Below, in pieces: positions 1 to 22,772 of a stretch of DNA of 22,772 nucleotides. Position 1 is the first letter of the stretch; each line of letters begins with the position of its first letter. The DNA is from a virus. A program made the translations under genes and the position numbers. The notes under the pieces are model-generated. The model had not been told where the DNA came from and made no database searches. It worked only from the letters and a program-made list of their open reading frames with translations. The DNA is taken from IMG/VR virus record IMGVR_UViG_3300009506_000200, positions 1-22,772 of that record. One strand, written 5' to 3'.

Positions 1-1929
1 TTCATCTGTTCCCACTTTGATTAGGGAAATAGAGTTACCTTTTCCAATAATGGTATAACTCTGCGGTGAACCGAGATCTGGTGAGTTTATGGTCACAGGA
101 GGACTACCAACAGATGAAATAGTTGTTGCACCAGTTCCTGCTTGGTGTACAATAACCTCAGTACCAATTGCAAATGGCACCTCAATATTTGCAGGAACAT
201 AAACAGTGTTGGCTGCTGCATTTGTCATACGAACGTATATTCCTGCGTCTGCCAACGTTAGAGTGTAAGCCGTACCCGACTGCGTGTTGATTGTTAAAGG
301 TGTATAGCTTGCCTCATTTGGAAGACGGTAGTATGCACCATTCACATACACAATCAGGTTTCCTGCAGCAGGCGAACCACCACCTTCAATTGCAATCTGT
401 CCGTCTCGATCAGCCGCACCAGCAGGGATAGAGCCAGTATCGTAAACTGGAATATCTGGACTTACGTGTTCAAGTGTTCTTGGATTTGCCCCTGGATTTG
501 CACGGTGGAACCTTGCCTTGTAGCCATCCTCACCAGCTGTTAACATTACACCCCAGTTGGTTGTATCATCAAGATTGGCTTGTGTTGAACTTGTTCGCAA
601 CATGTTGGCGGACATAACAGCATATCGACCATCAATCATGTTACCAAAACGATGCCGTGTGTTCCAGCCAACTGGCTGGAAAGCAATGCTTGATGTTTTG
701 CTAGTGGCACCAGCATAGTGCACAAGACTTGGTTCATCGTCATTGACTGTGGTTGTGAAAGGACCATGTGCAGAACTATACTTGTTCATGCCATATGTTA
801 GATCGGTCGTAGAGCTACCAATGAACCAACTGCAAGAGCTAAAGTGGTTACCAATTACTTCGGAACGATATGACTTGTCGATATAGATACCATTTGCGAT
901 ATCTGGTGCTGGTGAACCAGTTGCTACACCAGGATTGATCACATTGCGTTGCATCGTAAATTCAATACGTCGGGTACCAGCATCTTCACCAATGCTAATA
1001 TTCTTACCAGTTTGATTTTCAAAATAGTTGTTAAGAATTAAGACCGACTCGGACTGAGCTGCAGAGCCAACATCAAGTCTCAGACCAATAGCATTGCCTT
1101 CAAAATCATTGTGAACGATTCCAGTACCAGCCATACTACCCTCGATCCACAAACCATAACCACCATTTGCAAGGAATGCGTTATTCTGGAAATAGAGGTG
1201 ATCGTTGTAGGCACCATATAGTGTACCATCGTCAAAATGCACACCATGTCCAACGTTACTACTGAAACGGTTACGAATATAGTTTGTTGCATAACAACCG
1301 GTAGCTTCAACACCATTGCCACCACACTGTTCAACACGAAGACCTTCTAGTAAAAGCCCCTGCATTCGAATAAGTTGGATACCGTGAGATGTCGTTCCAT
1401 TACCGATCAATCGGAAATTACGAAGACGTACATCGGCGGTTTGATTAGCTGTGGTATTACCAACGGTAATGGCAACACCACCTGTAACATTGTGATCAAG
1501 AACAGACTTGTGACCAGAACCAACGATAGAGATATCAACCGCACCACTTATTACAACACCTGTTGTTAGCAACCATGTGCCTGCTGGAAGATAAATGACA
1601 CCACCAACACCATTGGCTGTTAGTGTATCAATGGCATTTTGTAGTGCACTTGAACTACTTGTTGCACCTGTTGGATCTGCATCATTGAAATCTGTGATGC
1701 TCACACGCTCCTGCAGACGCTCTTTCAGGGTGCGTGTTGATGCTGCGGTAGCTGGAGGGCTACCAACAGCAGTCCAGTTTGGTGTGTATTGCAACAATCC
1801 AATATCAACGGTTGGCAATCCCACAACTGGTGGCGAGCCAATAGCTTCCAGACGAAGCAAATCCCCAGCCGATGTCCCAGCCAGGGATGCAATATCTATC
1901 TGGAGATCTTGAATGAGTGGTTGTGCCAT
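1..1929 (-). CDS. Tail spike with right-handed beta-helix (C-terminus cut by window edge)
   Basis: The frame is open for 643 codons from an ATG at 1929 to the window edge, so the C-terminus is missing. Residues 1-75 look like a virion-attachment region. From about residue 76 the motif VSITDFNDADPTGATS, then GGVIYLPAGTW, marks the entry to a pectate-lyase-type parallel beta-helix. Regular Asn/Gly-rich coils follow (for example NYIRNRF, LYFQNNAF, LILNNYFEN). The last visible part (ATTISS, then YTIIGKGNSISLIKVGTDE) resembles the beta-rich C-terminal domain seen in many fibres. Tail spikes with this fold bind and often cleave host surface polysaccharide; I cannot identify catalytic residues or the sugar. 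Gly-Ser-Pro occurs six times (residues 31, 56, 338, 518, 608, 620). It is the last visible gene of the fibre cluster, starting 3 bases after the previous stop. Fold call is strong; enzymatic activity is unproven. Confidence 0.85.
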   Translation of the reverse strand, partial: MAQPLIQDLQIDIASLAGTSAGDLLRLEAIGSPPVVGLPTVDIGLLQYTPNWTAVGSPPATAASTRTLKERLQERVSITDFNDADPTGATSSSSALQNAIDTLTANGVGGVIYLPAGTWLLTTGVVISGAVDISIVGSGHKSVLDHNVTGGVAITVGNTTANQTADVRLRNFRLIGNGTTSHGIQLIRMQGLLLEGLRVEQCGGNGVEATGCYATNYIRNRFSSNVGHGVHFDDGTLYGAYNDHLYFQNNAFLANGGYGLWIEGSMAGTGIVHNDFEGNAIGLRLDVGSAAQSESVLILNNYFENQTGKNISIGEDAGTRRIEFTMQRNVINPGVATGSPAPDIANGIYIDKSYRSEVIGNHFSSCSWFIGSSTTDLTYGMNKYSSAHGPFTTTVNDDEPSLVHYAGATSKTSSIAFQPVGWNTRHRFGNMIDGRYAVMSANMLRTSSTQANLDDTTNWGVMLTAGEDGYKARFHRANPGANPRTLEHVSPDIPVYDTGSIPAGAADRDGQIAIEGGGSPAAGNLIVYVNGAYYRLPNEASYTPLTINTQSGTAYTLTLADAGIYVRMTNAAANTVYVPANIEVPFAIGTEVIVHQAGTGATTISSVGSPPVTINSPDLGSPQSYTIIGKGNSISLIKVGTDE

Positions 1930-1932
1930 ATC

Positions 1933-2487
1933 TTACAAAGCACCTAAGGCAGAGATTGTGGTATCACGTACAGATAGAATTTCTGCTTCATCCATTGCAT
2001 CATCGATATCATTCTTACCCTTGAGACGAATTTCTTCAATCGCAGCACCTGCGGTGATCCAAGCTGACTTCTTGGCAAGAATGCGATCGGCAACTTCAGT
2101 TGCAGTTTCACCTAAAGCATTCATTTCTGCTTGTATGAAGGGATAGGATGAGACATCTGCTGGATAACCAGCAGCAACAAAATCAGCCGCTTCATCACTT
2201 TTTTCGGAGTACGTCATTGCTTGCCCTGTTCCCCATGTGATGAAACGTAGCCGTGCTTGTTCTGCAGCTCGGTCTATATTTGCTTTTGCATCTGTTCTCT
2301 TTTGAGTAAGATCCGTGGGATTTGCGACCTGCCAATCAGCCCACGCTTGTTCAAGGGTAGCAGTATCTGGTTCCGGGTCAAGATGGTGCCAATCCCTCAG
2401 AAAAACAGTTCCATCGTCCTTTACGTGAACCTCAAAATCTTCCACATTTGTGTAACCAAGCTGTTCAAGTGCCAAAATAATATTCAT
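1933..2487 (-). CDS. Tail-fibre assembly-like / XkdW-like protein, 184 aa
   Basis: Residues 1-55 have the pattern of small tail proteins of the XkdW/fibre-assembly type: an Asn-Ile-Ile start, an acidic VKDDGTVFLRDW stretch, then PEPDTATLEQAWADW. The rest is mostly helical and Ala-rich. It contains ARLRFITWGTGQAMTY and a YPFIQAEMNALGETATEVA segment, a pattern I associate with phage fibre-tip or assembly proteins. No Gly-Ser-Pro is present, unlike its neighbours. It lies between a short fibre gene and the tail spike, which fits a chaperone or a spike-attached adaptor. An RBS (AAGGT) overlaps the upstream stop codon. The family assignment comes from memory of sequence style, so the exact role is uncertain. 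Confidence 0.6.
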   Translation of the reverse strand: MNIILALEQLGYTNVEDFEVHVKDDGTVFLRDWHHLDPEPDTATLEQAWADWQVANPTDLTQKRTDAKANIDRAAEQARLRFITWGTGQAMTYSEKSDEAADFVAAGYPADVSSYPFIQAEMNALGETATEVADRILAKKSAWITAGAAIEEIRLKGKNDIDDAMDEAEILSVRDTTISALGAL

Positions 2488-2498
2488 GTTAATGTACC

Positions 2499-3188
2499 TT
2501 AGAATTTAACAAGACGTGCGTATACGTACCAGTTTGAACCCGTTAGACCCGTGTACCCGCCAACGGCACTAGTTTTTCCAGAAATACCAAATCCTGTATA
2601 TGCAAGAGTGAACCATACGTTCGTGGTGTTCCACGTGAGCAAGTTACTAGTACGATGTGCACCACTTGTCTCGTCGAAGTCATGGACAGATGGGTTAATT
2701 ACAACATAATCACCAACGTTAAAGCCAAATTCGGCACCAACGCAGTAAAGAACAAGTTGTCCTATGTCAGGGTAGCCTCCCAGTCCATGTGCATATGCCC
2801 CCTTCAACACACCATAAGCCGAACTTAAAACAACAGCTGGTGTAGTATACACTGTACCACTGCCACCACCTGCAACAGCTGCTTGAACAAATGCTGTTGT
2901 TGCAAGTTTTGTGGAGTTGTCGGCACCTGCCTGTGTTGGAGCCGTTGGATTTCCAGTGAATGCTGGACTTGCTAGTTTTGCCCAGCTAGCTGCAGCCACA
3001 CCACCTAACGCATTAGAGTTGCTTGCTGTTGTAGCAGTTGTGGCAGTTGTTGCACTGGTTGCTGTCGCAGCATTTCCAGAAATGCTTATTGCATACGTTC
3101 CGGTCAATCTAGCGGACGCAACAGTTCCTGTCAGCTTAGCAGCATCAAGGCTCTCTATTTGTCCACTTCTTATTGTTTGCTGTGCCAT
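2499..3188 (-). CDS. Short tail-fibre protein, 229 aa
   Basis: The N-terminal 35 residues have the usual fibre style (IRSGQIESLDAAKLTGTVAS). They are followed by an Ala/Thr low-complexity stretch at about 40-56 and the common shaft motif ASPAFTGNPTAPTQAG with KLATTAFVQAAV at about 72-105. Residues 114-229 form a globular tip homologous to the C-terminus of the fibre encoded at 6427-7530. Shared features are HGLG..PD, VL.C..AE.G..VGD, and an ending NW..Y...V.F. Such tips normally touch the receptor. This is the only fibre in the cluster with no Gly-Ser-Pro tripeptide. The RBS AAGGT overlaps the upstream stop (TAAGGT). The fibre call is firm; the receptor is unknown. Confidence 0.8.
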   Translation of the reverse strand: MAQQTIRSGQIESLDAAKLTGTVASARLTGTYAISISGNAATATSATTATTATTASNSNALGGVAAASWAKLASPAFTGNPTAPTQAGADNSTKLATTAFVQAAVAGGGSGTVYTTPAVVLSSAYGVLKGAYAHGLGGYPDIGQLVLYCVGAEFGFNVGDYVVINPSVHDFDETSGAHRTSNLLTWNTTNVWFTLAYTGFGISGKTSAVGGYTGLTGSNWYVYARLVKF

Positions 3189-3199
3189 TTTATGCTACC

Positions 3200-4219
3200 T
3201 TATAGTTCGTAAATTGCAACATCATCGCTTAGCGTTAGACCTGCAGTGAATGTAATTTGGTTTGCACCTGTTACGGTATAGCTTGCACCAGCACCATACT
3301 TTTGCAGAATACCATTAACAAATACTTGTATGTATACCTTACCACCGGATGGTGCAACAGTGGAAACATATGTTGTGTTAAAAATTGTCTGTCCAGCACC
3401 TGCAACAAACTCATCAATGTTGATACCTGTCAATGCACCAGGTGCCTTGTTCGTCCACCTGTTTGTGGCAGCCACATATGTTAAAACATCACCATTGATA
3501 GGCAAAGGTGAACCTGTTACTTCTACATCTGTAAGCTCACCAAGTGTGACACCAAAGGCTGAAACGTTAATCCAGTCTCCTGGCATTCCAGCTGAAAAGC
3601 AAACTGGTGAACCAAACTTTCTTGGAACAAACACGCGAAGAGCAGGAGTTGTCTTGTCATACCATAGCTGTCCAGGAACCGGATTTGGAATGATGTTTGG
3701 ATCAACGCGCTCTGGAGGAGAACCAATTGCATATGAGGCAAAGTTTTCCATCAGGTGCAACAAGTTTTCATTGATCAGTTCACCGTAGTTTAGTACGCCT
3801 CGTCCTGGTAGCTCCAAACTTGTGTCTGTGTTTGTTGATGCAGCTGGAATAACGATGGTTGATGATGCACATTTGGTATCTGTGAACTGCAGGTTGTATG
3901 CACCACCAAGCAATCCTGTCCATGCACCAGCAGGTGTGGAAATATTTTGACATAGTGGAGAGCCTGTAGGAACAACAGGTGGTGAACCTGGGCAATAGGG
4001 AACAATTTTTGTTGTACCACCACTATAGGAAGAAGATCCTACGGTAAATGTGGTTGCGGTAGAAACTGCAGGTGACCCAGAACCCGAATCCCAAGCAACA
4101 ATACCAAATCCAGCCACAAACATGGCTGTGAAGTTGCCCGGAATCTCAAAGTATCCATCAGTGTGAGCTGTAGACCCATTGATAATTGGATAGTATGCTA
4201 CTGTTGCTGCTGCCGTCAT
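3200..4219 (-). CDS. Tail-fibre-like virion protein, 339 aa
   Basis: Residues 1-130 are a Ser/Thr/Pro-rich beta-type region not present in the two sister fibres. Residues 136-161 then carry the shared fibre signature: G.G..NYGE, ENLLHLMENFA. GQLWYDKTTPALRVFVP follows. The C-terminal part (about 255-339) contains VFVNGILQKYGAGASYTVTG and ITFTAGLTLSDDVAIYEL, a beta-sandwich module common near fibre ends. Gly-Ser-Pro occurs six times (48, 78, 86, 166, 203, 236), including one just after the HLMENF signature and one after VPRKF. It follows the 732-residue fibre with an RBS (AAGGA) overlapping that gene's stop. Function: host contact or a tail accessory; the exact position in the virion is unknown. 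Confidence 0.75.
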   Translation of the reverse strand: MTAAATVAYYPIINGSTAHTDGYFEIPGNFTAMFVAGFGIVAWDSGSGSPAVSTATTFTVGSSSYSGGTTKIVPYCPGSPPVVPTGSPLCQNISTPAGAWTGLLGGAYNLQFTDTKCASSTIVIPAASTNTDTSLELPGRGVLNYGELINENLLHLMENFASYAIGSPPERVDPNIIPNPVPGQLWYDKTTPALRVFVPRKFGSPVCFSAGMPGDWINVSAFGVTLGELTDVEVTGSPLPINGDVLTYVAATNRWTNKAPGALTGINIDEFVAGAGQTIFNTTYVSTVAPSGGKVYIQVFVNGILQKYGAGASYTVTGANQITFTAGLTLSDDVAIYEL

Positions 4220-4228
4220 GTTTATTCC

Positions 4229-6427
4229 TTATGTCAATATAAATTCGAGTACATCTGAACCAGATAGACTATCATTTAGTGTTACCACGTTAGCGGTTGA
4301 TCCTGGAGCTGCCAGTCCACCACCCACCAATGGTGAAAGATCAAATACACCATCTGATTCATAATAGCCATACGTTGCACCGGCGACAGGTGTACCACCC
4401 CTGAGGAAACTCTGGAATCCAGCATCGCCTAGGTTGTTACTAGCAAATAGGTCCCTGGTTGGTGGTGAACCAACCAAATTGGAATATGCCACACCGATGC
4501 CTGGTAGCTGCTGTGACTGAACACGAATGTTTGTACCAATCAAATAAACGGTGGCGGTATTTGCACCAAACGTAGTATCTATGGCTGTCTGCATTGCTGA
4601 AACCAAGTTGCCAAATGTTTGAGCATCGAACGCATTAACAGGACCAACTTCGTGGACATCCGGAGAACCAATGCCATCTAGGTTCAAATTAAAAACATAG
4701 TCAAGTCCTAGCTGTCCGTCACCAACGGCGGTTGCTGGAATTGTGCCTGTAACAGTAATACGAGTCTGCCCTGGTGAACTATCGTAAACAACCGATGCAG
4801 CTGTATAATAAGCATTTGGATCGGGTGATCCACCACCCGTATCACCTTGGATCTGGAAATTATTACCCGTCTCAATGTCCGCAGTGTGATCTCCATCTAC
4901 AATCCATACTCCGCTTGCACCAGTCACCACACCAGATATTGTCAAGAGGGTTAGTCCTGCTGTTGCACCCGCACTTTCAAGGGCACTGGAAAATATTGCA
5001 TCGTCGTAAGCTATATTGTCGTGATATAGTTTAACACCATTCTTGAATACCATAAGACGGTTTGTACCAGCTTGATATGAGAATGGAAGTGTGAATGTTG
5101 TTGCTAGTCCCAGCAGGAACTCAGAATCCAACGATGTTGCGATCCATCGCTGCGCTGCTGTTGCTGTGCTTGATACTGCCGCACTCACGGCTGCATCAAC
5201 ATACGCCTTGTTGGCAGCATTGGTCAATGGTGACGTGCCAGTCAGGTTTGGTACTGTTACATCACCCGTGAATGTTGGATTGTTATATGGAGCCGCAGCT
5301 AACAAAGCTGCATCTACTGTTGATGCTGGTTCTGTACCACCAACAAGACCACCAACAAATGGAATGTTGTTTGAATCAACACCAGTGATGTACAAGCTGC
5401 CAAGAGGTCCTGGGGAGCCCGTTGTTGAATAGTTAAGTGTGATTGTGCCCGAAGAAGGTGAACCAAGAATACCAAATGAACCAGCATTGACAAAGGTATC
5501 TCCAACTATTGCCCCTGAGAATAAGTCATCAACGTATTTCTTATTTGGGATGTCATTGTTGGCAGCAATTGCAGTCTCATAAGAAGCTAACGTAACAGAT
5601 AGAATACCACCTGTGCTAACCTCAACTAGAGATGTTCCAGCATACTTTGCCTGTAGTGCACCACCATTGGCAACTTCCCACTCAAGTGGAGAACCTGTCG
5701 CACCAAGTTGCACTGTTGCATTTGCACCAACCAAAGACAACGTTGGTGTGGCTTTGGATATAGCAAGATCACCAGTCAAGGGACCATTTGAGGTATCCAG
5801 TAGTAGATATGCACCAACCGTTGCCGTTAACAAAGCTGTTACGGCTGTTAGGTCTGGTAGCACATCCCAAGCACTGCCGTCATAAATCTGTAGTTCCTTC
5901 GTAGGAACAATTGTTGGGAATCCTGTACCTTCTGCATAAAGACGTGGAATCCACTGATTAATACTACCAGTGGCAGAAGAGGATGAATACTGGTAAAGAA
6001 TGTTTGGAGAGCCGGTATTGTCAAACCAGTAATCACCATCTGACTTTGATGCTGGTTCTAGTCCAACTGTAACAGAAAGTGGTACCGGATTCCAACCCGC
6101 AGGAGAACCTGTTCCATCATACACATAAAATGTGGGTCCAGCAATATCATTGTAGTACAGAACCTCTTTGTGCCAAAGCATTCCTGGAATTTTAATAACA
6201 GGTTCAGAGGCACCAGAAAAATTTTCAAGAAGGTGAAGAAGGTTTTCATCTGTTCTTTCACCATAGTTTGGATGTCCTTTACCATACAACAGCAAACATG
6301 AGCTTGCTGTGACAGATGAATCATTCAGAGCAGAGGTCGTAGGGAACTTAGGTCCATTGGACGTGTATGGACGAATGATAAAATCATCATGAAGAGGGTC
6401 TGTACGGTTTATGATATAATTGCTCAT
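4229..6427 (-). CDS. Large tail-fibre protein, 732 aa
   Basis: The N-terminus has the shared signature LLLYGKGHPNYGE followed by ENLLHLLENF at about 46-70. Next come short beta repeats (YVYDGT...GWNPVP near 101-116; IYDGSAWDVLPDL near 181-193). Two shaft-like joints of the NKKYVDD (about 295) and NAANKAYVDAAV (about 403) type follow. A beta module (about 450-500) contains RLMVFKNGVKLYHD, and the C-terminal region is beta-rich. Eight Gly-Ser-Pro tripeptides are spread along it (107, 139, 245, 322, 337, then three more after residue 540). The start ATG overlaps the stop of the upstream fibre gene as TAATG, so the two are probably translationally coupled and made in fixed ratio. The fibre call is solid; receptor specificity cannot be read. 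Confidence 0.82.
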   Translation of the reverse strand: MSNYIINRTDPLHDDFIIRPYTSNGPKFPTTSALNDSSVTASSCLLLYGKGHPNYGERTDENLLHLLENFSGASEPVIKIPGMLWHKEVLYYNDIAGPTFYVYDGTGSPAGWNPVPLSVTVGLEPASKSDGDYWFDNTGSPNILYQYSSSSATGSINQWIPRLYAEGTGFPTIVPTKELQIYDGSAWDVLPDLTAVTALLTATVGAYLLLDTSNGPLTGDLAISKATPTLSLVGANATVQLGATGSPLEWEVANGGALQAKYAGTSLVEVSTGGILSVTLASYETAIAANNDIPNKKYVDDLFSGAIVGDTFVNAGSFGILGSPSSGTITLNYSTTGSPGPLGSLYITGVDSNNIPFVGGLVGGTEPASTVDAALLAAAPYNNPTFTGDVTVPNLTGTSPLTNAANKAYVDAAVSAAVSSTATAAQRWIATSLDSEFLLGLATTFTLPFSYQAGTNRLMVFKNGVKLYHDNIAYDDAIFSSALESAGATAGLTLLTISGVVTGASGVWIVDGDHTADIETGNNFQIQGDTGGGSPDPNAYYTAASVVYDSSPGQTRITVTGTIPATAVGDGQLGLDYVFNLNLDGIGSPDVHEVGPVNAFDAQTFGNLVSAMQTAIDTTFGANTATVYLIGTNIRVQSQQLPGIGVAYSNLVGSPPTRDLFASNNLGDAGFQSFLRGGTPVAGATYGYYESDGVFDLSPLVGGGLAAPGSTANVVTLNDSLSGSDVLEFILT

Positions 6428-7530
6428 TAGAATGCTACCGCCTTAATGTAGATGCGCCAGTTGGCTGCTGTGATACGTCGTTCATCATTGGCGCCCGTCA
6501 TCGTGTGCTGGTGAATATAGATGCTTGGCTGTCCACCAGTATCGGAGCCCTTTCTTGTTGCACGAACCACAACCTGTGATGTACTTATTTCAACCGTTAT
6601 ACCTTCTGCGTTATCCTGGTCAGCTGTTGTTTGTGTGCCTGCAAATCCAGCACTAATCAAAATTCTATCACCAACAGAATAACCATACTCGGCTGTAGTA
6701 CATTGCAGAACAACCTTAACTAGATCTGGCTCAACACCAAGTCCATGGTTCCACGTGTTTGTATATCCAATTGCTATTGCAGCACTTGAACTTGACTTAT
6801 ATCCAGCACCAACAGCATTTGCTAATGTTACCTTTCTGTGGGTTGCACCATCATATGTCATCACATAGTCGGTGCTAGCTGGTGATGCATCAGTTGACAA
6901 ACTTGGAATATCAATATTCAGAGTTCGTGATGCAGCTATTGTGCCACCACCAGAAAGACCAGTTCCTGCACTAATGCTGACAGATGCGTGGTTGATGTGT
7001 TCGTTTGTTACGAAACCGGTTAGCTGATCGTGGTTGACTTGGTCTGCACCACCTGATTCGTGCCGCGTTGCGTGAGCGCTAACATCAACACCATCTACCA
7101 GACCAGATACTGTAATGTTGCTTGCCGATACGGTTGTAACTGTTAGTGTCCCAACATTGGAAATATTGTTCCCTGTCATGTTGAGAGTACCTGTCATCGA
7201 GTCACCTGAGACATCAACGAAGGAACCAGAACCTGCGCCTGCTGTAACCAACGTAGACCAAGCAGGGGAACCACCAACGTAAACTTTCAGCAGGTTGGTT
7301 GACTTATCCCACCAAAGCTGTCCTTCGAGTGGAAAATCGGGCTCTGTTGAGTTTGCGAAATTTTCTAGAAGATGGACAAAGTTCTCATTCCATGCTTCAC
7401 CATAATTTCTCTTGCCTTTCCCATATAGGGTGAGATCCAACACACCTCCTACCACGCCAGCGGGCAAAACGGTGTTATTTGGGATGGTGACGAGCAAGGT
7501 ACCATCTGTAAGATTAATGCTATATGCCAT
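6427..7530 (-). CDS. Tail-fibre protein, first gene of fibre operon, 367 aa
   Basis: Residues 34-58 carry LYGKGKRNYGE and ENFVHLLENFA, then GQLWWDKSTNLLKVY. A Gly-Ser-Pro occurs at 87-89. The central part has MTGTLNMTGNNI and HESGGADQVNHDQLTGFVTN followed by SAGTGLSGGG (about 157-196), standard fibre shaft modules. Residues 233-367 form a tip homologous to that of the 229-residue fibre four genes on. The start is the ATG at 7530, with AGGGA as RBS, 34 bases downstream of an exact late-promoter octamer. It is therefore the promoter-proximal gene of the fibre operon and should be strongly expressed late. Confidence 0.82.
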   Translation of the reverse strand: MAYSINLTDGTLLVTIPNNTVLPAGVVGGVLDLTLYGKGKRNYGEAWNENFVHLLENFANSTEPDFPLEGQLWWDKSTNLLKVYVGGSPAWSTLVTAGAGSGSFVDVSGDSMTGTLNMTGNNISNVGTLTVTTVSASNITVSGLVDGVDVSAHATRHESGGADQVNHDQLTGFVTNEHINHASVSISAGTGLSGGGTIAASRTLNIDIPSLSTDASPASTDYVMTYDGATHRKVTLANAVGAGYKSSSSAAIAIGYTNTWNHGLGVEPDLVKVVLQCTTAEYGYSVGDRILISAGFAGTQTTADQDNAEGITVEISTSQVVVRATRKGSDTGGQPSIYIHQHTMTGANDERRITAANWRIYIKAVAF

Positions 7531-7563
7531 ATGAAATCCCTAGAGTTCGCTTATACTTCAATG

Positions 7564-7571
7564 TATTTATA
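7564..7571 (-). promoter_or_regulatory. T4-type late promoter (TATAAATA)
   Basis: An exact TATAAATA, the T4 late-promoter octamer, is read on the minus strand. It lies just after the stop of the zinc-finger gene and 34 bases before the ATG of the first fibre gene. By the T4 rule (octamer at about -13 to -6) transcription would start near 7558, giving a leader of about 27 bases. It would need the phage late sigma factor and co-activator, which are not in this window. Confidence 0.8.
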
Positions 7572-7576
7572 TTTAT

Positions 7577-8257
7577 TTACAGGTTCATTTCAGCGACTAT
7601 TTCCTTCATCATTTTAACGAATTCGGGTTTCTTTTGGAATTGAGTTCCCCAGTACTTGGGGCGCATGAGAGTTTCCAGAACGATCTTCTGTTCTGTGCTC
7701 GTTCTGTCACGGAAGAACATCATGAATTTGGCACTGTGAAGCAAAATCCATGGCGACAGTTTGCGTTCTTTGATAAGCTCAATGATCTCGTTTGGATTCA
7801 ATTCTGCGAAGATATTCTCCGTTTTGCAGTCGAGAATGTCTGATAGGCGCAGAAGTGTATCCACCGTGATTTGAGCATGGTCGTGTGGAGAAGCAACTCG
7901 ATCAAGGTGCTCCATGTACATTGAATATGGACGCTCGCTTGTCCACATGGTTGGAGGGAAATCCTTGTCAATCATCAGCTTGATGAAAGTATCAGGTTTT
8001 GGCAGGTTGAGCTTTCTTACAAGCTCTGCGAATCGATTGAACGATTCAAAATAACGCGATTTCAGGAAAGTCTTATCATTGGGTACACGCTTACGCTGAA
8101 ACTTCATCCAGTCTTGATAGTACCGCCACGCAGCTTGTCCAATAGGCGTGCGAAGTCTCTCTTCGCGAATCATCGCTTTGCACTTGTGCTTGATGAACCT
8201 ATTTTCGTGCTGAAACCTCTTATGGCAGAAGTGGCAGACGTAGGGTGCGTCTTTCAT
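7577..8257 (-). CDS. C2HC zinc-finger phage protein, 226 aa, unknown function
   Basis: The N-terminus has a single probable zinc finger: C8-x2-C11, then H24 and C26 (YVCHFCHKRF, then FIKHKC). The rest is a basic, helix-rich region of about 190 residues without a motif I can name. Its ATG overlaps the stop of the probable gp62 gene (ATGA), so it is the last gene of the gp44 operon. In T4 the slot after gene 62 holds the translational repressor regA, but this protein is almost twice RegA's length (122 aa) and does not resemble it. A nucleic-acid-binding role is plausible from the finger and charge. That is inference only. Confidence 0.75.
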   Translation of the reverse strand: MKDAPYVCHFCHKRFQHENRFIKHKCKAMIREERLRTPIGQAAWRYYQDWMKFQRKRVPNDKTFLKSRYFESFNRFAELVRKLNLPKPDTFIKLMIDKDFPPTMWTSERPYSMYMEHLDRVASPHDHAQITVDTLLRLSDILDCKTENIFAELNPNEIIELIKERKLSPWILLHSAKFMMFFRDRTSTEQKIVLETLMRPKYWGTQFQKKPEFVKMMKEIVAEMNL

Positions 8258-8736
8258 CGTGTTTTGAGTTCTTTCTTCAGTTTCGTGATAACGTCTTTTT
8301 GTCTTCCCAAGTGTTCAGCATACTCGATAATATCGTCGTTTGACAACAGAGGCATTGCTTCTAGTGCTTGTTTTGTATTGTAGCCAAACACTTCCCGGAG
8401 AACCGAAACTGCGGTTGGTGTCTTATTTGACTTAGATGAAACTGTCTTGTTCCAAAAGTATCGCTGAGACTTGCCTGGTCCACAAAGCGTCATCAATTGA
8501 TACAACAGCTGAGGATGCTTGTGCAGGGAGAACACAAATGGATTTACCAGCTCGTTAATGAAGTAAATCTGCTTTGCGCTGGATGTGCCTGATAACCATC
8601 TGGACACAACGACAGGCAAGAAGCCTTTCTTCTCCTCATCGTTGAGACTGCGGTAGTACCTAGTATCTTTTGTGCTTATCTTTCCAAGCACTGTAAAGAT
8701 ATCAAGTTTTCTTTCAGTTGTCTTTTTTGCTGCCAC
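8254..8736 (-). CDS. 62: Probable clamp-loader small subunit (gp62-like), 160 aa
   Basis: The pattern FLPVVVSRWLS, then FINELVNPF, then LYQLMTLC with a SQRYFWNK segment, and a final helix pair LREVFGYNTKQALEAMPLLS matches the layout of gp62-type subunits in marine T4-like phages as I remember it. In those, similar positions read YVPF..NR.LS, NEMN, KKRF.W and a KA.EAL..L end. T4 gp62 is 187 residues and forms the clamp loader with four gp44 subunits to load the gp45 clamp. Being in the gp44 operon supports the call. The start is GTG at 8736, since no ATG precedes the conserved part; the first 23 bases overlap the previous gene. An unrelated operon protein is the main alternative. Confidence 0.6.
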   Translation of the reverse strand: MAAKKTTERKLDIFTVLGKISTKDTRYYRSLNDEEKKGFLPVVVSRWLSGTSSAKQIYFINELVNPFVFSLHKHPQLLYQLMTLCGPGKSQRYFWNKTVSSKSNKTPTAVSVLREVFGYNTKQALEAMPLLSNDDIIEYAEHLGRQKDVITKLKKELKTR

Positions 8737-9061
8737 GAGGAATGCTTATCTTCTTATAACAGAATTTGCACACGACGTGTGTGCCATTATGCACAAGCTG
8801 CTCAAACGGATGAACACATTCTTGAACCATTGCATTTCGAAGAACTTGGATCCGATCGAACACTTCTTGCTTTTGCAAGCTCAGTTCCATGATTTTATCT
8901 TCAATGGGTCGCAGTTCAGCAAGCAACGACACCATATTGTTCATCTTGCGATTCCACGATGTTTTCTCGCTACGGTTTGCAGTATTAGCAACCTTCTCAA
9001 GAACTCGACGCTCTTCTGCCTGTTTGGTTGTCTCGTCTACGGGTTTCTTTTTTCTTGCCAT
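8714..9061 (-). CDS. Coiled-coil protein with C-terminal zinc-ribbon-like motif, 115 aa
   Basis: Residues 1-80 are highly charged and helical (probable coiled coil, MNNMVSLLAELRPIEDKIME). The C-terminus has a possible zinc site: CVHPFEQLV, then VVCKFCYKKI, that is C-x2-H ... C-x2-C. I do not recognise the family. The ATG at 9061 overlaps the previous stop as TAATG, and its own end overlaps the gp62-like start. This places it firmly in the clamp-loader operon. A DNA- or RNA-contacting role is only a guess from the motif. Confidence 0.7.
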   Translation of the reverse strand: MARKKKPVDETTKQAEERRVLEKVANTANRSEKTSWNRKMNNMVSLLAELRPIEDKIMELSLQKQEVFDRIQVLRNAMVQECVHPFEQLVHNGTHVVCKFCYKKISIPRGSKKDN

Positions 9062-9336
9062 TATACTTTTCCTAGCTTGCGAAGTGCAAGGCTTACTTCA
9101 TGCCACCAGCTTGCTTCAATGTAATACTCAAGACTGATACCATCTTCGTAGGTGGTTCCTGGTTCATCTCCGAAGTCTTGGTCGCAACCCTCACAAAAGT
9201 CGCGGTAATGCATCTCAATTGGTATTAAAGCTTCCATCAACTCATTGAGAGCTTCAAGGTTCGGCGTATCTTCTATTCCTTTCTGAACCTTTTGGAGGTA
9301 GCGCTGAGCAATTTCAATGTCGTCTTTAATGGACAT
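9061..9336 (-). CDS. Small acidic protein, 91 aa, unknown
   Basis: It begins MSIKDDIEIAQRYLQKVQ and is predominantly helical and acidic, with two cysteines (FCEGCDQDFGDEPG). The first six residues, MSIKDD, are identical to the start of the UvsY-like protein elsewhere in the window, probably by chance. The ATG overlaps the upstream stop (TAATG). I do not recognise it. It is supported as a gene by tight coupling on both sides and a normal operon position. Confidence 0.7.
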   Translation of the reverse strand: MSIKDDIEIAQRYLQKVQKGIEDTPNLEALNELMEALIPIEMHYRDFCEGCDQDFGDEPGTTYEDGISLEYYIEASWWHEVSLALRKLGKV

Positions 9337-9626
9337 TAGACATCCTTCAAAAAAGACATCGCGTGATCGTATCGGTCCGTGGCGTCCTTGCCATCGTCCT
9401 TCTTCACAACAATATCAAGCTCGACGTGCTCAACTGGACGGTGAAGTAACAGTCTTACATCAACTGTCACTTCTTGTGGACCAGCAACCCAAGTGCTCAA
9501 ACTGTTTCCCATGACTTCCATTTCCTGAGCACACGAATCAACGTTTACATCTACACCAACAACATGAGCATCAAAACCAAGGTCCTGAATGTATTTGTTG
9601 ATTCCTTCTAGTGTGTCGGCGTACAT
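9336..9626 (-). CDS. Small protein, 96 aa, unknown
   Basis: It is a mixed alpha/beta protein with a beta-rich centre (VVGVDVNVDSC, VTVDVRLLLHRPVEHVELDI) and a charged C-terminal helix. No motif is recognised. Start and stop are both TAATG-type junctions with its neighbours, which argues strongly for real translation within the gp44 operon. Confidence 0.7.
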   Translation of the reverse strand: MYADTLEGINKYIQDLGFDAHVVGVDVNVDSCAQEMEVMGNSLSTWVAGPQEVTVDVRLLLHRPVEHVELDIVVKKDDGKDATDRYDHAMSFLKDV

Positions 9627-10048
9627 TACAGTCCCTTCATAGCCCGATCGTATGCGGTTTCTGGCGTATCGATGTCAAGCTTTACGTCCATCTTCATTAT
9701 TCCCTCGACAAGGTCTCCGGACATCGGCTGAACGTCAACAAGAGTTTTTGCCATCTCATTCATGTTCAATGAGACCACAGTAGAAAGCTCAATTTTCATC
9801 CTTTCTATTTCTGCTTTCAGCTGTTCCATTTCAGCGTCCATTGGATTGTGCCATTCCATTTTTATTGGAGCGATACATTCACCGTAGGAAGGCGCAACCG
9901 CCTGATCAATACCCGCTTCTGCCGTGCCATAAGGGCTCTGTGTTAGAAGGGGCTGCTGCAGAACCTCGTTCATGAAGCTCGAGTCTTTGTCGAAAATACC
10001 ACGATTCTTAATTTGGTCGTACCACCAGTTTGGTTCACCTGTTGCCAT
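9626..10048 (-). CDS. Protein of 140 aa, unknown, directly after gp44
   Basis: The N-terminal half is Pro/Gln/Gly-rich (GEPNWWYDQIKNRGIFDK; QQPLLTQSPYG). It is followed by a coiled-coil-like helix (AEMEQLKAEIERMKIELS) and a short beta region ending KLDIDTPETAYDRAMKGL. The RBS is AAGGA, 7 bases before the ATG. It takes the place immediately after gp44, where T4 has gene 62, but it has no gp62-like features. It may be a structural or replisome accessory protein; I cannot tell which. Confidence 0.72.
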   Translation of the reverse strand: MATGEPNWWYDQIKNRGIFDKDSSFMNEVLQQPLLTQSPYGTAEAGIDQAVAPSYGECIAPIKMEWHNPMDAEMEQLKAEIERMKIELSTVVSLNMNEMAKTLVDVQPMSGDLVEGIMKMDVKLDIDTPETAYDRAMKGL

Positions 10049-10066
10049 GTCTTTTCCTTATTGTTA

Positions 10067-10993
10067 TTATAGTGTGGAGAGACGAATGAACATTGCAGCC
10101 GCATTGATCTCTGGATCAGCAACAATACCGTGCTTGTACAGATGATCAGCGATCACAACAATACCTTCCTCCCATTTTGCCTGTTCGCTAAACTTGACTG
10201 ACTTGTCTAAGTTTTCATACAGGAAACGATAAACGGGTTCCCACTCTTCCGCAGCGACGTTTGCGCAGAGCAGTTTGCGAATAGCCAACCAATCGTCGGC
10301 TGTTAGCAGTTCCAGCATCTGGAACTTGTAGTCACCAGTCTCAACTTCAGTTGGCGCCTGTAGTTGTCCATCGATAACATTTTGCTGCAGTGTATTGATA
10401 ATCTTTCGAATATCAGGATATCCAGCAGCAACATACTTATATAGAAGCGTTTCGTTGAACTTTACCTTCTCGGAGATAAGAATGGTCGCAACACGCTCTG
10501 CAACGTCGTCTTTGTCGAATGCGTGGAAACGAAATTGCTGACAACGAGACTTGACTGGTGAGATAATCTTGTGGTCGTAGTTGCAAGTCAAAATGAAACG
10601 AGCAACATCAGCATACTCTTCCATCATTTGGCGAAGAGTCGCCTGCGCAGCTTGTGACAAGTAATCTGCCTCTTCCAACTGAACAACCTTAAAAGGACCG
10701 AGCGCCCAGGAAGAAACAAACCCCTTAATCTTCTCTCTCATCGTGTCAACAGAGTTCTCATCTGATGCGTTGACCAACAGGATGTCGGTTGGGTCAAGAT
10801 CGAGAGACCTTACGAGCATCTTCGATAGGGTCGTCTTACCAGAACCCTGAACACCAGAAAGAAGCAAGTGGGGAATGCTACCTTCACCTATCATGCGAAG
10901 GATAGCACGCTTTTGGGATTCGTCTTGCCAGATGTATTCTTCTACGGTTTGGGGTCGATATTTCTCGACCCAAAGTTTTTGTAAATCTGCCAT
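10067..10993 (-). CDS. 44: Clamp-loader ATPase large subunit (gp44)
   Basis: This is an AAA+ ATPase of 308 residues, close to T4 gp44 (319). Visible motifs are the N-terminal WVEKYRPQTVEEYIWQ box typical of RFC/gp44 proteins, Walker A GVQGSGKT (47-54), a Walker B region VVQLEEAD (103-110), sensor 1 LTCN (135-138) and the SRC arginine-finger motif (149-151). A helical collar domain follows. Four gp44 subunits with one gp62 open and load the gp45 sliding clamp. The Walker B reads LEEAD where RFC-type proteins usually have a DE.D box, though the catalytic Glu and following acidic residue remain. It starts at ATG 10993 with AAGGAG as RBS and has its own consensus promoter just upstream. Confidence 0.93.
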   Translation of the reverse strand: MADLQKLWVEKYRPQTVEEYIWQDESQKRAILRMIGEGSIPHLLLSGVQGSGKTTLSKMLVRSLDLDPTDILLVNASDENSVDTMREKIKGFVSSWALGPFKVVQLEEADYLSQAAQATLRQMMEEYADVARFILTCNYDHKIISPVKSRCQQFRFHAFDKDDVAERVATILISEKVKFNETLLYKYVAAGYPDIRKIINTLQQNVIDGQLQAPTEVETGDYKFQMLELLTADDWLAIRKLLCANVAAEEWEPVYRFLYENLDKSVKFSEQAKWEEGIVVIADHLYKHGIVADPEINAAAMFIRLSTL

Positions 10994-11013
10994 ATAATTC
11001 TCCTTGTCAGGAT

Positions 11014-11041
11014 ATTATACAGCATACGCGAAGAATGTCAA
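11014..11041 (-). promoter_or_regulatory. Consensus sigma70 promoter for the gp44 operon
   Basis: On the minus strand the -35 box TTGACA (11041-11036) and -10 box TATAAT (11019-11014) are both perfect, with a 16-base spacer. The start of transcription would be near 11007, leaving a short leader with AAGGAG ahead of the gp44 ATG at 10993. It fills almost the whole 58-base gap after the LamG-type gene. It should be used by unmodified host polymerase, that is, early in infection. Confidence 0.85.
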
Positions 11042-11051
11042 CTAGCCAACA

Positions 11052-12320
11052 TTATGGTCCATAAGGATATGCTGGTGGGGTAAAGTTGCTTGTCCAGCGT
11101 GGTGTTCCGACACTGAAACGGAACTCATCAATATATCCATCCATTGAGTTTGGTGGATATATCACTCCCGAAACATAGATGCAACCAAGACGCAAGGATG
11201 TTGTTGAATCAAAAATACTATCCGTGCTAATGTTAAACGTACTGCCAATCTGTGTGCCGTCAACAAAAAAGCGAAGGTCTGCTCCATTACGTGTAACTGC
11301 AACATGGTACCAAGTGTTTAGAGAAGGTGTAAAAGTACCTGCACCAGAAGTAGCAATCGTATTTGTTGAGCCATCAGTTGAGTAAGTTAGCTGGAGTTTG
11401 TTGTCGGTGTTGATGTATGCAAATCCCCATGCTTTCTGGTTTGAGGATCCACCATCAAATTGGGAGGCCATAAAGTTTCCATTTTGGAAACTAGTAAAGT
11501 TAACCCAGCAGTCGATAGCAAAGTCACTTGTTCCGAGCGTCCAGTCCGTATCATCCGCTGAGGCAACTTCGTCAATTTGTGGAGATCCTGACCATGTTCG
11601 TATAGACGTTGCACCAAACTTTGCTTTGGCTGTGCTGTGGTGTGCACCATTGAGCATTGATACTGTGTGAGGACTATGTGTGCCACCCACACTGCTATCC
11701 ACGGCTGAAGTATCACCTTCGAACGTATCCGAATGTATCAATAGTCTGGTAAACGTATCGTTGCCAGCAACAGTATTCCATGTGTATTCGTTAGGGAGGG
11801 ATATCTCAAATGGGCCCACATCATATTTTTGCCCTGCCACTATATTGACATCATCAAGCGTTAGATCTCCCAAAGGAGATCCTGTTCGGGCTGAGATTGT
11901 ACCCACAATAGCAGGCAAATACTTCCCGTCAGGATTTCCCGGAGCTGGTCCCGGTATTACTGGATCGTACAAGGTATTTCCAGACCAAATCCACCAAGTT
12001 GCCACTCCACTCTGAATTGCAGGTATAACTTGATGCGGCCAGTAAATTTTACTGTTTGACTCAATTGGTGTCTGTCCTCCACCAATTACCACCCATTCTA
12101 TCAGTACGTCGTTTGGTGAGCCAACAATTCTACTCTCCGTTGGATGTAGCGTATCAAGAGCCGATTGTGAGGGAATGGTTCCTTTCATAATGCGAAGCTT
12201 GGCAACACCAACAACACCAAAGGCGGGATATGATAAGTAAGTGTTGTTTCTTAAAATTCCACCAGAGGAAGTTCCCACAACTGCTGATACTGCGACAGAT
12301 GACAATTTGATTGTAGGCAT
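11052..12320 (-). CDS. Virion protein with C-terminal LamG/concanavalin-like domain, 422 aa
   Basis: Residues 1-185 are homologous to the 179-residue protein encoded at 13096-13635. Both share MPTIK/MATIK starts, a DVLIE/EVLIE segment, SGVA.WW.WSG, YDPV, D.NIVAGQ.Y..GP and a final P.EYT. From about 185 to the end is a LamG-like jelly-roll (Laminin_G_3/concanavalin style): LLIHSDTFEGDT, DFAIDCWVNFTS, LNTWYHVAVTRNG, LRFFVDGTQIGS, MDGYIDEFRFSVG and the usual ending PRWTSNFTPP. Such domains in phages are carbohydrate-binding adhesins. Three Gly-Ser-Pro tripeptides are present. An RBS (AGGAA) follows directly after the upstream stop. Most likely an extended, adhesive paralogue of the shorter protein. 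Confidence 0.75.
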   Translation of the reverse strand: MPTIKLSSVAVSAVVGTSSGGILRNNTYLSYPAFGVVGVAKLRIMKGTIPSQSALDTLHPTESRIVGSPNDVLIEWVVIGGGQTPIESNSKIYWPHQVIPAIQSGVATWWIWSGNTLYDPVIPGPAPGNPDGKYLPAIVGTISARTGSPLGDLTLDDVNIVAGQKYDVGPFEISLPNEYTWNTVAGNDTFTRLLIHSDTFEGDTSAVDSSVGGTHSPHTVSMLNGAHHSTAKAKFGATSIRTWSGSPQIDEVASADDTDWTLGTSDFAIDCWVNFTSFQNGNFMASQFDGGSSNQKAWGFAYINTDNKLQLTYSTDGSTNTIATSGAGTFTPSLNTWYHVAVTRNGADLRFFVDGTQIGSTFNISTDSIFDSTTSLRLGCIYVSGVIYPPNSMDGYIDEFRFSVGTPRWTSNFTPPAYPYGP

Positions 12321-12331
12321 TAGAATTTCCT

Positions 12332-12763
12332 TTAGTATGGTGTAAACCTAAACCCAAAGTAGGTCAGGGTGACAGGATTACCTGCCGTAAGTGATAGAGA
12401 GTCCAACCTTACTGCCGCCGTACCGGCTGTTGTGGAAACATCCCCCAACATCCATCCAAAACTACCAAAATTAACATAATGGGCAAACCACGCAGCTGTT
12501 CCTGTTGCTGTTGCGTTTACGGGGTTTACGGTTGGTGGGATGTACATAAAGAGCCCCTGCGGATCGAGAGAATCACTTTCGTAAAACCTATAACTTGTGA
12601 AAGTAGCAAGCAAGTCCGTGCCACCGGATGTCCACGTATCCGGATCGGCAGGCATTGTTCCCTTATAAATCTCAAGTACATTACGATTGGTCGTGGGATA
12701 GCATATATTTGATAATCCATCAGCCATCGCATTGCAAGCAGCAAAATTCATTAAAATTGTCAT
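12332..12763 (-). CDS. Virion-like protein A', 143 aa
   Basis: It is a clear paralogue of the 163-residue protein at 13645-14136. Shared features are an early NF/NFG, IEIY/LEIY followed by G.MPAD.D, LLATF..(F/Y)R, a TATGT/TATGTG segment before W(F/Y)A.Y, (L/M)LGD, LDSL(S)...AG.PV.L and a C-terminal G.RF. Predicted all-beta. It lacks Gly-Ser-Pro (at the paralogue's AGSPV this protein has AGNPV). The ATG overlaps the stop of the upstream gene (TAATG). A structural or adhesin role is inferred from its neighbours. Confidence 0.65.
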   Translation of the reverse strand: MTILMNFAACNAMADGLSNICYPTTNRNVLEIYKGTMPADPDTWTSGGTDLLATFTSYRFYESDSLDPQGLFMYIPPTVNPVNATATGTAAWFAHYVNFGSFGWMLGDVSTTAGTAAVRLDSLSLTAGNPVTLTYFGFRFTPY

Positions 12764-13095
12764 TATATTATACCAAGATCGGGGGAGCCTGTAACGTTAA
12801 TGACTTTGGCAACTAGCGGTAATGGTTGATCCTGAAAAGTACGAAACGAATCAACTGCACCAACATCGTTAAATGACACAAACGTTGCCAGTGATAGGTT
12901 GTCTTCAGGAGCACGAAGTGATGCCGCAACTGCCTGGTCCACAAAATGAATTACCGTTGCTGTTGTAACATCATTATCATCGGGAATTCGTAAGGAACCA
13001 CCCACTGTTTGATCTACGGCGCCACTTGGAAAAAAGAAAAGTCCGCCAAATCCTGTAGGAAGGGGTGGTAATTTTGTGATTACTATGACAGGCAT
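12763..13095 (-). CDS. Small repeat protein C, 110 aa
   Basis: After a hydrophobic, Pro/Gly-rich N-terminus, three degenerate repeats of about 25 residues are visible (27-51, 52-75, 76-101). The cores are VDQTVGGSLRIPDDN, VDQAVAASLRAPEDN and NDVGAVDSFRTFQDQ, each followed by a short beta strand. It ends INVTGSPDLGII with one Gly-Ser-Pro. Its ATG directly abuts the stop of gene B (TAA ATG, no gap), and its own stop overlaps the next ATG. I do not recognise the family. The repeats suggest a small beta scaffold on the virion. Confidence 0.65.
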   Translation of the reverse strand: MPVIVITKLPPLPTGFGGLFFFPSGAVDQTVGGSLRIPDDNDVTTATVIHFVDQAVAASLRAPEDNLSLATFVSFNDVGAVDSFRTFQDQPLPLVAKVINVTGSPDLGII

Positions 13096-13635
13096 TTAGT
13101 ACGTATACTCCCGTGGCAGTACAAACCTCGCCGGTCCCAACTCATATGTTTGCCCTGCTACTATGTTCAAATCAACAAGTGTCATTGAACCACCACCAGC
13201 AATTGCAGTGATGTCACCAATAAGAGCTGCTACATAATAGTTATCTGGAGCACCGGGAGCGGCACCCCTGTCGACAGGATCATAGTGTTCGTACCCCGAC
13301 CAACACCACCAAGATGCCACACCACTGCGAACAGCCGTTACTAATTCCAGGTCCCATGTTACATAGGTGACACCACCGGATGTGACGGATCCAAATTGAG
13401 CAGCGGTGTGTGCTCGTTCAATCAGAACCTCCGATGGCGATCCTGTAAACCGATCCCAAGTTGGGTATGCATTTTCTAGCTCATTCTGCGTAGGGATTGG
13501 GCCACTTAGAATTCGAAGGTATCCGTTGTAAGTAGAGTACGCAGCAAGCGCAGGTGTTCCAGCTGAACTACTTGTGATTCCAGTGGTCCCTGCTATGTTC
13601 TCTGCTATCCTTGTTGAAAATTTAATTGTGGCCAT
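13096..13635 (-). CDS. Virion-like protein B, 179 aa
   Basis: A beta-rich protein homologous to residues 1-185 of the LamG-bearing protein at 11052-12320. Conserved parts include LRI(L/M).G.IP, a GSP.(D/E)VLIE segment, SGVASWWCWSG, YDPVDRGAAPG, NIVAGQTYELGPA and PREYTY at the C-terminus. It stops where the paralogue continues into the LamG domain. One Gly-Ser-Pro is present. The RBS is AAGGAT, overlapping the upstream stop, 5 bases before the ATG. Probably a tail or fibre accessory; function unknown. Confidence 0.65.
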   Translation of the reverse strand: MATIKFSTRIAENIAGTTGITSSSAGTPALAAYSTYNGYLRILSGPIPTQNELENAYPTWDRFTGSPSEVLIERAHTAAQFGSVTSGGVTYVTWDLELVTAVRSGVASWWCWSGYEHYDPVDRGAAPGAPDNYYVAALIGDITAIAGGGSMTLVDLNIVAGQTYELGPARFVLPREYTY

Positions 13636-13644
13636 CGCTAATCC

Positions 13645-14136
13645 TTATGTTTGAAATCTAACACCCCAGTGCAACAGTTGCACCGGAGAACCTGCAACAA
13701 TTGATAATGAATCCAAATGAACTGATCCAGTTCCTCCTGAAATAGAACAATCTCCTAGCAGCGCTCCATGTGTTGCAAACCGTGTAGTATTGTACATCGC
13801 ATACCAAACTGCTATTCCTGTTCCTGTCGCCGTTACCGTTCCAGGGTTGGGTTCAAACCCACCAGTAAACATTGCTTCTTGTACATCTAGGTTATTACCG
13901 GTGGATGGAACTGTGTTTTGGGTTATTCTAAAATCTGAAAAGGTAGCTAACAGATTTGAAGTTGGAGATCCAGCACCGGGGTATCCAGAAAAGAAACTAT
14001 CGGCGTCAGCTGGCATTGGTCCAGCATATATTTCGATTCGATTGTTTGGTCCAGAAGCATCTATAAAAAATGCAGTGCTAACTAAGCCCCTTATCATTGA
14101 ATCATAAAAACCAAAATTTGCGCGTATGATAGCCAT
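13645..14136 (-). CDS. Virion-like protein A, 163 aa
   Basis: An all-beta protein and paralogue of the 143-residue protein at 12332-12763. Shared marks are IEIYAGPMPADAD, LLATFSDFRI, TATGTGIAVWYAMY, LLGD, HLDSLSIVAGSPVQL and GVRF at the end. Compared with its paralogue it has a longer loop containing GYPGAGSPTS; two Gly-Ser-Pro are present in total. Its ATG overlaps the stop of the membrane-protein gene as TAATG. It heads the A-B-C-A'-B' block, so this block is probably co-transcribed with the membrane protein. Confidence 0.65.
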   Translation of the reverse strand: MAIIRANFGFYDSMIRGLVSTAFFIDASGPNNRIEIYAGPMPADADSFFSGYPGAGSPTSNLLATFSDFRITQNTVPSTGNNLDVQEAMFTGGFEPNPGTVTATGTGIAVWYAMYNTTRFATHGALLGDCSISGGTGSVHLDSLSIVAGSPVQLLHWGVRFQT

Positions 14137-15089
14137 TACGCTTCTCCTTTGTTTGGATTACGAACTCTTTCGGTGACCTTTTTCTTTGCAAGCATTTCTT
14201 CTACCAAAGCTTTCTGAAGCACCGCTCCTGGCGTTTGTTCGTGTTTGGTATTTATCTGCTCCAACATAGCTTCCAGTTCATCAACACTCATTGAGTTGCT
14301 TACTTGTGGCAGTTCTTCGAGAATCTCTTCTTCTTGTTGTTTGACCGCGAGAGCAACCTTTCGTCCACCTTTTCGATGCAGCAGAGCATCGTTGGCACCA
14401 ATCGTCAAAGCAACAGCTAGAGGATCAAATGCAAATATAATCAGGAAGATCATCCATTTGGTAGCGTCATCAACATCTTTACCAAGTGCTTTTGCGATAA
14501 AGATAATTGGTCCTGTATGGACCTGCTGCTCCAGAACTGTTGTTTTTAGCTTGTGACTTTCCGATGCGATCTGATCAAGCTCCTTGTTGTACTGTGCCAA
14601 ATCCAAACCAATTCGATCACGAGCTGCCTTCTGTGTTTCCCACATCTTTCTGCGGTTGGTACTGTGATTACCGGGAATGGCATCAATCTGTGCATCGAGT
14701 CGTGCGCGTTGCGAGATTCGCTCCTGCTTTAGTTCCATGATCTCCGTTTTGCGGCTGTCATATAGCTGGATTTGAGTTTGCATCTCGTCGAGTGGTAAAG
14801 TGTCTTTCTGATAAGCAGAAGAAAGGAAACCAAATATACCTGCGGACGTTATGCCCATCAGCACTAAGATGGCTAACATTAGGTACGTTTTGCGCACGAA
14901 ACCTATGTACTCCCAATATCGATAAACATATGAGGCAGCAACAAGTTTTCCAGCTTCGAGAGAGGAAGCCATGATAACAACTGGCCAAAATGTACCAGAG
15001 AAGATTTGCGCGAGTCCGTAGATGGAGAAAAACGCTGCCGAACCAGCAATCGACAGCGTCGTGAGAATTAAAATTGCGATAAAAATCAT
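14136..15089 (-). CDS. Four-helix membrane protein with central coiled coil, 317 aa
   Basis: Three transmembrane helices lie in the first 93 residues (about 1-30, 34-56, 69-92; the third contains LVLMGITSAGIFGFLSSAY). A charged coiled-coil region spans about 100-190, and a fourth helix lies near 211-231 (KWMIFLIIFAFDPLAVALTI). A cytoplasmic-style charged tail follows. Proteins of this plan, including the motif LE.GKLV in helix 2, are common and unexplained in marine T4-like phages as far as I recall. It starts at ATG 15089 with a strong GGAGG RBS that can be sequestered in a hairpin. A role in envelope modification, superinfection exclusion or lysis timing is possible; none is shown by sequence. 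Confidence 0.8.
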   Translation of the reverse strand: MIFIAILILTTLSIAGSAAFFSIYGLAQIFSGTFWPVVIMASSLEAGKLVAASYVYRYWEYIGFVRKTYLMLAILVLMGITSAGIFGFLSSAYQKDTLPLDEMQTQIQLYDSRKTEIMELKQERISQRARLDAQIDAIPGNHSTNRRKMWETQKAARDRIGLDLAQYNKELDQIASESHKLKTTVLEQQVHTGPIIFIAKALGKDVDDATKWMIFLIIFAFDPLAVALTIGANDALLHRKGGRKVALAVKQQEEEILEELPQVSNSMSVDELEAMLEQINTKHEQTPGAVLQKALVEEMLAKKKVTERVRNPNKGEA

Positions 15090-15093
15090 TTAC

Positions 15094-15119
15094 ATAACCT
15101 CCAGGTATTCAGAGGTTAT
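15094..15119 (-). promoter_or_regulatory. RBS-sequestering hairpin before membrane-protein gene
   Basis: An 8-base perfect inverted repeat lies here: on the minus strand ATAACCTC, a 10-base loop, then GAGGTTAT. The 3' arm contains most of the GGAGG Shine-Dalgarno of the gene starting at 15089. The 5' arm overlaps the putative late promoter. A transcript entering from upstream would fold and hide the RBS, while one starting at the promoter would lack the 5' arm. Confidence 0.6.
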
Positions 15120-15124
15120 TTATG
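15117..15124 (-). promoter_or_regulatory. Probable late promoter variant (CATAAATA)
   Basis: The minus strand reads CATAAATA, one base from the T4 late consensus. It is placed exactly as the two perfect copies are: immediately after the preceding gene's stop and 28 bases before an ATG. By the T4 rule transcription would start near 15111. Confidence 0.5.
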
Positions 15125-15125
15125 A

Positions 15126-15470
15126 TTAAATTCTGATCTCTGGTTTTTCCTTCGAGACGATCATTACTTTGGATTCGTCTGTTTTGCGAATAGCAACTCC
15201 ATCATAATCAAAGGAATTGGTCCACATTGCTGGTTCCACACAGATGTAGTCACCAACCTCAACTTCCTGGCACTCATTTCCAACAACGAGAACTTTAGCC
15301 CAACGCCCTTCTTTGATAGAACGATCAAAGGCTCCATGACCCTGTCCCTGTCCGTTCTTGTCAGCGGAGATTGTAAATCCCCAGCTCGTCTCGTCCTCAA
15401 AGTACCCCTTTTGGTTAGTCTTTTGGAGAAAAGCAAATAGAATGCCGTTGCGAATGCATCTTAGTTTCAT
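15126..15470 (-). CDS. GroES-fold-like protein (gp31-type co-chaperonin candidate), 114 aa
   Basis: Length 114 is close to T4 gp31 (111), the phage co-chaperonin that lets GroEL fold the major capsid protein. The central and C-terminal part has the order of a GroES barrel: a beta strand WAKVLVVG, a spacer, VEVGDYICVEPAMW, then DGVAIRKTDESKVMIV. The loop around FTISADKNGQGQGHGAFD could be a mobile loop. Sequence identity to gp31 is not evident, so this rests on pattern and size. The start overlaps the upstream stop as ATGA. It is transcribed late with the Lys/Glu-rich protein. Confidence 0.45.
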   Translation of the reverse strand: MKLRCIRNGILFAFLQKTNQKGYFEDETSWGFTISADKNGQGQGHGAFDRSIKEGRWAKVLVVGNECQEVEVGDYICVEPAMWTNSFDYDGVAIRKTDESKVMIVSKEKPEIRI

Positions 15471-15919
15471 TCAGAATCCTCTGTATCTTTCTTCTTTATC
15501 TTTCTAGTGTATTTGCGTTTTGGCTTTACTTCTGGTTCTTTATCTTCCTCAAGAACCTTCAAAGCAATCTCTGGCTCTTTGATTTCTGGCTCTGCTTCGA
15601 CTTTCTTTGTTTTCTTTGCCACCTTTTTCTTTGCCTTTGGCTTAGGTGGAGCAACATGTCGAAGCTCTTCTTTGACTGGAGCCTTGTCCTTGATTTCTGG
15701 CTCAACCTCAACGGGAGCCTGCTTCCCAGACTTTTCAGCTGCAGCTTTTGCACGCTCAGCAGCCCGCTGTCTACGACGCATACGACGATCTACAAAGTCT
15801 TCACGAGCGGACACTTCGGCTGGTTTTGGAGCGGAAGAGAGCTGCTGCTGAATCTCTAGAAGGTCGAAATCGACGACAGCGCCTTTTATACTTCTGACTG
15901 TTCTACCCTTTTTTGGCAT
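15467..15919 (-). CDS. Lys/Glu/Pro-rich low-complexity protein, 150 aa
   Basis: The first 40 residues look folded and conserved (MPKKGRTVRSIKGAVVDF, then DLLEIQQQLSS). An Arg-rich helix (DRRMRRRQRAAERAK) and a long tail of alternating basic and acidic Pro-rich blocks follow, including three copies of EPEIK and an EPEVK, ending in KRKYTRKIKKK. I recall similar N-termini in other T4-like marine phages but no known function. The composition suggests a disordered nucleic-acid- or capsid-binding protein; this is inference. It starts at ATG 15919 with AGGGG as RBS, 33 bases downstream of an exact late-promoter octamer. Confidence 0.75.
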   Translation of the reverse strand: MPKKGRTVRSIKGAVVDFDLLEIQQQLSSAPKPAEVSAREDFVDRRMRRRQRAAERAKAAAEKSGKQAPVEVEPEIKDKAPVKEELRHVAPPKPKAKKKVAKKTKKVEAEPEIKEPEIALKVLEEDKEPEVKPKRKYTRKIKKKDTEDSE

Positions 15920-15951
15920 ATTAACCCCTAGTTATGTTATAGCTTATTCGC

Positions 15952-15959
15952 TATTTATA
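15952..15959 (-). promoter_or_regulatory. T4-type late promoter (TATAAATA)
   Basis: An exact TATAAATA on the minus strand lies between the stop of the 133-residue gene and the ATG at 15919. It is the same arrangement as before the fibre operon. The predicted start is near 15946. It would drive the Lys/Glu-rich and GroES-like genes and possibly read on into the membrane-protein gene. Confidence 0.8.
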
Positions 15960-15962
15960 TCC

Positions 15963-16364
15963 TTACAGGAATTCACTTTCCGCAGGGAGAGTTCCATCGG
16001 GATTAAGAAAGGGACCTTTGTTCGCTGCTGGCACCCCCTCATGCGCAGAGGGCGTAACTTCGCCTCTTGGTGGAGCTAGCCGTTGAGGTTGTGCAGGAGG
16101 TCTCTGGTCGAATGTGCTGCCACCCCCAGCAAACGAGAATGGCTGTTCACCACCTGGTGCCATTGCCTGAGGTGCCGCTTGTCTTACAACCTCTGTTTCT
16201 TTGATCTGAACGTCTGGCTTGATGGTGTCAAGCTTCTCGCGGATTGTCTTCCACTGGGCTGCGTTTGGTGTCCAGTTCTCTTCTTGCATCGACTCAACGC
16301 CTTCGAGCCAAGAGATGAATTCCGAATGTGTTACTTTTTTGTTTGATTTCTTTTTGGCTGCCAT
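15963..16364 (-). CDS. Conserved small phage protein, 133 aa, unknown
   Basis: The N-terminus is basic (MAAKKKSNKK), followed by a helical motif FISWLEGVESMQEENWTPN and QWKTIREKLDTI, which I associate with uncharacterised proteins of T4-like aquatic phages. Residues from about 65 onward are Pro/Gly/Gln-rich and probably disordered, ending LNPDGTLPAESEFL. The RBS is weak (ACGGA-type). It is followed directly by the TATAAATA late promoter. No function can be assigned. Confidence 0.72.
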   Translation of the reverse strand: MAAKKKSNKKVTHSEFISWLEGVESMQEENWTPNAAQWKTIREKLDTIKPDVQIKETEVVRQAAPQAMAPGGEQPFSFAGGGSTFDQRPPAQPQRLAPPRGEVTPSAHEGVPAANKGPFLNPDGTLPAESEFL

Positions 16365-16382
16365 ATTGATATCCGTTTGTTA

Positions 16383-16868
16383 TTAGAAAATATCTCCAAC
16401 TACGAGATCCTTTAGATATTTATTGTACGGATCTGAGGGGGCTACATTCACCCATTCGTTAGGTCCGATTGGATGGCAAAGCATTTGATTCTTCGCAAGC
16501 GAAGGAACATAATTGCAGTCTTCTGGTGTATAATCAAGTAGTTTCACTTTACCTGGGCGAACCATCGCGATTTCTGTACCTGCAACCATTGCTGTAAAGT
16601 CTTTGCCTGCCAACTCACCGTTTTCGATAACATCAATTTGCATTGTGTCCTCTGCATATACAAGCATACACCACGTTGCAGGGAGTTTAAACCTGAACCC
16701 TAAGACTTCAAGAGTGACGGTTGGGGCAACTACTTCCTCAAGAACAAGCAAAGGGGTCAATGTGAAATCTCGCATCTCGAGATCGAGCACCCAAAAATAT
16801 TCGGTAAGGAGAGGAGTGGTAATGCTGTCGATGATAATAGCGTTTGTGTTTTCGTCGAAAATGAGCAT
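16383..16868 (-). CDS. Conserved phage protein, 161 aa, unknown
   Basis: A beta-rich protein with hydrophobic strands (TLTPLLVLEEVVAPTVTLEV; FKLPATWCMLV). The C-terminal motif QMLCHPIGPNEWVNV is followed by PSDPYNKYLKD, a combination I recall from uncharacterised T4-like phage proteins. There is no enzyme motif. The ATG at 16868 has a purine-rich but weak RBS (AAGAAG). A 37-base gap separates it from the uvsW stop, with no clear promoter in it. Confidence 0.72.
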   Translation of the reverse strand: MLIFDENTNAIIIDSITTPLLTEYFWVLDLEMRDFTLTPLLVLEEVVAPTVTLEVLGFRFKLPATWCMLVYAEDTMQIDVIENGELAGKDFTAMVAGTEIAMVRPGKVKLLDYTPEDCNYVPSLAKNQMLCHPIGPNEWVNVAPSDPYNKYLKDLVVGDIF

Positions 16869-16905
16869 AGTTTCTTCTTATAGTTGTAGTTGTTTAGGAA
16901 GTATA

Positions 16906-18405
16906 CTATTCTTCATCGTAATTGACAACAGTTTTATGGTACGGATATTTTGCTTCTTTGTAGTACTTGATTCGCTCTCGAACGTGCTTCTTGCCGTACT
17001 TCAAATCAGAGCAGACGTCACATACGCTGACGAAATCTTTGTCTTTCGCCTTTCGCAGACCTCGACCGATTGTTTGAATGACCCGAATGAATGACTTGCC
17101 TAGGTCGATCAGCATTAGGTTGAAAATACGATTAATACTCAGACCTGTGCTCGCAATCTGAACGTTGGCAATAACAACCAAGTCATCGTGCTCCTTAAAC
17201 AGCTCGTATATTTCCTGACGAGCTTTCTGTTTGTCTTTTCCGTGAACAAATACAGAGCCAGGAACTGCCTCGGATAACTTCTTACCAAAGCGAACACCAT
17301 CAACCAGACAAAACACATTCCCCTTCTTTACATCTCGTTTTACTTCAATGAGGTGCGCAATCCATTCAATCCGAGGCTTGTATCCTTGCAAGTACCTCTT
17401 TTCATCGGCGTACTCAGCAAAGTACGAATCTTTGAACTGGATGTACGTAAGCGGCTTGTCCGGATCTTGGTCTAAGTATTCTTGATATTGTTTCTTGAAG
17501 TTTTCCTCAAGCTGAAAGATATCGATCTTCAGTTTGGAAAGATAGCCCTCATCAATAAGCACGTGAGCAGGAATCTCATAGACTGGATCACCAACAGCGA
17601 TACGAACGGACATAGCATCCGTTTCTGCTTTTGGTAACGTACCTGTCAATCCATAACGGAAGATGATGTTCTTGCCATAATCATTTAGTAGCTTTTGCAG
17701 AACCTGACCTTTGATACCATGGCACTCATCAACAACCACAACCTGGAAGTCAGCAACAACACGAGGATTGTTCTGAAGTGCTTGCCAAGTAGAAACAACA
17801 TGCGTATGTTTGAGGTCCTTCTGATCACCAGAATATTCACCTGTATCAAGTTCCCAACGAATGAACTCTCGCTTTGTCTGCTTGATCAAATCTTGGTTAG
17901 GAACAATCGTGATCGATCGCAAACCAACGTCTCCGTGAACATCAACAAGTGCCGCATTCATTATTGTCTTACCAGCACCTGTACCAGCAATAATCACGCC
18001 ACCGCAGTTTTCTATAGCAGCGTTGACGGCATCAACTTGGTAATAACGAAGCTCGTATGGCTCGTCATCGTCGTCCAGGATATGAGCAAAGTGATCTTTG
18101 TCGATGGTCTTTATGTCGTACTGTCCGCTAACACGCTCATCGATCATCTCAAGATTGTATCCGAGGGATGTCAGTTTAGGCACTATCTCGGGGAGCAGGT
18201 AGACATAGGTCTTCCCTGTGTTGTGGAAATAGCGGATCTTACCATCCCAAACACCAAGTTTAAACTTTGGGTTGAAATAGTAGTTAGGAGCCTTGCGGGC
18301 GTAGTACTCGTAGAAGTAGCCTATGTGGTCGGGGTGTAGACCGATAATGGCACAGTTGACTTCATCAAGTAATTTTATTTTGGCGGTTCGTTTATAAGAT
18401 GACAT
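16906..18405 (-). CDS. uvsW: UvsW-type superfamily 2 helicase
   Basis: The protein is 499 residues from ATG 18405 (T4 UvsW is 503). An N-terminal domain includes FNPKFKLGVWDGKIR, like T4's FNPRFRYGNWDGRIR. The helicase motifs follow: Walker A GTGAGKT (141-147), DECH (226-229), TGT (254-256) and motif VI QTIGRGLRK (444-452). A late C-x2-C pair (462, 465) is followed by a basic C-terminus. UvsW unwinds branched DNA and R-loops, helping the switch from origin- to recombination-dependent replication. An in-frame TTG at 18420 would add five residues. I prefer the ATG because the conserved protein begins there, although neither start has a well-placed RBS. It overlaps the end of uvsY by 14 bases. 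Confidence 0.93.
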   Translation of the reverse strand: MSSYKRTAKIKLLDEVNCAIIGLHPDHIGYFYEYYARKAPNYYFNPKFKLGVWDGKIRYFHNTGKTYVYLLPEIVPKLTSLGYNLEMIDERVSGQYDIKTIDKDHFAHILDDDDEPYELRYYQVDAVNAAIENCGGVIIAGTGAGKTIMNAALVDVHGDVGLRSITIVPNQDLIKQTKREFIRWELDTGEYSGDQKDLKHTHVVSTWQALQNNPRVVADFQVVVVDECHGIKGQVLQKLLNDYGKNIIFRYGLTGTLPKAETDAMSVRIAVGDPVYEIPAHVLIDEGYLSKLKIDIFQLEENFKKQYQEYLDQDPDKPLTYIQFKDSYFAEYADEKRYLQGYKPRIEWIAHLIEVKRDVKKGNVFCLVDGVRFGKKLSEAVPGSVFVHGKDKQKARQEIYELFKEHDDLVVIANVQIASTGLSINRIFNLMLIDLGKSFIRVIQTIGRGLRKAKDKDFVSVCDVCSDLKYGKKHVRERIKYYKEAKYPYHKTVVNYDEE

Positions 18406-18847
18406 CTTCCAGGGCTGCAACTCTTATTTTTGTTATATTATTGAGGGCGTAGCCACGTGCTTTGAAGGACTCAACTGCTGACACATATAGTTCGTATATT
18501 TCCCTGACAGCTAGATACTTCTCATACACATTTAGGTATGCTTCATCGTCGTCGATGTATTTGTCTTTCATGCGATCAGAAAGATCCCGACCGTAATTCT
18601 CAAGTCCCTTTAACAGCTTGGAACGAACTCGAGCAAGCTCACTTTCAAAAAACTTTACAAGCGTGCTCAACTCGACCCTTCGTTCATCGTAGTACGAAAG
18701 GTGCTGTGATTGCTCACGGTTGGCGAATTCGATAGTCTTACCCTTGATGCCAAGATCAGCTTCCTTATTTTCCAACTGCTCAATGAAGGGAGTCAGCATT
18801 TGGCTAAGGTTCTTGTAGTTTTCGCCTAGATCGTCTTTGATGCTCAA
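18392..18847 (-). CDS. uvsY: UvsY-like recombination mediator, 151 aa
   Basis: Mostly helical. The C-terminal segment AVESFKARGYALNNITKIR matches the end of T4 UvsY (ALDAIKSRGFAIKHIQDMR) in spacing and residue type. The middle helices (ELSTLVKFFESELARVR) fit the corresponding T4 region. T4 UvsY (137 aa) helps UvsX displace gp32 and form filaments; its position next to uvsW mirrors the T4-like order and both partners are nearby. The start is TTG at 18847, whose last two bases are shared with the upstream stop (TTGA), with AAAGG as RBS. The next ATG (residue 18) would remove part of the first helix. Confidence 0.8.
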   Translation of the reverse strand: MSIKDDLGENYKNLSQMLTPFIEQLENKEADLGIKGKTIEFANREQSQHLSYYDERRVELSTLVKFFESELARVRSKLLKGLENYGRDLSDRMKDKYIDDDEAYLNVYEKYLAVREIYELYVSAVESFKARGYALNNITKIRVAALEDVIL

Positions 18848-19365
18848 TTCACTTTACCTTTGGATTGTTCTGCAAAGATGATCATACTGTCAATTTGTTC
18901 CCTTGTCAACCCTGCAGATCGAAACTCACCGGCAAGGTCAGCAACTGTTTCAATGGACGTGTTAGAACCCTCATTAACCATTGCCTCGAGATTTTCTTGT
19001 TGTTCCAAACCTTTCAAGTAATCGAGGATCTCTTCTCGAGAGGACCCCTCTGCCATTGACAAAGGGACTCCTACCCTTACCACACGATTCAGTAAGGGTA
19101 GGAGGTCTTCGGTAACGGTGAGTTCTTCATCTTCTGCTGTTATGACTTCACCCACCTCAAAGTTGAGTTCGCCTGCAACAAAGACGGTGTCATCGACTAC
19201 GGCTGCAGACTTCCACAAAACACGATCCCTTGCTTCTTCACCCAACATGGACACAGCTGCCGAAGTGACGGTGTCCAACTTGTCAAGGATCAAACGTGTC
19301 ATTTCGTCATACGTCGTTTCGCGGTCCTCAAAAAGCTGCATTAATGGTGTCATTTGTTCTTCCAT
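18844..19365 (-). CDS. Acidic protein of 173 aa, unknown
   Basis: The N-terminus is a helix (MEEQMTPLMQLFEDRETTYD). A short beta region (DDTVFVAGELNFEVGEVI) and another helix-rich part ending in a possible UBA-like or coiled segment (FRSAGLTREQIDSMIIFAEQ) follow. It is strongly acidic. The RBS CAGGAG is well placed before ATG 19365, inside the end of the nucleotidyltransferase gene (16-base overlap). It is coupled to uvsY through a TTGA overlap, so a link with recombination is possible. I do not recognise the family. The coding sequence contains an unusual 13-bp hairpin. Confidence 0.7.
   Translation of the reverse strand: MEEQMTPLMQLFEDRETTYDEMTRLILDKLDTVTSAAVSMLGEEARDRVLWKSAAVVDDTVFVAGELNFEVGEVITAEDEELTVTEDLLPLLNRVVRVGVPLSMAEGSSREEILDYLKGLEQQENLEAMVNEGSNTSIETVADLAGEFRSAGLTREQIDSMIIFAEQSKGKVN
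19068..19104. repeat. Perfect 13-bp inverted repeat inside a coding region
   Basis: The plus strand has CTCCTACCCTTAC at 19068-19080 and its exact reverse complement GTAAGGGTAGGAG at 19092-19104, with an 11-base loop. It lies in the middle of the 173-residue gene, encoding LLPLLNRVVRVGV. In the transcript it would form a strong stem; no U-tract follows. Confidence 0.85.
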
Positions 19366-20441
19366 ACAGTCTCCTGTACCTGCATCAAAAGCTCTGCTGC
19401 GAACTTGACGTCAGGTTTCTTGGAAAGTGAAGTTTGCTTGTACCACACTTCCCGCACTTCCCTGTCCTTTTGTTCAGCGTACTGAACAACCTGTTCGTAT
19501 GTCCACGCACCATTTCTGATCGCAAGCAGTTCTTCGGCATCGGGGCGTCGAACAACAACTTCGCCATCGCGCAGTGCTTCTACACCCATCCGTAGAAGAC
19601 GAACAAGATGCATAGCGTGCTTGGTGTCATAGCCAAACTTCTCTTCCAGTTCACCACGAGCAACGTTGCGGTTCTTCTTCCACTCCCAATACTGCTCATG
19701 CTTTTCCTTGGCTGTTCTGTACTCGTCCTTGTTGAAACGAACCAACATTTCTGGAGCACCCAACGTATGGCGATCACCTTCGAACGTCGTATTGAGTTTA
19801 CCATTCACGTCGTATGTTTCGTAGCCTTCTGCTGGGTATACACCATACAGTTCACCGCCGTAAGGAACCAAACGATAGCCTTCCTTTACCAGATGGAAGT
19901 TGCCTGGCATTACTTTAGCCTTACCAAAGTTCTGAACCATAGACACGAAGTCTTTTGGCTGAGGTGGATTCTCGGACTGAGGATTGTTGATCCACTTGTT
20001 GTGTCCTTTGATCCGCTTCAACTGAGACAAAGCATATCCACTGAACGTAAATGCCAACTTAGAAGACAAAAGTCTCTGTCGGTTTTCACGAAGCAAGTCG
20101 TAGGCGGGAGTGCGGAAAACGATGTCTTTATCGTCCACCCACAGCGTCTCGACGATGTTTGGATTGCAGTCCAAACACAGCTTCATGAAATGAGCCAACT
20201 CATAGAGTTTCGTGTCTTCTTCATCCACATCCGTGCTTTCACGAACAGGAAAGAACGGCGTCAGCACGTTTACTGGATCTGCACAGAAGATACCACGAAA
20301 ATCCACATCAGATGTAGGCAAATTTGTTCCATAGGCAAGAGAACCTGCGTAGTGCTTGACCAGCATGTTCTCTTGCATCAATTCTTTAGCGCTTCTAACT
20401 TTCACTGTTTTCAACCCTTTAGGGGGACTTTCGTCCCCCAT
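19350..20441 (-). CDS. DNA polymerase beta-type nucleotidyltransferase (RlaP-like)
   Basis: Residues 33-50 contain the family signature AGSLAYGTNLPTSDVDFRG: the GS (33-34) and the metal-binding S-D-x-D (44-47) of the Pol-beta nucleotidyltransferase fold. The remaining 300 residues, with CLDCNPNIVETLW, FSGYALSQLKRIKGH and HAMHLVRLLRMGVEAL, fit the predicted nucleotidyltransferase family PF10127 (RlaP, linked to RNA repair). The likely reaction is transfer of a nucleotide to RNA or protein; the substrate is unknown. The start is uncertain. ATG 20441 sits on the edge of a strong hairpin and has no clear RBS, while an in-frame GTG at 20405 has AAAGGG 9 bases upstream. Confidence 0.82.
   Translation of the reverse strand: MGDESPPKGLKTVKVRSAKELMQENMLVKHYAGSLAYGTNLPTSDVDFRGIFCADPVNVLTPFFPVRESTDVDEEDTKLYELAHFMKLCLDCNPNIVETLWVDDKDIVFRTPAYDLLRENRQRLLSSKLAFTFSGYALSQLKRIKGHNKWINNPQSENPPQPKDFVSMVQNFGKAKVMPGNFHLVKEGYRLVPYGGELYGVYPAEGYETYDVNGKLNTTFEGDRHTLGAPEMLVRFNKDEYRTAKEKHEQYWEWKKNRNVARGELEEKFGYDTKHAMHLVRLLRMGVEALRDGEVVVRRPDAEELLAIRNGAWTYEQVVQYAEQKDREVREVWYKQTSLSKKPDVKFAAELLMQVQETVWKNK
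20422..20439 (-). promoter_or_regulatory. GAAA-tetraloop hairpin at the nucleotidyltransferase start
   Basis: The minus strand reads GGGGGAC-GAAA-GTCCCCC: a 7-bp GC-rich stem closed by a C(GAAA)G GNRA tetraloop. Its first G is the last base of the ATG at 20441-20439. It would block initiation at that ATG, or form a leader element upstream of the alternative GTG at 20405. Confidence 0.7.
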
Positions 20442-20467
20442 TGTTACTTATAGTTTCTACCTTGCTA

Positions 20468-20496
20468 AGGGTACCTGATTTCTGACCAAAAGTCAA
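20468..20496 (-). promoter_or_regulatory. Possible sigma70-type promoter
   Basis: In the 58-base gap before the nucleotidyltransferase, the minus strand has TTGACT (20496-20491), a 17-base spacer and TACCCT (20473-20468). The -35 is good and the -10 is poor, so use may need an activator. The predicted start of transcription is near 20461. Confidence 0.35.
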
Positions 20497-20499
20497 CAG

Positions 20500-20715
20500 T
20501 TACTCGTCATCCTCAAACCAGTGTGGGTGCAGTTCTCTGAACGCCTGTTGGACAGTTGGATCGTTCCAGTAGTAATCACTATCACTTTGGCAATCCCAAT
20601 CCATGTCTTCGAGTTCCACGATGAGAGTTTTGATCGCTTCCAACTTATCAGCGTCGTCGTCAAGGATAGCAGGGACGATCGCGTCAAATACTCGTGTTCC
20701 GCTACACCATCCCAT
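20500..20715 (-). CDS. Small acidic protein, 71 aa
   Basis: It begins MGWCSGTRVFDAIVPAIL and ends in an acidic, aromatic segment (DMDWDCQSDSDYYWNDP, then HPHWFEDDE). I recall small MGWCSGT... proteins of similar layout in many phages, with no known function. Its ATG overlaps the uvsX stop as TAATG, and the RBS AAGGAG lies inside the end of uvsX, so it should be made with UvsX. It is the last gene before the gap holding the possible promoter. Confidence 0.75.
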   Translation of the reverse strand: MGWCSGTRVFDAIVPAILDDDADKLEAIKTLIVELEDMDWDCQSDSDYYWNDPTVQQAFRELHPHWFEDDE

Positions 20716-21797
20716 TAGCCTTCTCCTTCTTCCAGAAGTCCAACCTTGGCGGCACGGCGCTTCTTACCAGAGGTCTGTTTCTCAACTTCCTCTTCGTCCT
20801 CAGCACCAACCTGTAGAAAGGACCTTGATTTCGCCTCGCACTGGACAAGGATTTCACCAGCGTGATCAGCGATGTCTTTCTCATACCAAGACTTGTCTTG
20901 TCCAACGATCGACCAGCGTGACCCCTTCTTCTCAAGAACGCCAAGCTCAAGTGCGACGTCTGCCAAACCAGAGTAAGGATCGATACCATCTTCGTATGGA
21001 ACTTCGATTGTGACTGTCTGGAAAGGTTTGGTGAAACGAGTCTTGTAGCCTTCACACTTCATACGAATACCAGCCACATTCCCAGCAGTCTTATCTTTCA
21101 GTTTCAGCTTTGTGAGCATAACGATCTGCGATAGCGAATACTTCACAGCGTCCTTGACCATCCACACGCCCTCACCATTCATCACGTCCTGATTACGATA
21201 AACCTGATCAGTGATAACAAGTGAGATGTTGGTGTCCTTGATAGCCTGAACGAAAGTACGAAGCATCTTCTTGAGCTGCTTGTTCTTCTGTCCCTGATCA
21301 CCTTTAATGACACCCTTACTGAACTGCTCTTCTTCTGTTTCTGTCAAAAGCATGTCCAAGCTGTCGATACCAATAACAACCATGTCGTCAGCGTCGGATG
21401 CCTTATAGTTCTTAATGAAGTTCGAAACGATTCGAGTAACATCAGGGATGGTGATAGCTGGAAGGTACATGTAGTCCGCTTCATCGGTGCTTATCCCAAT
21501 CGCTTGCGCAAACTGGTCATCAAACGCGTTTTCGGAATCAATCACAACAGCAAACGCACCTGCCTGCTGAGCGTTACGAAGAATGTTGCCTAACACGAAA
21601 CTTTTACCAGCGCCAGAAGGACCAACAAGACCTGTGACTCGACCTTGTGGGATGCCCTTCATGAAACTACCAGAAATGATTCGGTTCAGAACATGATTGC
21701 CTGTTGAAAACCAGTACGAAGGTGGTGAACTTGAACCTTCCTCAATACCAAGCTTATCTAGGTCCTTTTTGAACCCTTTCATAAAATCCATTGCCAT
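20715..21797 (-). CDS. uvsX: UvsX, RecA-like recombinase
   Basis: A 360-residue RecA-fold ATPase (T4 UvsX is about 391). Walker A GPSGAGKS is at 59-66, followed by AFAVVIDSENAFD. A Walker B-type strand MVVIGIDSLDML lies near 139-150, with the flexible loop region ISLVITDQVYRNQ after it. The C-terminus is acidic and then basic (AEDEEEVEKQTSGKKRR), as in recombinases that compete with an ssDNA-binding protein. UvsX catalyses strand exchange with UvsY and gp32, both encoded in this window. It starts at ATG 21797 with GGAG 10 bases upstream, just after an intergenic hairpin downstream of gp32. Confidence 0.93.
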   Translation of the reverse strand: MAMDFMKGFKKDLDKLGIEEGSSSPPSYWFSTGNHVLNRIISGSFMKGIPQGRVTGLVGPSGAGKSFVLGNILRNAQQAGAFAVVIDSENAFDDQFAQAIGISTDEADYMYLPAITIPDVTRIVSNFIKNYKASDADDMVVIGIDSLDMLLTETEEEQFSKGVIKGDQGQKNKQLKKMLRTFVQAIKDTNISLVITDQVYRNQDVMNGEGVWMVKDAVKYSLSQIVMLTKLKLKDKTAGNVAGIRMKCEGYKTRFTKPFQTVTIEVPYEDGIDPYSGLADVALELGVLEKKGSRWSIVGQDKSWYEKDIADHAGEILVQCEAKSRSFLQVGAEDEEEVEKQTSGKKRRAAKVGLLEEGEG

Positions 21798-21825
21798 TTT
21801 ATTATTCTCCTACAACGGAAGGAAT

Positions 21826-21850
21826 GTGGGGAGGAATTGCTCCTCCCCAC
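21826..21850 (-). promoter_or_regulatory. Strong hairpin between gene 32 and uvsX
   Basis: A perfect 10-bp GC-rich inverted repeat (GTGGGGAGGA, 5-base loop, TCCTCCCCAC) lies in the 67-base gap. No U-tract follows on the minus strand, so it is a poor intrinsic terminator. It could instead protect the 3' end of the gene 32 mRNA or be a processing site that keeps gp32 more abundant than UvsX. Confidence 0.6.
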
Positions 21851-21864
21851 TTGTTGCTTCTTGC

Positions 21865-22772
21865 TTATTCAGCAGCTTTCGACTTACGACGAGAACGAAT
21901 CTTCGCGAGAATGTCCTCACCATCAGCGTCCAGTTCTGTTTCGCCTGCAGGCTCTTCAACAGAGGCTGACTTGGCAGCGACAACAGGAACGTCATCGTTG
22001 TCATCGTCAGTTGTTGCAGGAGCAGGCTTGCTTGCAGTTGCCTTAACAGCAGCAGCAAACCCACCAGACGAACCCTCATCAAGAGGAGTACCAGACATGG
22101 CTGCGTTCAGCAGAGCTTCTGTCTTTTCCAGACCTGGGTTTGGAGGTAGGAGTGTTGAAAGATCAACAGATTCTTCTTCGATCATTGCGATCGTGTCTTC
22201 GTCGAGGTCGGAAGGACGACGAGCGAAGTTGGAACCAAGAGCGTAGGTTGAATAGTCACCCTGAGCTGACTTCTTGATGGTGAAGTTGTATCCACCTTCG
22301 TAAGCATAAGGGATCGTATCAAGATCACCACTTTCAAAAGCAGCCTTGATGATACCAAACAACTGGTAACCTAGGTTGATGAAACGAATCTTACCCTCGT
22401 GGTTTTCTTTTGTTTCCTTGTCGACTTCGAGTGGATCTTCCACAACGAGAACCTGACCGATATGCTGACGCTTCTTCCAGTACTTCTTGCCGTTAGCTTC
22501 ATCCTTGGCTTTGTAGTACTGTTGAGAAACGGCGCAGATTGGGCAATCCTCACCGTACATGCTTAGGCATGGAGTGGAACGCTTCTCACCATTGATAATA
22601 AGGTTATGCATAACCTTCTCAACCAGGAAGCCCATTGGGTTATCTTCGTTCTTGTCTGGAAGAAAACGAATTACCGCCTGGGAATCCATTGGCATTGTAA
22701 AGAAGGTGTAGTAGTTGCTTGGACGGCCGCCTGAAGAACGCTCAGGGGTTTTGAATGCACTTTGTAGACCAG
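21865..22772 (-). CDS. 32: gp32-like ssDNA-binding protein (N-terminus cut by window edge)
   Basis: The frame is open to the right edge, so the true start lies outside; an internal ATG at 22695 should not be taken as the start. The visible N-terminal part (SNYYTFFTMPMDSQAVIRFL followed by PDKNE) matches the gp32 core motif in which T4 reads QAVIRFLPSKNDE. A zinc-binding cluster C-x7-C-x2-C (CLSMYGEDCPIC) follows, then QHIGQVLVVEDPL, as in T4's ANILVVKDP. The end is a disordered tail of Ala/Asp/Glu-rich stretches (TTDDDNDD; ETELDADGED), the acidic C-terminus that recruits partners in T4. Here it ends in an unusual basic tip (IRSRRKSKAAE). It coats ssDNA for replication and UvsX/UvsY recombination. 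Confidence 0.92.
   Translation of the reverse strand, partial: GLQSAFKTPERSSGGRPSNYYTFFTMPMDSQAVIRFLPDKNEDNPMGFLVEKVMHNLIINGEKRSTPCLSMYGEDCPICAVSQQYYKAKDEANGKKYWKKRQHIGQVLVVEDPLEVDKETKENHEGKIRFINLGYQLFGIIKAAFESGDLDTIPYAYEGGYNFTIKKSAQGDYSTYALGSNFARRPSDLDEDTIAMIEEESVDLSTLLPPNPGLEKTEALLNAAMSGTPLDEGSSGGFAAAVKATASKPAPATTDDDNDDVPVVAAKSASVEEPAGETELDADGEDILAKIRSRRKSKAAE

Follow-up and report, generated by a model that had tools for sequence, protein, structure and literature searches.

The 22,772-nucleotide stretch analysed here (the window), a jumbo-phage fragment, encodes 28 Gly-Ser-Pro (GSP) tripeptides when counted over its translations, all of them in eight virion-like ORFs on the minus strand, within positions 64-13971 (Table 1). 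The tripeptide is in strict excess and almost wholly restricted to tail- and fibre-type proteins, and this is absent in several jumbo phages. Our best explanation, to which we give a little less than an even chance, is that GSP is a linear motif selected at the protein level on loops of the tail and fibres and read by another molecule, its serine most probably being modified.

Table 1. Virion-like ORFs of the window and the positions of their GSP tripeptides
ORF	Positions	Strand	GSP	GSP positions	Basis
Tail-spike-like protein (beta-helix)	1-1929	-	6	64-72, 100-108, 370-378, 910-918, 1756-1764, 1831-1839	Pfam Beta_helix PF13229; PHROG tail spike
Tail-fibre-like protein (same block, exception)	2499-3188	-	0		
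Fibre-like virion protein	3200-4219	-	6	3506-3514, 3605-3613, 3716-3724, 3956-3964, 3980-3988, 4070-4078	phrog_15511 + phrog_14394, virion structural protein
Fibre-like virion protein	4229-6427	-	8	4463-4471, 4661-4669, 4823-4831, 5411-5419, 5456-5464, 5687-5695, 6005-6013, 6101-6109	phrog_14394
Fibre-like virion protein	6427-7530	-	1	7264-7272	phrog_14394
Virion protein, C-terminal laminin-G-like domain	11052-12320	-	3	11580-11588, 11874-11882, 12114-12122	
Virion structural protein	12332-12763	-	0		phrog_3758
Small virion-block protein	12763-13095	-	1	12781-12789	
Virion-block protein	13096-13635	-	1	13435-13443	
Virion structural protein	13645-14136	-	2	13684-13692, 13963-13971	phrog_3758

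These counts are identical, protein by protein, to those of a preliminary description of the window, and the pairs quoted there (YDGTGSPAGWNPV beside YDGSAWDV, and RTGSPLGDLTL beside IAGGGSMTL) are present in the translations. The other 20 ORFs, which are non-virion, contain no GSP, as had also been stated; since composition predicts 0.5 there, their zero is by itself uninformative, and it is the virion excess that informs. GSP came first when all tripeptides were ranked. Against 1.7 expected from composition in the ten virion-like ORFs, the 28 observed represent an excess of about 15-16x. In 2000 within-protein shuffles, a control that the preliminary description had proposed, GSP averaged 1.7 and never exceeded 8, so the excess is very large. 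The dipeptide-preserving expectation is 7.8, a value that already includes the GS and SP contributed by GSP itself. Exact GSP stands at 16x in the window; words that share two of its three residues (GxP, xSP, GSx) stay near 1-3x, even GTP and GNP. Across the virion sets of the window, G001 and G011, GSP reached 11-16x, GTP 1.5-1.8x and GNP 1.3-2.7x; most other xSP and GSx words were at about 1x, and GDP was not among the enriched words.

The excess is shared by the related phages G001 (71 observed vs 10.1 expected), G002 and G003 (30 vs 3.9) and by the more distant G011 (83 vs 14.9) and G021 (46 vs 10.3). None was found in RAS14, XacN1, G010, G013, G017, G018 or LR756502, and these GSP-poor jumbo phages rule out a general property of jumbo-phage virions; a wider set of related contigs shows a mild excess (117 vs 79). 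Two outcomes that the preliminary description had set against its own proposal, the same GSP columns throughout the family and equal density in unrelated phages, did not occur: the sites are missing from the RAS14 and XacN1 homologues, and complete jumbo phages, related or unrelated, carry GSP at 0.8-1.2 times expectation. The sites of G001 and G011 do not match in position. A few GSP do fall in non-virion proteins, and G001 has none in its major capsid protein, although the capsid is exposed. A tblastn search of isolated phages with three fibre or virion-block proteins of the window returned no match or mainly N-terminal modules, and a search for the host through bacterial genome contigs yielded just three distant sheath relatives.

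Comparison of orthologues revealed that GSP endures as an island amid changing codons, neighbours and loop lengths. Of the 114 codons that make up the 38 sites held in common, 59 differ synonymously, with no switch between AGY and TCN serines, and the directly flanking residues are 53-55% identical; at aligned positions of G001 and G003, the GSP serine is kept in about 90% of cases and other serines in about 60%. All three GSP of the laminin-G-like protein are carried by its G001 orthologue, and the C-terminal GSPDLGII of the small virion-block protein reads GSPDLGFI in G001. The single site of the 13096-13635 protein, a paralogue of the N-terminal part of the laminin-G-like protein, is kept in G001 and in both paralogues. 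The first GSP of the 13645-14136 protein is GTP in G001 and the second is common to both, the G001 counterpart having a further GSP six residues upstream of it; the paralogue at 12332-12763 reads GNP where this protein reads GSP.

The surroundings of the sites are those of loops, as the preliminary description had supposed: 41% of GSP lie within 5 columns of an alignment gap, compared with 8% of residues, and among 39 sheaths 30 of 42 GSP fall in columns holding 12% of the residues. In the predicted G001 sheath (AlphaFold), three GSP occupy a disordered loop (204-222) and one the loop before strand 290-295; the AlphaFold model of the laminin-G protein of the window (mean pLDDT 38.6) was left unused. 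We infer that GSP is exposed on the particle surface. Since the tripeptide persists unaltered amid change on either side, it has the appearance of a mark under selection on the virus exterior.

As a compositional or low-complexity artefact, GSP would simply follow from Gly/Ser/Pro-rich fibre proteins, and the virion proteins are rich in these residues, with a tandem GSPAAGSPAHAGSP tract in the L082 sheath; but the shuffles and the neighbouring words, which stay at expectation, rule this out, and virion proteins of RAS14 and XacN1, similar in composition, reach only 0.7x, so that it retains next to no chance. A DNA-level motif or copied repeat is likewise ruled out by codons at genome usage, confinement to frame 0 and unrelated flanks: 2 of the 28 window serines and 16 of 71 in G001 are AGY, Gly and Pro codons are used at background frequency, and there is no out-of-frame excess, in agreement with the earlier remark that the codons vary. 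The related suggestion of in-frame micro-insertions, here a repeated 9-base mobile DNA micro-element that later drifted synonymously, could draw on the scarcity of AGY serines in the window and on the 22 orthologue comparisons in which one member has GSP and the other does not, since the GSP-bearing loop is usually the longer. However, the length differences range from -5 to +21 residues, being exactly +3 in three comparisons and +2 in four, which excludes exact three-residue insertion as a general rule; GSP is also gained or lost by substitution (GTP, GNP, GAP), with two of the 22 comparisons being GTP/GSP exchanges at unchanged length. Together with the AGY serines of G001, the lack of out-of-frame excess and the unrelated flanking DNA, this largely refutes micro-insertion, which we consider very unlikely.

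The main rival casts GSP as a turn or loop cap preferred for structural reasons in the beta-rich domains of this lineage's fibres and baseplate, requiring no reader molecule. The sites fall in loops prone to indels and frequently within a beta-hairpin that recurs (W/Y..GSP..W), carries GSP in several jumbo phages and has a shorter turn (NG or GS) in GSP-free relatives; other lineages enrich other proline words (TPT/PTP in XacN1 and RAS14, GPQ in G021), and the mild excess of the wider contigs points the same way. A purely geometric turn, however, ought to admit T, N or D in place of the serine, given established turn and N-cap propensities, and such tolerance was not seen in the window, G001 or G011. 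Serine, glycine and proline are each needed, GTP, GNP, GDP, ASP, SSP, GSA and GSG showing little or no excess; moreover, no excess is seen in relatives built from the same fold families, and many GSP lie outside the W hairpin. The strict serine requirement weakens the structural turn, which we still regard as a serious possibility, though well below even. Docking of another virion or host protein (decorating, chaperone or adhesin-like) on GSP, in place of modification, shares the evidence for selection and would suit the many sites over sheath, baseplate and fibres and their clustering in the sheath, e.g. TGSPLPGVGSPGGTPAGSP. But comparing GSP-rich with GSP-poor genomes disclosed no lineage-specific candidate binder (the few small proteins found only in the former are unannotated or peptide deformylase), and we hold docking to be improbable.

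In the explanation we prefer, selection on the protein would keep exact GSP, throughout this jumbo-phage group, in loops of the proteins that form tail, baseplate, sheath and fibres, where another molecule would read it. Most likely the serine would be covalently modified, by glycosylation or phosphorylation, through a phage or host enzyme; next in likelihood, a coat or partner protein would dock on GSP. Repeated across the tail, the motif would decorate the particle surface, for example altering adsorption or shielding. A virion-wide recognition code, with GSP distributed over sheath, baseplate and fibres under loop turnover and a phage or host enzyme modifying its serine so as to coat the tail exterior, seems somewhat unlikely. 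Among the roles offered in the preliminary description, a recognition or modification site thus remains a candidate, specificity for virion proteins and location in loops held, and traces of micro-insertion did not.

A search for a modifying enzyme in the GSP-rich genomes identified none. Pfam scans of G001 proteins of at least 150 aa gave no glycosyltransferase, and glycosyltransferase family 2 (PF00535) was absent from G001-G003, all contigs that may be incomplete. The P4H-like 2OG-Fe(II) oxygenase of G001 is missing from G011 and most others. Only the PrkA/DUF444/SpoVR trio follows the trait, with contigs that may be incomplete: it is present in all four GSP-rich genomes tested, the exceptions being GSP-poor G017, which has the trio, and GSP-poor LR756502, which has PrkA. 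The PrkA serine kinase was accordingly rejected as the cause; it follows the trait among near relatives, yet these two genomes carry it without the excess. Ralstonia phage RsoM2USA also encodes PrkA and SpoVR (PMC8504454). Literature searches on GSP as a motif, on its glycosylation and on O-glycosylation of virions returned nothing relevant.

The glycoproteins that serve as PglL substrates are exported ones. Burkholderia PglL, which modifies proteins on serine only, offers a bacterial precedent for modification of the GSP serine, with serine nearly exclusive over threonine and sites kept between relatives in both; its sites, however, form no strict tripeptide and favour alanine at -1, whereas GSP is a strict word, and they belong to bacterial glycoproteins (PMC8423747), whereas phage virion proteins are assembled in the cytoplasm. 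PglL is a serine-preferring O-oligosaccharyltransferase, whereas no glycosyltransferase turned up in the scans described above. N-X-S/T sequons, and the virion glycosylation reported for some phages, likewise involve a short motif scattered over exported or surface proteins under protein-level selection; GSP resembles them, its modification being putative, and to our knowledge Gly-Ser-Pro is not a known sequon. The TPT/VTP linkers of Xanthomonas phage XacN1 and Stenotrophomonas phage RAS14 are also a lineage-specific proline word, strongly enriched in the virion-like proteins of related jumbo phages, but they consist of low-complexity stretches about 5-20 residues long, made up of T, P, V and S, whereas most GSP stand alone as one tripeptide between unrelated flanks. 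The Gly and Pro of fibre proteins recall collagen-like Gly-X-Y repeats, and GPQ, PQG and QGP are over-represented in G021; collagen-like repeats are tandem triplets, whereas GSP stands isolated.

As the exact-word statistic is simple, any phage genome can be screened with it, and the GSP serine yields one precise prediction for mass spectrometry. A strict word selected at many tail sites of one particle, which some jumbo-phage lineages have and others lack, would open a way into a side of phage biology that has yet to be studied, the chemical or protein decoration of phage tails.

Translating the window reproduced exactly the 28 Gly-Ser-Pro (GSP) tripeptides of the preliminary description, with the same distribution over the virion-like ORFs and none in the twenty non-virion ORFs. 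The excess was confirmed against composition, which predicts 1.7 in the virion-like ORFs, the maximum being 8 in 2000 shuffles. GSP was the most enriched of all tripeptides (16.5-fold), with GTP at 1.5-fold, GNP at 2.7-fold (3 cases) and those of the remaining xSP and GSx words that occurred more than a few times at about 1-fold. Enrichment reached 14.8-fold in G001, a 155 kb IMG/VR contig of a related phage in which the near-neighbour words behaved as in the window, and 11.3-fold in the jumbo phage contig G011.

Codons for Gly, Ser and Pro within GSP matched the usage of the same genes, except for somewhat fewer AGY serines (2/28 in the window, 16/71 in G001). The degenerate GSP DNA pattern occurred 28 times in frame in the window virion genes and 0 times in the other two sense frames (1.9 in frame after codon shuffling), and the DNA around the sites had a mean pairwise identity of 29%. 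GSP is therefore not a DNA signal, nor is it a copied DNA repeat, which the preliminary description had likewise ruled out.

Comparison of window-clade orthologues revealed 37 shared GSP sites and 22 unshared comparisons. A slightly different filter gave 38 shared sites, where 59 of the 114 codons differed synonymously with no AGY/TCN serine switch. Identity at the adjoining residues was 53-55%, one of the lowest levels in the neighbourhood. In aligned positions of G001 and the related contig G003, serine was kept at 47/52 positions inside GSP versus 447/747 for other serines of the same proteins. Synonymous change, divergent neighbours and serine retention show that purifying selection holds GSP within fast-changing loops. 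A clear illustration is the pair of sheath loops TGSPLPGVGSPGGTPAGSPDVHNV (G001) and TGSPLPGSPNQAGSPGGDAHSV (G002, also related), which each carry three GSP with shifted spacing.

In these alignments 41% of GSP lay within five columns of a gap, versus 8% of residues, and columns holding 12% of residues contained 30 of the 42 GSP found across 39 sheath proteins. An AlphaFold prediction for the G001 sheath (pLDDT 74), best matched by T4-type sheaths in Foldseek, places three sites in a disordered loop (204-222) and one in the loop preceding strand 290-295. The flexible surface loops proposed earlier are thus borne out as to loop location; that they face outward on the particle we infer. Where GSP was unshared, the loop bearing it was mostly longer, by a variable amount (-5 to +21), and some cases were GTP/GSP substitutions at unchanged length, so the mechanism is not the exact in-frame micro-insertion also suggested. 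One tail sheath carries a tandem GSPAAGSPAHAGSPAAGSPAGSPAHAGSP tract at a loop position.

The window represents part of the genome of a jumbo T4-like phage, with all genes discussed on the minus strand. Its UvsX is 83% identical to that of G001 and about 45% to the closest among isolated phages (Stenotrophomonas phages CM1 and RAS14, Xanthomonas phage XacN1), and gene order at 7.5-22 kb is largely kept in G001. A conserved small virion cassette lies amid replication genes, with two alternating paralogue families (the N-terminal part of 11052 with 13096, 12332 with 13645). The window protein 12763-13095 and the protein at L001:10485-10880, otherwise diverged (37% identity), have in common the C-terminal peptide GSPDLG[IF]I.

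G001 contains 71 GSP versus 10.1 expected, and almost all of them belong to tail sheath, baseplate, fibre and spike proteins or to an endolysin-like protein. The excess extends to G002, whose sheath is 85% identical, and to G003, with about 71% identity in a fibre. Other jumbo phages, represented by complete or large contigs, fell into a GSP-rich group (G011, 83 versus 14.9; G021, 46 versus 10.3) and a GSP-normal group (RAS14, 15 versus 17.5; XacN1, 19 versus 23.1; G010, 20 versus 19.0; G017, 20 versus 19.8; G018, 34 versus 30.5; G013, 9 versus 11.8; 400 kb of LR756502, 24 versus 19.9). Regions of SCTP-2, Atu_ph07 and Phosso were at or below about expectation, a region of CBB had 5 versus 2.2, and about 95 pooled related IMG/VR loci had only 117 versus 79. 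GSP-poor phages fall between the window clade and G011 in UvsX and sheath trees, and alignable G001 and G011 sites did not coincide, so the trait either arose repeatedly or turns over fast; repeated gain is not certain, because some tips of the trees are partial loci in which few GSP are expected. Virion-like proteins of XacN1 (L223-L241) and RAS14 (L186-L202) are enriched about 7-10-fold in TPT, PTP and VTP; these words sit in short runs of Thr, Pro, Val and Ser and may be the counterpart of GSP in a different lineage.

A structural preference of loops for GSP is a less probable explanation, since a turn needing geometry only should also accommodate Thr, Asn or Asp at the central position, and GSP does not. 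This strictness for serine favours recognition by another molecule, for which modification, likely with serine as the chemical target, is our tentative first choice at somewhat under even chances; docking alone seems unlikely. Serine-only modification has a bacterial precedent in Burkholderia PglL (PMC8423747). A search for an enzyme modifying the GSP serine found none, nor was a family-2 glycosyltransferase found in G001-G003. Adjacent PrkA, DUF444 and SpoVR genes occur in all four of G001, G003, G011 and G021; RAS14, XacN1, G010 and G013 lack them. At best the trio is necessary but not sufficient for the trait, because GSP-normal G017 carries all of it and LR756502 carries PrkA; the association could be due to common ancestry or to the host. 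The protein annotated as YeaG in Enterobacter phage LAU1 shares 68% identity with G001 PrkA, and PrkA and SpoVR are reportedly encoded by Ralstonia phage RsoM2USA (PMC8504454). G001 (L009-L011) also encodes a caspase-like peptidase (Peptidase_C14), a ClpP-like protease, a tRNAHis guanylyltransferase (Thg1), a peptide deformylase and a P4H-like 2OG-Fe(II) oxygenase.

Locations of the gene trio and of other features discussed
Feature	Location	Contig
Adjacent PrkA (YeaG), DUF444 (YeaH), SpoVR (YcgB)	L010:1444-6345	G001
Same trio	L162	G011
Same trio	L163	G003
Same trio	L203	G021
Same trio	C1:309-5274	G017
Small virion cassette	11052-14136	window
Small virion cassette	L001:9461-12599	
Protein with common C-terminal peptide	12763-13095	window
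Protein with common C-terminal peptide	L001:10485-10880	
Tail sheath with tandem tract	L082:4194-6098	

No description of such a motif was found in a literature search in which subscription journals were mostly outside coverage, and we know of no precedent in phages for one tripeptide being used so strictly throughout the virion. In kind, the GSP motif is like the sequons of proteins.
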